A DNA stretch of 53,918 bases, taken from contig JAQURL010000008.1 of NCBI GenBank assembly GCA_028715625.1, positions 1 to 53,918 on the forward strand, given 5' to 3'. The stretch is from Candidatus Margulisiibacteriota bacterium (GTDB taxonomy: Bacteria > Margulisbacteria > Riflemargulisbacteria > GWF2-35-9). Within the stretch, counting starts at the first letter, position 1. Each line of letters begins with the position of its first letter. The notes beneath the pieces are model-generated. The model was not told where the DNA came from and searched no databases. It saw nothing but the letters and a program-made list of their open reading frames with translations. Positions 1 to 53,918 of this stretch are shown here, piece by piece. The position numbers and the translations under genes are program-made.

Positions 1-598
1 TAATTTTAAGCATCCCCTGCCTGAGATTTTTTTTGCCGACTTCTGCGCCACATCTGTCGCATTTACCATCCGCTACTTCTTCATTAGCTAATCCGGTTTT
101 ACATGATGGGCACCAATTGATCGGAAATGTGGCTTCATAAGCCAGACCTTTTTTGAAGAGCTGAATAAAAATCCATTGTGTCCATTTATAATAATCAGGA
201 TCAGTAGTATTTATCTCCCTGTCCCAGTCATAACAAAAACCGATGCTTTTTATCTGTCTTTTGAAATTTTTGATATTATTAGCTGTACTTATGGCGGGTT
301 GTATCCCGGTTTTCATGGCATAGTTTTCGGCCGGAAGCCCAAACGCGTCCCAACCCATCGGGTGCAGAACATTGAATCCGTTCATTCTTTTAAAACGGGC
401 AAGTATATCGGATGCTGTATAGCCTTCCGGATGGCCTACATGCAGTCCCGCTCCAGATGGATAAGGAAACATATCCAGTATGTAATATCTTTTATTCTTG
501 GGAACTGCAGGGTCTTCTGCGGTTTTATAAATTTTGGCTTCGTCCCACTTGTCCTGCCATTTTTTTTCGAATTCCAGATGATTGTATGTAGGAGCCAT
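1..598 (-). CDS. leuS: Leucyl-tRNA synthetase, N-terminal part (runs off the window)
   Basis: Class I aminoacyl-tRNA synthetase that charges tRNA-Leu in the cytoplasm. Only the first 199 codons are present; the gene continues beyond base 1. The translation begins [18 protein letters not shown] and contains the class I ATP-binding signature as HVGH within [16 protein letters not shown]. Near the window edge it has the Cys-rich zinc insert (WCPSC then CDRCG) typical of bacterial LeuRS. The KMSKS loop, editing domain and anticodon domain lie outside. The ATG at 596-598 is chosen because family similarity starts there and because a good promoter ends 11 nt upstream. There is no convincing Shine-Dalgarno site. 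Identity is very secure. Confidence 0.97.
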
Positions 599-609
599 AA
601 TCTTTGCCT

Positions 610-638
610 ATTTTAGGGGACAGTGAAAAAACAGTCAA
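610..638 (-). promoter_or_regulatory. Sigma70-type promoter of leuS
   Basis: Read on the minus strand: -35 TTGACT (633-638), 17 nt spacer, -10 TAAAAT (610-615). The expected start of transcription is about base 603, leaving a leader of only 4-5 nt before the ATG at 598, so leuS would be almost leaderless. The match is strong by consensus; no transcript data are available. Confidence 0.7.
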
Positions 639-679
639 CATTTGTAGAAGGTTAGATGATTGGATGGCTGGGAGATTAC

Positions 680-1069
680 TTAATTTTTAAAATTATAATG
701 ATTAAGGAATGAATATAATAATTGATGATTCCCGATTTTTAAAAGATGCAGGGTAATTTGCAGATAAATATCCAGCATCTTATCATTGATTACCTCAAAA
801 TCCACAGCTTTGGAAAACACGTTAACCATTCCGGATAAAGATAAATGACGTCTTCTGTCTATTTCATCTAAACTCTGGGCCAGATAAAGGAGCTGATTAA
901 GTTCTTCGACTGCTTTTTGTAGCTCCTGAAGTTCATTATTTTTACCAGTTGAAAGTTCAAGTACATGTAACATGATATCAAATAGAATTGCCCGGTTATA
1001 ACAATTAACCAGCTTTGCTAAATTTGCCACACCACGATTAGTTCCGGCAGAAATTATTTTTAAATTCAA
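680..1069 (-). CDS. Small helical protein of unknown function
   Basis: 129 residues, predicted mostly alpha-helical, with no signal peptide, membrane segment or motif that I recognise. The start is a TTG at 1067-1069 preceded by AAGGATAAAAG, a reasonable Shine-Dalgarno; the next in-frame Met is at residue 33. A stretch around residues 27-100 (helix, then a DEIDRRR motif, then helix) vaguely recalls the FliS flagellar chaperone in length and helical layout, but I cannot align key residues and do not call it. It lies upstream of leuS on the same strand but is separated from it by the leuS promoter. Confidence 0.55.
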   Translation of the reverse strand: MNLKIISAGTNRGVANLAKLVNCYNRAILFDIMLHVLELSTGKNNELQELQKAVEELNQLLYLAQSLDEIDRRRHLSLSGMVNVFSKAVDFEVINDKMLDIYLQITLHLLKIGNHQLLYSFLNHYNFKN

Positions 1070-1125
1070 CTTTTATCCTTTTTATAGATATATATGAATT
1101 ATCGTTTGATTAATCTGAATGTTGC

Positions 1126-1275
1126 AGGAACCTCATCCCCAGGCCTCACCCCGGCCTGACGGCCACCCCTCTCCTGAAGGAAAGAGGGATACCTCACCCT
1201 GTCGCTACGCGACATCCCATCTACGCCATAAGGCTACGCCGGGCAAGCCCTCTCCACCAGCAGAGAGGGAAAATA
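1126..1275 (-). repeat. GC-rich intergenic repeat-like element with several hairpins
   Basis: A C-rich stretch (on the plus strand) in otherwise AT-rich DNA, just after the SIR2-like gene. It starts with CCTCATCCCC, the same opening as the elements at 25712 and 45143, and holds small inverted repeats: GGCC-tgac-GGCC, GTCGC-tac-GCGAC and CCCTCTC...GAGAGGG. It has no coding potential of note. Probably a divergent member of a REP-like family; strand is arbitrary. Confidence 0.5.
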
Positions 1276-1282
1276 AAAATTA

Positions 1283-2383
1283 CTAATTATTCTTTTTTTT
1301 TGAAAAACTGTTTTTTATGATATCTATAGAATTAAAAAAAGTAATGTTTTCGTAATTAAATCTTTCAATAGCACCTGGACCCAGCATTTCCCTATATCGT
1401 TCTTCCGTCTTTCCTGAACTATCAGGATTGCAAACACAAAATTTTCTTAATGGTACATCACCTGTTGAACCGATTGCATATAATAATTTAAAAAACGTAT
1501 CTGTAATAGGCATTGAATACCCAATTACAAATATATACTCTGCCATTTCTAATTCTCTTGCTGCTTTATTCCAAACTTTCGATAGAGTTTTATGATAGTC
1601 TGTTTTATTCCAAGAAGGTGGCACAATAGCAGGCTCTCTCTCAACTTGAAATTTTCTTCCATCAAAATACTTCAATGTATGTGTCCATATTGGTGCAGTT
1701 ATCTCTGGGGCAATAGTACTTATTGGGATAGAATAATTAGCAAAATAATCTTTGAGATAGAATGGCATAATTTGTCCGCTTTGTTTTTCTAAAGCCCAAT
1801 TTAGCGAACCGTGAAGTTTTAATAAGGATATTGTATTCTGTAAAGACTTTTTTTTATCTTCAAGACAATAATCGATATCGAATCCACCATAATAAAGTGC
1901 ATGATCTAAGGCGATATCGTAATTAAATGTTATTATTGAAACAGATTTCTTTGGGTGAGTTTCTTCTCGCAAAAATTTAATTAGATTTACAAACCTTTCA
2001 TATGCTTTAGATGGCAAAATATATTGAGCATTCCTTTTAAATTTTATCGTTTTTTCTAATGTTGTATAAATGACTTCCTTCAATGAATTTATAAGACCAA
2101 TAATCTCATCATATGTTTCAGTGCCGGGTAGTTTACTTATTATTTTTCCCATTTCAAAAGTATTAAAGATAGCTTCTATATTATTTATATCCAATTGGGA
2201 TTTTGAATGAATTTTTTGTAAAGCAGATATTGATTTATAAACTTTTTCAAAATGAATTATTTTGTCTTGAGGTATTTCATTCCTTTTCCACAAGTCAAAA
2301 GCAGTATCCAGAAAATCTGCCATTAAAGGTGCGCCACATTCCTTTGATGCTCCTGCGCCTAAAATAAACACTACATCACTCAT
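1283..2383 (-). CDS. SIR2-like domain protein, possible NAD-consuming defence effector
   Basis: 366 residues. The N-terminus VVFILGAGAS (GAGAS at 9-13) is the NAD-binding glycine motif of the SIR2 fold. TFNYD (152-156) and LHGSLNW (190-196) match the conserved Asn and His motifs of SIR2_2-type proteins. Known relatives act as NAD hydrolases in phage defence, alone or with partner genes; whether this one does so is inference. No TIR, STAND, helicase or other effector gene lies beside it, so it would act alone. It has no signal peptide and is presumably cytosolic. The ATG at 2381-2383 follows a TATAAT by 7 nt, with no good Shine-Dalgarno. Both flanking spacers are repeat-rich, suggesting a small insertion between housekeeping genes. 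Alternative: a SIR2-fold protein of unrelated housekeeping role. Confidence 0.75.
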   Translation of the reverse strand: MSDVVFILGAGASKECGAPLMADFLDTAFDLWKRNEIPQDKIIHFEKVYKSISALQKIHSKSQLDINNIEAIFNTFEMGKIISKLPGTETYDEIIGLINSLKEVIYTTLEKTIKFKRNAQYILPSKAYERFVNLIKFLREETHPKKSVSIITFNYDIALDHALYYGGFDIDYCLEDKKKSLQNTISLLKLHGSLNWALEKQSGQIMPFYLKDYFANYSIPISTIAPEITAPIWTHTLKYFDGRKFQVEREPAIVPPSWNKTDYHKTLSKVWNKAARELEMAEYIFVIGYSMPITDTFFKLLYAIGSTGDVPLRKFCVCNPDSSGKTEERYREMLGPGAIERFNYENITFFNSIDIIKNSFSKKKNN

Positions 2384-2390
2384 GAACCCA

Positions 2391-2420
2391 ATTATATGAT
2401 ACTGTAAGTAAAAATAACAA
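2391..2420 (-). promoter_or_regulatory. Promoter of the SIR2-like gene
   Basis: On the minus strand: -35 TTGTTA (2415-2420), 18 nt spacer, perfect -10 TATAAT (2391-2396). The -10 ends 7 nt before the ATG, so transcription should begin at or within a base or two of the start codon. That implies a leaderless message. Confidence 0.6.
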
Positions 2421-2454
2421 GTTTGCTTTTTAATAGTTCTATAGTGGATTTTAG

Positions 2455-2672
2455 AATTTCAGTATTCCCTCCGGCGCATAGCGAAAGAGCCGTAGAATTG
2501 TCAACGAATGGAGCGTAAACCCGTCAGGACAGACGGGTTAAGGCAATCGAGGCAGGAGGCCGAGTTTGCCTGATAGCACAATGAGTTGCAACAATTCAAG
2601 GTTCTGCAGCATAGCGCCTAGCATTTTCTTTTCTCTCTTTTCTTTGTGGCGATGACAAAGAAAAGAGAAACT
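2455..2672 (+). repeat. Repeat-like intergenic element with two strong hairpins
   Basis: Non-coding spacer of 386 bp (2384-2769) between the divergent SIR2-like and S1-protein genes. Its central part is richer in G+C than its surroundings. It contains the inverted repeat AACCCGTC (2518-2525)/GACGGGTT (2532-2539), and a 13 bp stem TCTCTTTTCTTTG (2634-2646)/CAAAGAAAAGAGA (2656-2668) with a 9 nt loop. The second hairpin resembles a dispersed hairpin I associate with intergenic regions of several bacterial groups (from memory, unverified). No small gene is evident. Confidence 0.5.
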
Positions 2673-2682
2673 GTATTACAAT

Positions 2683-2711
2683 TTGCCATTTACCCCGGTT
2701 AATAGTAAAAT
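2683..2711 (+). promoter_or_regulatory. Sigma70-type promoter of the S1-domain gene
   Basis: -35 TTGCCA (2683-2688), 17 nt spacer, -10 TAAAAT (2706-2711). A leader of about 50 nt follows, ending in a strong Shine-Dalgarno AAAGGAGGA, so this gene differs from the leaderless-looking ones elsewhere in the window. Confidence 0.6.
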
Positions 2712-2769
2712 TACCCTGATTCTTATATATTATCTGGTCTTGTCAATATATTATAAAGGAGGAATTTTG

Positions 2770-4350
2770 ATGGATAATGAATTAAAAGGTACTAAACTTG
2801 GGGAATCCAAATCTGCCGAATTATATCCCGGTGATAACAAAAAATCTTATTCTAGCAATGATAATCCAATTAACATGTCGCTTCGTGGTACTCTCATGGG
2901 CGAAGAATCTGATTTTGAAAAAAAATTAAAAGCTTCTGTAGAAGAGGCAACACCGAAAATAGAAGAGAAAAAAGTAATCACTCAGCAAATTGAAGTTAAA
3001 AAACCTGCTGAGGCTGATGAAACAGAAAGCGTTCCAAAACTGGAAGCTCAATTTGCTGTAAAACAAGAAGAAATGGTAGAACCAAAACCAAAAAAAATAG
3101 AAATCAAAGCAACAAACGAAGAAAAATCGGAAAACGATAAAAATGGGAAGCCTGCCGATTTATATGGCATGGCTTTAAAAAATTATGCTGTTGGGGACAT
3201 CATAAAAGGTATAATACTTTCAATTGAAAAAGCCGGTTTGTTCGTAGATATTAATTATAAATGCGAAGGATTTGTTGCCAATGAAGAATTAAGTTCGGAA
3301 ATTCCCAAGTCTGCATTAAAAGTTGGAGATACTATTTATCTGTCCATTCTGCAATTGGAAACAAAAGAGGGTTACACTCTGCTTTCTGTTAAAAGAGCTG
3401 AATGGGAACTTTCCTGGAAAGAAGCGTATCAGTCATACAAACTCAAGGAAACCGTAGAGGTTACTGTTGTTAATGCGGTTAAAGGCGGTCTGGTTGTAAA
3501 CTACAAAGGATTAAAAGGATTTATTCCTTCTTCACTTGTAAATCGTGATAAAAACGATTCTCTTAATACTTTAATAAATAAAAAAATGGATGCCTGCTTT
3601 GTAGAAGTCGATAAAAAAAGAAAAAAAATAATTTTTTCTAATAAATTATCAGATAAAAAAGACAGCAGACCTGCGAATGACCCTTTTGAAACCCTGGAAG
3701 TCGGTCAAGTTGTCAAAGGAAAAGTAACCAGCATAAAAGATTTCGGTGCTTTTGTAAACATAAACGGAATTGAAGGACTGATACATATATCTGAACTCAG
3801 CTGGGACAGAATTGATAAAGTTGAAGATGTACTAAAAGTTGGAGATATTATCGACGTTTTTGTGCTGGGAGTGGATAAAGAAAACAAAAAAGTATCCCTG
3901 GGCATTAAACAGCTTACCCCTGACCCCTGGGAAAAGGTAGAAGAAATTTACCCCATCGGCAGCACTGTAAATGGAACAATAAGCAGAATTACCTCCTTCG
4001 GAGCATTTGTCAAACTAGAGCACGGTTTGGAAGGACTCATTCATATTTCCGAACTAAGTCATAAACATGTAAAAAATGTTGAAGATGTTGTTCAAATCAA
4101 CCAAAAAATACAAGTTAAGGTTATCCGTATAATTCCTGAAGAACAAAAAATTGGCCTCAGTTTAAAACAGATGCTGGAAGAAGATGAGGAAGAATACTAT
4201 GAAAACGCTGAGGTAGAAGCCGCAGACGAAGCGGAAGAAATTGAAGAACCTGCGGAAGATTTGGAAATATTGGATAATGTTTCTGAAGACAAAAATGAAG
4301 AAAATTTAGAAGAAGATTCTCAGGAAAATTCGACTGAAGATGAAAAATAA
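2770..4350 (+). CDS. rpsA: 30S ribosomal protein S1-like, four S1 domains
   Basis: 526 residues. After about 130 residues of charged, low-complexity sequence there are four S1 RNA-binding domains (about residues 138-210, 223-295, 308-380 and 394-467). The last two carry the textbook SIKDFGAFV...GLIHISELS and SRITSFGAFV...GLIHISELS signatures. The C-terminal 60 residues are very acidic. Family members help the ribosome bind structured mRNA. Proteobacterial S1 has six domains, so this is the shorter type seen in many other phyla. The start at ATG 2770 is preferred over an upstream TTG (2683) because AAAGGAGGA lies 7-8 nt before it and the upstream 29 residues overlap the promoter. It is followed by der after 2 nt, indicating an operon. 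Confidence 0.9.
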   Translation: MDNELKGTKLGESKSAELYPGDNKKSYSSNDNPINMSLRGTLMGEESDFEKKLKASVEEATPKIEEKKVITQQIEVKKPAEADETESVPKLEAQFAVKQEEMVEPKPKKIEIKATNEEKSENDKNGKPADLYGMALKNYAVGDIIKGIILSIEKAGLFVDINYKCEGFVANEELSSEIPKSALKVGDTIYLSILQLETKEGYTLLSVKRAEWELSWKEAYQSYKLKETVEVTVVNAVKGGLVVNYKGLKGFIPSSLVNRDKNDSLNTLINKKMDACFVEVDKKRKKIIFSNKLSDKKDSRPANDPFETLEVGQVVKGKVTSIKDFGAFVNINGIEGLIHISELSWDRIDKVEDVLKVGDIIDVFVLGVDKENKKVSLGIKQLTPDPWEKVEEIYPIGSTVNGTISRITSFGAFVKLEHGLEGLIHISELSHKHVKNVEDVVQINQKIQVKVIRIIPEEQKIGLSLKQMLEEDEEEYYENAEVEAADEAEEIEEPAEDLEILDNVSEDKNEENLEEDSQENSTEDEK

Positions 4351-4352
4351 AA

Positions 4353-5723
4353 ATGTCGATACCTACTTTTCTTATTGTGGGCAGGCCCAATGTAGGCAAA
4401 TCAACATTATTTAACCGTTTAACAGGTTCTAAAAAATCAATTGTCTTCGATTATCCTGGTGTTACCAGAGACCTGATCTTTTCATATGGGCATTGGGAAA
4501 ATCACAACTATCTGCTGGTAGATAGCGGTGGTGTTTTTTTTGATAAGACCTTGGATACTGATACGGTTCCAAGTCACTTAAAAGACTTCCAACAGATTAT
4601 CGAACATAAAGTTAAACAGGCGGTGGTCGAGTCCGACCTTATCTTCTTTCTTGTTGATGCCAGAGATGGACTGACTCCTTATGACAAAGTGATCAGCAGC
4701 TATTTACAACCATGGAAGAATAAAGTTCTGCTGGTAGTGAACAAAACCGATCTTACCAGAACAGATAGCGAAAACGCCACATTCTATGAATGCGGTTTTG
4801 AAACCTTGTTAAATGTAAGCGCCACAACATCCAAAGGCATGGACGACTTACTGGAAATAGCGTTTAAAACACTGCCGGATTACAATCAGGGATTAAACAA
4901 GCTGGATAATGACAATGCTATCAAAGTAGCTATTGTCGGCCGACCGAATGTAGGGAAATCTTCGATGATCAATGCCATACTTGGTCAGGAAAAAACCATA
5001 GTCAGCGAAATACCCGGCACTACAAGAGACAGCACAGACCATCTTAAGAAACATAATAAAGAAAATTATTTATTTATTGATACTGCCGGACTTAAGAAGA
5101 AATCAAAAAATGCCAAAGATATAGATTTTTACAGCTACATAAGAACTTTGCGTTCTTTGTATGAATGCGATATTGCTCTGCTGATTCTTGATGCTTCCGA
5201 AAAGATTACCGATCAGGATAAACACATCGCCAGTCTGATTGAAGAGAACAGGAAATGTCTGCTCATTATTGTTAACAAATGGGATCTTGTACCCAAAGAA
5301 AGTACAATTACTGAAAAATATACGGAATACATTTATCATCAGCTGCAATTTATTCAATACGCCCCTATTCTCTATATCTCGGCTATAACTAAAAAAAGAC
5401 TTGATAATATTTATGAAAAAATTAAAACAATTTTTACGGAATCGAAAAAAAAGATACCTCAAAAACAGCTCAATGAATTTATCAAACGATATATCAAATA
5501 CTCTAAAAATCCGGCTATAAATTCCGGAAGAGGGAAAATTTACTTTATTAAACAGGACAAAGTCAAACCTTTTGAACTGAACCTTTATGTAAATAAATCA
5601 ACATATTTTAATTCAGCCATTATTCGCCATTTTATCACCAACTTCAGGAAACAATTCGGATTTTCCGGATGCCCGCTTTCAGTTCAAGTAAAAGCTGTAA
5701 AAGATAAAAAAACTAGAGTTTAA
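4353..5723 (+). CDS. der: Ribosome biogenesis GTPase Der (EngA)
   Basis: 456 residues with two tandem GTPase domains and a C-terminal KH-like domain. This arrangement is unique to Der, which assists 50S subunit maturation. The first domain has GRPNVGKS at 10-17, DSGG at 57-60 and NKTD at 130-133. The second has GRPNVGKS at 196-203, DTAG at 243-246 and NKWD at 308-311. The C-terminus carries the typical region ending near [13 protein letters not shown]. It is co-directional with the S1-domain gene after a 2 nt gap and has little Shine-Dalgarno of its own, so translation is probably coupled. Its last 11 bases overlap the end of the convergent chemoreceptor gene. Confidence 0.96.
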
Positions 5724-8124
5724 ATTCATTAACCTGACTATTCAGGTTTTGCGCCAGGCTCATTAACGAGGAAGCGCTTTCATCGGTTTTTCTTACAAAT
5801 GAATTGATATGATGTATGGATGCTGTAGCTTCTTCAGTAGAAGCTGAATAAGCTTCCGCAATCGTGGAAATATTATTCATCCTACCTTGAATATTCTTAT
5901 AAGCTTCCTGAATATTTTCAATAAGGATCGTACCTTCTTCAATAATTTGCAAAAGATTGTATAATACACTCACAACATGGTCACTTTTTGTGGTCATATT
6001 CTTTGAAGAGACTGAAATATCCCTAGCTTTTTTCACATTATCATCAACAGAACCTATAATACGTGCTATAGCTTCTTTGGATTGTTCCGAAAACTTTACA
6101 CCCCTGGTAACCTTACCGGAAGCGTTTTCCATAGTGGCAACGGAAACACCGATTTCCTTTTTTATTCCAGTAAGTAATTCATCTATCTCCTGTGTGGCTT
6201 CTGCCGACCTTTCCGCCAGCTTGCGCACCTCATCAGCAACCACAGCGAAACCTTTTCCATGTTCACCAGCTCTTGCCGCCTCTATTGCGGCATTCAACGC
6301 TAACAAATTTGTCTGTGATGCTATATCGTTAATAGTATTTATAATTTCACCTATCTTTTCCGAATTTTTTCCCAATTCACTCATTTTTTTGGAATTATCC
6401 AAAACAACTTTTTGTATTTCAATAATCGATAAAACCGTATCCTGAATTATCTGTTGACCGGACTTGGCATCTTTTAACGCATTATCGCTGTTATTATAAA
6501 TGTCATCGGACATCGTGATTATGCCTTTGAAATTTTCAATGAAATCCTTTATCTCATTTTCGGTTGTTTTTACAGAATTTTGCTGTTTTCCAGCATTTCC
6601 GGCTAAAGCATCAACTTGTTCCATGATTGCGTTTACAAGGCCGGTTGCGTCTTTGATATTCTGCGTTTGTTCAGCAGCGCTTTTAGCGTTTTCATCTATT
6701 ACATTGTTCATTTCATTTATATTGCCATGACTTACCTGAGAACTCTCCAGAAGATCCACACTTTCACCGCTTACTTGAGTTACAGAATCTTTAAATTCCT
6801 GCAGTACTTTTCGTAAAGCATCCAGAGTAATGTTAAAAGACTCTGAAATTTGACCTATTTCATCAAAAGTTGTAACTTTTATATGATCTACCACAAAATT
6901 TTTATTGGATAATTCCAACATTTTATTCTGTATTTCTTTTACCGGATTTGTAATTCGGCCTACTAAAACCTTCATGATCGGGATCATGGCAATAAAAATT
7001 AATATTAATAAAAATAAGGCGATATCTATAACATTAATAATCCTATGAATTTGTTTATTGATAACATCCTGGCGAATTTTAATAGTTGCTTCAATATCAT
7101 TTACATATCCTCCTGTACCGATAATCCAGTTCCAGGGTTTGAATAATTTAACATAGCTTATTTTCGGTTGAGGTTTATCAAATCCAGGTTTCGGCCACAT
7201 GTAAGAAACAAAGCCGTCACCTTTTTGCTGACAGACCTTTACCATTTCCTTGAATAATAAAACACCATTCGGATCTTTGTATTCAGTGAGATCCTGACCA
7301 TCCATTTCGGGTTTAATAGGATGCATTATCATTCTGGGATACATATCATTAACCCAGAAGTAATCATTTTCACCATATCTCATCTTTTTTAGTACTTCCA
7401 GCGCCTCTTGTTTGTTTTTCTCTTCTGTATAATCCAAATAAACTCCAGTCCCGATCACCCAACCCATCGGTTGAAATAATTTTACATAGCTCAGTTTTGG
7501 TTGAGGTTTGTCAAATCCCGGTTTCGGCCACATATAAGAAACAAAGCCATCTCCTTTTTCTTTACAAATCTTAACCATATCATTAAATAAATAAACACCA
7601 TTAGGGTCCTTATAATCCGAAAGGTCCATACCGTTCATTTCAGGTTTTATCGGATGCATAACCATAACAGGCTTGAGATCGTTGATCCAGATATATTGAT
7701 CACCTTCATAGCGCAACCCTTTAATATAATTGATAAGCAAGGGTTTTATTTTGGAATCTGAATAACCTCTTGATTTGTAATCCGCATATTGTGTTTCCAG
7801 CCCGGAATACGTAATATCAATTACATTTTTTAATCTGGATTGATACTTTTTTTCCAATTCCCTGATATCTTTTGATTTATTATAAAAATTATCCAGAGTT
7901 GTATAAGCTGTTTCCACCAGATTCTTCAGCCTCTTACGTTCCTGGTCCATAGCGTCATTTTCCATGGACTTACTAATCAAAGCCTCTTTTTTATGAATAT
8001 CCTTAATGTTAATTGTGAAAAAAAGCCCAACAATAACAAAAAATATACAAAGTACACTGAGAATTGCAAAAAGAATTTTTCCTAATATTGTTTTGTTATA
8101 TAATTCTTTCAATTTCCTGATCAT
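5713..8124 (-). CDS. Methyl-accepting chemotaxis protein with two Cache modules
   Basis: 803 residues. TM1 is at about 16-37. A periplasmic region holds two similar Cache_2-type modules (about 105-235 and 240-350), each with a [15 protein letters not shown] motif and [14 protein letters not shown]2 is at about 365-388, followed by HAMP (about 390-445) and a long signalling domain whose hairpin tip contains [20 protein letters not shown] and [20 protein letters not shown]. It should sense a small molecule, often an organic acid for this Cache class, and control CheA; the ligand is unknown. No che genes lie nearby, so it is an orphan receptor locus. The ATG is preceded by GGGGGAAAACTTT. The TAG stop lies inside the end of der. 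Confidence 0.94.
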
Positions 8125-8203
8125 AAAGTTTTCCCCCGAAAAAATTAATTCCTAATAAAAAGAGTATTATAAAAAAACCAAAAACACAATATTATAAAGG
8201 AAA

Positions 8204-9571
8204 TTAAATGTTTAGAAGGATACCAAACAAAATACCAAAATTTCTAACGTTTGTTGAGTTTGTGGAGTACCTCGCTTCATACTGAAATTTCATGATTTCG
8301 TTGTAAGGAATGTAGCACCCGATATTGGCTTGATAATAATTAATGCTATTCAGTTCCTTGCTGGATAATTCGGTATATCCTTCCAATTTTTCTATAATTT
8401 TTTCAAACCTGACTGAAAAATAATTGCTGTTGTTTTCAACCGGTGCCATAAAAGTATCAACAGCACCAAGGTCGGTATATTTATCTGAAAATCGTGTATC
8501 ATATGCGTTGTCTCCAAGTGACAATAACTTTATCGTATAGAAATCAATAAATGAAACGTTGCTACCTCTTAGTTCTATATAATAATAGTTATCGGGAGAA
8601 GATGACAGTTTCCATTTGCTTTTAAATGTTGTATCTTTATATTTAATATTAAAAGTAAACAAGTCCTTATTTGCTAGTATACCGTTTGATTTTATCAAAT
8701 TAGCCAGACGGTCCTGAAATAAATACTTTTTAACCCAGATTAGTTCCACACCATACTCCATCATGTTAAACCCGAAAGAACTGCTCAAAGAAAAAATATT
8801 CTGATTATTGCTTCCGAACTGCAATCCTAAATCTAATGGCATATAAAAAGAAGTGTATAGATTTATTCGGTCAGAAAGACCGTTAACTACTTCATTATAA
8901 CGATTTATCCTTTCACCTGGTCCTTTGCTCACACTAAATCCAATGTTATTTATGAAGGGCAACGGTAAATCACCATTCATGGCAATTTCCAGGTCTGTAG
9001 AATTGGAATTCGCTGTAACATCACTCAATAATATATTAAATTTTAAAAAATCATTTTGATAAGAAAGTTTGGCATTATTGGCAAACACATCATTGGCATT
9101 ACTATTTAGAATAGTATGATGAAATAATGAGAACCTGAAGTCAGCAGTGTTTTTTTGCTTTAGTGAATCTATTTTCTGCTGTAAAAACTTGACATCATTT
9201 TTCAGGTCATAAATATCATCTTCAATTGCCTCATTGTCAGTTTCTTTATTTGCAGTTTCTGCTTTGGAGGTTGCGGCCTGACTGATAAGATAATCTTCGT
9301 TATTATCATTTTGTTCACCTGCTTTGACGAGCACCAGGTTTAGTTTATTCTGGATGTAACGATCATACTTGGCAAGGACAATTGCCAAGTCATAGCGGCT
9401 GATTGTTTTTTCACCCCTAAATGTATTATCGGTATATCCAGTCATAACCCCCATGTCCATGACTTCCTGCAGATAAGCCTGGCCCCAGTAATTATTTGGA
9501 ACATCTTTAAATTTTAAAACCGGAAAAAGAAGGCTGGTAAATACCAACAAAAATGTCAGTATTTTTTTCAT
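8204..9571 (-). CDS. SLH-domain outer-membrane beta-barrel protein
   Basis: 455 residues. A signal peptide (MKKILTFLLVFTSLLFPVL) is followed by a single SLH-like repeat (about 21-75: FKDVPNNYWGQAYLQEVMDM, then TGYTDNTFRGEKTISRYDLA). Next comes a probable coiled coil (about 118-142, FLQQKIDSLKQK), then about 310 residues of alternating hydrophobic strands ending in NFGILFGILLNI. This matches SLH-porins of the OmpM/SlpA/SomA kind, in which the SLH domain binds the cell wall and the barrel sits in the outer membrane. It starts 3 nt after the ftsZ stop, so it is probably co-transcribed with division genes. It is a single barrel-type gene without an obvious transport specificity. Confidence 0.8.
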   Translation of the reverse strand: MKKILTFLLVFTSLLFPVLKFKDVPNNYWGQAYLQEVMDMGVMTGYTDNTFRGEKTISRYDLAIVLAKYDRYIQNKLNLVLVKAGEQNDNNEDYLISQAATSKAETANKETDNEAIEDDIYDLKNDVKFLQQKIDSLKQKNTADFRFSLFHHTILNSNANDVFANNAKLSYQNDFLKFNILLSDVTANSNSTDLEIAMNGDLPLPFINNIGFSVSKGPGERINRYNEVVNGLSDRINLYTSFYMPLDLGLQFGSNNQNIFSLSSSFGFNMMEYGVELIWVKKYLFQDRLANLIKSNGILANKDLFTFNIKYKDTTFKSKWKLSSSPDNYYYIELRGSNVSFIDFYTIKLLSLGDNAYDTRFSDKYTDLGAVDTFMAPVENNSNYFSVRFEKIIEKLEGYTELSSKELNSINYYQANIGCYIPYNEIMKFQYEARYSTNSTNVRNFGILFGILLNI

Positions 9572-9574
9572 CTT

Positions 9575-10750
9575 TTATACTTTTCTTTTTCTGAGGAATG
9601 TAGGAATAATGATATCATCGTCATCATCACCCAAATCATCCTGTTCCAGAGGGTCATTATCTACGTCCTGTATCACGGACGGAGATTTGTCTTCCTCCAC
9701 AATGCTAACAAAGGGCTTTACAATACTGGTCGGCTCTTTCCTGCTGTCAAAAGATTGAGAATCCTTTTTGATATTGATTTCCGGAATATCGGTATCTTTT
9801 TTCTCATTGGGTTTAAATCCGGTAGCAATAACCGTCACCACAACTTCCTCATTTAAAGATTCATCAATAACCATACCCAGTATAACATTGGCGTTGGGGT
9901 CTACAGCTTCATAGATTACATTTGCAGCTTCATGAACTTCATGTAATGATAACCCTTCACCTCCGGCAATATTCAGGATAATTCCAGTAGCTCCGGTAAT
10001 AGATTCTTCCAACAACGGGCTGCTAATAGCAGCTTCTGCTGCCTCAATGGCCCTATGCGTACCGCTACTCTTGCCGATGCCCATCATTGCAGACCCCGCG
10101 TCTTTCATAATTGTCTTAACATCCGCAAAGTCCAGATTGATCAATCCTACATTTGTAATCAGTTTGGATATACCTTGTACTCCCTGCAACAACACATCAT
10201 CCGCGATCATAAACGCGTCTTTTAATGACGTAGTCTGCTCAATAACCTGCAATAATTTGTCATTGGGAATAACAATTAATGCGTCCAGTTCATCTCTTAA
10301 AGATTTTATTCCTTCATCAGCCTGTCTCATTCTAACCGGGCCTTCAAAACGAAAAGGTTTGGTGACGACACCTACTGTTAGAGCGCCAGCTTGTTTTGCC
10401 ACTTTGGCCACAATTGCGGATGCTCCGGTGCCAGTACCTCCACCCATACCAGCTGTTATAAAAACCATATCGGCACCCTCTATAGATGCCTTAATCTCGT
10501 CCAGGCTTTCTTCTGCTGCCTTGGAGCCGATAGAAGGATTTGCACCTGCACCTAATCCCTTGGTTATTTCTTTACCTATCTGTAAAATATTTTCAGCAAG
10601 AGAACTATGTAAAGACTGACTGTCTGTATTTAAAGCCCAGAACTCTACTCCATCCAACCCGGCAGCTATCATACGGTTAACAGCGTTATTTCCCCCTCCG
10701 CCAACACCAATAACTTTGATATTTGTATATTGACTGAGTTCTGTTTTCAT
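9575..10750 (-). CDS. ftsZ: Cell division protein FtsZ
   Basis: 391 residues, a tubulin-like GTPase that forms the division ring. It shows [15 protein letters not shown] near residues 14-28, the tubulin signature GGGTGTGAS at about 104-112, and the acidic linker leading to a C-terminal peptide [13 protein letters not shown], the conserved site that binds FtsA and other partners. The start ATG at 10748-10750 has AAAGGGG about 9 nt upstream. It lies downstream of ftsA with an unusually long 151 nt gap that contains a perfect palindrome, so separate control is possible. The next gene is the SLH-porin after 3 nt. Confidence 0.98.
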
Positions 10751-10901
10751 TATTTTGCCCCTTTTCTTGAGGATTTTAAAATATAACCGAATTTTATTAA
10801 CATATAGAAAACAATTCCTTCCTGCTATATATATCTATTATTAATAATAGTCATTTTACCCTGAATATTCAATATCAGATACTGAATAAAATAATAAACT
10901 T
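10751..10901 (-). promoter_or_regulatory. ftsA-ftsZ intergenic region with 16 bp palindrome
   Basis: 151 nt between ftsA and ftsZ in an otherwise compact cluster. It contains the perfect palindrome CTATTATTAATAATAG at 10835-10850 and several AT-rich -10-like hexamers, but no clear -35/-10 pair. A role in setting the FtsZ:FtsA ratio (operator, RNA processing site or promoter) is inference only. Confidence 0.35.
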
Positions 10902-12131
10902 TCAAAACAGATTTTCTATCCATACCATCGCTTTGGACAACAAACTTTTGTTATTGCCCGATACATGCGGCAAAAAAATTTCGTTATTTACAGAATAATG
11001 CAGTAGTCCGATGGTATTACTAATATTGGAATCATAACCCGTTTCGAGACTTTTTTCCTGTAAATGCCATTTATTACTCAAATAAAGGGCTGAACCTTTG
11101 GGGTGTCCCTTGCCTAGTAAAATCAAAGTCTCAACATTTTGCAGGATATTGTCTGCTTCTATTTTTTTTTCTACAGTCTCAATTATTTCTTCAAACCGAC
11201 TAAAAGCTACCTGTTGAAGCAGACTTAGATCCAATTCTCTACCCTCCACCATAGTTTTCTTTTCCTCATAGTGATCCCAGGTAAGGTCAACATAGTTCTC
11301 TTTTAGTCTTTTAGCCAGTGTTACCGGCACATTTAATACCTGGGCAATATCCCGGGTTACCATTTCGCTCCCCAGGCCAAAATTATAAAAAAAAGTTAAA
11401 GAACCGTTATTAATACCGTAAACATAAGTTGATTCCGCTCCAAAATCAACAACAATAGACTTCTCCGTGCGATTTTTCGGGTTCAAATTCAAGAAAAGGT
11501 TAATAAAAGCCAAAGGTGGCGCAATGAATCTGCCCGTATTTACAGAGATACTTTTGAACATATTTTTTAGCTGCTCATGAATATAAGCATCATATGATAT
11601 TAAAAAAACATCGATAGACAATACATCGCAGGTTTTACCGACGGGGTCTTTAATTTCCTGATCATCAATAAAATATCTTATCGGTATCGTGTGCAGAACC
11701 GCACCTTTTCTGCACAATTCCCTGGCTTTATTGATAAGTTCCAGCTTATGTTCATATTTGACTATATTTTCTTTTATAACCAGGTTTATCCTCTGTACTT
11801 CGCTATAATAGGCATTGAAGGGTAAAGCTACCAGGCATTTTTTGGTTTTCAGTTCCAGTGAATATTCATTTTCGAGTCTCTTGAAACCAGTTAACAAGGA
11901 ATTTTTAATAACATCAATATCATATTTTTTTTTATCCATGCTGTTCAGGTATCTGATTTCAACTGTATCTATTATCTGAAAATCATGAAGACCGGACAAT
12001 TCAGCCATAACTATTTTGACCGAAGAAGTCCCTATATCTACACCGAATAATATGTTTTGGGAGATCATTTTTCTTTTAGAATGCAGCTGTTCTTTGAAAT
12101 TGTTAATTGATTTTTTTAGTTTGCTGAACAT
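10902..12131 (-). CDS. ftsA: Cell division protein FtsA
   Basis: 409 residues, an actin-like ATPase that anchors FtsZ to the inner membrane. The phosphate-1 motif appears as FGVDIGTSSVKIVMAEL (about 29-45), the phosphate-2 region as VVDFGAESTYVYGI, and the C-terminal peptide KSLLSKAMVWIENLF can form the amphipathic membrane-binding helix of FtsA. It sits between gmhB and ftsZ as expected for a dcw cluster. The ATG at 12129-12131 has no Shine-Dalgarno but has an extended -10 only 8 nt upstream, suggesting its own leaderless promoter. Sequence similarity to well-known FtsA proteins looks modest, but domain pattern and position agree. Confidence 0.92.
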   Translation of the reverse strand: MFSKLKKSINNFKEQLHSKRKMISQNILFGVDIGTSSVKIVMAELSGLHDFQIIDTVEIRYLNSMDKKKYDIDVIKNSLLTGFKRLENEYSLELKTKKCLVALPFNAYYSEVQRINLVIKENIVKYEHKLELINKARELCRKGAVLHTIPIRYFIDDQEIKDPVGKTCDVLSIDVFLISYDAYIHEQLKNMFKSISVNTGRFIAPPLAFINLFLNLNPKNRTEKSIVVDFGAESTYVYGINNGSLTFFYNFGLGSEMVTRDIAQVLNVPVTLAKRLKENYVDLTWDHYEEKKTMVEGRELDLSLLQQVAFSRFEEIIETVEKKIEADNILQNVETLILLGKGHPKGSALYLSNKWHLQEKSLETGYDSNISNTIGLLHYSVNNEIFLPHVSGNNKSLLSKAMVWIENLF

Positions 12132-12139
12132 ATGTAGCT

Positions 12140-12148
12140 ATTATATCA
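12140..12148 (-). promoter_or_regulatory. Extended -10 promoter directly before ftsA
   Basis: Minus strand TGATATAAT (TGn plus perfect TATAAT), ending 8 nt before the ftsA ATG. No convincing -35 is seen, as is usual for extended -10 promoters. It would give a leader of about 1-2 nt. Confidence 0.5.
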
Positions 12149-12180
12149 TAAAAAACTCAGCAGGTGACGATTAACAAATT

Positions 12181-12729
12181 CTACAAACTATTTTTTGGGA
12201 TTATCAATGATGCAAATTCTCTAAGATTTTTTACAACGTGATCGGCTGATGATGCTACCTGCTTCTTATTAATAAAAACAGTCCTGCTCCCCAGACCCTT
12301 GCCGAACTTCATGTCAATTTCCGAATCACCTACCATAATTGACTTTCTGAAATCGATATCCGGGAAATCTTCCTTTGCTTGTAAGGCCATACCGAGAGCA
12401 GGTTTTCGGCATAAGCAATTTCTGGAAGCTTCATGGGGACAAAAATAAATTTTATCGATTCTGCCTCCTGCTTTGCAAATGGCGGCAGTCATCTGTTTAT
12501 GTATGTTAGCCAAATCTTTTGAAGTCATTAAATTCTTACCTATACCCTGTTGATTTGAAAAAACAATGATATACTTAAAAAACTGGGATAATTGAGCAAG
12601 GCTGCTTTTAACATAAGGTAAAAACTTAAACTCTTGCCAATTTTTCACATAATCGTTATCCAGCTTTTTATTAATTACTCCATCCCTGTCTAAAAATAAA
12701 CTCCAGGATTTATTGATCTTTATATTCAT
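12181..12729 (-). CDS. gmhB: D-glycero-D-manno-heptose 1,7-bisphosphate phosphatase-like HAD protein
   Basis: 182 residues. HAD phosphatase with the nucleophile motif FLDRDGVIN (Asp14, Asp16), the GmhB zinc-site pattern CPH (97-99) ... CLC (105-107) RKP, and the late motif VGDSEIDMKFG. GmhB dephosphorylates heptose bisphosphate on the way to ADP-heptose of LPS, which fits the diderm envelope genes in this window. Histidinol-phosphate phosphatase (HisB-N) is the close alternative, but no his genes are present here. Its ATG overlaps the ftsQ stop as ATGA, indicating tight coupling. Placement of a heptose gene between ftsQ and ftsA is unusual. Confidence 0.82.
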   Translation of the reverse strand: MNIKINKSWSLFLDRDGVINKKLDNDYVKNWQEFKFLPYVKSSLAQLSQFFKYIIVFSNQQGIGKNLMTSKDLANIHKQMTAAICKAGGRIDKIYFCPHEASRNCLCRKPALGMALQAKEDFPDIDFRKSIMVGDSEIDMKFGKGLGSRTVFINKKQVASSADHVVKNLREFASLIIPKNSL

Positions 12730-13469
12730 TGATTAAAATATTTTACTACCGGATAATCCGGGTAACGAACATCAATATACTCAACCTTTTCGTTTTTTTC
12801 CGAAATTGCTTTCACCAGAGTTTTCAATGTTTTTAACTTCTTCTTAAAATCTCTTTCATCACCGAATTTTATTTCAAGCAAATCATTGGTCAATACCCTT
12901 ATGTCCTGGGGGTTAGTCAGATTAAATTTCAATCCTGTGTCCTTAAAAATACGGATGAGTATTTTTAAAGTTCCCTTGATCAGTGAACTGTATTCAGTTG
13001 GCAGAACGGTTAGGCCTTTGATGCTTTCCGGTGGTATGCCTGTGATTATTGGTAAATTACTGTATTCTGAAACAAAAACTACATTTTTGTCTTTGTTTAT
13101 GTTAATAATAACTCCGTCTTCATCAATCAGATAATTGTTGGGGTAACAAATTATACTCGCAAAAGGTGAGCGTTCCACTACTTTTATTTTTAAATAATTT
13201 TCAAACCAGTGCTTGCTGAATTTAATTTTCTTTAATTGAGGAATTTCATTTATCAGTACCTTCCGGGCTTTTCTCCTGGATAAAAGGAATAAATTCTCGA
13301 AGTGATTATTTGAGGCCACATCTATAATCCATTGTGAATCTACAATTTTGTTACCCGAGACGACTACTTTTTTAATCTTGAAAAGCGGAGAATAACCCAG
13401 AATTAAATAAATAAACGTAAATAGCAGTAAAAAAAGGAGTAATCTTCTAATAAATTTGGAACGTAGCAT
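12726..13469 (-). CDS. ftsQ: Cell division protein FtsQ/DivIB
   Basis: 247 residues: short basic N-terminus (MLRSKFIRR), one transmembrane helix (about 10-28), then a POTRA-like domain starting FKIKKVVVSGNKIVDSQWI and a beta domain. It is an essential bitopic divisome protein linking FtsA/FtsZ to septal wall synthesis. Primary sequence is poorly conserved in this family; topology, POTRA start and position between ddl and ftsA support the call. The start overlaps ddl by 23 nt and the stop overlaps gmhB by 4 nt. Confidence 0.88.
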   Translation of the reverse strand: MLRSKFIRRLLLFLLLFTFIYLILGYSPLFKIKKVVVSGNKIVDSQWIIDVASNNHFENLFLLSRRKARKVLINEIPQLKKIKFSKHWFENYLKIKVVERSPFASIICYPNNYLIDEDGVIININKDKNVVFVSEYSNLPIITGIPPESIKGLTVLPTEYSSLIKGTLKILIRIFKDTGLKFNLTNPQDIRVLTNDLLEIKFGDERDFKKKLKTLKTLVKAISEKNEKVEYIDVRYPDYPVVKYFNQ

Positions 13470-14343
13470 CGATTATCCTTTGTACCAGCTCCGGGAAACT
13501 TATACCCGCAGATTTTGCCTGAGCCGGAAGATCGCTTGTATCTGTCATTCCCGGTATCGTATTAAGTTCGAGGATATATGGAGTACCGTCATTGGTTAGT
13601 ATCATATCCACACGAACAGCGCCCCGGCAACCTATTACTCGATATGCTTCCAACGCTATATCGCGAATATTTTTCTCGATTTTTTCAGTTAAATGCGCAG
13701 GCAAAATGAAATCAGTAAGACCTTTGGTATATTTGGCTTCATAATCGTAGAACCTTTTTTTGGGAACCAGTTCCAGGATCGGAAAAATTTCGTCACCGAG
13801 AATACTGACGGTAAGCTCCCGTCCGGTTATATATTGCTCAACAAATATCTGAGTGTAATCTTTACTTAACTGTTTATATTCTGTGAGTAATTGCTTTTTG
13901 TCCTCAATAATAGCTACACCAATACTGGAACCCTCAAGCGTCGGTTTAATAATCTGTGGAAATTTTGTAACAAGATCAAGATCCTCGACGTTATTCAATT
14001 CTATAAAAGGCGCTGTCGGTAAATTGTGATAAATGAGTACCTTCTTGGTCAATACTTTGTTGCAGGCCAGAGCCGAGGCACAAATCCCTGATCCGGAATA
14101 AGGTATTTTCAGCCATTCCAGGACACCCTGGATTGATCCATCTTCGCCGCCGCGTCCATGCAAAGCTATAAATGCGAAGTCAATATCGGAAGGAATCTGG
14201 TCCTGTCTTGGGTCTATTCTGATAACATCATATCCCAGTTCCTGTAATGCTTTACTAACATTATTTCCTGATCTTAAGGATACTTCACGCTCAGACGAAA
14301 ACCCACCTGATAATACACCTATTTTTTTTATCTTTTTATTCAT
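13447..14343 (-). CDS. ddl: D-alanine--D-alanine ligase
   Basis: 298 residues, an ATP-grasp enzyme that makes the D-Ala-D-Ala dipeptide of peptidoglycan. Visible motifs are GVLSGGFSSEREVSLRSG at the N-terminus, FIALHGRGGEDGSIQG, KPTLEGSSIGV, and near the C-terminus LELNTIPGMTDTSDLPAQA. The ATG at 14341-14343 is preferred to the GTG just before it. The stop codon and trailing bases of the preceding gene form a hairpin at 14351-14380 immediately upstream, which may couple or limit translation. It overlaps ftsQ by 23 nt. Confidence 0.96.
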   Translation of the reverse strand: MNKKIKKIGVLSGGFSSEREVSLRSGNNVSKALQELGYDVIRIDPRQDQIPSDIDFAFIALHGRGGEDGSIQGVLEWLKIPYSGSGICASALACNKVLTKKVLIYHNLPTAPFIELNNVEDLDLVTKFPQIIKPTLEGSSIGVAIIEDKKQLLTEYKQLSKDYTQIFVEQYITGRELTVSILGDEIFPILELVPKKRFYDYEAKYTKGLTDFILPAHLTEKIEKNIRDIALEAYRVIGCRGAVRVDMILTNDGTPYILELNTIPGMTDTSDLPAQAKSAGISFPELVQRIIDATFQIY

Positions 14344-14350
14344 CACCTAC

Positions 14351-14380
14351 ATTGTAACTTAAGACAAACTTAAGGACAAT
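14351..14380 (-). promoter_or_regulatory. Hairpin spanning the stop codon just upstream of ddl
   Basis: Interrupted inverted repeat: ATTGT-aa-CTTAAG, 5 nt loop, CTTAAG-g-ACAAT. It contains the TAA stop (14370-14372) of the upstream unknown gene and ends 7 nt before the ddl ATG. There is no T-run, so it is not a classical terminator. A translational coupling element is possible. Confidence 0.35.
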
Positions 14381-15209
14381 GGGGAGGTAATTGACCTTTC
14401 ATTATGAGCCTGGGCATTTTGCTTTTTTCCATGTGTTGCTCCGGATTTACAACCGGAAGTATGGAAAGAGTATATGTTTCGGCTGCCGATTCCTCTGCAT
14501 ACAAAAATTTTTCTATATTTTTCACCTCATTATCCGACAAATTCATTTCTCCCAAATAAAATCTGATAATATTTCTCCTTTCACTGTCGATTTCCCAGGA
14601 CCTGATATCAAAATGAGGCAGACCATTATCATATTTCTCAAATATGGTACCTCTGGATTCTTCAATTGCATTTTTATTGCCCAGTGCTGACAATTTCAAT
14701 AAATGTATATTAAATGCCTCAACCACTGCCAGAGCTTTTTCATAATTCCTTTGTTCTTTATTAGTTATTGTTATGATCAATTTTTCGCCGGTGTCTTTGC
14801 TCTGAACAATTTCATGCTTGGAAAGTACCTGGCTCAATGTGATGTGCTCACCCTGATTGATTTGGTATTTGCCTATAAGATATCTGGTTGAATTTAATTG
14901 TTTTAGTTCCTCAGATGATAAATAATATTGGTTACTGTAAAATTTGAAGGGCCTTAGAAAATCCTGATAAAATTCTTCTATATTTTTTGAATTCAACCCA
15001 TCAGAGCCTCTAAAAATATCTATTTTTTCTTTAAATTCCTGATATTTAGTTAAATAAAAATTACAGGATTTTTTAGCATAATCAATTCTAAGGTCCAGCT
15101 TATCTAATAAATCCTGTTGTGTACCGGCCAAAATAATATCGCCGATACGATAGTTGATTAATTTGTTATTAACACCTGTCCTGTCTTTTTGTTTTTTTGA
15201 GCGAATCAC
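14370..15209 (-). CDS. Unknown protein in the dcw cluster (third of three)
   Basis: 279 residues from GTG at 15207-15209, which has GGAAGGAG 9 nt upstream. A longer reading from TTG at 15254 exists but lacks a ribosome site. No signal peptide or membrane helix; charged, mixed alpha/beta composition with helical stretches (for example around the DLRIDYAKKS segment). I recognise no family. It occupies, with the next two entries, the place where murE-F, mraY, murD, ftsW, murG and murC usually sit between ftsI and ddl. Co-directional and closely spaced with its neighbours, so probably one transcript. Confidence 0.7.
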   Translation of the reverse strand: MIRSKKQKDRTGVNNKLINYRIGDIILAGTQQDLLDKLDLRIDYAKKSCNFYLTKYQEFKEKIDIFRGSDGLNSKNIEEFYQDFLRPFKFYSNQYYLSSEELKQLNSTRYLIGKYQINQGEHITLSQVLSKHEIVQSKDTGEKLIITITNKEQRNYEKALAVVEAFNIHLLKLSALGNKNAIEESRGTIFEKYDNGLPHFDIRSWEIDSERRNIIRFYLGEMNLSDNEVKNIEKFLYAEESAAETYTLSILPVVNPEQHMEKSKMPRLIMKGQLPPHCP

Positions 15210-15259
15210 TTTAGCATACTCCTTCCTCTTTCTTCCTATAAATAATCGCCACAAATCGC

Positions 15260-15622
15260 TTATAATCTGCCCAGATAATCCTCCAGACGGTCTTGGACCT
15301 CAATAATTATTCTGATAGCTGACAACTGCATAAAAATTTCCGGTTTATATTCTCTATATAAATCCTGAAAAATCATGGAGATATGCCCAAGATAATCACG
15401 GTCCAGAGCATTCCCTTGGTCATCATAAAACAGATTTTTCGCGATTTTTCTATCTCTTTCGGACAAACCCATCTCTTCGAATAATCTCTTTTCCGTATCA
15501 TTAAATTCTGCCGAATATTTTCCGAAATATGAAGCCCTTACTGCTGTTGCGTAAAAACAATCCGCTCCAACATTATTGTAAGTTTGTTTTTCAATAACAT
15601 TGCTAATTAATTTGGTTTTCAT
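15260..15622 (-). CDS. Small unknown protein in the dcw cluster (second of three)
   Basis: 120 residues, soluble and mostly helical, beginning MKTKLISNVIEKQTYNN, with an acidic, aromatic-rich C-terminal half (DLYREYKPEIFMQLSAIRII). Strong Shine-Dalgarno AAAGGAG 5-6 nt before the ATG at 15620-15622. I recognise no domain. It starts 15 nt after the preceding unknown gene and is separated from the next by about 50 nt (or overlaps its upstream spacer if the longer TTG start is used). Confidence 0.7.
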   Translation of the reverse strand: MKTKLISNVIEKQTYNNVGADCFYATAVRASYFGKYSAEFNDTEKRLFEEMGLSERDRKIAKNLFYDDQGNALDRDYLGHISMIFQDLYREYKPEIFMQLSAIRIIIEVQDRLEDYLGRL

Positions 15623-15637
15623 AAATACTCCTTTATT

Positions 15638-16747
15638 TTATCTTTGATTTTTTTGAACTTTTTTCATAACTCCTTCCATTTCAGCATCTAGGTTTTTGCC
15701 GGATGCCTGCTGTAACTGCTCTTGATATTGTTGAAAATTTATATAGGTACTGTCAAACCATTCACCGGCTATACCCTGCACGGAAATAACCTGCCCTTTT
15801 TTTGTATCTAAAATCACATAATCACCGGCTTTTACGTGGATCTCGGCGTTGGGTGTCTTTATAATTACATCATCTTTAATAGATTCAGGTATTTTCATTG
15901 CATAACTAGGAACAAGCTTATAGCCCGATTTCCATGATGTATCAGCATCAATTCCATACGCCTCCTTTACAAACTTCTGGTCTGAAACATATTCATTGTA
16001 AAGTTTCTCCTGCCCGCTATTCTGATTGACAACAAATTTGTTATTCTCATCAAAATAGCCTTTAACTTGCTGACCTGCCAGAATATGCCCTGCCGGATAG
16101 GTTATGGGGCTGGCATTTTTCAGGATAACATCACCCTCTTTTATTGTAGCTACCCCACCGCCCCATGTTTCCTGAATAGGAATACCTTTTTCATCGACAC
16201 CTGTGTAGGTAGTCAATTCATTACCCGGTCTGAACCTTGCTTCCTGATGTTTTTTACTTGCCAATAGTATACCGGTTTCAGTTTTCTTAATAACTTTTTC
16301 CAATATAGGAAAACTTGTGGTAATTCCTGATTTAATCAAATCTACATTTTTATCTATATAAACATCAAGAAGTCCGTTGTTGGAATATTTCCCCTGAGAC
16401 TTTGTTAAAACACCGGCTAACAACTTATTGGCGATCTGCCCTATAGCTTTTGCCCGCATCATGTTTCCTTCTCCTGCCTCGAATTCAGCATCTTCCTTTA
16501 ACTCAGCATAGCGAGAAACTATTTTCATTGCCTGGTCTACATCAAATGTACCAGAATATATTTCTCCCTTATAACCCCATTTGATTTCAACTTTCCCCTC
16601 CAAATATTTTATATTTACATTTGGTATTGATTTTAGAATGCTTCCATATTTTTTCCCAACAATGCAATCCTTCCCTAGAAATTCTGTCCACTTAAACTCA
16701 CTGATTCTTATATCTCGCTCACTTATACCGATAACTTTGAAATACAT
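15638..16747 (-). CDS. Unknown protein in the dcw cluster (first of three)
   Basis: 369 residues from ATG at 16745-16747, which has AAAGGAGGA 4-5 nt upstream; a 13-residue longer reading lacks such support. No signal peptide or membrane helix. The second half holds two beta-rich segments with a GDxVIL core (IKEGDVILKN and VKAGDYVILDTKKG) and ends with a Gln/Lys-rich helix. The second segment and its closing WFDSTY recall short beta modules in phage-associated proteins, but that is a weak impression. I recognise no family. Likely first gene of an operon with the two genes that follow. Confidence 0.7.
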   Translation of the reverse strand: MYFKVIGISERDIRISEFKWTEFLGKDCIVGKKYGSILKSIPNVNIKYLEGKVEIKWGYKGEIYSGTFDVDQAMKIVSRYAELKEDAEFEAGEGNMMRAKAIGQIANKLLAGVLTKSQGKYSNNGLLDVYIDKNVDLIKSGITTSFPILEKVIKKTETGILLASKKHQEARFRPGNELTTYTGVDEKGIPIQETWGGGVATIKEGDVILKNASPITYPAGHILAGQQVKGYFDENNKFVVNQNSGQEKLYNEYVSDQKFVKEAYGIDADTSWKSGYKLVPSYAMKIPESIKDDVIIKTPNAEIHVKAGDYVILDTKKGQVISVQGIAGEWFDSTYINFQQYQEQLQQASGKNLDAEMEGVMKKVQKNQR

Positions 16748-17019
16748 TTTATCCTCCTTTATTCTTGTTTCTATAAATAGAAACATAAATAGAAGAAACC
16801 GGCTTGTGTGCTCAATAATGAAAGAGTTGGGACATTAGTACAGGTTAATACTTAGCAACAAATAGATAAAACTTTCCTCTATAAGTTTATTTCTACTTAT
16901 TTTTTAGTATATTTCTAATTTGGGACCATTACTGGGAAGCCTGAATGTTTCTTCTACCTCTATATATATTAATCCAACAAGTATAGGTTTTTTAAACATG
17001 CATTTTTTTTGATGTTTTC
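16748..17019 (-). other. 272 bp spacer upstream of the three unknown dcw genes
   Basis: AT-rich, with no gene. It presumably carries the promoter of the downstream operon. I see only weak -10-like hexamers and no convincing -35/-10 pair or strong terminator for ftsI. It is the largest gap inside the cluster and divides it into an rsmH-ftsL-ftsI part and the remainder. Confidence 0.5.
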
Positions 17020-18702
17020 TTAACGATTTGAAGTAATTACTATCACATCTTCTGTTAAACGCTTATCGGGAGGTAATTGCTTGTAGCGTAAAACCTGCTG
17101 AGCAATATTCTTAAAAACTGGGACAGCCGTCATTGAAGCGAATTTATTTGTTTGGGGATCGGTTATCACAACGAGCATAATATAAGCTGGTCTGGAAATT
17201 GGAAAAATCCCTAAGAATGAATTATTATAACTGCCAGGCAAATATGCATTATTTTCCTGAACAAAACGCCGGGCTGTACCTGTTTTGCCGCCGATTGAGA
17301 ACCCTTTGATCCGGGTTAATGTGCCGGTACCTTCCTCAACCACCCCATGCATCATATCGAGCATTTGTTTAGCTGTCCTTGATGAAAAAATCCGTTTGGA
17401 TTTTTTGGGATGATGATGCTTGTCAATAATTATATAAGGTTGAACCATATAACCTTCATTGCCGAAAACTGAAGCTGCTTTGATCAGTTGAATAGGAGTT
17501 ACCGCAATGCTATATCCGAATGAAATGCGACTCAAGTCAACCTGCGACCAATTCGTATATGGATTTAAAATTCCTGAATTTTCTCCGGGAATATTCATCT
17601 GGGAAACCTTGCCAAATTCCAGCAGTGATAGATACTTATAAAGCTTATCGCGGCCCAGCATCAATCCTATTTTAGCAGCGCCAACATTTAGTGATTTCTC
17701 AATAATTTCCGTAACACTTTTACTGGAAGCCTCTTCTTTATGGGCTTCTTCAATGATTGTACCATTCACTACCAGCTTTTCTGGGATATAAATTAATTGA
17801 GAAATATTAATTACTTTTTCTTCCAATGCTGCTGCTACAGTGAAAAGTTTCATAACACTGCCCGGCTCAATAGCCATGGCGATGGCGTTATTCTGAAAGT
17901 ACTGCGGATTATATTCTGAATAATGATTCGGATCGAAATAGGGATAATTGGCCATCCCTAAAATTTCACCGGTTTTAATGTCCATCATAATCGCAACCGC
18001 TGATTTTGCCTGGAATGTTTCTACTGCTTTCTGCAGTTCGTTTTCCATCATGAATTGAATGTTCTTGTCGATTGTTAACTGTAATTTTTTGCCGTTTTTT
18101 GCCGGATAAATTTTCTGATTATAACTGTAAATAAATTTCCCGGATGGGTCACTTTCCATAATCATCGAACCCGGTGAGCCTTTTAAAATATTATTGTAAT
18201 AGTGCTCCAGACCGCTGGCTCCATCATCATCAATATTTACAAATCCCAGCAACTGCGCAGCGTTAAATTTACCAGGGTATGCCCTTTTGGTATCAGGTAA
18301 AAAATAAATTCCGGTTATATCAATTTTATCTTTAATTTCCTGCGGGACTTTACGCTTTACCCAGACAAAACGTCTGCTGGTATCCCAGATTTGGGGGTTA
18401 CTTACATTCAGATATTCGGAAATGGCAGCCGCGGCTTTTTGCTTATCCCTGATAAGAAAGGGGTCAGCGTATACGGAATATGCTTTTACAGAGGTGGCCA
18501 ATAATTGACCGTTGCGATCTATTATATCTCCCCTTACAGGATTTAGTTTAATGATCCTCTCCTGCTGGTCACGGGATTTTTTTTTGTAAAACTCATGTTT
18601 GATGACCTGCAGATAAAATAACCGCAGTATAATAATAAAAAATAAACTTGCTATTAATAAAAAAACCAGCCAAATCTTATAGTTGTATTTATTCGTAGAC
18701 AT
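17020..18702 (-). CDS. ftsI: Septal penicillin-binding protein FtsI (PBP3 type)
   Basis: 560 residues, a class B transpeptidase that crosslinks septal peptidoglycan. One N-terminal transmembrane helix (about 10-30), a dimerisation domain with RGDIIDRNGQLLA (57-69), and a transpeptidase domain with SxxK at Ser282-Lys285 (EPGSVMK), SLN at 337-339 and KTG at 473-475. No PASTA repeats, so it is FtsI-like rather than SpoVD-like. The start overlaps ftsL by 14 nt. The order rsmH-ftsL-ftsI is canonical. Confidence 0.95.
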   Translation of the reverse strand: MSTNKYNYKIWLVFLLIASLFFIIILRLFYLQVIKHEFYKKKSRDQQERIIKLNPVRGDIIDRNGQLLATSVKAYSVYADPFLIRDKQKAAAAISEYLNVSNPQIWDTSRRFVWVKRKVPQEIKDKIDITGIYFLPDTKRAYPGKFNAAQLLGFVNIDDDGASGLEHYYNNILKGSPGSMIMESDPSGKFIYSYNQKIYPAKNGKKLQLTIDKNIQFMMENELQKAVETFQAKSAVAIMMDIKTGEILGMANYPYFDPNHYSEYNPQYFQNNAIAMAIEPGSVMKLFTVAAALEEKVINISQLIYIPEKLVVNGTIIEEAHKEEASSKSVTEIIEKSLNVGAAKIGLMLGRDKLYKYLSLLEFGKVSQMNIPGENSGILNPYTNWSQVDLSRISFGYSIAVTPIQLIKAASVFGNEGYMVQPYIIIDKHHHPKKSKRIFSSRTAKQMLDMMHGVVEEGTGTLTRIKGFSIGGKTGTARRFVQENNAYLPGSYNNSFLGIFPISRPAYIMLVVITDPQTNKFASMTAVPVFKNIAQQVLRYKQLPPDKRLTEDVIVITSNR

Positions 18703-18955
18703 AAATCACTTTTTCAGGGAATCCCATCTCCAGAGTTTGGGTAGCGTATTTATAAACCTCATTCAAATCGTTATCTGAGGACAACTTGATTGACAACTCG
18801 TAGTTGGTATCTTTAAGGTGTTTAAGCTCGCTATTCAATGATTGTCTCGTGTAGTCAAGCTTATAATTGATACTAAGCTGTAGCAAAGCTACAAACATAA
18901 AAACTATTATTGAAATAATAATAAAAACCAATCTTCTGCTTAAGTTATATTCCAT
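18689..18955 (-). CDS. ftsL: Cell division protein FtsL-like
   Basis: 88 residues: short basic N-terminus (MEYNLSRR), one membrane helix (about 9-30), and a coiled-coil-like periplasmic segment (LNSELKHLKDTNYELSIKL) with a short tail. FtsL proteins are scarcely conserved in sequence; the identification rests on size, topology and position between rsmH and ftsI with overlaps on both sides (16 nt and 14 nt). Partner of FtsQ and FtsB in the divisome. Confidence 0.8.
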   Translation of the reverse strand: MEYNLSRRLVFIIISIIVFMFVALLQLSINYKLDYTRQSLNSELKHLKDTNYELSIKLSSDNDLNEVYKYATQTLEMGFPEKVIYVYE

Positions 18956-19842
18956 TTTTCTATAGCCCTTAATTTGGCACTTCTGGCCCTGGGATTAATT
19001 TTAACCTCATCTTCAGTAGCAATAACTACTTTTTTATTTAATTTTACGATATGAAAAGGATTTTCAGAAGCGGTAAATTTATTAAAGGTTTGTTTTACAA
19101 TCCGGTCTTCCAAAGAGTGAAAAGTTAACACCACTATCCTGCCCAGATGCGGCAAATCGTTAAGCATAGCAGTCAATGTGTCTTCTAAAATATCCAGTTC
19201 GTTGTTAACTTTGATACGTAGGGCCTGAAATACTCGCTTCACCGCGGTCATTTTTCTCTCAAAAGAACCATGTATTGAACTTTTAATAATTTCCAGCAGC
19301 TCTGAAGTCTTCGTAAAATGTTTTTCTTTACGTTTGGAGACAATGGACTTTGCCAGAAACCTGCTTTTGGGTTCTTCACCGTATTTATAGATGATGTCTG
19401 CGATATCATTTTCCGTAAAAGAATTAAGAATTTGAGCTGCAGTAAGCTGATTGCGAATGCGATCCATTCTCATATCCAGCGGACCTTCCGCCTTATAAGA
19501 AAAGCCCCTCTCCGCGTTATCTATCTGCATACTGGATATACCCAGATCCAAAATGACCTTGTTAAATGAATAATTTATCCCGTTTTCCTCAAGTAACCGG
19601 CGATAATTTGAAAAATTACCGTTTAAACAAATCAGTTTTTTAGAATTTATCTTGTTCTTTACAAGTTTAATAGCATCTATATCCTGATCTATGCCTATTA
19701 TTTTTTCAACTTCAGGATAATGGTTTAACAAAAAATCAGTATATCCCCCCGCGCCTAAAGTTGCGTCAAGCACTATATCTTTTTTGGCAGGTGCTAGAAA
19801 ACGCATTACTTCGTCCAACATAACTGGGATGTGATCGGCCAT
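18940..19842 (-). CDS. rsmH: 16S rRNA (cytosine(1402)-N4)-methyltransferase RsmH
   Basis: 300 residues. Opens with HIPVMLDEVMRFL and the SAM site VLDATLGAGGYTDFLL. Further family motifs are VILDLGISSMQIDNAERGFS, GPLDMRMD, and the C-terminal LTFHSLEDRIVKQ with NPRARSAKLRAIEK. Formerly called MraW. It is the usual first gene of the dcw block, although mraZ is absent here and an unknown gene precedes it by 6 nt. Confidence 0.97.
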   Translation of the reverse strand: MADHIPVMLDEVMRFLAPAKKDIVLDATLGAGGYTDFLLNHYPEVEKIIGIDQDIDAIKLVKNKINSKKLICLNGNFSNYRRLLEENGINYSFNKVILDLGISSMQIDNAERGFSYKAEGPLDMRMDRIRNQLTAAQILNSFTENDIADIIYKYGEEPKSRFLAKSIVSKRKEKHFTKTSELLEIIKSSIHGSFERKMTAVKRVFQALRIKVNNELDILEDTLTAMLNDLPHLGRIVVLTFHSLEDRIVKQTFNKFTASENPFHIVKLNKKVVIATEDEVKINPRARSAKLRAIEKWNIT

Positions 19843-19848
19843 GTTTAA

Positions 19849-20514
19849 TTATTTATCCTGTTTTAAAAACTTCAGATAGGCGTTAATTCCGGCTTGCAAG
19901 GTAGGAAAATACTGATGATGAGTATAAAAAAATAAAAGAAGAGTAAACAAGTTGCATTTCATGGAAAAAATTATACTGTGCTCTGTTAGATTGGGATTGG
20001 TTACTATATGCACCATCTTGATTTTTTCTTTTTTTACAAATTTGCGCATACCAAAAAAAACCAGAGCAGCTCTGAGAAACTCGGAAAATTCAATTTCATC
20101 CGGATTTACCTCCCACCAGTTTTTATCATCCAGCAGGTTCAACGCCAGTTTTTGTGATAATATATGATCTTTTTGTACATCTTCCTCGAAAAAAATCCTT
20201 GGTATGATTACGGGCATAGATTCGGTATACAAAACCACAAATTCACCTTGATCTTTAGGTAACAATTGCGGGTCCAAAATATGATTATCCAGCCCGAAAT
20301 ATATTTTTTTCAGATTACTGGCTTCCCGCTTGATTTTTTCCATTAGATGCTGAGGTATTTTCAGCCCGTTTTGCAAGATCCTGGTCAGGATCATATTATG
20401 ACTGAGGAACAGCTTATCCATATGTGAATTAAAAGACTGCTGGTTGCTCTGTTCTGATTTCTGAATTTCCCTGTGCGGCTGAGCCTGCTGAAAACCTATT
20501 TGATCAATGCTCAT
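19849..20514 (-). CDS. Unknown protein between fliJ-like gene and rsmH
   Basis: 221 residues from ATG at 20512-20514 (MSIDQIGFQQAQ), with AGGAAAG 6 nt upstream; a 16-residue longer reading from 20562 lacks a ribosome site. A Gln/Ser-rich N-terminal stretch (about 8-35) is followed by a mixed alpha/beta body and a hydrophobic C-terminal helix region (TLLLFFYTHHQYF). No family recognised. It overlaps the FliJ-like gene by 11 nt, so a flagellar export or hook-related role is thinkable from context, but no FliK or FliH signature is visible. Confidence 0.65.
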   Translation of the reverse strand: MSIDQIGFQQAQPHREIQKSEQSNQQSFNSHMDKLFLSHNMILTRILQNGLKIPQHLMEKIKREASNLKKIYFGLDNHILDPQLLPKDQGEFVVLYTESMPVIIPRIFFEEDVQKDHILSQKLALNLLDDKNWWEVNPDEIEFSEFLRAALVFFGMRKFVKKEKIKMVHIVTNPNLTEHSIIFSMKCNLFTLLLFFYTHHQYFPTLQAGINAYLKFLKQDK

Positions 20515-20992
20515 TTTTTTCTTTCCTGCTCTGTATAAAAAATCTGGAAGTGGAAATGTCATCCAAAAATTTTACATCTTCTTTTTCCATTATTTTTTTC
20601 CAGAGCTTGCGTTTTTTATCTTTGTCTTTTTCCAGAATTTTTTTGTCTCGCATGGCTTTAAGTAATTTTTTCTCTTCTTCTTTTTTCTTGTCTTCAGCCT
20701 GCTGTGTTGCTATTACCTGTTCGTCGTGCCTAATTTTCAATACATCAAGTTGATGTTTGCGTAAAAAAACTTCGCTTAAATCAATCGGTTTTTTCCCGGA
20801 ATACATTTCCAGTATTTTGCTATGCTCTTCGGCTTGATCTGCTTCAATCTTCCTTTGTTTCTCCTGTTCTTCCAACAATTTCTTGGTGGCCTTGTTTACT
20901 TCTTCTTTTTGCAGTATTTCTTTAATTTCACGCACCCGCAGCACTGTAGAAAGGTTATATTTAAATCTTTTACTTTTTTTTACTTTGGCCAT
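20504..20992 (-). CDS. fliJ: FliJ-like flagellar export coiled-coil protein
   Basis: 162 residues, almost entirely Lys/Glu-rich coiled coil. The N-terminal FKYNLSTVLRVREIKE matches the conserved opening of FliJ, the central stalk that couples the FliI ATPase to the flagellar export gate. Length is close to the usual ~145. No other flagellar genes are in the window, so this copy is detached from the usual fliI-fliJ neighbourhood. A generic coiled-coil protein cannot be excluded. It opens the operon leading into rsmH. Confidence 0.65.
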   Translation of the reverse strand: MAKVKKSKRFKYNLSTVLRVREIKEILQKEEVNKATKKLLEEQEKQRKIEADQAEEHSKILEMYSGKKPIDLSEVFLRKHQLDVLKIRHDEQVIATQQAEDKKKEEEKKLLKAMRDKKILEKDKDKKRKLWKKIMEKEDVKFLDDISTSRFFIQSRKEKNEH

Positions 20993-21054
20993 GGTTATCT
21001 ATATAACCATTATATCCAGAATTAAGGAATTACAAAGAGCAGGCTGTTTATTCG

Positions 21055-22776
21055 CTATATCTTTTCCCGTTTCAAAGCAAGAGCTTTTTCATATTCTTTA
21101 AGAAGAAATTCTTTTTTTACTCCGGTTTCAACAAAATCCCAGGGTAATGGTTTTTTTATAGCTTTTTCAGTTAAGTACCCTTCCAGCTTCAAACCGCACT
21201 GCTCAATAGCTTTTTGCCAGGCGTCAAAACGAAAATGATCATACCAGGCGTCAAAAAACGCTCCGTTTTTATAAGCTTGCTCAATTAATTCTCCTGTTTC
21301 TTCGTCTCCTCTGCTCAATAGTCCTTCGATCTGGCTTACCTGTGGGTCTGTCCAGCGTAATTCCAGTTGATGATGACGCAATTGAGCTTTAAGAAAATTC
21401 AATTTCCTGGTTATTTCTGGAATTGACTCCTGTCCTGCCCACTGAAAAGGTGTAAAAGGTTTAGGGACGAAGTTGGAAACATTAACCACAACTTTATTAT
21501 GCGCCGGTTTAATCTCCCGAATTATTCTAAAGCTCAAATTTACAATATCTTCCACATCCTGATCAGTTTCTCCGGGTAAACCGATCATGAAGTACAACTT
21601 GATGCTTTTTCCGCTGTTTTGGGCGGCGATTTTGGCAGTAGAAATAATTTCATCTTCACTCAGATCCTTATTAATAACATCCCTGAGAAATTGACTACCG
21701 GCCTCCGGCGCCAGAGTTACACCTGATTGCCTGACTTTATTGATCATCAAAGAAACATCATTGGAAAATGTATCCATACGTAAAGAAGGCAGGCTTAAAG
21801 ATACCTGTTTCTCCTTGCATAACGGCTCCAGTTCTTCTAATAATTGTTTAATGTATGGATAATCAGAAGAACTTAAAGAAGAAAGAGATATTTCGTCATA
21901 ACCGGTATTCATTATGATATTTTTAACCTGTTTGATTAATTTTTCCTTGGGTTTAATCCTCACTGGCTTATTGATATACGAAGCCTGACAAAATCGGCAT
22001 TTTCTAGGACAACCGCGCATTATCTCAATACTGAAACGATTATGTACAGTCTTCAACAGAGGTATCAATGGTTTTTCCAGATAAGATTCGTCAGCGAAAT
22101 CTTTGTAAATATGACGAAATACTTTCTTTTCTTCATTTAATAAAGGTACGAAAATGTAATCAAGATTGTTTAATTCGGATAAAATCTCAATTTTAGTTAT
22201 AACTTTCTTATATTTGAAGTAGTGAATCTTGTCACAGATTTCTTTGAACACCTCCTCACCGTCACCCAGTACAAAAAAATCCATAAAAATACTCATAGGT
22301 AAAGGATTCATTACACCACCACCACCGGCAAATATTAAAGGCCACTGCTCGTTATCCAACCGATCCTTGCTGCGGCGCGGTATTCTGGCCAGGTCTAAGG
22401 CCAGCAGCGCATTGGTAAAACTAAGCTCTGTAGAAAAAGAAACAGCCAGGGCATCAAAATTTGCCAAGGGCTTCTGACTTTCCAGGGAAAATAAAGGGAC
22501 TTCATTATCCTTTAATAAAGTAATCATATCCAGATCTGGAATAAAGGCTCTTTCCAGTGAATGTTTGGTGTATGAATTAATGAGAGTATAAAACAAATTC
22601 ACAGCCAGATTGCTCATGCCGACTTCATATTTATCCGGATACAACAAGCAAATTTTAGCTTTGGAGGTACTCCATTGCTTCCTCTGCATATAGATTTCGT
22701 TGCCCAGATATTGAATGGGTTTGGTAACTATTAATAAATTTTTCTTTAAAAAACTTTGGATGCCGGGATTTTGCAT
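21055..22776 (-). CDS. Radical SAM protein of the TIGR03960 type
   Basis: 573 residues. N-terminal region resembling a B12-binding fold (KICLLYPDKYEVGMSNLAVN; FAGGGGVMNPLPMSIFMDFF), followed by a radical SAM domain with the 4Fe-4S motif Cys256-x3-Cys260-x2-Cys263 (MRGCPRKCRFCQASY). The spacing and flanking sequence fit the TIGR03960 family of unknown substrate. Many members are fused or adjacent to a DUF2344 (TIGR03936) protein and to Rne/Rng-type RNase genes next to rplU-rpmA; neither partner is present here. The ATG follows an extended -10 by 9 nt. Confidence 0.85.
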   Translation of the reverse strand: MQNPGIQSFLKKNLLIVTKPIQYLGNEIYMQRKQWSTSKAKICLLYPDKYEVGMSNLAVNLFYTLINSYTKHSLERAFIPDLDMITLLKDNEVPLFSLESQKPLANFDALAVSFSTELSFTNALLALDLARIPRRSKDRLDNEQWPLIFAGGGGVMNPLPMSIFMDFFVLGDGEEVFKEICDKIHYFKYKKVITKIEILSELNNLDYIFVPLLNEEKKVFRHIYKDFADESYLEKPLIPLLKTVHNRFSIEIMRGCPRKCRFCQASYINKPVRIKPKEKLIKQVKNIIMNTGYDEISLSSLSSSDYPYIKQLLEELEPLCKEKQVSLSLPSLRMDTFSNDVSLMINKVRQSGVTLAPEAGSQFLRDVINKDLSEDEIISTAKIAAQNSGKSIKLYFMIGLPGETDQDVEDIVNLSFRIIREIKPAHNKVVVNVSNFVPKPFTPFQWAGQESIPEITRKLNFLKAQLRHHQLELRWTDPQVSQIEGLLSRGDEETGELIEQAYKNGAFFDAWYDHFRFDAWQKAIEQCGLKLEGYLTEKAIKKPLPWDFVETGVKKEFLLKEYEKALALKREKI

Positions 22777-22785
22777 AGGAAAACA

Positions 22786-22794
22786 ATATTAGCA
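22786..22794 (-). promoter_or_regulatory. Extended -10 promoter of the radical SAM gene
   Basis: Minus strand TGCTAATAT, ending 9 nt before the ATG at 22776. No clear -35 and no Shine-Dalgarno between it and the start codon. It implies a leader of 2-3 nt. Confidence 0.45.
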
Positions 22795-22864
22795 TAAATA
22801 CTGAAAACATTCGATGCGACAATGCAATTCAGGTTAATATTATTTATATTTACGACCCAATCAG

Positions 22865-24886
22865 TTAATCAAACTTTATACGTGTCAAACGACCCATATT
22901 GAAATCCGGCTCAGCGCCATTGTCTATCTGTGCCCAGGTTAACAATCCCTGGTTCAATCCAACAGTGTAAGGTATTTTATAAGCTACCTGTCCTTCATGC
23001 TGTATGGAGCCTGGACTGCGTGAAGAATTGCCGTCAGCCCATGTCTCCCTATTCTGGGCAAAAATGTTGAAAGCAGGAGAATCCAGATCCACTAAAGCTT
23101 TTTCAATGACAGATGTTTCTTTGCCTTTTCTGACTTCTGTATGTATAAGACTGGAAAGCGGAATACCCAGAGGCTTACCTCCTGATAAAAGGTCGGTCAC
23201 AGAAGCCATGTAGCCAGTATGGCTATTCAAAACCAGCGAACCTGCTGTCAACCCCAGTATAAAGGAATAATTGGCATCAAATCTGGCGGGAGCCCCGCAT
23301 CTGGTTTCGTATCCGACAAATTTATCCTGTGGATCGAACTTGGAATCTATAAATTTTTTCATTTCTTTTTCAGAAAAACCCAACATATTTGCAAGATCAT
23401 ATTTTTCCGGCTGAGCTTGCATATCCTTAATCTTTTTTAGGACTAATTTCATTAATAGTTTTTCCGTAGGTATCTGAGAAACTTTCAGGTTACCATGATC
23501 ATCCCTGTCCAATAACATCGCGTCCACAATATCATCAGGAAAAGTACGGAATAAGTCAGCTGAATTCGATGATATTTCCGGAGAAGTACAAATGAAATTC
23601 TTTTTCTCGGCAATCGTCATGGTCGCTTGTTCCAGAAAAAATTCTATATCTTCATCTCTATAATCCTTAAGTTCAGGTACAGCCTCTTTTAAAACAGTTG
23701 TTAAAATCTTCATGTCTGCTGAAAGAGCATTAATTTTACCGAACTCATTCCAATCAGTTTCTTCCTTTTTATTAATTAGTTTCTTCCCGAGTAATATGTT
23801 TTTTATTTCCACATGTTTTCCCGACAATTTATTCAGTTCACTGATCAATTTTTTTACTTCAGGTATAAACTCGATAACTCCCTCAGGAATAATCGCAACA
23901 CCATAATTTTTTTCTTTAGCCATTCTTCCGGCAATAATATTGGACATGTAACTTACGACATCATCCATGGACATTTTTTTCTTGCCTATCTCTTCTGAAA
24001 TTAAAGTAATATGAGGTCTTGTCTGCAAAGCAACCTCTAGGGTTAAATGCGAGGCGCTTCTACCCATAAGCTTTACAAAAAACCAATATTTTTTCTGAGA
24101 CGCGCGATCTGTCAGCAAATTACCTACGAGTTTCGCCATTACTCTGGCAGCTGTATAAAAACCAAATGATATAGGCAACAAACTGTTTCCTTTATCATTT
24201 ATTTGCAAGTCGCCATCAATAGTTTTAGGGACACCGATTACAGTGCAGCCTTTATTCAGATTACCTTTTTTGTATTCTCCAGTCAGATACTCGGCAAGTT
24301 CAGCTGCATTAGTATTAGAATCATCTCCTCCGACTACGACTATTCCATCCAAACCTAATTTTTTTACTGTATTTTTTACACTTTCAAATTTTTCCGGTTT
24401 ATCAATTTTAGTTCTGCCAGTCCCCAAAAAATCAAAGCCACCAGTATTTAACAGCAATTCCATGTTATCGGCAGTAACCTTAAAGGCATTTCCTTTTATC
24501 AAACCATCAGGACCATTAGTGAGACCGTAAAGCGTATTACCTTTAAGTACTTTGAATAAACCTCCTAAAACATTATTTCCACCTGATGCAGGCCCACCAG
24601 AAAAAATAACCCCGACTTTTTTACCGGTAATGTTTGCAGTTTGCGCTTTTTCTCCTTCCAAAGCTTCTGTTTGCAGGTTGGGAAATTTTGTAGCAACTAC
24701 TTCCGCCGATTTTATTGTCATTGCCTGATCTGTTTTTACGAAATTTATAGGAATAATTTCTCCTGACTCATCAAAAAAAATTTCAGGAACTGCCAGTGGT
24801 AAAGTTCTCAATAGAGAATCTATCGGTGCGCTCCGTTTTGCGTCGACATATCCGTTCGGTATCGCTGCTATTATCTTTTTATTCAT
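22865..24886 (-). CDS. pfp: Pyrophosphate-dependent 6-phosphofructokinase (long type)
   Basis: 673 residues from ATG at 24884-24886, with AGGAGGAAAG directly upstream; a start 7 codons earlier is less likely. Motifs: FSGGPASGG (95-103), GGDDSNT (186-192), PKTIDGDLQ (220-228) and LMGRSASHLTLEVALQ. The Asp after GGD (Asp189) and the Lys in PKTID (Lys221) are the two determinants of pyrophosphate rather than ATP use. The long form belongs to the clade that includes plant, spirochaete and chlamydial PFPs. It phosphorylates fructose 6-phosphate reversibly with PPi and so saves ATP in fermentative glycolysis. The start overlaps the previous unknown gene by 8 nt. Confidence 0.93.
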   Translation of the reverse strand: MNKKIIAAIPNGYVDAKRSAPIDSLLRTLPLAVPEIFFDESGEIIPINFVKTDQAMTIKSAEVVATKFPNLQTEALEGEKAQTANITGKKVGVIFSGGPASGGNNVLGGLFKVLKGNTLYGLTNGPDGLIKGNAFKVTADNMELLLNTGGFDFLGTGRTKIDKPEKFESVKNTVKKLGLDGIVVVGGDDSNTNAAELAEYLTGEYKKGNLNKGCTVIGVPKTIDGDLQINDKGNSLLPISFGFYTAARVMAKLVGNLLTDRASQKKYWFFVKLMGRSASHLTLEVALQTRPHITLISEEIGKKKMSMDDVVSYMSNIIAGRMAKEKNYGVAIIPEGVIEFIPEVKKLISELNKLSGKHVEIKNILLGKKLINKKEETDWNEFGKINALSADMKILTTVLKEAVPELKDYRDEDIEFFLEQATMTIAEKKNFICTSPEISSNSADLFRTFPDDIVDAMLLDRDDHGNLKVSQIPTEKLLMKLVLKKIKDMQAQPEKYDLANMLGFSEKEMKKFIDSKFDPQDKFVGYETRCGAPARFDANYSFILGLTAGSLVLNSHTGYMASVTDLLSGGKPLGIPLSSLIHTEVRKGKETSVIEKALVDLDSPAFNIFAQNRETWADGNSSRSPGSIQHEGQVAYKIPYTVGLNQGLLTWAQIDNGAEPDFNMGRLTRIKFD

Positions 24887-25634
24887 TTTTCTTTCCTCCT
24901 GATTCATTTGTTATTAGGTTTAAAAATCTTAAATTTGTAAAATGATTTCCCATGCGCACACGTGGACAACTTGAAACACCTGCAAATTCCGGATATACTC
25001 TCTCCTCCTTAGGAATCCATAAGAGCATGGGAATTAGCATATATCTTTCTTTCAGGCTGCGCAGTTCCAGTTCACGCATCTGATGATCCGGGATGTAAGC
25101 CATTAGAGACAATGCTTTATCATTTTCCATAACAACATAAACATCAGCGCTTTTCGCGTCTTCTATATTAGTTTCTTCATCTAAATCATTTAGAATATTT
25201 ATGCTCATCTTATATAAATTGGGGGTAATCTGTTTAAATCCATCCTCTAACAGCCTTGCTAATAAACTTGTTCCTATCAAATTGACTTCTTTCTGAAAGG
25301 GTTCCAGATAACTGGCTTTGACTCCATATCCGAAATACTCAAGCGCAGTTGACGGACCATAACTTATTTCCAGCACAAAATCATCGGGTCTGGCCGCAAG
25401 ATTCACTCTTTTCAGTAATTCCGGCTTATAAGTGATTCCTGAAATATTATAAGCAAGATCAAAATATTTCTTAAATCCGCCGTTATCCTCAAGTTGAACT
25501 ATCTGAAAACCGTTCTTAAAAAAATTAAGCTCGCCCAGACGTTCGTAGCCATGCCTAAGAAAAGCTGCCTGTAATTCCGGAAACGGTAAACTATATATAA
25601 TCTTATTTTTTTGAGCTACTATCTTACAAAACAT
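24879..25634 (-). CDS. Unknown protein coupled to the PPi-phosphofructokinase
   Basis: 251 residues, soluble, mixed alpha/beta, with no signal peptide or catalytic motif I can name. It begins MFCKIVAQKNKIIYSLPFPE from ATG 25632-25634 (a TTG one codon earlier is possible) and ends in a basic tail (NESGGKKNE) that overlaps the PFK start by 8 nt. The tight coupling suggests a function linked to sugar phosphate metabolism or its control, but nothing in the sequence proves it. Confidence 0.7.
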   Translation of the reverse strand: MFCKIVAQKNKIIYSLPFPELQAAFLRHGYERLGELNFFKNGFQIVQLEDNGGFKKYFDLAYNISGITYKPELLKRVNLAARPDDFVLEISYGPSTALEYFGYGVKASYLEPFQKEVNLIGTSLLARLLEDGFKQITPNLYKMSINILNDLDEETNIEDAKSADVYVVMENDKALSLMAYIPDHQMRELELRSLKERYMLIPMLLWIPKEERVYPEFAGVSSCPRVRMGNHFTNLRFLNLITNESGGKKNE

Positions 25635-25711
25635 CAACCGATTTTTTACCCTTCTTTTTTATATCCACATAAATATCGTGTGAAAAATAAAAAAGTTGCA
25701 GGGAATTTTCG

Positions 25712-25803
25712 CCTCATCCCCCTTTGACAAACTATGATGATTAAGTGACTTTTCAACTATTCCCCCTTCTCCACTAGCGGAGAAGGGGGCCAGGGGGATG
25801 AGG
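25712..25803 (+). repeat. Small palindromic repeat element, copy 1
   Basis: 92 bp bounded by perfect 11 bp inverted ends CCTCATCCCCC (25712-25722)/GGGGGATGAGG (25793-25803). Inside is a second stem CCCCCTTCTCC (25762-25772)/GGAGAAGGGGG (25779-25789) with loop ACTAGC. The right half is nearly identical to the copy at 45143-45232, while about 30 bp of the left interior is unrelated. It ends 1 nt from the comFC stop codon. No coding potential; REP- or MITE-like. Confidence 0.85.
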
Positions 25804-25804
25804 T

Positions 25805-26392
25805 CTAAGCCCTACATATAAAAAATCCATCTACCGACAACGGATTATATTTTAGAAGCTCCTGTTTCAGTTCATTAAAGGTGGTACCTGTTGTATAAAT
25901 ATCATCAACGATAAGAACCTTCTTACCCTTGATAAGGTCAGGTCGCAATACCTGAAAAGCGCCTTTGATAATTACTTCCCGTTCCTGTCTTTTCAATTTA
26001 TAAAAATAGCAGGTATACTTTTTCCTGCGTACCAGACCGTAGCAAATATTAGGAAGAAAATTATAAAGATAATGCAGGTGATTAAACCCTCTTTGAAAAA
26101 AACGCAACCAATGTGACGGGACAGGGATAACCAGATCATAATTAATAAAAAAATCCGTCTTTAGCTGGTCCTTTAAATATTGGGAAACAATTTTCTTCTG
26201 TGCTTTAAACTTGTATTCATGTAAAATTTCCTTGAGATTTCCCTGATATGGGTATAAATAATAACATCCCGTTTGAAACTCCGCAGGTTCTTTTTTAACC
26301 GGTCGGCAATTATTACAAATTCTGTCCGCCGAGATGGATTTACAGCACAGACAAACACGGGGGAAAAGCTTATCCAGTATGCGGTTTAACAA
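25805..26392 (-). CDS. comFC: ComFC-family phosphoribosyltransferase-like protein
   Basis: 195 residues. N-terminal Cys cluster likely binding zinc (CLCC at 14-17, C26, C29), then a type I PRTase fold with the PRPP loop VLIVDDIYTTGTTFNE near the C-terminus. Homologues (ComFC/GntX) are needed for DNA uptake in naturally competent bacteria, and the enzymatic substrate is uncertain. The 5' end overlaps prmC by 23 nt. Last gene of the rpmE operon; the palindromic repeat at 25712-25803 follows its stop codon and may act as transcript end. Confidence 0.9.
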   Translation of the reverse strand: MLNRILDKLFPRVCLCCKSISADRICNNCRPVKKEPAEFQTGCYYLYPYQGNLKEILHEYKFKAQKKIVSQYLKDQLKTDFFINYDLVIPVPSHWLRFFQRGFNHLHYLYNFLPNICYGLVRRKKYTCYFYKLKRQEREVIIKGAFQVLRPDLIKGKKVLIVDDIYTTGTTFNELKQELLKYNPLSVDGFFICRA

Positions 26393-27239
26393 CTTTGATA
26401 ATCCTTGGTATCTGTTGATAATCAGGTATTAAAATAATTTCTTGAAGTCGCTCTTTTTTAGCCAGGTCCATCACTTCACTACTCTGGTCATAACCTATTT
26501 CCATAAACAGAGTCAACTGATTAGGTAAAGACTTGATCAGGTCAAAGATCAATTTAATAACCTCAAGGCCATCCGGTCCACCGTCTAAAGCTTCTTGCGG
26601 CTCAAAATCCTTTACTTCCGGTTGTAAATTTTTAATTTCAGCGGTTTTAATATAAGGCGGATTAGAAACAAGCAATAAAGATAAACTTTTATCTTCTAAA
26701 AAAGGTATTTCAGGAAAAAATCCCTCAAAAAAATTAATTTCTGTCTGATTTTCCTTGGCATTTTGCATGGCCATATCCAGCGCTGGTCTTGAAATATCCG
26801 TTGCCCAGACTATAAGTTCCGGGACATTTTTTTTTAAAGATACGGCCAGTGCGCCGGAACCGGTCCCAATATCAACAACTAAAGGCAGAACACTTTGACT
26901 TTTTAAATATTCAATAGCTTTTTCTGCCAGGATTTCGGTTTCCGGTCTGGGGATCAAAACTCCTTGACCTACATGAAAAGTATGCCCCATGAATTCACTT
27001 TGACCGGTAATATAATCAACAGGCTCGTGTTTGACGCGGCGCAAAACAAGCTCTTTGTAATTTTTCAAATTGGTAGAGGTTAAAGGCTGTTCATAATTAA
27101 GAAAAAGCTCTATCCGTTTGCACCTCAGCACGTGACTAAGCAATATCTGCGCGGTTAATTTCGGGGAATCTATCTGTTGTTTGGCAAAATATTCTTCGGA
27201 CCATTCCAAAATCTTCTTAACGGTCCAGATTTCAGTCAT
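26370..27239 (-). CDS. prmC: Release factor glutamine methyltransferase PrmC
   Basis: 289 residues. Helical N-terminal recognition domain, then a SAM-binding domain with VDIGTGSGALAVSL and the catalytic NPPY motif (VSNPPYIKTAEI). It methylates the Gln of the GGQ motif of release factors and lies 7 nt after prfA, which encodes its substrate. There is no Shine-Dalgarno; a TATAAT sits 6 nt before the ATG inside the prfA stop region, so an internal promoter is conceivable. Confidence 0.97.
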   Translation of the reverse strand: MTEIWTVKKILEWSEEYFAKQQIDSPKLTAQILLSHVLRCKRIELFLNYEQPLTSTNLKNYKELVLRRVKHEPVDYITGQSEFMGHTFHVGQGVLIPRPETEILAEKAIEYLKSQSVLPLVVDIGTGSGALAVSLKKNVPELIVWATDISRPALDMAMQNAKENQTEINFFEGFFPEIPFLEDKSLSLLLVSNPPYIKTAEIKNLQPEVKDFEPQEALDGGPDGLEVIKLIFDLIKSLPNQLTLFMEIGYDQSSEVMDLAKKERLQEIILIPDYQQIPRIIKVVKPHTG

Positions 27240-27246
27240 ATCTATA

Positions 27247-28317
27247 TTATATATTCTTTAACTTTTCCAGTCGATCCGCAGTAATAAGCGCATCGATAAT
27301 TTCATCAATGTCTCCCTGCATTATACTTTCCAGTCTGTAAAGAGTCAGCCCTATCCGGTGATCTGTTACCCTGCCCTGAGGATAATTATAGGTTCTGATC
27401 TTTTCACTGCGGTCACCAGAGCCCACCTGCATTTTTCTGGTTTCACTTTCTTTTTTATTACGATTTTCTTCTTCCATCTCCACCAGCTTGGCAGCCAGCA
27501 GCTTCATAGCTTTATCCCTGTTCTTATGCTGTGACCTGTCTTCCTGACAGGAAACGATAAGTCCGCTGGGGATATGAGTAATACGAATAGCGGATTCGGT
27601 TTTATTTACATGTTGTCCGCCCGCACCGCTGGAACGGTAGGTATCGATCTTCAAATCCTTAGGATCGATTTTGACATCCACCTCATCAGCTTCATGTATA
27701 ATCGCCACTGTAGCGGCTGATGTATGTATCCTGCCACTGGCTTCGGTAACCGGCACTCGCTGCACACGATGTGTGCCGCTTTCAAACTTGAGACGTCCGA
27801 ATACGTTCAGGCCCTGTATATAAACAACAACTTTAGCGAATCCGCCCGCATCTGCTTCCGCCATATCTACAACTTCTACCTGCCAGTTCCTGCGTGCAGC
27901 GTAACGAATATACATCTCATAAAGATCTCGGGCAAACAGTGCTGCTTCTTCGCCACCAGTACCGCTACGTATTTCCAGATACACATTTTTTTTATCGTGC
28001 GGGTCTGTAGGTATAAGCATAAAAGTCAATTCTTGCTTGAGGATTTCTTCCTTTTTCTGCAAGGCATCAAGCTCATCCTTAGCCAGTGCCATCATATCTT
28101 TGTCACTTGAAGAATTCAGCAGTTCTCTCGTATCATAAAGTTCTTGGGCAAGTTTGGTATATTCTCTGTATTTGTTAACGGGTTCTTCCAGTTCCATGCG
28201 CTTTATATTCAACTCCCGATAGCGGTCAAGATTGGAAATGGTTTCCGGGTTAGACATTTCGCTCTCGATCAAAGCGAATTTATGTTCAAGTTCTTTAAAT
28301 TTTTCACTTAAATCCAT
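27247..28317 (-). CDS. prfA: Peptide chain release factor 1
   Basis: 356 residues, close to the family norm of about 360. GGQ at 233-235 within SSGAGGQHVNKTESAIRITH places it in the class I release factors, terminating at UAA and UAG; family features also include IRSGTGGEEAALFARDLYEM. RF1 and RF2 are similar, but overall length and lack of a programmed frameshift favour RF1. It is followed by prmC after 7 nt and starts 2 nt after the DUF1385 gene. Confidence 0.95.
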   Translation of the reverse strand: MDLSEKFKELEHKFALIESEMSNPETISNLDRYRELNIKRMELEEPVNKYREYTKLAQELYDTRELLNSSSDKDMMALAKDELDALQKKEEILKQELTFMLIPTDPHDKKNVYLEIRSGTGGEEAALFARDLYEMYIRYAARRNWQVEVVDMAEADAGGFAKVVVYIQGLNVFGRLKFESGTHRVQRVPVTEASGRIHTSAATVAIIHEADEVDVKIDPKDLKIDTYRSSGAGGQHVNKTESAIRITHIPSGLIVSCQEDRSQHKNRDKAMKLLAAKLVEMEEENRNKKESETRKMQVGSGDRSEKIRTYNYPQGRVTDHRIGLTLYRLESIMQGDIDEIIDALITADRLEKLKNI

Positions 28318-28319
28318 AC

Positions 28320-29171
28320 TCAGATTACTTCTTTCAAGGCACTTATAGCAGCGGTTATCTGCATTTCATCAGGCTCTTTGGTTGTCATTCTCTGAACCAA
28401 TAGTCCAGGTGTAATCAGCATTTTGCAAAATATATTGCTATGAAATTTGGCCGCCAGTCTGATCAATTCATAAGCAATTCCGGAAATCAGCGGGAACAAA
28501 AGCAGTTTGAAAAAAATCCTGTGCAAAAGGTCCTGCCTGCCTATCAAAGAAAAAACAAAGATGGATGTGATCAGCACGAAAACTATAAAAGAAGTGCCAC
28601 AACGAATATGAATACGGGAATATTTTTTGACATTTTCCACAGTAAGTTTCTCTCCTGCTTCAAACGCGTTTACCGCTTTATGCTCTGCGCCATGAAATTG
28701 ATAAACTCTGACCATATCTTTCATAAGCAGAGTGGAACCCAAAAATCCCAAAAAAATACTTATTCTGATACAACCTTCAATGGCATTAAGCAAAAGGATA
28801 TTGACGCTGGCGAAATGTATTCTCAAATAATTAAAAAAGATAGCGGGGATAATAATAAATATACCGATAGACACCATCAAACTGATAACAATTGAAGAAC
28901 TAAGTTCATTTTTAGATATTTTTTCATGTTCTTCACTGGCAATATTAATAGAATATACTAAAGTTTTCATGCCAATTACCATCATTTCAATAAGTGATAC
29001 AAATCCGCGTAAAATCGGCAGCTTTAACATCGGGTATTTCTTCGATATTGGAACAAATTCCTCTTTATTTACAACCAAATTATGTGACGGATTATAAACA
29101 GCTGTAGAGATATATTTATCCCCTTTCATCATTACTCCTTCAATCAGTGCCTGCCCTCCTACATATCCCAT
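28320..29171 (-). CDS. DUF1385-family membrane protein
   Basis: 283 residues. Starts with the family hallmark YVGGQALIEGVMMKG and has YQFHGAEHKAVNAFEAG in the middle, whose His residues could bind metal. Several hydrophobic segments (about 94-118, 125-150, 195-235) suggest an inner-membrane protein. DUF1385 proteins are often found beside prfA, prmC and rpmE, as here; their function is unknown to me. The start overlaps thyX by 13 nt. Confidence 0.9.
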   Translation of the reverse strand: MGYVGGQALIEGVMMKGDKYISTAVYNPSHNLVVNKEEFVPISKKYPMLKLPILRGFVSLIEMMVIGMKTLVYSINIASEEHEKISKNELSSSIVISLMVSIGIFIIIPAIFFNYLRIHFASVNILLLNAIEGCIRISIFLGFLGSTLLMKDMVRVYQFHGAEHKAVNAFEAGEKLTVENVKKYSRIHIRCGTSFIVFVLITSIFVFSLIGRQDLLHRIFFKLLLFPLISGIAYELIRLAAKFHSNIFCKMLITPGLLVQRMTTKEPDEMQITAAISALKEVI

Positions 29172-29863
29172 TTTTTTCGCCTTTCTTTTTTGACAACTAC
29201 GCTTTCAGCTGCAAATTTATAGTGTCCGCAACAATCATCTTCAGCGCAATAGCCTTGAAGCTGACATTTTGGTTCCAGAAAACTTCCCAAAAAGGATGAT
29301 ATCCTGATTATTTCCTTTTTCATAGCTTTAGCCAAATCCAGGATTTCCCACTGCGCCCTGTAACACAACCTCAAGTTACAAAACTGCATGATCTCCCGAT
29401 AGTTCATTGTAACCATGATATTGGTCGGGGTAGCGTTGGGCAGAATATATCTTGCGTCTTCCGCCGGAACACCATCTTCCAGCATTTCTTGATAAAATTC
29501 AAATAGAGAATTTATCATACGCTCATACCTTTTTTTATTCTTTATCTTTTTAGGTTTGATAAAATTGATACTGCCTGCATCATATTCTACATAACGTTGA
29601 GACTGCTGGGCATAAGAAGCATGTCGATGTCTTACCAGTTGATGAGTGCTTACCCTGCTGATACCTTCTACACCAAAAGTAAAACTGGCATGCTCCAGAA
29701 CCGAATGATGACCTGATAAAATGGTTTTTCTTATCAAACTTAGCATCTTGTTTTCGGGGACATCGCTCTGGCTCAGTGGTCCTGCCTTGCTGTAACAGGT
29801 CCTGCAAGCCAAATATATAACCTTAATCGGTAAGGGTGTATGACTTATCAGCTGAACTTTCAT
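29159..29863 (-). CDS. thyX: Flavin-dependent thymidylate synthase
   Basis: 234 residues. The ThyX signature RHRxxSxxxxSxR is seen as RHRHASYAQQSQR (78-90). It makes dTMP from dUMP with methylene-tetrahydrofolate and reduced FAD, replacing ThyA; common in anaerobes. The C-terminal Cys-rich tail (CQLQGYCAEDDCCGHY) is somewhat unusual and could bind metal or be redox active. The ATG has TATACT 8 nt upstream and no Shine-Dalgarno, although it also lies 23 nt after rpmE and can be read through from its promoter. Confidence 0.96.
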   Translation of the reverse strand: MKVQLISHTPLPIKVIYLACRTCYSKAGPLSQSDVPENKMLSLIRKTILSGHHSVLEHASFTFGVEGISRVSTHQLVRHRHASYAQQSQRYVEYDAGSINFIKPKKIKNKKRYERMINSLFEFYQEMLEDGVPAEDARYILPNATPTNIMVTMNYREIMQFCNLRLCYRAQWEILDLAKAMKKEIIRISSFLGSFLEPKCQLQGYCAEDDCCGHYKFAAESVVVKKERRKKWDM

Positions 29864-29871
29864 GATTAAAC

Positions 29872-29877
29872 AGTATA
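29872..29877 (-). promoter_or_regulatory. Possible -10 element before thyX
   Basis: Minus strand TATACT ending 8 nt before the thyX ATG. No good -35 at the correct distance. Listed because the same spacing recurs at other genes in this window; it may be chance in AT-rich DNA. Confidence 0.25.
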
Positions 29878-29886
29878 AAATACTGC

Positions 29887-30087
29887 CTATTTTGTTTTAT
29901 AACGTCTCTTGAAACGTTCTACGCGTCCTTCGGTATCCATTATTTTTTCTGACCCGGTATAAAAAGGATGACAGGCACCGCAGATATCAACTCTTATTTC
30001 ATCTTTGGTGGAATAAGTATTATATTGCGCCCCACATACACAGGTTGCTACGATTTCCTTAACTTGTGGATGTATATTTTTCTTCAT
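29887..30087 (-). CDS. rpmE: 50S ribosomal protein L31
   Basis: 66 residues from ATG at 30085-30087, with AAGGTGA upstream; a GTG three codons earlier is possible. MKKNIHPQVKE is the canonical opening. Cys16, Cys18, Cys36 and Cys39 form the zinc site of the C+ form, followed by HPFYTG. The C-terminus is basic (ERFKRRYKTK). First gene of the operon rpmE-thyX-DUF1385-prfA-prmC-comFC. Confidence 0.97.
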   Translation of the reverse strand: MKKNIHPQVKEIVATCVCGAQYNTYSTKDEIRVDICGACHPFYTGSEKIMDTEGRVERFKRRYKTK

Positions 30088-30129
30088 TTCGTTCACCTTG
30101 CCTTTAACTGTATTGATCTAAGCCTAATA

Positions 30130-30157
30130 ATTATATCGTTTTTTTTTAGGAAGTCAA
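30130..30157 (-). promoter_or_regulatory. Sigma70-type promoter of the rpmE operon
   Basis: Minus strand -35 TTGACT (30152-30157), 16 nt spacer, -10 TATAAT (30130-30135). It gives a leader of about 36 nt that contains the rpmE Shine-Dalgarno. One of the best consensus promoters in the window, and it faces away from the divergent gene at 30245. Confidence 0.75.
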
Positions 30158-30176
30158 TTATATTCATTTGAAGTTC

Positions 30177-30206
30177 CTGACAAATTATTAAAGAAGATTG
30201 TAAGAT
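30177..30206 (+). promoter_or_regulatory. Candidate promoter of the 619-residue protein gene
   Basis: -35 CTGACA (30177-30182), 18 nt spacer, -10 TAAGAT (30201-30206), leaving a leader of about 32 nt that contains the GAGGAA ribosome site. Moderate match only. Confidence 0.35.
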
Positions 30207-30244
30207 TTCTACCCAATACTTTCGATAATCTAGTGAGGAAATTC

Positions 30245-32104
30245 ATGCAAATAAATCATAAAATTGTAAGTTTCAGGATAATCCTGGGGTTGAAAGCCCG
30301 GGGTTTAGCTGAACTTCTGAGAACGGCTATACAGGATGACTGTGATAAATTTAGCCTGCTATTCCCACAGAAAACCGGTCAAATAAGGGCCGATCTGATA
30401 AATCTTATTGAGGTCCTCCGCTTTAATTATTTTAATCGGCTCTACAAAAAAAATAATATTAAAAAATTGACTGGTTACTATAAGCAAACTCTTACTGAAG
30501 TTAATGAAATGCTTGAATCAACTAATAAATCATTGGGAAGTGATCAATTTCAGCATGGGAATGATTTGGTCGAGAAGATTGCTGAAGTTGATCTGCAGAA
30601 AGCTAAATGTCTGAAATTGGAGGAAAAACTATTAGCATTAAATCTTTTTCTAAAAAATTTGAACTTATTTAACAAAAATGATTTAACCAGATTATCCAAA
30701 CTTTTAAACGGGTCTAAAGGTACAGAGAAACAACTACTTAATTTGAACCCTGATTTTATGGATTTTTATTTGCAACAATCCATTGAAGAAATAGTTTTAT
30801 CACCTCTGTCTCAAAAAATTTATGACGATTATCAATCAGGGAAAAGACAGGAAAGAATTGATAACTCCACAACAAGGGTTTCCAGAATTCTGTTCTTCGT
30901 ACAGAGCGAAAAATTGCCCATGTATAAATTCATATACAATAAGGAAGCAGGCACTATATATTTAAAAGAACCCTTGCTAATAGATGAAATCAATGAACTT
31001 ATTTCTAATTTCTTCGAGCACGAGGATATTATAAACATAAGGAAAACAAATAAACTTGTTCAGGAGTATTTTTTTTCCGACCAGGCAATAAAAAGAATAC
31101 TTCTCATATTACATTCTGACCCTGCCCTCGATGCTGCTTATAATTTTGTTAATAATTTTATAAAACCCGATCTGGATACAAAAATTAATACCGAGATAAC
31201 ACAATTTCTGAATGACATTTCTGCGAAAATGCCAACTTTTAACAATGCCTTTGATGATTTCTTAAAAAAATTACATAGCATTGTTGAAATGTATAAAAAT
31301 ATCAATTCATTTGTGAATGGATTTAGAAATATGAAGAATATGAGTGGGGCGGCAATACTCATATTTGATTTTCTAGTGCATATTAAGAAAATATATACCG
31401 AACAGTTTAAAGAAATTATCAAAGCCGACCTGGATTGGTTAAAAAAATACCAATCAGTGCTCACCTTAGAACTGCAGGAAGGAAAAATGAGCTACTCCAA
31501 TTTAGAAAGTAATCTGAGAGAACTGAAAGGAAAGCTCAATTCTGATACTCTTCGACAAGAAATAGAAGTATTGAATGATAAACATTCTTTTATTTCGGAA
31601 CAATTAAATATTCTTGCTCAGAAAGCTGATGAACTTACCATGGAATCTATTGAAGCTAAAATCATTGAGCTCTATGACAAAAAAATAAAAGAAATTGGGA
31701 AAAAACTATTAAATCCCATAGCTATACATAACAAAAACGGGAATAACAAACAGGATGAAGCTATTAATACTGAACAAAATTTTGACGAAATTTTTGATTG
31801 GAATGAAATTACGCCCAATGTTATTTATACAGTTAAAAATGAGCTGAATGTTATTACCAGGTTCAAGTTTACAGCAAAAATACTGGAAGAAATCAATAAA
31901 TATCAACCTCACATCTTGCAAAGATTATTAAACGCTGCTAAAAACGGTATGGTAGCAAAAGTCGGGGAACAAGGCATCAAAGCCTACACCAAAGAACCTA
32001 TAATGAGTATAAAACTTATTAAGGAAAGTTTTCGCATTTTAGGGGATGTTAAGCATGACTCCGAAGGGGTATATACGGTATTCTATAAATTGGACACAAA
32101 ATAA
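30245..32104 (+). CDS. Large helical protein of unknown function with distinct C-terminal module
   Basis: 619 residues from ATG at 30245 with GAGGAA just upstream (a GTG four codons earlier is possible). No signal peptide or membrane helix. About residues 1-490 are predicted mainly helical, with coiled-coil-like stretches (for example LRELKGKLNSDTLRQEIEVL). After a polar Asn/Lys-rich linker (about 500-520) comes a compact C-terminal part of about 100 residues ending SFRILGDVKHDSEGVYTVFY. I recognise no family. The layout of a long helical stalk plus a small end domain is seen in secreted effectors and structural proteins alike, so no function is assigned. It faces the convergent unknown gene at 32122. 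Confidence 0.7.
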   Translation: MQINHKIVSFRIILGLKARGLAELLRTAIQDDCDKFSLLFPQKTGQIRADLINLIEVLRFNYFNRLYKKNNIKKLTGYYKQTLTEVNEMLESTNKSLGSDQFQHGNDLVEKIAEVDLQKAKCLKLEEKLLALNLFLKNLNLFNKNDLTRLSKLLNGSKGTEKQLLNLNPDFMDFYLQQSIEEIVLSPLSQKIYDDYQSGKRQERIDNSTTRVSRILFFVQSEKLPMYKFIYNKEAGTIYLKEPLLIDEINELISNFFEHEDIINIRKTNKLVQEYFFSDQAIKRILLILHSDPALDAAYNFVNNFIKPDLDTKINTEITQFLNDISAKMPTFNNAFDDFLKKLHSIVEMYKNINSFVNGFRNMKNMSGAAILIFDFLVHIKKIYTEQFKEIIKADLDWLKKYQSVLTLELQEGKMSYSNLESNLRELKGKLNSDTLRQEIEVLNDKHSFISEQLNILAQKADELTMESIEAKIIELYDKKIKEIGKKLLNPIAIHNKNGNNKQDEAINTEQNFDEIFDWNEITPNVIYTVKNELNVITRFKFTAKILEEINKYQPHILQRLLNAAKNGMVAKVGEQGIKAYTKEPIMSIKLIKESFRILGDVKHDSEGVYTVFYKLDTK

Positions 32105-32121
32105 GCTACAGTAATAACTGT

Positions 32122-32781
32122 TTAGTCGCCAAAATTTCTGTGCAGTATATCAATAAGATTAATAAAACGGGAAGTATAAAGTTTTCTGTCTATAAAAACA
32201 GAAAATTTGTCCGGATACAAATGTCTGTTCATAACAATATTATTGAGCTTATTTATCAGCACTTTATAAGCCTGAGCATAAGGAAATCTATCAGGTTTTA
32301 ATAACATATCTCTATATATTGTCCAGAATCTCTCCAGAAAAAGCAGTCCCTTATATGGGTCCTGGCCTCTCCAGAAAGGCTCAGCATCTTTCTGCACTAC
32401 CTTAAAAAAATTAAACTCTGCTCTTTGCCTGTATTTTTCAAATTTTGACCTTTGGAAAAAATCAGCAGATGAAAGAGGTATATTCTGTCCATACTTGTAA
32501 CCCATACGCAAGGCTATTTTCAGTATACTTTCCGGGAAGTTGTTTTCATTTAATAACAGAAGTTCTGAATTCTTTAATCGTGGTAATTTTTGTTGCGTTT
32601 CATGATGCAGAGGTTTATCCCGAAAAACATCAAAAAGATAAGGCAAATTTTCACCAAAAATACCTTTTAATTTTGCAATATCGCCGTTTCTCAGAGCTAT
32701 ACGGCTGTCTCTGGAAAGCTCGCGCCAACCAAGGTAACTGGCGTCTGAATATAAAGAGATAATTTTATGACAGGAAAACAT
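32122..32781 (-). CDS. Unknown soluble protein
   Basis: 219 residues, rich in aromatic and basic residues, mostly helical, with no signal peptide or recognised motif (segments such as RMGYKYGQNIPLSSADFFQR and NIVMNRHLYPDKFSVF). Weak GAAG ribosome site before the ATG at 32779-32781. It lies 37 nt after the EF-hand-like gene on the same strand, so the two probably share a transcript. Convergent with the 619-residue gene, 17 nt apart, with no obvious terminator. Confidence 0.65.
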   Translation of the reverse strand: MFSCHKIISLYSDASYLGWRELSRDSRIALRNGDIAKLKGIFGENLPYLFDVFRDKPLHHETQQKLPRLKNSELLLLNENNFPESILKIALRMGYKYGQNIPLSSADFFQRSKFEKYRQRAEFNFFKVVQKDAEPFWRGQDPYKGLLFLERFWTIYRDMLLKPDRFPYAQAYKVLINKLNNIVMNRHLYPDKFSVFIDRKLYTSRFINLIDILHRNFGD

Positions 32782-32818
32782 TAATAAACTTCAAAATAAA
32801 AATATTATTCCAGACAAA

Positions 32819-33553
32819 TTATTTTTTACCGTATAGTATCTGTCGTAACGAGCTTAATAGTTTATAACCAACAAGTTCGGCATATTCAGGTTTACTACCA
32901 CCATAACTTTTAAGGGATTTACCTGGTTCAATATTTAGATGAGAACGTAAAATTTCAAAAAATTTCGCCAGATTATAGGCATCTTTTTGCGTACCCGGGG
33001 TCAGATCGAAGGATACCTGATAAAATTTTTTGAAACCATTTTCGTCTATGCCATAAACCTGATTCCCTGACAATTTTGCCAAAAGTTCCTTATTCTTAAC
33101 CGGTTCGCTTTCTAACTTAACCATAGTGGCAATTGCTAATTTTCTTAAATCAAAATACCTTTCATATTGACTGCAGTCTTCATATGAATTATTTCCATTT
33201 ATATCTATTGCCCCCTTGTCAGGAATAGAGTCTTCCAACTCTTTAATGACTTCATTTAAATTATTAATATTAACTTCTTTCATCTGTCTCCAAACATCTA
33301 CAATATCTTCCTTTGACGCTGAACCCTGAATGCCACCTACAACGGGCAGCCAGGTTAACCATGTTAATTGTTTTTGCAGTAAACCTGCCGTTATTTCTAC
33401 TTCGGTAGGTTGAATATCTTTATCATGATTATAGTCGGAACTATAAAACAATCCTCGAATCCCGTCTTTTTCTTCCTTGGTTTTACCGAATCTATTAACA
33501 TACGCTTCGATTTTATTAGATACTGAATTATTAATAGTAATATTTCCAACCAT
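32819..33553 (-). CDS. EF-hand-like calcium-binding protein of unknown function
   Basis: 244 residues. DYNHDKDIQPTE at 40-51 is a full EF-hand loop (acidic or Asn ligands at positions 1, 3, 5, 7 and Glu at 12). A second loop-like stretch DINGNNSYEDCS (about 115-126) is degenerate. There is no signal peptide. A basic and Gly-rich C-terminal part (PGKSLKSYGGSKPEYAEL) follows. Very strong Shine-Dalgarno GGGGAGGAA 7 nt before the ATG at 33551-33553, suggesting high expression. Function unknown; a calcium-responsive or structural role is inference. Confidence 0.65.
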   Translation of the reverse strand: MVGNITINNSVSNKIEAYVNRFGKTKEEKDGIRGLFYSSDYNHDKDIQPTEVEITAGLLQKQLTWLTWLPVVGGIQGSASKEDIVDVWRQMKEVNINNLNEVIKELEDSIPDKGAIDINGNNSYEDCSQYERYFDLRKLAIATMVKLESEPVKNKELLAKLSGNQVYGIDENGFKKFYQVSFDLTPGTQKDAYNLAKFFEILRSHLNIEPGKSLKSYGGSKPEYAELVGYKLLSSLRQILYGKK

Positions 33554-33677
33554 GATTTATTCCTCCCCAAAAATTTCTTATATTAAATTATCGGGGGGGA
33601 AACTCCAAAGTTGCAAAAAATTTGGCCGAATGCTTAAAATATAATTTCTGTGGTATATAATAATAAGGATACAGTTT

Positions 33678-34217
33678 ATGAAATCAGCTATCAAATTCAT
33701 ATTACTAACAATATTGTTAACTGGATTTAACCTTAATGGCAGTATTTTTGATCAGAACTTTAAAATATTCGGAGGTTTCGGTGCTCCTTATGGATTTGGA
33801 GGGGTTAATGCCGGTTATTTAATAAACAGTAACCTGGAGATTTCCGCAGGGATCGGATTTTTGGGTTTCATGGACAATACTGTCATTGATTCCGCAGGTA
33901 ATACCATTATTCCTTATAATATTGGAGCCAAACTATTCACACCGGAAGCTTTCTGGAAAACCAATATTGTTCCTTACGTCAGCTGTTTCTGGGGTACGGT
34001 AGCTGTTATTCAGTATCAGGGATATTCGGCTTTCCCCTATTATGAAATTCTTAAAGGTTTCAGTTTTGGCTATGGCTTTTATATAGAAATTTTAAAACCC
34101 GATATCTGGGGGGATATAGGCATCAATTATTTGATTACCCAAGAAAAGCTCACGGGTTCTATAAAAGATGCTTTCAGTTCTTTTAACTTCTTCGCTGGCA
34201 TCGGACTTTTATTTTAA
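33678..34217 (+). CDS. Small secreted, barrel-like outer-membrane protein
   Basis: 179 residues. Signal peptide about 1-22 (MKSAIKFILLTILLTGFNLN), then Gly/aromatic-rich alternating strands (FGGFGAPYGFGGVNAGYLI) and a C-terminal FFAGIGLLF ending in Phe, typical of small OmpA/OmpW-like barrels inserted by BamA. Shine-Dalgarno AAGGAT 8 nt before the ATG. Followed by the two paralogous lipoproteins on the same strand. Specific role unknown. Confidence 0.65.
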   Translation: MKSAIKFILLTILLTGFNLNGSIFDQNFKIFGGFGAPYGFGGVNAGYLINSNLEISAGIGFLGFMDNTVIDSAGNTIIPYNIGAKLFTPEAFWKTNIVPYVSCFWGTVAVIQYQGYSAFPYYEILKGFSFGYGFYIEILKPDIWGDIGINYLITQEKLTGSIKDAFSSFNFFAGIGLLF

Positions 34218-34242
34218 CTTAGTTTTTTAAAATCAAAAAAAA

Positions 34243-34305
34243 TCCATGAATATTTTTATTATCCGGGGGCATATGAATTAATGTAATAAAAAAGGGGGAA
34301 GAGAA
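34243..34305 (+). promoter_or_regulatory. Conserved leader of lipoprotein gene 1
   Basis: About 60 bp strongly similar to the stretch before lipoprotein gene 2 (35840-35902). Shared blocks are ATGAATATTTTTATT, a CC..GGG core, an AT-rich -10-like part and the ribosome site AAAAAAGGGGGAAGAGAA. The duplication therefore included the control region, so both genes are probably regulated alike. Confidence 0.55.
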
Positions 34306-35745
34306 ATGAAAAAAGTAGCAGTAAGCATAATTGGCGCAGCGATTCTAATATTTATCCTCGGGGGATGCGCCCAGAGATTAGGGCTGGTTAACAATTCATC
34401 ACCGGCTGACTCCATTGCACGTTTTGATATAAGTGGTGCACAAAGTTTATTCATTGCAAACGCAGTGAATAAAAGTGTTAGTACCGGCATGTCGGCTAAG
34501 GCAGCCAAAGTAGCCTCCAGTAACAATGGTAACAGTGATAACAGCGGCAACAATGGTAATGGTAATGGCAACAACGGCAATGGCAATGGTAATAGCGGCA
34601 CTCCTGCAACAGTGACACCTGAACCTGTTGTTACGCCAGTAACAACAGTAACCCCGGTTCCTGAAGATATAACGACAGAAGTCTCGGGAACCAAATCATT
34701 ATACAAATTGATGCCTGATGGTACAGTCCAGCCTGTTGGGTTCTATGATCCATATAATAATTTAATTCAGTTTCAGGCTGAAGTAGTTGGAATTAAAAAT
34801 ATTAATAAGGATTATTTATCTGTCAAATTCCTGGACAGCGCCACCTCCGGTAGTTTTTTATATTTTCTGGTAAATAAAACAACCGGTATTGCCTATTTAT
34901 ATGGAACCAATATTAATGAAAACACTTCCATAACTTATCCCAGTGATGGCACAAAATACTACTTTATAAACAACCAGGGACGTTTGGTTAGACTGGACTT
35001 TACGGTATCCAGTACTACAGGTATTAAAATGACAGTTCTGCCGGCTCTTAAAGGTGTAAACTACGCCACAGCCAAAATAGATAAAAATGAAAATATTATT
35101 GTAGGAGACAAGTTCATAAAACAAACAACAGGTGGTTATGAATACCTGACTGTTGCTTCCCAGGGCAAAGATGTCTATGTAAGCAAATCCGGAGATTTTA
35201 ATTACTATTCCGGTGCTCAACTTTTCAAACTATGTTTGGATGCCAATAATGCCGTACAAAGCATAGCTATTACTACAACTCAGGGTACAGACTACCAGTT
35301 TGTAGCCACAATAGAAAGCAATACTCCCTTACTCACAAATACAGATTACGGTTATTATTCATTTCCAAAATTAAGTTCGTCCGGTGTAGCGCAAAGTTTG
35401 CTGATAGCCAAATACAACGCAAACACAATGGCCATTAATACAATTGAGTATCCCAAAACAGCAAAAGCTGTTGCAGGCAATCAACTACTCTACGTTTTGA
35501 AAGACAACAAAACTATAGAAAAAGTGGATACTAATTTAACCATACAAAGTTTCTACACAACTAATGAATATGATATAACCAGCGTAGCAGCGAATAATGC
35601 CAACGAAGTGTACTTCTACGGACTAAGATATAGCGATGGTGCTTATATCGCCGCTGTTCTGAATCCTGATGGCACTCAAAAAACCATTACAACTTCTGTT
35701 ACTGTAGCTGAAGTTTCTTATCTGACACCGCTTAAAACTAAATAA
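34306..35745 (+). CDS. Lipoprotein of tandem pair, copy 1 (with Asn/Gly insert)
   Basis: 479 residues. Lipoprotein signal with lipobox LGGC (acylated Cys21), then about residues 70-97 of Asn/Gly/Ser low-complexity repeat and a Pro/Thr-rich linker (PEPVVTPVTTVTPVPED). The remaining about 370 residues carry many beta strands with KIDKNENIIVGDKFI-type repeats, suggestive of a propeller or similar repeat fold. The last 380 residues are highly similar to copy 2. Predicted to sit in the outer membrane or face the periplasm. Function unknown. A rho-independent terminator follows. Confidence 0.75.
   Translation: MKKVAVSIIGAAILIFILGGCAQRLGLVNNSSPADSIARFDISGAQSLFIANAVNKSVSTGMSAKAAKVASSNNGNSDNSGNNGNGNGNNGNGNGNSGTPATVTPEPVVTPVTTVTPVPEDITTEVSGTKSLYKLMPDGTVQPVGFYDPYNNLIQFQAEVVGIKNINKDYLSVKFLDSATSGSFLYFLVNKTTGIAYLYGTNINENTSITYPSDGTKYYFINNQGRLVRLDFTVSSTTGIKMTVLPALKGVNYATAKIDKNENIIVGDKFIKQTTGGYEYLTVASQGKDVYVSKSGDFNYYSGAQLFKLCLDANNAVQSIAITTTQGTDYQFVATIESNTPLLTNTDYGYYSFPKLSSSGVAQSLLIAKYNANTMAINTIEYPKTAKAVAGNQLLYVLKDNKTIEKVDTNLTIQSFYTTNEYDITSVAANNANEVYFYGLRYSDGAYIAAVLNPDGTQKTITTSVTVAEVSYLTPLKTK
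34514..34602 (+). repeat. Asn/Gly-coding microsatellite-like tract
   Basis: Degenerate tandem repeat of AAYGGY-type hexamers inside lipoprotein gene 1, coding an Asn-Gly-rich spacer. It is absent from copy 2, which passes directly from the signal region to the conserved domain. In-frame slippage could vary its length between strains. Confidence 0.75.
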
Positions 35746-35774
35746 CTGCAACCATCTTTTTTAATTATTTTATT

Positions 35775-35807
35775 GGAAACCCGGCTAATGGCCGGGTTTC
35801 CTTTTAT
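35775..35807 (+). terminator. Rho-independent terminator after lipoprotein gene 1
   Basis: Perfect 11 bp stem GGAAACCCGGC (35775-35785)/GCCGGGTTTCC (35791-35801), loop TAATG, followed by TTTTAT. It should separate the two tandem genes transcriptionally. Confidence 0.9.
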
Positions 35808-35839
35808 ATTGTGTTTTCAATTTATATAACTAAATTTTT

Positions 35840-35902
35840 CGATGAATATTTTTATTCTCCACGGGTATATAAATAAATGTAATTAAAAAAGGGGGAAGAG
35901 AA
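35840..35902 (+). promoter_or_regulatory. Conserved leader of lipoprotein gene 2
   Basis: Counterpart of 34243-34305: ATGAATATTTTTATT, CC..CGGG core, TATATAAATAAATGTAAT and AAAAAAGGGGGAAGAGAA before the ATG. Because a strong terminator lies between the genes, this leader must contain a working promoter. The -10 is probably within the TATATAAAT stretch; I cannot place the -35 with certainty. Confidence 0.55.
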
Positions 35903-37168
35903 ATGAAAAAAGTAGTAAGTTTAGCAAGCATCGCAGTTCTGATGTTTATCCTTGGGGGATGCGCCCAAAAATTAGGTCTGGTGAATGATTCTTCACCGGC
36001 AGATTCTATAGCTCGTTTTGATATCAGCGGGGCTCAAAGTGTATTTATAGCCAGTGAGGTACCTAAAGGAGCCGCTACTGCCAAAGGGCTGTCTATTAAA
36101 GCAAATGCCAATAAAAAACTGCTCTATAAGATGTTGCCTGATGGCACAGTCCAACAAGTAGGATTTTATAATACCAAGACAAATGTTATATCTTTTACGG
36201 CTGAAGCAGTGGATATAAAAACTATTAATAGTGACTATTTGTCTATTAAATTTCTTGATAATACTACTTCCGGCAGTTATTTGTATTTTCTTGTAAATAA
36301 AACTACCGGTTACGCTTATCTGTATGGAACAAATATTAATGAAAAAACATCCATAACTTATCCCAGTGACGGTACAAAATATTACTTTGTAAATGATCAG
36401 GGTCGTTTGGTTAGACTTGACTTTACAGCTGCCAACACTACAGGCATTAAAATGACAGTTCTGCCGGCTCTTAAAGGTGTAAACTATGCCACAGCCAAAA
36501 TAGATAAAAATGAAAACATCATTGTCGGTGATAAATTTATCAAGCAGACAACCGGTGGTTATGAATACCTGACTGTTGCTTCCCAGGGCAAAGATGTCTA
36601 TGTAAGCAAATCCGGAGATTTTAATTACTATGCAGGAGCTCAGCTTTTCAAACTGTGTCTGGATGCCAATAATACCGTACAAAGCATAGCTATTACCACG
36701 ACCCAGGGAACAGATTATCAATTTGTCGCTACTATAGAAAGCAATACACCTTTAATAACCGACTCAGATTATAGTTATTACTCATTTCCCAAATTAAGCG
36801 CTTCCGGTGTAGCTCAAAGTACACTTATAGCTAAATATAATGCGAATACTCTGGCTATAAATACAATTGAGTATCCCAAAACAGCCAGAGCCATTGCCGG
36901 CAATCAGCTACTCTATGTCTTAAAAGATAACAAAACTATAGAAAAAGTAGATACTAACCTTGCTATACAAAGTTTTTATACAACAAATGAATACGACATA
37001 ACCAGCGCTGCTGCAAACAATGCTAACGAAGTATATTTCTATGGTCTGAGATATAGCGACGGGGCTTATATCGCTGCAGTTCTGAATCCTGATGGCACTC
37101 AAAAATCCATTACAACTTCTGTTACTGTGGCTGAAGTATCTTACCTGACACCGCTTAAAACTAAATAG
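35903..37168 (+). CDS. Lipoprotein of tandem pair, copy 2
   Basis: 421 residues. Signal with lipobox LGGC (acylated Cys20), then an N-terminal block shared with copy 1 (QKLGLVNDSSPADSIARFDI). It lacks the Asn/Gly and Pro/Thr insert, and has a C-terminal region of about 340 residues nearly identical in protein sequence to copy 1. DNA identity is patchy: perfect runs alternate with segments in which almost every third base differs. Likely surface or periplasmic; function unknown. Ends at a bidirectional terminator. Confidence 0.75.
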   Translation: MKKVVSLASIAVLMFILGGCAQKLGLVNDSSPADSIARFDISGAQSVFIASEVPKGAATAKGLSIKANANKKLLYKMLPDGTVQQVGFYNTKTNVISFTAEAVDIKTINSDYLSIKFLDNTTSGSYLYFLVNKTTGYAYLYGTNINEKTSITYPSDGTKYYFVNDQGRLVRLDFTAANTTGIKMTVLPALKGVNYATAKIDKNENIIVGDKFIKQTTGGYEYLTVASQGKDVYVSKSGDFNYYAGAQLFKLCLDANNTVQSIAITTTQGTDYQFVATIESNTPLITDSDYSYYSFPKLSASGVAQSTLIAKYNANTLAINTIEYPKTARAIAGNQLLYVLKDNKTIEKVDTNLAIQSFYTTNEYDITSAAANNANEVYFYGLRYSDGAYIAAVLNPDGTQKSITTSVTVAEVSYLTPLKTK

Positions 37169-37196
37169 TAACAATAATAATATTTAATGAATGTTC

Positions 37197-37229
37197 AAAA
37201 AAAGCCCGTCTGAATAGTCGGGCTTTTTT
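37197..37229 (+). terminator. Bidirectional terminator between lipoprotein gene 2 and lnt
   Basis: A-run, GCCCG stem (37204-37208), 10 nt loop, CGGGC (37219-37223), then a run of six T. The A-run and T-run make it usable from both strands, as expected between convergent genes. Confidence 0.85.
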
Positions 37230-37230
37230 A

Positions 37231-38574
37231 TTATAAAGGAACTTTATAGATAATATACCCTTCTTTGTTTGATGGCAGTATTCTCCTTATTCTGCCATTT
37301 TCATCGATAACAGCTGATTTACCGCCATTGCTAACAAAAAGAAGATATTTTCTGTATTCGGCGGCGCGACAAATAGCGGAACGCAAATGCAGTTCTTTAA
37401 AACAGGCATGGAACCAGGCATCATTGGTAAGCACCAAAAATAAATCAGAATCTTTTATTCTTTTGTAAAGTGCGGGAAACGCCGACTCATAGCAGATAAC
37501 CGTTCCATAACGCACACTTTGAATAGTAACTGGCTCAATTGTCCTGGACGCGTCATAATCAACAAGATCCATAGGTCGCAAGAAACCGAACAACCAGGGT
37601 ACCCTCTCCCCAAAAGGTACAAGATGATTTTTATAATAATTTTTTTCTACATTTCCATCCCTGTAAAACATAACAGAATTATAAATTTTGTTGTCACGTC
37701 TGGCCGGCAAACCGAATATTAAAACTTTTTTACCGATAACATCATTTTCATTTAACAACCTGACTATTTTATTTTCCCATAATGCCGGAATGATAGACTC
37801 GGGCAATATGATTACATCCAGATTTTTTTCTTTGCTTACTACAAAAGTTAAAAGCTGCAAGTAATTATTTAATAGATTTTCATAATAATCGGCGTTATGT
37901 CTTAGTTCTTCTTTAACATCGGTTTGGACCAGGGCTACCTGAAGTTGCCTCTGATTATGAGCCGCTTTTTCAGGCAATAATGATCTGATTCCTGTTAATA
38001 CAATTAATAATAGAATGATAAAAAGTAATCCGGGGATATATTTCTCCTGCTTTTCCTTACAGACAATTAATTTGGCTATAAAAGCTGTTATACTGACAAG
38101 ACCGAAAGTCAACAAACTTGCGCCAAATGGATTATAAGCAATATACAAATAAGGCGCATAAACCTGAGTAAGATATAAACTATAAAAAGGATAACCAAAT
38201 GGTCCTAAGGTCAACAATCGTTCGAATATGGTCCAGGCTATTCCCAGTATTATAAAAGAAAATGGCTGTTCCTTAATTATCCGAATTAATTTAAAAAAGA
38301 TAAAAAAGAAAACAAAAAAGTAAAGAGTCAGTCCCAAAGTAAGGAACAAAGCTGCGATCTTTCCACCCACCCAGGGATATAAGGAGTAAATCCAGTAATT
38401 ATGAAAAAGCAGGAATAAAAATAACGACAAAAGCAGTTGTCGGGAAGGATATTTCTTTTCGCTCTTGTAATAATCGACGAAAAAAAACATCAGCACAATG
38501 ACAACCAGAGGATATAAATTTAGATAATAACTCATGGCCAGGACTAATGGACAAATAATGTAAAAGATAATCAT
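37231..38574 (-). CDS. lnt: Apolipoprotein N-acyltransferase
   Basis: 447 residues. Six or so N-terminal membrane helices (about 1-195) followed by a nitrilase-like periplasmic domain. The catalytic triad is visible as Glu259 (ILPESIIP), Lys315 (KNHLVPFGE) and Cys361 (VICYESAF). It adds the third acyl chain to lipoproteins in the inner membrane of diderm bacteria. Its start overlaps the preceding lipoprotein gene by 4 nt (ATGA). Slightly shorter than the E. coli enzyme (512). Substrates are encoded in the immediate vicinity. Confidence 0.93.
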   Translation of the reverse strand: MIIFYIICPLVLAMSYYLNLYPLVVIVLMFFFVDYYKSEKKYPSRQLLLSLFLFLLFHNYWIYSLYPWVGGKIAALFLTLGLTLYFFVFFFIFFKLIRIIKEQPFSFIILGIAWTIFERLLTLGPFGYPFYSLYLTQVYAPYLYIAYNPFGASLLTFGLVSITAFIAKLIVCKEKQEKYIPGLLFIILLLIVLTGIRSLLPEKAAHNQRQLQVALVQTDVKEELRHNADYYENLLNNYLQLLTFVVSKEKNLDVIILPESIIPALWENKIVRLLNENDVIGKKVLIFGLPARRDNKIYNSVMFYRDGNVEKNYYKNHLVPFGERVPWLFGFLRPMDLVDYDASRTIEPVTIQSVRYGTVICYESAFPALYKRIKDSDLFLVLTNDAWFHACFKELHLRSAICRAAEYRKYLLFVSNGGKSAVIDENGRIRRILPSNKEGYIIYKVPL

Positions 38575-39317
38575 AATATTCTGGCTTCCCAGGCGATAAT
38601 ATCCAGATTTCCGGAAACAGGCGCGTAATTGGTCGGGCCTCCGGTTTTGATCTGGTTCAGGTCATTGGTCATGACTGCCAAATCGGTCTGTAATGTATCG
38701 ACCAGTTTACGGTCCTTATCCAGCACCAGCAAATTGAAATAAAACGTGTCTCCGGCAGCCGGAGGGTTTCTTAAAGCGCTCAAGGAAATCTGAAAATAAA
38801 AACCGTTAGCATATTTTGAGCTGCTGTTGAACTGAAAGGATGTGTTGGAGAGTGAATTACGCGCTATTGAATTATGAATAACAGCGTTAGCCGTAACTGG
38901 GAAATAATTGCCAGTTCCAAAACACAGATAATTACCTTCGGAACTATCCATTACAATATCATCCGACCAGGTGGAAAAATAATTCTGATAATAATAGTTT
39001 ATTTTGTCATCAGCGGAAATAATAGTCGGATCCGGTATTGTAACACCGCTTAACTGTGATTCAATGCCGATATCTCCCGGTACAAACAGATAATAATTAA
39101 CCGGGAAATTAAGAGGTTGTTTGCTGTAAACAAAAATGTAGCGGTAACCTGCTATATTGTATTGGTCTCTGAAATTAACATTAAAATTCAGAACATTGCC
39201 CGCTGAAGTCTTTGGACTGGAAACCATTTCAGCGCAACCCGTTAATAAAAAAGCCGCAACCAGTATTAAAAAAGTTATGCTGTGAAGGAAATGTTTATCT
39301 TTCGGCATTTTCAGCAT
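38571..39317 (-). CDS. Lipoprotein of unknown function next to lptD
   Basis: 248 residues with lipobox LTGC (acylated Cys28) after a basic N-terminus, then a beta-rich, aromatic and Asn/Ser-rich domain (NYYLFVPGD; YYYQNYFSTW). ATG at 39315-39317 has AAGGG 6 nt upstream; a second Met three codons on is possible. It overlaps lptD by 23 nt and lnt by 4 nt. It occupies the place of a possible LptD partner, but it does not look like LptE and I do not assign that role. Confidence 0.75.
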   Translation of the reverse strand: MLKMPKDKHFLHSITFLILVAAFLLTGCAEMVSSPKTSAGNVLNFNVNFRDQYNIAGYRYIFVYSKQPLNFPVNYYLFVPGDIGIESQLSGVTIPDPTIISADDKINYYYQNYFSTWSDDIVMDSSEGNYLCFGTGNYFPVTANAVIHNSIARNSLSNTSFQFNSSSKYANGFYFQISLSALRNPPAAGDTFYFNLLVLDKDRKLVDTLQTDLAVMTNDLNQIKTGGPTNYAPVSGNLDIIAWEARIL

Positions 39318-41643
39318 CCAATCCCTTTAGTTTTAGACCTTCATTACCATAGCCTATACCAAAACTGTCATTTGGAAAAGCATTGACCCTAAACATGAAC
39401 ACATGTTCCTGTTTGTAATCATTCCATTCGTAAATCATTTCCACACAGTTCATATCGCGCCTGATCCTTAAAGATGGAATACGATACTGTTTGTTAATAT
39501 TGTTCCAAAGGAACTCGGCCTGAAATATCCAGCGTTCGTATTTATCCACTGGATAAACATAGCTGGTTAGTATATGGCTGTCATCAATAAATCCTGTTTT
39601 CAGATTGTAATTAGTGTTCATTTCTATAGAGTTTTCTTTATTGAACCTGTAGATGGCGCTGCCTTGTAAATTATTCCAGGCCTGATTCTGATAATCATAT
39701 CCTGAGGTAAGGGAAAAAAGATGGTCGATATCCTGATTATAGGATAAATAGTATCTTTGCGATTCTCTGGCATTATTCACAAAATCATATCCGTCCTCAA
39801 CACGAAAGCTCCAGAACCTGTTTATCAAATAAGAAAACACATTGGATAGCCGGTTTTGTCTGGACCTGATCTCGTCAAAATAAAAAGGAGTATAGCCCAG
39901 CGCATGCGCTTCAAAAAATGTAATTTTATTACTGATATTATTCTGTGGTAACAAGGTAAGATCGTATTTGTTATTGAAAGCAAATTGTTTGTCGCCGGTT
40001 TCGTATAAATATTGGTCATAATTATATTCAGCGCTGATATCATAAGCGCTGGAACGATACAAATACCCACCTAACCTGTTCTGCAGAAGCATACGGTTGT
40101 GATACAAATTTAACTGGGAAGTAATAAACTTCCTTTCATGATAAGAGCCAAGTGTAAGTATTGGAGTATAATTCAACCCAAAAAGCGAACGATTTTGAAA
40201 ATTCATGACTACCTCAGGTAAACTTTCCCGGTATTCCACATTAGCGTCGGTTGTAACCTTGTCGCCATCTACATCTATAAACGCGTCCACATTATATTGT
40301 ATATCACGAACACCAAGCTGCCCCAAACCTTCCTGCGGATTAATGCGCTGCCACAGGTTGATTCGTGGATTTAAAAACTGATCTTCGTTACCGTTATCAA
40401 CATTGTTACCATAATGCATGGCTGTATCCATGACCCAATTTTCGCCTAGAGTCATATGAGTCATATCATCTATATACTCTGTTCTTTTTTTTTGCGACTG
40501 GTAATCCGAGTTCCTGTAGAATAAATTATTGTTCATCCACTCGTTTTGCAAATGATCTGAAAAATTCAAATAATAGATTCTTGATCCTACAAAATTGTCG
40601 TAATTAAAATCCAGGTTATGCCCCAGTTTATCGAACTGTTTATCCCAGGAAAAAGCGAATTTTCGTTGAATATAGAAATAGTCTTCTTTGTTATATAAAT
40701 TCCAGTTACCCAACTGACTGTCACGCATTTGCAGATTATTTTCCCAGTAATCATCCCGGCTGCCATAGACCTGATACAAATTGCGCCGGCCCTGAGCATA
40801 AGTAATTTCACTATTTTTTGTAAGCACCAGCTTTTGTTTAAAGGACACTGCAAAATCATTTTCATCCTGTGCATAGGCATAAACATTCAGAGGATGATCG
40901 CTCTTGGGAAAAATATCGCTGCGCACACCAAGGCCCAGACCTTTATTGGACATTAAATCAATTAAAATAAGGGCCCTCAAATCTCTGTTAATATTATAAT
41001 CCAGGGCACTTTTGATAAAAGTTCCTTCCACCCTGTTATCACCTACAATCGGATACAAATAAATAGGGTTGCGATAACCAAGCTGGAACTCATAATATGG
41101 TGAATAAAACACAGGAATCATACCTGTATATGCATACACATCATAGGCTTCTATTCTTTGCTCAGGATAAAAAACAAATTTCCGGGCCTGAATAACATAA
41201 TATTGTCTTTCCGGCGGGCAGGAGGAAAAAGATGTCTTGCCGCCATAATACACTCCGTTTTTTCGGGAAATATTTTCACATTCAAAAAAAAGAGGAGTTA
41301 CAGCTTCCACTATATTAAAAGTGGCGCTGAATACATTAAAATTTATTTCGTTACTCTTTATATTATATTGTAATGATTCAGCTTTAAGGCTACGACCCTG
41401 ATAATTCATGGATACATGGCCCTGTGCCACCAGGATATTGCTGTCTGTATAGAGCACAACCGTATCTGCGTTTACTGTAAGGTCTTTATGGTAAAGCTGC
41501 ACATTTCCTGATGCCAGTATCATGGACTTGTTATCGTATTTCATATAATCGGCCATCAATGACACGGAATCGGCAAAAGCCATGCTTACTATAAAAGAAG
41601 TCAGTATATACATAAACCAAATTGGTTTATGGTATACTCGCAC
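39295..41643 (-). CDS. lptD: LPS-assembly outer-membrane protein LptD
   Basis: 782 residues from GTG at 41641-41643, chosen because it yields a proper signal peptide (MRVYHKPIWFMYILTSFIVS then cleavage after MAFA). The next ATG would leave only 14 residues without a basic part, and longer readings run into the non-coding repeat. An N-terminal OstA/LptA-like jellyroll (about 25-130: GNVQLYHKDLTVNADTVVLY, QGHVSMNYQGRSLKAESLQY) is followed by a large beta-barrel rich in Tyr, Asn and Trp. LptD inserts LPS into the outer leaflet. The start codon lies inside the terminal inverted repeat of the element at 41631-41760. Operon: TPR gene, lptD, lipoprotein, lnt. Confidence 0.85.
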   Translation of the reverse strand: MRVYHKPIWFMYILTSFIVSMAFADSVSLMADYMKYDNKSMILASGNVQLYHKDLTVNADTVVLYTDSNILVAQGHVSMNYQGRSLKAESLQYNIKSNEINFNVFSATFNIVEAVTPLFFECENISRKNGVYYGGKTSFSSCPPERQYYVIQARKFVFYPEQRIEAYDVYAYTGMIPVFYSPYYEFQLGYRNPIYLYPIVGDNRVEGTFIKSALDYNINRDLRALILIDLMSNKGLGLGVRSDIFPKSDHPLNVYAYAQDENDFAVSFKQKLVLTKNSEITYAQGRRNLYQVYGSRDDYWENNLQMRDSQLGNWNLYNKEDYFYIQRKFAFSWDKQFDKLGHNLDFNYDNFVGSRIYYLNFSDHLQNEWMNNNLFYRNSDYQSQKKRTEYIDDMTHMTLGENWVMDTAMHYGNNVDNGNEDQFLNPRINLWQRINPQEGLGQLGVRDIQYNVDAFIDVDGDKVTTDANVEYRESLPEVVMNFQNRSLFGLNYTPILTLGSYHERKFITSQLNLYHNRMLLQNRLGGYLYRSSAYDISAEYNYDQYLYETGDKQFAFNNKYDLTLLPQNNISNKITFFEAHALGYTPFYFDEIRSRQNRLSNVFSYLINRFWSFRVEDGYDFVNNARESQRYYLSYNQDIDHLFSLTSGYDYQNQAWNNLQGSAIYRFNKENSIEMNTNYNLKTGFIDDSHILTSYVYPVDKYERWIFQAEFLWNNINKQYRIPSLRIRRDMNCVEMIYEWNDYKQEHVFMFRVNAFPNDSFGIGYGNEGLKLKGLDAENAER
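41611..41631 (-). repeat. Perfect 21 bp palindrome in the 5' coding part of lptD
   Basis: CATAAACCAA-A-TTGGTTTATG, two 10 nt arms around one base, within codons 5-11 of lptD, directly beside the repeat element. Such a perfect palindrome is uncommon by chance in coding DNA and could be a regulator binding site or a mark of element insertion. Confidence 0.5.
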
Positions 41644-41760
41644 AAAATTGGGAATTCGGCGAGGCGTCCAAGAGCCAGGCGCGCAGGCGTATTCAAAAAT
41701 ACGTCGAGCACATGGCGCTGCAGACAACAAAGCCGAAAACCAATTTTGAAAGAGTATAAC
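41631..41760 (-). repeat. 130 bp MITE-like element with imperfect terminal inverted repeats
   Basis: Left end 41631-41651 and right end 41740-41760 are inverted copies with 17 of 21 bases matching, sharing a TATACTC block and the perfect CAAAATTGG/CCAATTTTG core; TTCGGC/GCCGAA extends the match inward. The interior is GC-richer than the neighbours and includes the hairpin CGTATT-caaa-AATACG (41688-41703). It fills the whole gap between the TPR gene stop (41762) and the lptD start. No coding capacity. Confidence 0.7.
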
Positions 41761-41761
41761 T

Positions 41762-44146
41762 TTAAAAAAGGTTAATATAGCGGGTTTCAAACATCCTTTT
41801 ACTGGCGATGATGGGCAATAGACCACTATTTTTATATTTCCCCCAATTTTCTAACGCGCTCTTGATATCTTTTAAATAATAATAAATATCTCCCAGTAGT
41901 AAATAGCATTCGTAAAATTGTTCATCAAATTCCAGTATTTTTTTAATAAACTTTATACTTTCTTCATATTTATGATACTGATAGGTATAAATAAAAGCCA
42001 GATTGTAAAGGGCAGCTGCTGACAAAGCAGATTTATCCTTGATAATTTTATCATAAATCCGTTCGGCAGAAAGCCAGTCACTCTGTAAAATCAAAATAAC
42101 TCCCTTATTATTTAAAATATTTTTGTGTGCCGGATCCATTTTATAGGCTATATCCAGAAGATCAGCCGAAGAATTAAGCTTTCCCTTAAAAATATCATCT
42201 ATAGCCTCATTGTTCTTGAGGATACCCATGGAAGAGTCAACAGATTCTTTATGTTTTCTTTTCAAAATATTGCGGTTAAAGACCGCAGCCGGGCTTTTGC
42301 CATCCAGCTCTCTGGCTACAAGTATCAAAGATTTTCCAGCTACATCCAGATAAGGACAATTTTTCAGCATCTGCTCCTTATCTTTAATCTCCTGTCGTGA
42401 ATAATCGATCTCCAGAATTTTTCTGTAATATTCCAGACTTTTATCAATTTCAGCCACAATCTCATAGCACAGGGCGATTTTGTTGAGTACTTCCAAATAA
42501 CCGGGAGAAGATTCCACAAAGATGTTGTCCAGCGACTTTTTGAAGCTGCCGACAGCCGAATAATATTGACCCATTTCCATAAAAATAATTCCCTGTAAAT
42601 AATACAGCTGATAATTGGGTTCATTTTTCAGAAGGTTTTGGGTATAAAGCAAGGCGTTATCCGCATCCTGACATTCGATTAAAGACAGTATGTATTCCAG
42701 GCTTGCATTAAAATCCTGTGCATGGGAAGAAATTTTTTGTTTGAAAAAATCTTTTTTTAACTGTAGTTCCTGCGTGTAAATTTTTTGGAACAAACAGTAA
42801 AATTCAATCCTGTTTAAAAATTTGTTTTTGTCATTTTCAAAGTCCGACCTGATGGAATTAAAATCCTTGATGGCAATCAAGGTGTTAAATAAAACCTGGT
42901 AAGCCTCCAGAGTATTTTCTCCCTTATCAATAAGCTCTCTGGCTATTTCCAGACAATTATTATAATTTTCGCGCTTATAATAAGCTTCGGCCATGGTTAA
43001 TCTGGCATAAAAATTTTTGGGATTGCTTTCCAGCAGGTCCTTGCACTGGGCAATTACTGCCAGTGACTTGGAAAAATCGATATCCAGCATTTTACGCATA
43101 AAGTCCAGAGCGTTTTCGGTTTGTCCTTTGGTTTTATAATATTCTCCCAGATATTGCAGTACAGACAGCTGTTCCGGATATATTTCCAGAATACTTTTCA
43201 AACCGTCCAGGGACTGCTTTTCAAAATTGGGATTTTTGATCAACGACCAGAAAGAATCGGCTGCTTCCGAGTATAATCCGGTCTTATAAAAAAACCCTGC
43301 TTGCAACAAAATTCCTTCAGGAACATCCGGGAAGTCCTTGATTATTTTGCGCAAACGTTCTTCGAAAAATTCCTTTTTATCTGACCTGATCTCGGGTTCT
43401 ATGTAGAGTTTTAGCAGGTTCACTGCCTGGTCCGGCTTGTCACCTCTTATATACAAATCAACAAGGAGTTCTCCAATACTCTGATTTTCCAGAGATTTTT
43501 TATAGCAATTTTCAATAAATGAAGTTACATCACTCAGACTGTTATTATTGGCACTTACCCTTTTAAAAGCTGTTAAAGCAGCCTCCATATAATCATCGTT
43601 GCGAAAATACAAATCGGATAGTGTTCGCAGATAACTTTCTTTGCTGCCGTTTATTTCAATAAGGTCCAGATAGACGTTGATAGCTTCTTTGATTTTATCA
43701 AACTCGATGTAAGCCACTGCCAGCATATTAGCCATTTCTTCGTCATAAATTTTCAGAAGATATGGAGCATGCAAAACACCTATTACGCGTTCGTAATTTC
43801 TGGTTTTCAGATAAAGTTGGGAAAGCTGTTTATAATGGCCGATATTAAAGGGATCCTGTTCAATAATATCCTCATATTCATCAATAGCTTCATCCAGGCT
43901 TTGTTCCGCGGAGTGCAATTCAGCCAGTGAGGTTTTAATCTCCACATTGGAATCATCTTCCAGGATAGTCTTCTCGAATTGTAAAAGAAGATCAGGCAAA
44001 TATTTAGGCCAGAGCCTGATAATTTTCTTGTAATAATTCTGCGTAGCCTGATTATATTTCTTCTGTTTAAAAAGATAATCCCCTGTTTTTCTCAGTGAAT
44101 GGTAATCTTCAGTCTGGTCGCTGGAAATTTTCAGATCAGTGATCAT
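41762..44146 (-). CDS. TPR-repeat protein upstream of lptD
   Basis: 794 residues built almost wholly of helical tetratricopeptide-like repeats (for example AEQSLDEAIDEYEDIIEQDP, QYYSAVGSFKKSLDNIF, SLEYYRKILEIDYSRQEIKD). No signal peptide or membrane helix, so it is presumably cytosolic. TPR arrays mediate protein contacts; the partner is unknown. The position at the head of the lptD-lipoprotein-lnt run suggests a link to envelope assembly, but it could be independent. The ATG at 44144-44146 follows TAGAAT by 7 nt and lacks a Shine-Dalgarno. Confidence 0.85.
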   Translation of the reverse strand: MITDLKISSDQTEDYHSLRKTGDYLFKQKKYNQATQNYYKKIIRLWPKYLPDLLLQFEKTILEDDSNVEIKTSLAELHSAEQSLDEAIDEYEDIIEQDPFNIGHYKQLSQLYLKTRNYERVIGVLHAPYLLKIYDEEMANMLAVAYIEFDKIKEAINVYLDLIEINGSKESYLRTLSDLYFRNDDYMEAALTAFKRVSANNNSLSDVTSFIENCYKKSLENQSIGELLVDLYIRGDKPDQAVNLLKLYIEPEIRSDKKEFFEERLRKIIKDFPDVPEGILLQAGFFYKTGLYSEAADSFWSLIKNPNFEKQSLDGLKSILEIYPEQLSVLQYLGEYYKTKGQTENALDFMRKMLDIDFSKSLAVIAQCKDLLESNPKNFYARLTMAEAYYKRENYNNCLEIARELIDKGENTLEAYQVLFNTLIAIKDFNSIRSDFENDKNKFLNRIEFYCLFQKIYTQELQLKKDFFKQKISSHAQDFNASLEYILSLIECQDADNALLYTQNLLKNEPNYQLYYLQGIIFMEMGQYYSAVGSFKKSLDNIFVESSPGYLEVLNKIALCYEIVAEIDKSLEYYRKILEIDYSRQEIKDKEQMLKNCPYLDVAGKSLILVARELDGKSPAAVFNRNILKRKHKESVDSSMGILKNNEAIDDIFKGKLNSSADLLDIAYKMDPAHKNILNNKGVILILQSDWLSAERIYDKIIKDKSALSAAALYNLAFIYTYQYHKYEESIKFIKKILEFDEQFYECYLLLGDIYYYLKDIKSALENWGKYKNSGLLPIIASKRMFETRYINLF

Positions 44147-44153
44147 AATTATT

Positions 44154-44159
44154 ATTCTA
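44154..44159 (-). promoter_or_regulatory. Possible -10 element before the TPR gene
   Basis: Minus strand TAGAAT ending 7 nt before the ATG, no clear -35. Part of the recurring near-leaderless pattern. Confidence 0.3.
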
Positions 44160-44204
44160 CAACAGGTTTTACCTTATATAAAGGACAACAAGTCGCTAAA
44201 AGAA

Positions 44205-44873
44205 CTAATTCATACTGAGTATTTGTAAACTTTTTTTATTGAAAAAATTGCATCGTTCAGGATGTGGCATCATTCCCAATACATTCTTCTTCCGATTAAA
44301 AATACCGGCTATACTATTTAAAGAACCGTTAGGATTTGCCTGATCGGTTTCGGAACCCACTTCGTCGACATATTTGAAGGCAATCTGTTCATTATCCTCA
44401 AGCTCTTTCAACCCGTCATTATCTATAAAAAAACGACCTTCTCCGTGCGCTATGGGGACTGTTAGGATATCACCGGTCTTATATTTTTTTGTATAAACGC
44501 TTTTGTTATTCATAACCTTCAGGTTAATATTTTTACAAATAAACTTCTGGTACTGATTTCTAAGTAAAGCGCCGGGCAGCATTCCGGACTCGGTAAGAAT
44601 CTGAAAACCGTTGCAGATACCTATTACATATCCACCGTTTTTAGCGAACCTGATAATCTCGGGCATAATTTTGGCGAACTTGGCTATAGCTCCGCAGCGC
44701 AGATAATCGCCATAGGAAAATCCTCCAGGTATGATAATCATATCCAGACCTTTGGGTAAAATACCCTCGTCATGCCAGATATACTGCACTTTTTCTTTCA
44801 ACTCGTCCTTAACTGCGTGATAGCAATCCATATCACAATTGGAACCGGGGAATACAATAACTCCATAATTCAT
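44205..44873 (-). CDS. purQ: Phosphoribosylformylglycinamidine synthase, glutaminase subunit PurQ
   Basis: 222 residues. Class I glutamine amidotransferase with nucleophile Cys87 in GICNGFQILTE and His204-x-Glu206 in MMPHPERC; IIPGGFSYGDYLRCGAIA is typical of PurQ. It supplies ammonia to PurL for step 4 of purine synthesis. It starts at the base following the purS stop. purL is not in the window. Confidence 0.97.
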   Translation of the reverse strand: MNYGVIVFPGSNCDMDCYHAVKDELKEKVQYIWHDEGILPKGLDMIIIPGGFSYGDYLRCGAIAKFAKIMPEIIRFAKNGGYVIGICNGFQILTESGMLPGALLRNQYQKFICKNINLKVMNNKSVYTKKYKTGDILTVPIAHGEGRFFIDNDGLKELEDNEQIAFKYVDEVGSETDQANPNGSLNSIAGIFNRKKNVLGMMPHPERCNFFNKKSLQILSMN

Positions 44874-45122
44874 TTATATTTTCTCCAGGGTAAAGCTAAA
44901 TTTCTCAATAACGGTATTGGTTAAAATTTTCTTGCACATTTCATCAACAGATTGTTTTAAAACTTTTTCATCCTGCTCACCGGATACGAATTCAATATAT
45001 TTTCCAATCCGTACGTTGGAAATGTCTTTATATTCCAGATGTTCCAGAGCGCGTTGCACTGTTTTTCCCTGCGGATCCAAAACGTCATCTTTTAACAAAA
45101 TCTGAATCTTTACTTTATACAT
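44874..45122 (-). CDS. purS: Phosphoribosylformylglycinamidine synthase subunit PurS
   Basis: 82 residues, MYKVKIQILLKDDVLDPQGK and ALEHLEYKDISNVRIGKYIE match the small PurS subunit that bridges PurQ and small PurL in non-proteobacterial FGAM synthase. Shine-Dalgarno AAAGGAAA 8-9 nt before the ATG. Its presence implies a short-form PurL elsewhere in the genome. Confidence 0.95.
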   Translation of the reverse strand: MYKVKIQILLKDDVLDPQGKTVQRALEHLEYKDISNVRIGKYIEFVSGEQDEKVLKQSVDEMCKKILTNTVIEKFSFTLEKI

Positions 45123-45142
45123 TTATTAATTTCCTTTCTTCA

Positions 45143-45232
45143 CCTCATCCCCCTTTGAGTTTCCACGTTAATTACTAGCATGGAACTATTCCCCCTTCTC
45201 CACTAGTGGAGAAGGGGGCTAGGGGGTTGAGG
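45143..45232 (+). repeat. Small palindromic repeat element, copy 2
   Basis: 90 bp. Ends CCTCATCCCCC (45143-45153) and GGGGGTTGAGG (45222-45232), one mismatch from perfect inversion. Internal stem CCCCCTTCTCC (45191-45201)/GGAGAAGGGGG (45208-45218), loop ACTAGT. Nearly the same as copy 1 in the right half and first 16 bp. It directly abuts the proA stop codon (45233-45235). Confidence 0.85.
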
Positions 45233-46486
45233 TTATCCTCTGATCTGTCCGTTACCTTCCACAATATACTTATATGTTGTCAGCTCTCGAAGGCCCATAG
45301 GTCCGCGAGCATGCATCTTCTGGGTACTGATGCCTATCTCCGCACCAAAACCGAACTCAAAGCCATCGGTAAAACGTGTAGATGTATTGACCATAATCGC
45401 TGCGGCATCTACCTGACTTTTAAAAAGTTCCAGTGTTGTATAATTTTCAGAAATAACAGCTTCCGTATGCAGAGTACCGTATGTATTGATATGCTTAACT
45501 GCCTCTTTTATATCTTTAACAATTTTTACCGCGATTTTGTAATCCAGAAACTCTGTTTTATATTCTTCTTCAGTCGCGACTTTAACTTCCTTATCAAATT
45601 TTTGAGTTTTTGGACAACCGAAAATTTCGACTTTATTTTTTTTCAATTCCCTAATTATCAACGGCATCATTTCATCGGCAATGTCTTCATGCAGAAGCAA
45701 TGTTTCCGCCGCATTACAAACACTGGGACGTTGTACCTTGGAATTTATCACTATTGGAACAATTATCTCTTTGCGCGCGTCTTTGTCCACGTAAACATGA
45801 CAATTGCCGACTCCGGTCTCGATACTGGGGACTGTGGCATTATTAATGACAGTTTCGATAAGGCCGGCCCCTCCTCTGGGAATTACCAAATCAACAAATT
45901 CCTTACAGGTAATCAGGTCTTGCACACTTTCTCTCGAAGTATCTTCAATAAGGCCGATTGTGCCTTGAGGAAATCCGGCTTTCGATAAAGCATCATTTAA
46001 AACCTGAACTATAGCCTTGTTAGAATTTATAGCGGAGGAAGAACCTCGCAAAATAACTGCATTGGACGATTTCAACGTCAATCCTGCCGCATCTACAGTT
46101 ACATTAGGTCTTGCTTCATAAATAATACCGATAACTCCAATTGATACACGTTTTTTAATTATTTGCAGACCATTAGGGCGAGTGCTGCCCTCGATAACTT
46201 CACCTACAGGATCAGGCAAATCTATAAGCACTTTCAAGCCTTCTGCCATGTTTTCAATACGTTTGACGTTTAAAGCCAATCTGTCGAGCAAAGCTTTGCT
46301 CATACCGGCCTTTTCCCCGTTTTTCAGGTCCAACGCATTTTCCTGCAGGATATAGTCCTGCCTGCTCATCAGGTTCTCAGCCATAAACTTAAGTCCACTA
46401 TTTTTTTGTCCTGTAGTAACTCCGGTCAGGAATAAAGAAACTTCTTTAGCTTTTTTTGCTTTATTAAATACATCTGACATCAGCAT
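45233..46486 (-). CDS. proA: Gamma-glutamyl phosphate reductase
   Basis: 417 residues from ATG at 46484-46486, preceded by AAAAGGAAAA; the family length is about 415. Aldehyde-dehydrogenase-like fold with the active-site region RPSVCNAAETLLLHE, and GVIGIIYEARPNVTVDAAGL and CVDLVIPRGG-like NAD-binding stretches (VDLVIPRGGAGLI). Second step of proline synthesis. Overlaps proB by 7 nt, indicating coupling; its stop codon touches the palindromic repeat. Confidence 0.97.
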   Translation of the reverse strand: MLMSDVFNKAKKAKEVSLFLTGVTTGQKNSGLKFMAENLMSRQDYILQENALDLKNGEKAGMSKALLDRLALNVKRIENMAEGLKVLIDLPDPVGEVIEGSTRPNGLQIIKKRVSIGVIGIIYEARPNVTVDAAGLTLKSSNAVILRGSSSAINSNKAIVQVLNDALSKAGFPQGTIGLIEDTSRESVQDLITCKEFVDLVIPRGGAGLIETVINNATVPSIETGVGNCHVYVDKDARKEIIVPIVINSKVQRPSVCNAAETLLLHEDIADEMMPLIIRELKKNKVEIFGCPKTQKFDKEVKVATEEEYKTEFLDYKIAVKIVKDIKEAVKHINTYGTLHTEAVISENYTTLELFKSQVDAAAIMVNTSTRFTDGFEFGFGAEIGISTQKMHARGPMGLRELTTYKYIVEGNGQIRG

Positions 46487-47268
46487 TTTTTTCCTTTTAT
46501 ACAAAATGTACCATACATTTTACCATGATATAAATCTTTGAGAATATTCTCTTTTCTGCCATTTGCTATAATTACTTCTATTCCGTTTTCCAAAAGCTGT
46601 TTGGCGGAATTTACTTTTGATTTCATCCCTCCCCTGCCCTTGCGCGAAGCATTTGCGCTAAGACTGGCCAACAAATCATCGGAAATTTCAGTCAATTTGG
46701 TAATTAACCTGGCATCCTTGTGCGCTCTGGGGTCCAAATCATAAAGCCCGTCTATATCGGTTAAAAAAATCTGCAATCCGGCTCCTAAAAGCAAAGAAAC
46801 AGTGCAGGACAAATTGTCGTTATCCGAGAACTTGATTTCATCAACAGAAATCGTATCGTTTTCATTAACTATAGGGATTACATCAAGGTCCAGCAAATGC
46901 TGAAAAGTATTTTTAGCGTGTTTGGCACGTTCTTTATCCATAAATGCATCACGTGTAAGCAGTACCTGCCCTATTGTAAAACCATGCCGAACGAAAAACT
47001 GCTGATAATTCTCCATCAAAATAACCTGACCTACCGCCGCTGCGGCCTGTTTATCAGCTATACTTTCAGGTTTTATCTTCAGCGCTTCGCCACCGCATAC
47101 TATAGCTCCTGAGGTAACTATAACTACTCTTTTGCCCTGATTTTTCAGGAAAGCTATTTGGCTGACCAAATGTCTCAAGGTATTTAAATCGAGTTTATTG
47201 CTCTCGTCAGTGAGTATGTTGGAACCGATTTTAATGACAATCAATTTCTTCTTTGTAAAATCTATCAT
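46480..47268 (-). CDS. proB: Glutamate 5-kinase
   Basis: 262 residues, amino acid kinase fold with VIKIGSNILTDESNKLD at the start, VTSGAIVCGGEAL, IPIVNENDTISVDEIKFSDN and GRGGMKSKVNSAKQLLENG. First step of proline synthesis. It lacks the C-terminal PUA domain of the 367-residue E. coli enzyme, as in many other phyla. It starts 1 nt after glmS and overlaps proA. Confidence 0.96.
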   Translation of the reverse strand: MIDFTKKKLIVIKIGSNILTDESNKLDLNTLRHLVSQIAFLKNQGKRVVIVTSGAIVCGGEALKIKPESIADKQAAAAVGQVILMENYQQFFVRHGFTIGQVLLTRDAFMDKERAKHAKNTFQHLLDLDVIPIVNENDTISVDEIKFSDNDNLSCTVSLLLGAGLQIFLTDIDGLYDLDPRAHKDARLITKLTEISDDLLASLSANASRKGRGGMKSKVNSAKQLLENGIEVIIANGRKENILKDLYHGKMYGTFCIKGKKC

Positions 47269-47269
47269 T

Positions 47270-49102
47270 TTATTCCACAGTCACGCTCTTAGCCAGATTT
47301 CTGGGTTGATCCACATGGCAACCACGAAGTACTGCTGCATAATAAGCCAGCAGTTGCAACGGTATAACCGAAAGTATGGCTGTCAGCTCTTCTTCCGTAT
47401 CCGGTATATAGATCACATCATCCACTTTTTGTTTTATAGAACTGTCACCTTTGGTAGCAATAGCGATAACAATACCTTTACGTGCTTTAACCTCAGAAAT
47501 ATTACTTAGTATTTTTTCATAACTGCGACCTTTTAAGGCAATAACCACAACAGGCATATTTTCGTCGATCAAGGCGATCGGACCATGTTTCATTTCCGCA
47601 GCTGAATAACCCTCAGCATGAATATAAGAAATTTCCTTCATCTTAAGCGCTCCTTCCATGGCTACAGGGAAACCGATACCACGCCCCAGAAAAAGGAAAT
47701 TGTCTGATTTGTAATATTTATTGGCGATTTTAAATATCTCATCTTCAGATAGAAATACTTCCTTAATTAGCGAAGGAAGTTCAAATAACTGTTTTATCAA
47801 TCGTGAGCGATCATTTCTGGCGATCAGCCATTTAATTCTGGCCAGATAAATAGAGAACATGTAAAGAGCTGTTATCTGCGCGGTAAATGCCTTGGTAGAA
47901 GCAACCCCTATTTCTATTCCTGCTTTTGTATAAATCACACCGTCTGATTCACGGGTAATAGTGCTGCCCTGTACATTACAAATGGAGATAACCATAGCAC
48001 CTTTGCTTTTGGCCTCGGTCACTGCTGCCAAGGTATCAGCGGTTTCCCCGGACTGACTTATAGCCAGCACCATAGTTTTATTATCAATAATAGGATTGCG
48101 ATACCTGAACTCAGCCGCGTATTCCACTTCTACGGGTATATGCGCGAGTTTTTCCAGAAAAAATTCTCCTACCAGTCCTGCGTGTAACGATGTCCCGCAA
48201 GCTGTGATCACAATTCGATTGATATTTAACAGTTGGAAATAACTTATGTTCAAAGAGTTAAGAGTAATATTACCGGTTTCTATATCGCATCTGCCTTCAA
48301 TGGTTTTTATAATAGAGTCTGGTTGTTCATGAATCTCTTTCATCATAAAAAAATCATAGGTCCCCTTGCTGACATCCTCAATATTTATTGCACTTTTTAC
48401 AACTTTTTTTGGCTTCAGATTTCCTTTGAAATCCTTGATATCCAACTGATTTTTAGTAAGAACGGCGTATTCTTCTTCATCCAAATAAAGAATCTGTTTG
48501 GTATATTTAAGAATGGGTGAAATATCTGATGAACAGAAGCATTCCTTATCACCAATACCGATAATCAACGGACTACCTTTACGCACTGCGAAAATTTTAC
48601 CGGGAGCGAATTCTGATACCAGACAAATAGCATAGGAACCATCTAATTGTTTGATAGTTTTTACAAAAGCCAGTTCAATATCTTTTGTTTCTTTGTAATA
48701 TTTATCAACCAGATGAACTATTACTTCAGAATCGGTTTGTGATCTGAACACGTAACCTTCGTCAATTAATTCCTTTTTTAAAACCTGAAAATTCTCAATA
48801 ATACCGTTATGTACCAGGGCAATCTTACCGGATTTATTAATATGCGGATGAGCGTTGATTTCCGTAGGCTCGCCATGGGTTGCCCAGCGTGTATGGCCAA
48901 TACCGACTTTACCATCTATTTTTTTCTCGCTAAGTTTTTCTTCAAGTTGACAAACTTTCCCTATACATTTATAGGTAGACAAGGAACCGTCCAGTATAGA
49001 AATTCCTATACTGTCATAACCGCGATACTCAAGTTTCTTCAGGCCGTTAATTATGACGTTAACTGCCGGACGATGTCCTATATAAGCGAATATTCCACAC
49101 AT
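47270..49102 (-). CDS. glmS: Glutamine--fructose-6-phosphate aminotransferase (isomerizing)
   Basis: 610 residues. N-terminal glutaminase with nucleophile Cys2 (MCGIFAYIG), GHTRWATHGEPTEINAHPH and HNGIIENF; two SIS domains with TACGTSLHAGL and ISQSGETADTLAAV; C-terminal DQPRNLAKSVTVE. It makes glucosamine 6-phosphate for peptidoglycan and LPS. SD AAGGGAC about 8 nt before the ATG. Only 3 nt separate it from the upstream small gene, so there is no room for a glmS ribozyme. Confidence 0.98.
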   Translation of the reverse strand: MCGIFAYIGHRPAVNVIINGLKKLEYRGYDSIGISILDGSLSTYKCIGKVCQLEEKLSEKKIDGKVGIGHTRWATHGEPTEINAHPHINKSGKIALVHNGIIENFQVLKKELIDEGYVFRSQTDSEVIVHLVDKYYKETKDIELAFVKTIKQLDGSYAICLVSEFAPGKIFAVRKGSPLIIGIGDKECFCSSDISPILKYTKQILYLDEEEYAVLTKNQLDIKDFKGNLKPKKVVKSAINIEDVSKGTYDFFMMKEIHEQPDSIIKTIEGRCDIETGNITLNSLNISYFQLLNINRIVITACGTSLHAGLVGEFFLEKLAHIPVEVEYAAEFRYRNPIIDNKTMVLAISQSGETADTLAAVTEAKSKGAMVISICNVQGSTITRESDGVIYTKAGIEIGVASTKAFTAQITALYMFSIYLARIKWLIARNDRSRLIKQLFELPSLIKEVFLSEDEIFKIANKYYKSDNFLFLGRGIGFPVAMEGALKMKEISYIHAEGYSAAEMKHGPIALIDENMPVVVIALKGRSYEKILSNISEVKARKGIVIAIATKGDSSIKQKVDDVIYIPDTEEELTAILSVIPLQLLAYYAAVLRGCHVDQPRNLAKSVTVE

Positions 49103-49105
49103 AAC

Positions 49106-49378
49106 TTATTGTCCCTTTTCAAATTTTTTAAGTAACCTGGCCAGTAAAATATTAGTCCCGGCAATACATTTAGCTGTAGTCACGTCACTGGCATTTAGAG
49201 GCGCAGTGCCCGGCTCACAGGACTTTCTAAAATTGCCTATTTCCTTGCAAATCTTGGCTGACGGGCACTCATCGCAGCGAATAACAGGCTCAGCATAAAA
49301 GCTCGAACTATACGGTTTATTCTTGGACATTGGAGATGTCTGCGGAATATGATGGAAATCCGGGCTTATATCAACCAT
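49106..49378 (-). CDS. Small Cys-containing unknown protein upstream of glmS
   Basis: 90 residues. Central motif CDECPSAKIC with two further Cys (C at about 53 and 70) could form a metal or iron-sulfur site; otherwise unrecognised. ATG at 49376-49378 preceded by an extended -10 (TGCTAAAAT) 7 nt upstream; a Met at residue 17 is an alternative start. It leads the glmS-proB-proA operon after a 3 nt gap, so it might sense or serve amino acid/hexosamine metabolism, but no evidence beyond position exists. Confidence 0.6.
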   Translation of the reverse strand: MVDISPDFHHIPQTSPMSKNKPYSSSFYAEPVIRCDECPSAKICKEIGNFRKSCEPGTAPLNASDVTTAKCIAGTNILLARLLKKFEKGQ

Positions 49379-49385
49379 GTCCTGT

Positions 49386-49394
49386 ATTTTAGCA
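49386..49394 (-). promoter_or_regulatory. Extended -10 promoter of the small gene-glmS-proBA operon
   Basis: Minus strand TGCTAAAAT ending 7 nt before the ATG at 49378. No obvious -35 at the standard distance; predicted leaderless start. Confidence 0.45.
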
Positions 49395-49688
49395 TAGGAG
49401 AAACCTAAATTTCTACTAATATATTCTTAAAACCCTGCTCAACTCTTCAACCGCCTTCGTCAGTATCCGCCTTTGGCTGCGACGCGACTTCAACGCGGCA
49501 AGCCTTTCAACGTTAAGCCTACAACCTACCACCTAACACTTATCTCTTAACACACTTTGTCAAGCTCAGCATGACACTACTCAACGACTCCACAATTACA
49601 CGATTCAACCTTAAACCTTCAACTTTCTACTGTCAGGCTTCGTCTAGCTCTGCATGACCCTTCACTCTTCACTTTTTATCCCTTACCC
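49395..49688 (-). repeat. Heptamer-phased repetitive spacer
   Basis: 310 bp gene-free gap (49379-49688). On the minus strand it is G/T/A-rich with degenerate 7 bp periodicity: AGTGAAG-AGTGAAG-GGTCATG, GTTGAAG-GTTTAAG-GTTGAA, GTTAGGT-GGTAGGT-TGTAGGC. It has two GTCATGC-rGAGCTnGAC blocks (about 49561-49577 and 49637-49653). The array begins inside the last codons of the flavoprotein gene. No coding potential. Confidence 0.6.
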
Positions 49689-51038
49689 CTATCTCTTAAA
49701 CCTTGTTTCTTCCTTTTTACCGCTGGTAATCAGATCTACAACTTCAACCCCCTGCATGAAGCTGTGGTCCATATTGCCGGTTTCATAACGCCACTGACCG
49801 AAACGACCGCGACTATAAATATCTTTTTTCTCCAGTGCCGGTATAAGTTCATTTAAAGCTTTATCTCTGGAACATGAAGGTATCGGATATTCATATTCCA
49901 TTTCAATTACATCGTCGAAAAAAATCAGGTCCTGATCTTTTTCATCAATAAATTTACTTTGCACCAGGCCTTTTATTGTGTCGTTAAGAATAGTTTCTTT
50001 ATTATGTTTCTTGTAATCCGAATAGGATGTTTCGCACATTAGCAAAAAATGTTTTTTTATGTCAGGCACCATATTCGGAGAATAATTGGACAAATAAGTT
50101 ACTCTGTAAAAAGGAGAGTCGGTTTCGGGAAAATAGTTCCAGCATTTGGTTTTTTTATCTTCTTCCAATGGCCGGTTAAAACCCAGCGATACGCTGAAAA
50201 TACCATTATGCAACAGAAGCTCAGCGGTTTTAGCGTATTGATTTTGCAAATCGGAGTTCTTAATTAAAATATCCAGGGGCATTGTATTTATTAAAAGATC
50301 ATAAGACATCTGCGTACCATCACCTAAAAAAAGTGTTTTGTTTTGCGATTCTATTCTCTCAACTTTGGAATTTAAACGAATATATTTCTTGAAGTTTTCC
50401 GCTATGCCTGTAAAAATCGCCCCGGTTCCGCCAAAAAGCGGGAACTTGAACATATTATTAGGCCCCCAGGCTACGTCATCCTGATTAAAAATAATATTTT
50501 TAAGTACTCTGTTAATATCAATTACGCTGACCCGTTCGGCTATCCAGTCTTTAGACATCATATTCAGCGGATGGGCCCAAACTTTAAAGTTATAAGGTTT
50601 CATAAAATATTTGGCGATACCCGCGCCGAATGTCTGGTCTATCCATTCGTCAAAATTCTGCGACTCAGCCGATTTTCCAAGCTCTAAAAGGCCCAGTACA
50701 CATTCCCAGATCATATCCGGAGGTAAATATTTAATATTATTTTGGAACGGATAAGGTACGAATTTATTTTTTATCCAGACCCAGGCCTCACGCTGATGTT
50801 CCAGATATTTACCCTGCAGAGAATCTTCCACAACTTTATCAAAATAAGGATAATGAGAAAATAGTACATGGCCGCCAATATCTACAGTAAAATCTTTTTT
50901 CTTAAAACTGGCTGCCAAACCACCTACATAGGAGTTTCTCTCCAGAATAATAAAATCCTCATAACCCTGTTCCTTCAGTCGATAACCAGCCCCAAGCCCG
51001 GTCGGACCTGCCCCGATGATAACTATTTTTTTTGACAT
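49689..51038 (-). CDS. UDP-galactopyranose mutase-like FAD protein
   Basis: 449 residues. Rossmann FAD motif IVIIGAGPTGLGAGYRLKEQ at the N-terminus, then the GG doublet ERNSYVGGLAAS and FTVDIGGHVLFSHYPYFD. The middle motif FGAGIAKYFMKPYNFKVWAH resembles UDP-galactopyranose mutases and related NAD(P)-binding protoporphyrinogen-oxidase-like enzymes that act on nucleotide sugars. C-terminal RFGQWRYETGNMDHSFMQG is family-typical. Probable role in surface polysaccharide precursor synthesis. SD GGGGG 6 nt before the ATG. Its final codons are formed by the repetitive spacer. Confidence 0.8.
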   Translation of the reverse strand: MSKKIVIIGAGPTGLGAGYRLKEQGYEDFIILERNSYVGGLAASFKKKDFTVDIGGHVLFSHYPYFDKVVEDSLQGKYLEHQREAWVWIKNKFVPYPFQNNIKYLPPDMIWECVLGLLELGKSAESQNFDEWIDQTFGAGIAKYFMKPYNFKVWAHPLNMMSKDWIAERVSVIDINRVLKNIIFNQDDVAWGPNNMFKFPLFGGTGAIFTGIAENFKKYIRLNSKVERIESQNKTLFLGDGTQMSYDLLINTMPLDILIKNSDLQNQYAKTAELLLHNGIFSVSLGFNRPLEEDKKTKCWNYFPETDSPFYRVTYLSNYSPNMVPDIKKHFLLMCETSYSDYKKHNKETILNDTIKGLVQSKFIDEKDQDLIFFDDVIEMEYEYPIPSCSRDKALNELIPALEKKDIYSRGRFGQWRYETGNMDHSFMQGVEVVDLITSGKKEETRFKR

Positions 51039-51133
51039 CTAAACCCCCTAATATTTAATAAAATTATTTATATCCTTACTCTAGGCTATTCTTAGATTAT
51101 ATTTTTTATTTTGCCCAAGGTAAAGAAAAACCG

Positions 51134-51916
51134 TCAGATAAACAATTTTCTGGGGAATTTGGTAAGTATTTCGAGACCTTGGGCGGTAATCAGCACTGTG
51201 TCTTCCAGTCTCAATCCGAATTTACCAGGATAATAAAGGCCGGGCTCCACTGTTACTACCATTCCCGGCTTGGGCAGCAGCTTGGCATCCATGTCTTCCA
51301 CAATGCGCGGATATTCATGCACTTCAATACCTATGCCATGGCCCAGGCTATGCAAAAAATGATACTGTACTTTTTTTTTCTCAAAATATTTATTCACTTT
51401 TTGGGCTACGATAAAAAATGGCTGCTTTTTTTTGAGTTCGTCCAAGGCCAAATCCTGGGATTTTTTTACGATTTTGAAGAGTTTTTTTATTTTTTTAGGG
51501 GCTTTTTTCTTTTTTCCAACATAAATCACTCTGGAAAAATCAGCGCAATATCCTTTTACTTTAACACCCAGATCAAACTGGATTATATCGCCTTTTCTTA
51601 TAGTCCTGGTTGTAGGCAAACTATGTACCAGAGAGGAATGAGGGCCGGAACCGATAATGGTTTTAAAGGCAAGGTCCTTGTCAGCACCAAGCTCCGAGGC
51701 ATAAAGAATAATTTTTTGTTCCAGTTCTTTTTCTGTTTTACCGGGTTTCAAATCCTGCCGTATAAGTTTCGCGAAAATTTGCACGGTAATACTACAGGCT
51801 TTGCGTATATTCTCAATTTCTTCTTTATCTTTTATAAGAGAAGATTTGCTGTATGCATAATTTACTTCATTTCTGAATTTCTGCAGAAATGACCTGTAGT
51901 AGTAAAGAAGGCCCAT
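51134..51916 (-). CDS. M24-family metallopeptidase (Xaa-Pro aminopeptidase-like)
   Basis: 260 residues, a pita-bread fold peptidase without the N-terminal creatinase-like domain of full PepP/PepQ. Metal ligands are visible as Asp in IQFDLGV and GYCADFSRV, His in HSLGHGIGIEVHEYP, Glu in VTVEPGLYYPG and Glu in LRLEDTVLI. Could be a methionine aminopeptidase paralogue, but sequence and context (after aroQ, as pepP often is) favour Xaa-Pro dipeptidase type. Its ATG overlaps the aroQ stop by 1 nt (TAATG). Confidence 0.85.
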   Translation of the reverse strand: MGLLYYYRSFLQKFRNEVNYAYSKSSLIKDKEEIENIRKACSITVQIFAKLIRQDLKPGKTEKELEQKIILYASELGADKDLAFKTIIGSGPHSSLVHSLPTTRTIRKGDIIQFDLGVKVKGYCADFSRVIYVGKKKKAPKKIKKLFKIVKKSQDLALDELKKKQPFFIVAQKVNKYFEKKKVQYHFLHSLGHGIGIEVHEYPRIVEDMDAKLLPKPGMVVTVEPGLYYPGKFGLRLEDTVLITAQGLEILTKFPRKLFI

Positions 51917-52353
51917 TAATCCTGAAGGAAATATTCAACGGCCAGCATGTAGCTTTTAAAATGAAAACCGCTTATCTGGCCAACAACAGCCGGCGCGATG
52001 GCAGACTCATGGCGTTTTGTCTCTCGCTTGTAGATGTTACTTAAATGAACCTCTACAGCCGGCACATTTACAGATTTTAAAGCATCATGAATTGCTAACG
52101 AATAATGAGTGTAGGCACCTGCGTTAATAATTATCCCCTGCACCTTTAACTTTTTGGCTTCCTGAATTTTATCGATGATTTCGCCTTCAACATTGGACTG
52201 AAAAAAGGAAAAAATCACCTTGTCCTTATATTTTTTATTTAGATAAGACTCCAGGTCTTTTAGCGTTTCTTTACCATAAATAACCGGTTCTCTTTCTCCC
52301 AGAAGGTTCAGGTTCGGTCCATTGATAATAAGAAGTTTTATTTTTTTTCCCAT
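51916..52353 (-). CDS. aroQ: 3-dehydroquinate dehydratase, type II
   Basis: 145 residues. Family motifs INGPNLNLLGEREP, FFQSNVEGEIIDKI, IINAGAYTHYSLAIHDAL and VEVHLSNIYKRE. Third step of the shikimate pathway, forming a dodecamer in known cases. It starts on the base after the aroB stop. Confidence 0.97.
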   Translation of the reverse strand: MGKKIKLLIINGPNLNLLGEREPVIYGKETLKDLESYLNKKYKDKVIFSFFQSNVEGEIIDKIQEAKKLKVQGIIINAGAYTHYSLAIHDALKSVNVPAVEVHLSNIYKRETKRHESAIAPAVVGQISGFHFKSYMLAVEYFLQD

Positions 52354-53451
52354 TTATTTTAATTCCTTTAACAATTCTCTCAAATCTTCAATTTTCAAAT
52401 CTTTTACTATTCTAACTTTTCCGATTTCTTCTGGCAATATGAGGGTAAGCCTGTTACTCTTGACTTTCTTGTCCAGCATCATACATTCCAGAAGCCTGTC
52501 CGGACTTATTTTTTTCTGTGGTAAAAGCGGTAATTGCAGACGCTTCAGCAGATTAGTCTGCCTCTCCACAACATCTTGTTTACAAATTTTCAGTTTGCAG
52601 GCGATATTCGCAGCAATATTCATGCCTATGGCAACTGCTTCACCGTGCGTATATACCGAATAACCGGTCAATTTTTCCAAAGCATGACCGAACGTATGTC
52701 CGTAATTCAATATCATGCGCAAGCCTGATTCTTTCTCGTCCAGCGTGACAACCTGTGATTTTATGAGCAGACTTTCAAAAACCAGCTCAGTCCAAAATGG
52801 ATCGGGAAATTCTCGGTAACTTTCCAACTTTCTCTCGCTGAAAAAAGTTTCCAGATCATGGAACAACTTCTTGTTGGCAATCACACCTGTTTTCACTACT
52901 TCCGCCATTCCTGTTTTTATTTCTCTTAAAGGCAATGTCTTTAAAAAAGAAGTACTGATCAGCACTTTAGACGGCTGATAAAAAGAACCTATCAGATTTT
53001 TGCCGGCCTTATGGTCCACTCCGGTTTTGCCCCCTACACTGCTATCTACCTGCGCCAACAAAGTTGTAGGTATCTGCAGATAATTGATCCCGCGCAGAAT
53101 AATAGATGCGGCAAAGGCGCCCATGTCGCCGGTCACTCCTCCTCCCATAACCAAAAACATATCATCCCTGTTCCATTTTCTGGCCAGGGCAAAATTTATC
53201 AGGCCCATAATTGATTTGATATTTTTATGTTTTTCTCCGGGCCTGAACTCATAATGAAAAATATTCAAACCTTTTTTACTTAGAACTTCATTTAAATTTT
53301 TACCGTATAATTTATAAACATGCCTGTCGCTTATCAGGCATATCTTCTTGTTTGTGTATGGGCTGAGCTCACTGAAAATTGTTTCTTCAGAGCCATCGAT
53401 AAAATTTATTTGGTAGCTGCAGGAATCAAGCTTGACCGTTAAATTTTGCAT
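52354..53451 (-). CDS. aroB: 3-dehydroquinate synthase
   Basis: 365 residues. NAD/metal region VMGGGVTGDMGAFAASIILR, then LQIPTTLLAQVDSSVGGKTG and NYGHTFGHALEKLTGYSVYT (metal His residues). Second step of the shikimate pathway. The start overlaps aroK by 13 nt. Together with aroK and aroQ it forms a three-gene aromatic amino acid operon. Confidence 0.98.
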   Translation of the reverse strand: MQNLTVKLDSCSYQINFIDGSEETIFSELSPYTNKKICLISDRHVYKLYGKNLNEVLSKKGLNIFHYEFRPGEKHKNIKSIMGLINFALARKWNRDDMFLVMGGGVTGDMGAFAASIILRGINYLQIPTTLLAQVDSSVGGKTGVDHKAGKNLIGSFYQPSKVLISTSFLKTLPLREIKTGMAEVVKTGVIANKKLFHDLETFFSERKLESYREFPDPFWTELVFESLLIKSQVVTLDEKESGLRMILNYGHTFGHALEKLTGYSVYTHGEAVAIGMNIAANIACKLKICKQDVVERQTNLLKRLQLPLLPQKKISPDRLLECMMLDKKVKSNRLTLILPEEIGKVRIVKDLKIEDLRELLKELK

Positions 53452-53918
53452 TGTAAAAGCCTTTCATATTCGTCCCGGATACTTTCAACCAAATCCTGAA
53501 CAGCAATTTCTTCAGTATTAATAATAACATCAGCGCTGCTATTATATAAGTCAAACCGTTGTTCCAGCATGGTCTCGATTTTCGCCATAACCTGTTTTTT
53601 ATCTTCACCGGTATTGATCAAAGGTCGATGCGCTTCGTCTTTAATGCGTTCATAAATAGTTTGCGGTTTAGCTGCCAGCCAGAAAACTATTCCGTTTTCC
53701 CGCATCATCCTGACGTTATTTTCTCTGAGAATTATTCCTCCACCCGTGGAAACAATCTGTTTGCTCTTTTTGCATATCTTTTGCAGTACCTCGGTTTCCA
53801 AATCGCGGAAATAAGTTTCACCTTCGTTTTCAAATATCTCGCTGATTTTTCTGGCTGCTGTTTTTTCCAGTTGTTCGTCGCTATCAATAAAAGTATAACC
53901 GGATAAATGTTTGGCAAG
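53439..53918 (-). CDS. aroK: Shikimate kinase, C-terminal part (runs off the window)
   Basis: 159 codons present; the start and P-loop lie beyond the window edge. Visible family motifs: YTFIDSDEQLEKT (shikimate-binding Asp), FRDLETEVLQKI and STGGGIILRENN. Phosphorylates shikimate. Overlaps aroB by 13 nt. Identity is secure despite truncation by the window. Confidence 0.93.
   Translation of the reverse strand, partial: LAKHLSGYTFIDSDEQLEKTAARKISEIFENEGETYFRDLETEVLQKICKKSKQIVSTGGGIILRENNVRMMRENGIVFWLAAKPQTIYERIKDEAHRPLINTGEDKKQVMAKIETMLEQRFDLYNSSADVIINTEEIAVQDLVESIRDEYERLLQCKI

What the first reader, a model, noticed from the sequence alone, without database searches (positions are those of the whole stretch)
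14370..16747. Three unknown genes replace the mur block of the dcw cluster
Between ftsI and ddl, where murE, murF, mraY, murD, ftsW, murG and murC normally lie, there are three soluble proteins I cannot assign, with strong ribosome sites and operon spacing. Either the mur genes moved elsewhere and an unrelated operon was inserted, or these encode lineage-specific wall or division factors. This is the best candidate for undescribed biology in the core part of the window.
Basis: partly seen in the sequence, partly recalled or inferred. Interest (0 to 1): 0.55.

Follow-up and report, generated by a model that had tools for sequence, protein, structure and literature searches.

The report
Tagged orphan genes inserted beside ftsI
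Three unknown genes sit between two cell-wall genes of an uncultured Margulisbacterium, but they replace nothing; two of them begin with a short protein tag that the same genome puts on dozens of unrelated proteins, including sugar-burning enzymes, which hints at an unknown protein-sorting or docking system.

Summary
The three genes are real and unlike any known family, but they do not replace the mur block. That block is intact elsewhere in the genome (murE-murF-mraY-murD-ftsW-murG-murC-murB). In 6 of 6 relatives of the same order ftsI already abuts ddl, so the trio entered an already split cluster. P1 and P2 occur only in this genome of 95 searched. The C-terminal domain of P3 recurs once, on an unrelated contig of a distant relative. 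These are not conserved wall or division factors.

The unexpected part is their N-termini. P2 (MKTKLIS) and P3 (MYFKVIG) begin with a tag, M-x-x-K-I-I-[S/A], found at the start of many unrelated soluble proteins here: 71 genome hits against 4 for a permuted control. In fetched stretches 50 of 52 hits start an ORF. Codon choice in the tag is ordinary, so the peptide itself is conserved. Tagged proteins include glucose-6-phosphate isomerase, PFP, phosphoglycerate mutase, a divergent second PGK, a TIM-aldolase fusion, NAD-salvage enzymes, ankyrin proteins and, in a relative, glycogen synthase and branching enzyme. No microcompartment shell was found. The best reading is a docking or targeting peptide for an undescribed metabolic assembly; that function is inferred, not shown.

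The parts
15638..16747 (-). P3, 369 aa, first gene of the trio; tagged; modular
   Evidence: ORF with AAAGGAGG site; codon usage; no family
16724..16747 (-). N-terminal tag of P3 (MYFKVIGI)
   Evidence: fits the motif found with G at the last position, the rare variant (7 of 112)
16505..16690 (-). P3 residues 20-81: repeat-like domain shared with tagged proteins on contig C12
   Evidence: 39% (residues 29-101 of the 382-aa form); blastp 30%, E 8e-5 to L014:7346-8593
15710..16393 (-). P3 C-terminal domain, 53% identical to a protein of G032 that has another N-terminus
15260..15622 (-). P2, 120 aa, second gene; tagged; found in 1 of 95 genomes
15599..15622 (-). N-terminal tag of P2 (MKTKLISN)
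14370..15209 (-). P1, 279 aa from GTG (the 294-aa TTG form runs to 15254); no tag at its start; found in 1 of 95 genomes
16748..17019 (-). 272-nt AT-rich gap between ftsI and P3 (28% GC); no terminator-like site found
17020..18702 (-). ftsI, upstream flank of the insert
13447..14346 (-). ddl, downstream flank of the insert
22865..24886 (-). PPi-dependent phosphofructokinase carrying the same tag (MNKKIIA), with the catalytic domain from about residue 90
30245..32104 (+). tagged orphan, 619 aa (MQINHKIVS)
32122..32781 (-). tagged orphan, 219 aa (MFSCHKIIS); no clear ribosome site

Best explanation
The trio is a recent, lineage-specific insertion of a small operon into the ftsI-ddl junction of a Margulisbacterium whose mur block had already moved (shown). 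P2 and P3 belong to a large class of soluble proteins that begin with a short tag, M-x-x-K-I-I-[S/A], which is selected as a peptide (shown statistically). The tag is most likely a docking or targeting peptide that brings otherwise unrelated proteins, among them much of glycolysis plus NAD-salvage enzymes, to one shared place inside the cell; P3 and P2 would be accessory members of that assembly, and P3 would join by its tag and repeat domain (inferred). They share an operon with ddl only because they landed there.
For: Insertion: ftsI directly beside ddl without the trio in 6 of 6 same-order genomes; intact mur block elsewhere; narrow distribution. Tag: in 371 called genes K[IVL][IV][SAGT] starts at residue 4 in 13, with 0.30 expected; an unsupervised scan of residues 4-7 ranks [KR][ILVM][ILVM][AG] and [KR][ILVM][ILVM][ST] first and second; 71 genome hits against 4 permuted and 1 reversed; 50 of 52 hits in fetched stretches start an ORF of >=90 aa. 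Peptide level: tag codon usage equals background (p 0.095-0.95) with 75 spellings in 95 genes. Breadth: 95 tagged proteins in 74 similarity clusters, 48 of 95 beside another tagged gene. Not a membrane signal: 0 of 95 have a TM-like 19-mer in the first 60 residues, against 61 of 346 untagged. Metabolic theme: PGI, iPGM, PFP, PGM, TIM-FBA, a second PGK, FBPase, NAD synthase, nicotinamidase, NAPRT, PPAT-DPCK; GlgA, GlgB, ROK glucokinase-like, GAPDH-like and PEP-synthase-like proteins in relatives. Tag kept in the G007 orthologue of TIM-FBA at 42% identity.
Against: No localisation data exist. No receptor or shell was identified; the BMC shell domain is absent. Many tagged proteins have no link to sugar metabolism (ankyrin, PLD, radical SAM, histidine kinase), and enrichment of glycolysis among tagged genes was not tested against all genes. 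P1 has no tag, and P3 has the rarer G at the last tag position. iPGM is tagged in this genome but in 0 of the 12 relatives whose N-termini were read, so tagging is not fixed. The tagged PGK has lost part of its substrate-binding residues.
Confidence: 0.5

Rival explanations
1. The tag is a secretion signal: tagged proteins are exported, for example into a partner or host cell, and P2/P3 are effectors.
For: Ankyrin, phospholipase D and endonuclease/phosphatase-type proteins are tagged; the class is fast-evolving and lineage-specific; a related Margulisbacterium lives inside placozoan cells (PMC6784892, abstract start, passages).
Against: Single-copy housekeeping iPGM is tagged, as are PFP and a histidine kinase, which make poor effectors; no secretion system was linked to the tag (not searched).
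Confidence: 0.2
2. The tag is only a preference for good translation starts or protein stability, without a partner.
For: Lysine-rich early codons are common in AT-rich genomes (recalled).
Against: Permuted motifs of the same composition are not enriched; synonymous codons vary freely; a same-family genome (G001) has only 3 pattern hits.
Confidence: 0.15
3. The trio is an ordinary orphan cargo cassette (phage- or plasmid-borne) and the tags on P2 and P3 are coincidence.
For: Sporadic distribution; slightly low GC of P1 and P2 (8th and 16th percentile); one weak viral-contig match to P1 (32% over residues 2-80).
Against: No match of P3 in phage or plasmid records or viral contigs; two tags side by side are unlikely by chance; the P3 N-domain is shared with other tagged proteins.
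Confidence: 0.1
4. The trio encodes lineage-specific wall or division factors.
For: Position between ftsI and ddl with operon spacing.
Against: Absent from 6 of 6 same-order clusters; the P3 homologue in G032 is on another contig than its dcw cluster.
Confidence: 0.05

Closest known systems
Glycosomal/peroxisomal targeting of glycolysis (PTS2, kinetoplastids; recalled)
   Same: A short N-terminal peptide marks glycolytic enzymes, some of them second copies beside untagged ones
   Different: Different sequence, in a bacterium; no import machinery known; non-metabolic proteins are tagged too
Bacterial microcompartment encapsulation peptides (recalled)
   Same: Short terminal peptides direct enzymes into a protein shell
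   Different: BMC shell domain found in 0 of 4 genomes; the tag is four to seven residues at the very N-terminus, too short for the amphipathic helix of those peptides (by inspection)
Sec signal peptides
   Same: N-terminal lysine followed by hydrophobic residues
   Different: No hydrophobic stretch follows: 0 of 95 in the first 60 residues
Split dcw clusters (recalled as common in bacteria)
   Same: mur genes separated from ftsI/ftsQAZ
   Different: Here the ftsI-ddl junction is shared by the order, and a later unrelated operon sits at the scar in one genome

Membership tests
Conserved dcw (wall/division) gene | Kept at the locus in relatives | tested here: not met
   0 of 6 same-order genomes have the trio between ftsI and ddl
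Conserved dcw (wall/division) gene | Homology to a wall or division family | tested here: not met
   no such family in Pfam or NCBIfam at E<=1
Phage or plasmid cargo | Relatives in phage or plasmid records | tested here: inconclusive
   P3: none in phages or plasmids, none in viral contigs; P1: one weak partial viral-contig match, not searched in phages or plasmids; P2 not searched in any of them
Margulisbacterial KII[S/A]-tagged class (named here) | M-x(1-4)-K-[IVLT]-[IVL]-[AS, rarely G] at the start codon | tested here: met
   P2 MKTKLIS, P3 MYFKVIG; P1 does not meet it
Margulisbacterial KII[S/A]-tagged class (named here) | Soluble, no signal peptide or TM | tested here: met
   P1-P3 have no TM-like stretch
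BMC cargo | BMC shell proteins in the genome (PF00936) | tested here: not met
   found in 0 of 4 genomes; control rings in 2 of 14 named genomes
PTS2 peptide (consensus recalled) | [RK][LVI]x5[HQ][LA] | tested here: not met
   neither H nor Q is among the 8 commonest residues 7 positions after K, and L/A are not enriched at 8 (0.9x, 1.2x) (residue table)
Sec signal peptide | hydrophobic core after the N-terminal lysine | tested here: not met
   0 of 95 tagged, 61 of 346 untagged
Type III secretion signal | a T3SS in the genome | not tested
   no search left
Docking or targeting peptide | changes location or binding of a carrier protein | not testable with these tools
   needs experiment

The most novel reading that the evidence does not exclude
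This Margulisbacterium has a bacterial counterpart of the glycosome: an undescribed compartment or scaffold to which a 7-residue N-terminal peptide (M-x-x-K-I-I-S/A) sends much of glycolysis and gluconeogenesis (glycogen enzymes in a relative), together with its own NAD and CoA supply enzymes and, by extrapolation from 26 of 371 genes, over a hundred proteins in all, P2 and P3 among them, while untagged housekeeping copies stay in the cytosol. The tag would occur across the order, and in G007 of the same class, on some orthologous enzymes.
Probability: 0.25. Interest if true: 0.92.

Novelty: new variant of a known kind. Interest (0 to 1): 0.68.

Why it matters
If the tag is a sorting or docking signal, it would be a short, portable address used on about 74 unrelated protein groups in the part of one genome that was examined, including divergent second copies of glycolytic enzymes: a way of organising metabolism for which no shell or receptor is known. 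It gives immediate handles: the peptide can be fused to a reporter, and its partner fished out. For the finding as given, it shows that the genes at the ftsI-ddl junction are recent arrivals, not wall factors.

Tried and rejected
Wall/division role: rejected by synteny. Loss of the mur block: rejected. Known families for P1-P3: none; the G032 homologue of P3 also gives none in Pfam at E<=1. Structure predictions for P3 (2-sequence alignment) and P1 (single sequence) came out at mean pLDDT 33, so no fold search was run. P3 in genome contigs and viral contigs: patterns matched but nothing was confirmed. BMC shell: absent. DNA-level cause of the tag: rejected by codon usage. A 15-nt direct repeat (14379-14393 and 17065-17079), P1 end against ftsI end, could mark the insertion, but a match of this length may be chance and the flanking sequence does not continue the similarity. 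A tag-like stretch inside P1 (VNNKLIN, residues 28-34 of the TTG form) begins with the codon GTT, not a start codon, so it was not counted.

Results against the reading: iPGM is tagged here but in 0 of 12 relatives whose N-termini were read (two further loci gave no readable frame); GlgB is tagged in G002 but has no match in G000; of the pattern hits in genomes other than G000, G002 and G006 that I could examine, only 3 of 20 start an ORF of >=90 aa (G001 0/2, G003 0/3, G004 1/2, G005 1/2, G020 1/2, G028 0/2, G032 0/2, G034 0/3, G043 0/2). The pattern counts outside the order (G020, G034, G043) are therefore weak.

Rows dropped: of 112 motif-bearing ORFs 17 were removed by hand before the count of 95: starts inside other genes, lipoprotein or signal-peptide proteins, GroEL, and cut duplicates. 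Because the script kept the shortest matching start of each ORF, two real tagged proteins (the window's PFP and L014:8595-10403) were entered with an internal start and went out with these 17. Not all of the 95 have a clear ribosome site. The 95 are enriched by design, since fetched stretches around pattern hits; the figure from stretches taken without regard to the motif is 26 of 371.

Full report
What is there. The window is contig C8 (53,918 bases) of a 2.63-Mb genome in 127 contigs, 97% complete. A protein of its dcw neighbourhood finds, as nearest named records, Candidatus Margulisbacteria bacterium GWF2_35_9, two Marinamargulisbacteria bins and a Termititenax sp. bin.

The three genes are genuine: good ribosome sites, short gaps (15, 50 and 23 nt) and in-frame codon usage like the conserved genes. 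P1 most likely starts at GTG 15209. None matches Pfam, NCBIfam or PHROGs in any meaningful way.

Nothing was replaced. The genome keeps murE and the start of murF at the end of contig C25, and the rest of murF, mraY, murD, ftsW, murG, murC and murB at the end of C27 (families). In G001-G004 (same family) and G005-G006 (same order), 6 of 6, ftsI is followed directly by ddl; G001's contig ends inside ddl. In G007 (same class) mraY-murD-ftsW-murG-murC-murB-ddl-ftsQ-ftsA-ftsZ stand together. So the block most likely moved out in an ancestor of the order, and the trio entered the scar later (inference from this synteny). P1 and P2 have no relative in the other 94 of 95 genomes searched. P3 has one, in G032: its C-terminal domain is 53% identical, but with a different N-terminus and on another contig than G032's dcw cluster. 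P3 has no relative in phage or plasmid records.

The tag. The P3 search also hit contig C12 of the same genome, where neighbouring orphan proteins begin MKNKIIS and MLNKVIA. Many orphans in the data begin in this way. In 499,835 bases of this genome, taken without regard to the motif apart from the C12 stretch, my rough caller found 371 genes. The tetrapeptide K[IVL][IV][SAGT] starts at residue 4 in 13 of them, where the internal rate predicts 0.30, and at residues 9-11 in none. Among 634 ATG starts with a ribosome site, M-x(1-4)-K[IVLT][IVL][AS] marks 18 ORFs; four permutations give 0, 2, 1 and 3, and replacing K by E, R or N gives 2, 1 and 0. An unsupervised scan of residues 4-7 puts the two forms of this motif first and second.

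Over the whole genome the strict DNA pattern for M-x-x-K-I-I-[A/S] occurs 71 times, against 4 for a permutation and 1 for the reversed pattern. Pattern against permutation in relatives: G006 20/4, G002 16/2, G005 10/2, G004 10/2, G007 10/4, G003 4/2, G001 3/1; G034 12/2, G043 10/5 and G020 8/1 outside the class; the other nine of the 20 genomes have 0-4 hits each. In the stretches held, 50 of 52 hits in this genome start an ORF of at least 90 aa, 10 of 12 in G002 and 10 of 11 in G006, but only 3 of 20 in the nine other genomes examined. The tag is therefore firm for this genome, G002 and G006, and supported in G007 by an orthologue; elsewhere it is weak.

It is a peptide signal, not a DNA element: Lys, Ile, Ser and Ala codons in the tag follow the genome's usage (p 0.095 to 0.95), with 75 different 12-nt spellings in 95 genes. 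The 95 proteins (112 candidates less 17 removed by hand) form 74 similarity clusters, one of 18 ankyrin-type proteins, and 48 of 95 lie beside another tagged gene. They are soluble: a TM-like segment occurs in 3 of 95, against 89 of 346 untagged genes, and in the first 60 residues in 0 of 95 against 61 of 346.

What carries the tag. I gave 53 tagged proteins of this genome (P2, P3 and 51 others, not all 95) and 10 of relatives to family scans. Found in this genome: glucose-6-phosphate isomerase (755 bits), phosphoglycerate mutase (690 bits), PPi-phosphofructokinase (595 bits, in the window at 22865-24886), phosphoglucomutase, a triosephosphate isomerase-aldolase fusion, a second, divergent phosphoglycerate kinase, class III FBPase beside an inositol-phosphatase-type protein, PfkB kinase, an operon of nicotinate phosphoribosyltransferase-like protein, nicotinamidase and NAD synthase, an NAD-kinase-like protein, a pantetheine-phosphate adenylyltransferase-dephospho-CoA kinase fusion, ankyrin proteins, phospholipase D, radical SAM proteins and a histidine kinase; many had no family. 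Tagged proteins of relatives include glycogen synthase, branching enzyme, a ROK glucokinase-like protein, a PEP-synthase-like protein (G002), a GAPDH-like protein (G007) and serine ammonia-lyase (G006); several of these score below the curated cut-offs.

Ordinary untagged GAPDH (442 bits) and PGK (552 bits) exist beside the tagged PGK (162 bits), and an untagged TIM is at C63. The phosphoglycerate mutase is single-copy and tagged; 12 of 12 relatives with a readable N-terminus lack the tag, so a tag can be added to an existing enzyme. The TIM-aldolase fusion has one full-length relative among the other 37 of 38 genomes, in G007; that one is tagged (GTG start, VNNKIIA), with tagged neighbours. 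By inspection the TIM catalytic Lys, His and Glu are kept in both (residue roles recalled); the tagged PGK keeps some active-site residues and lacks others (roles recalled).

Mechanism. Best supported: a docking or targeting peptide that gathers soluble proteins at a common site, with P2 and P3 as accessory members. Shown: insertion, tag statistics, peptide-level selection, solubility, identity of several clients. Inferred: a common destination, its link to glycolysis, and any role of P1-P3. Absence of the BMC shell domain (found in 0 of 4 genomes) speaks against a classical microcompartment. Export to another cell and a plain start-codon preference remain as rivals.

Literature. Full-text searches for Margulisbacteria with an N-terminal motif, with glycogen and glycolysis, for Termititenax, for Marinamargulisbacteria, for Margulisbacteria alone and for bacterial organelles with glycolytic targeting gave no description of such a tag in their listings. 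In PMC6349859 and PMC6784892 only passages were seen; neither shows it there. The library holds only open-licence papers, so this is not proof that it is undescribed.

Noticed in passing
window 22865-24886 (-): PPi-dependent phosphofructokinase with the N-terminal tag MNKKIIA ahead of its catalytic domain.
   Followed up: partly
window 680-1069 (-), 24879-25634 (-), 30245-32104 (+), 32122-32781 (-): Further ORFs without an assigned family here that begin with the same tag; the first starts with TTG and the fourth lacks a clear ribosome site.
   Followed up: partly
window 34306-35745 and 35903-37168 (+): Two tandem lipoprotein-like genes whose C-terminal halves are nearly identical by eye.
   Followed up: no
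window 14379-14393 and 17065-17079: 15-nt direct repeat (14 identical) between the end of P1 and the end of ftsI; a possible insertion scar or chance.
   Followed up: partly
L015 3-4916: Four neighbouring, similar-looking proteins of unknown function in G032, near its P3 homologue.
   Followed up: no
L012 11165-11950 and L013 1-537: Contigs C25 and C27 both end inside murF with overlapping, slightly different sequence, as if from strain variants.
   Followed up: no
L122, L123, L136, L137: Clusters of tagged ankyrin-type proteins (one similarity cluster of 18 in the sample).
   Followed up: partly
L129 136-4370: A NAD-salvage operon in which all three genes carry the tag.
   Followed up: partly
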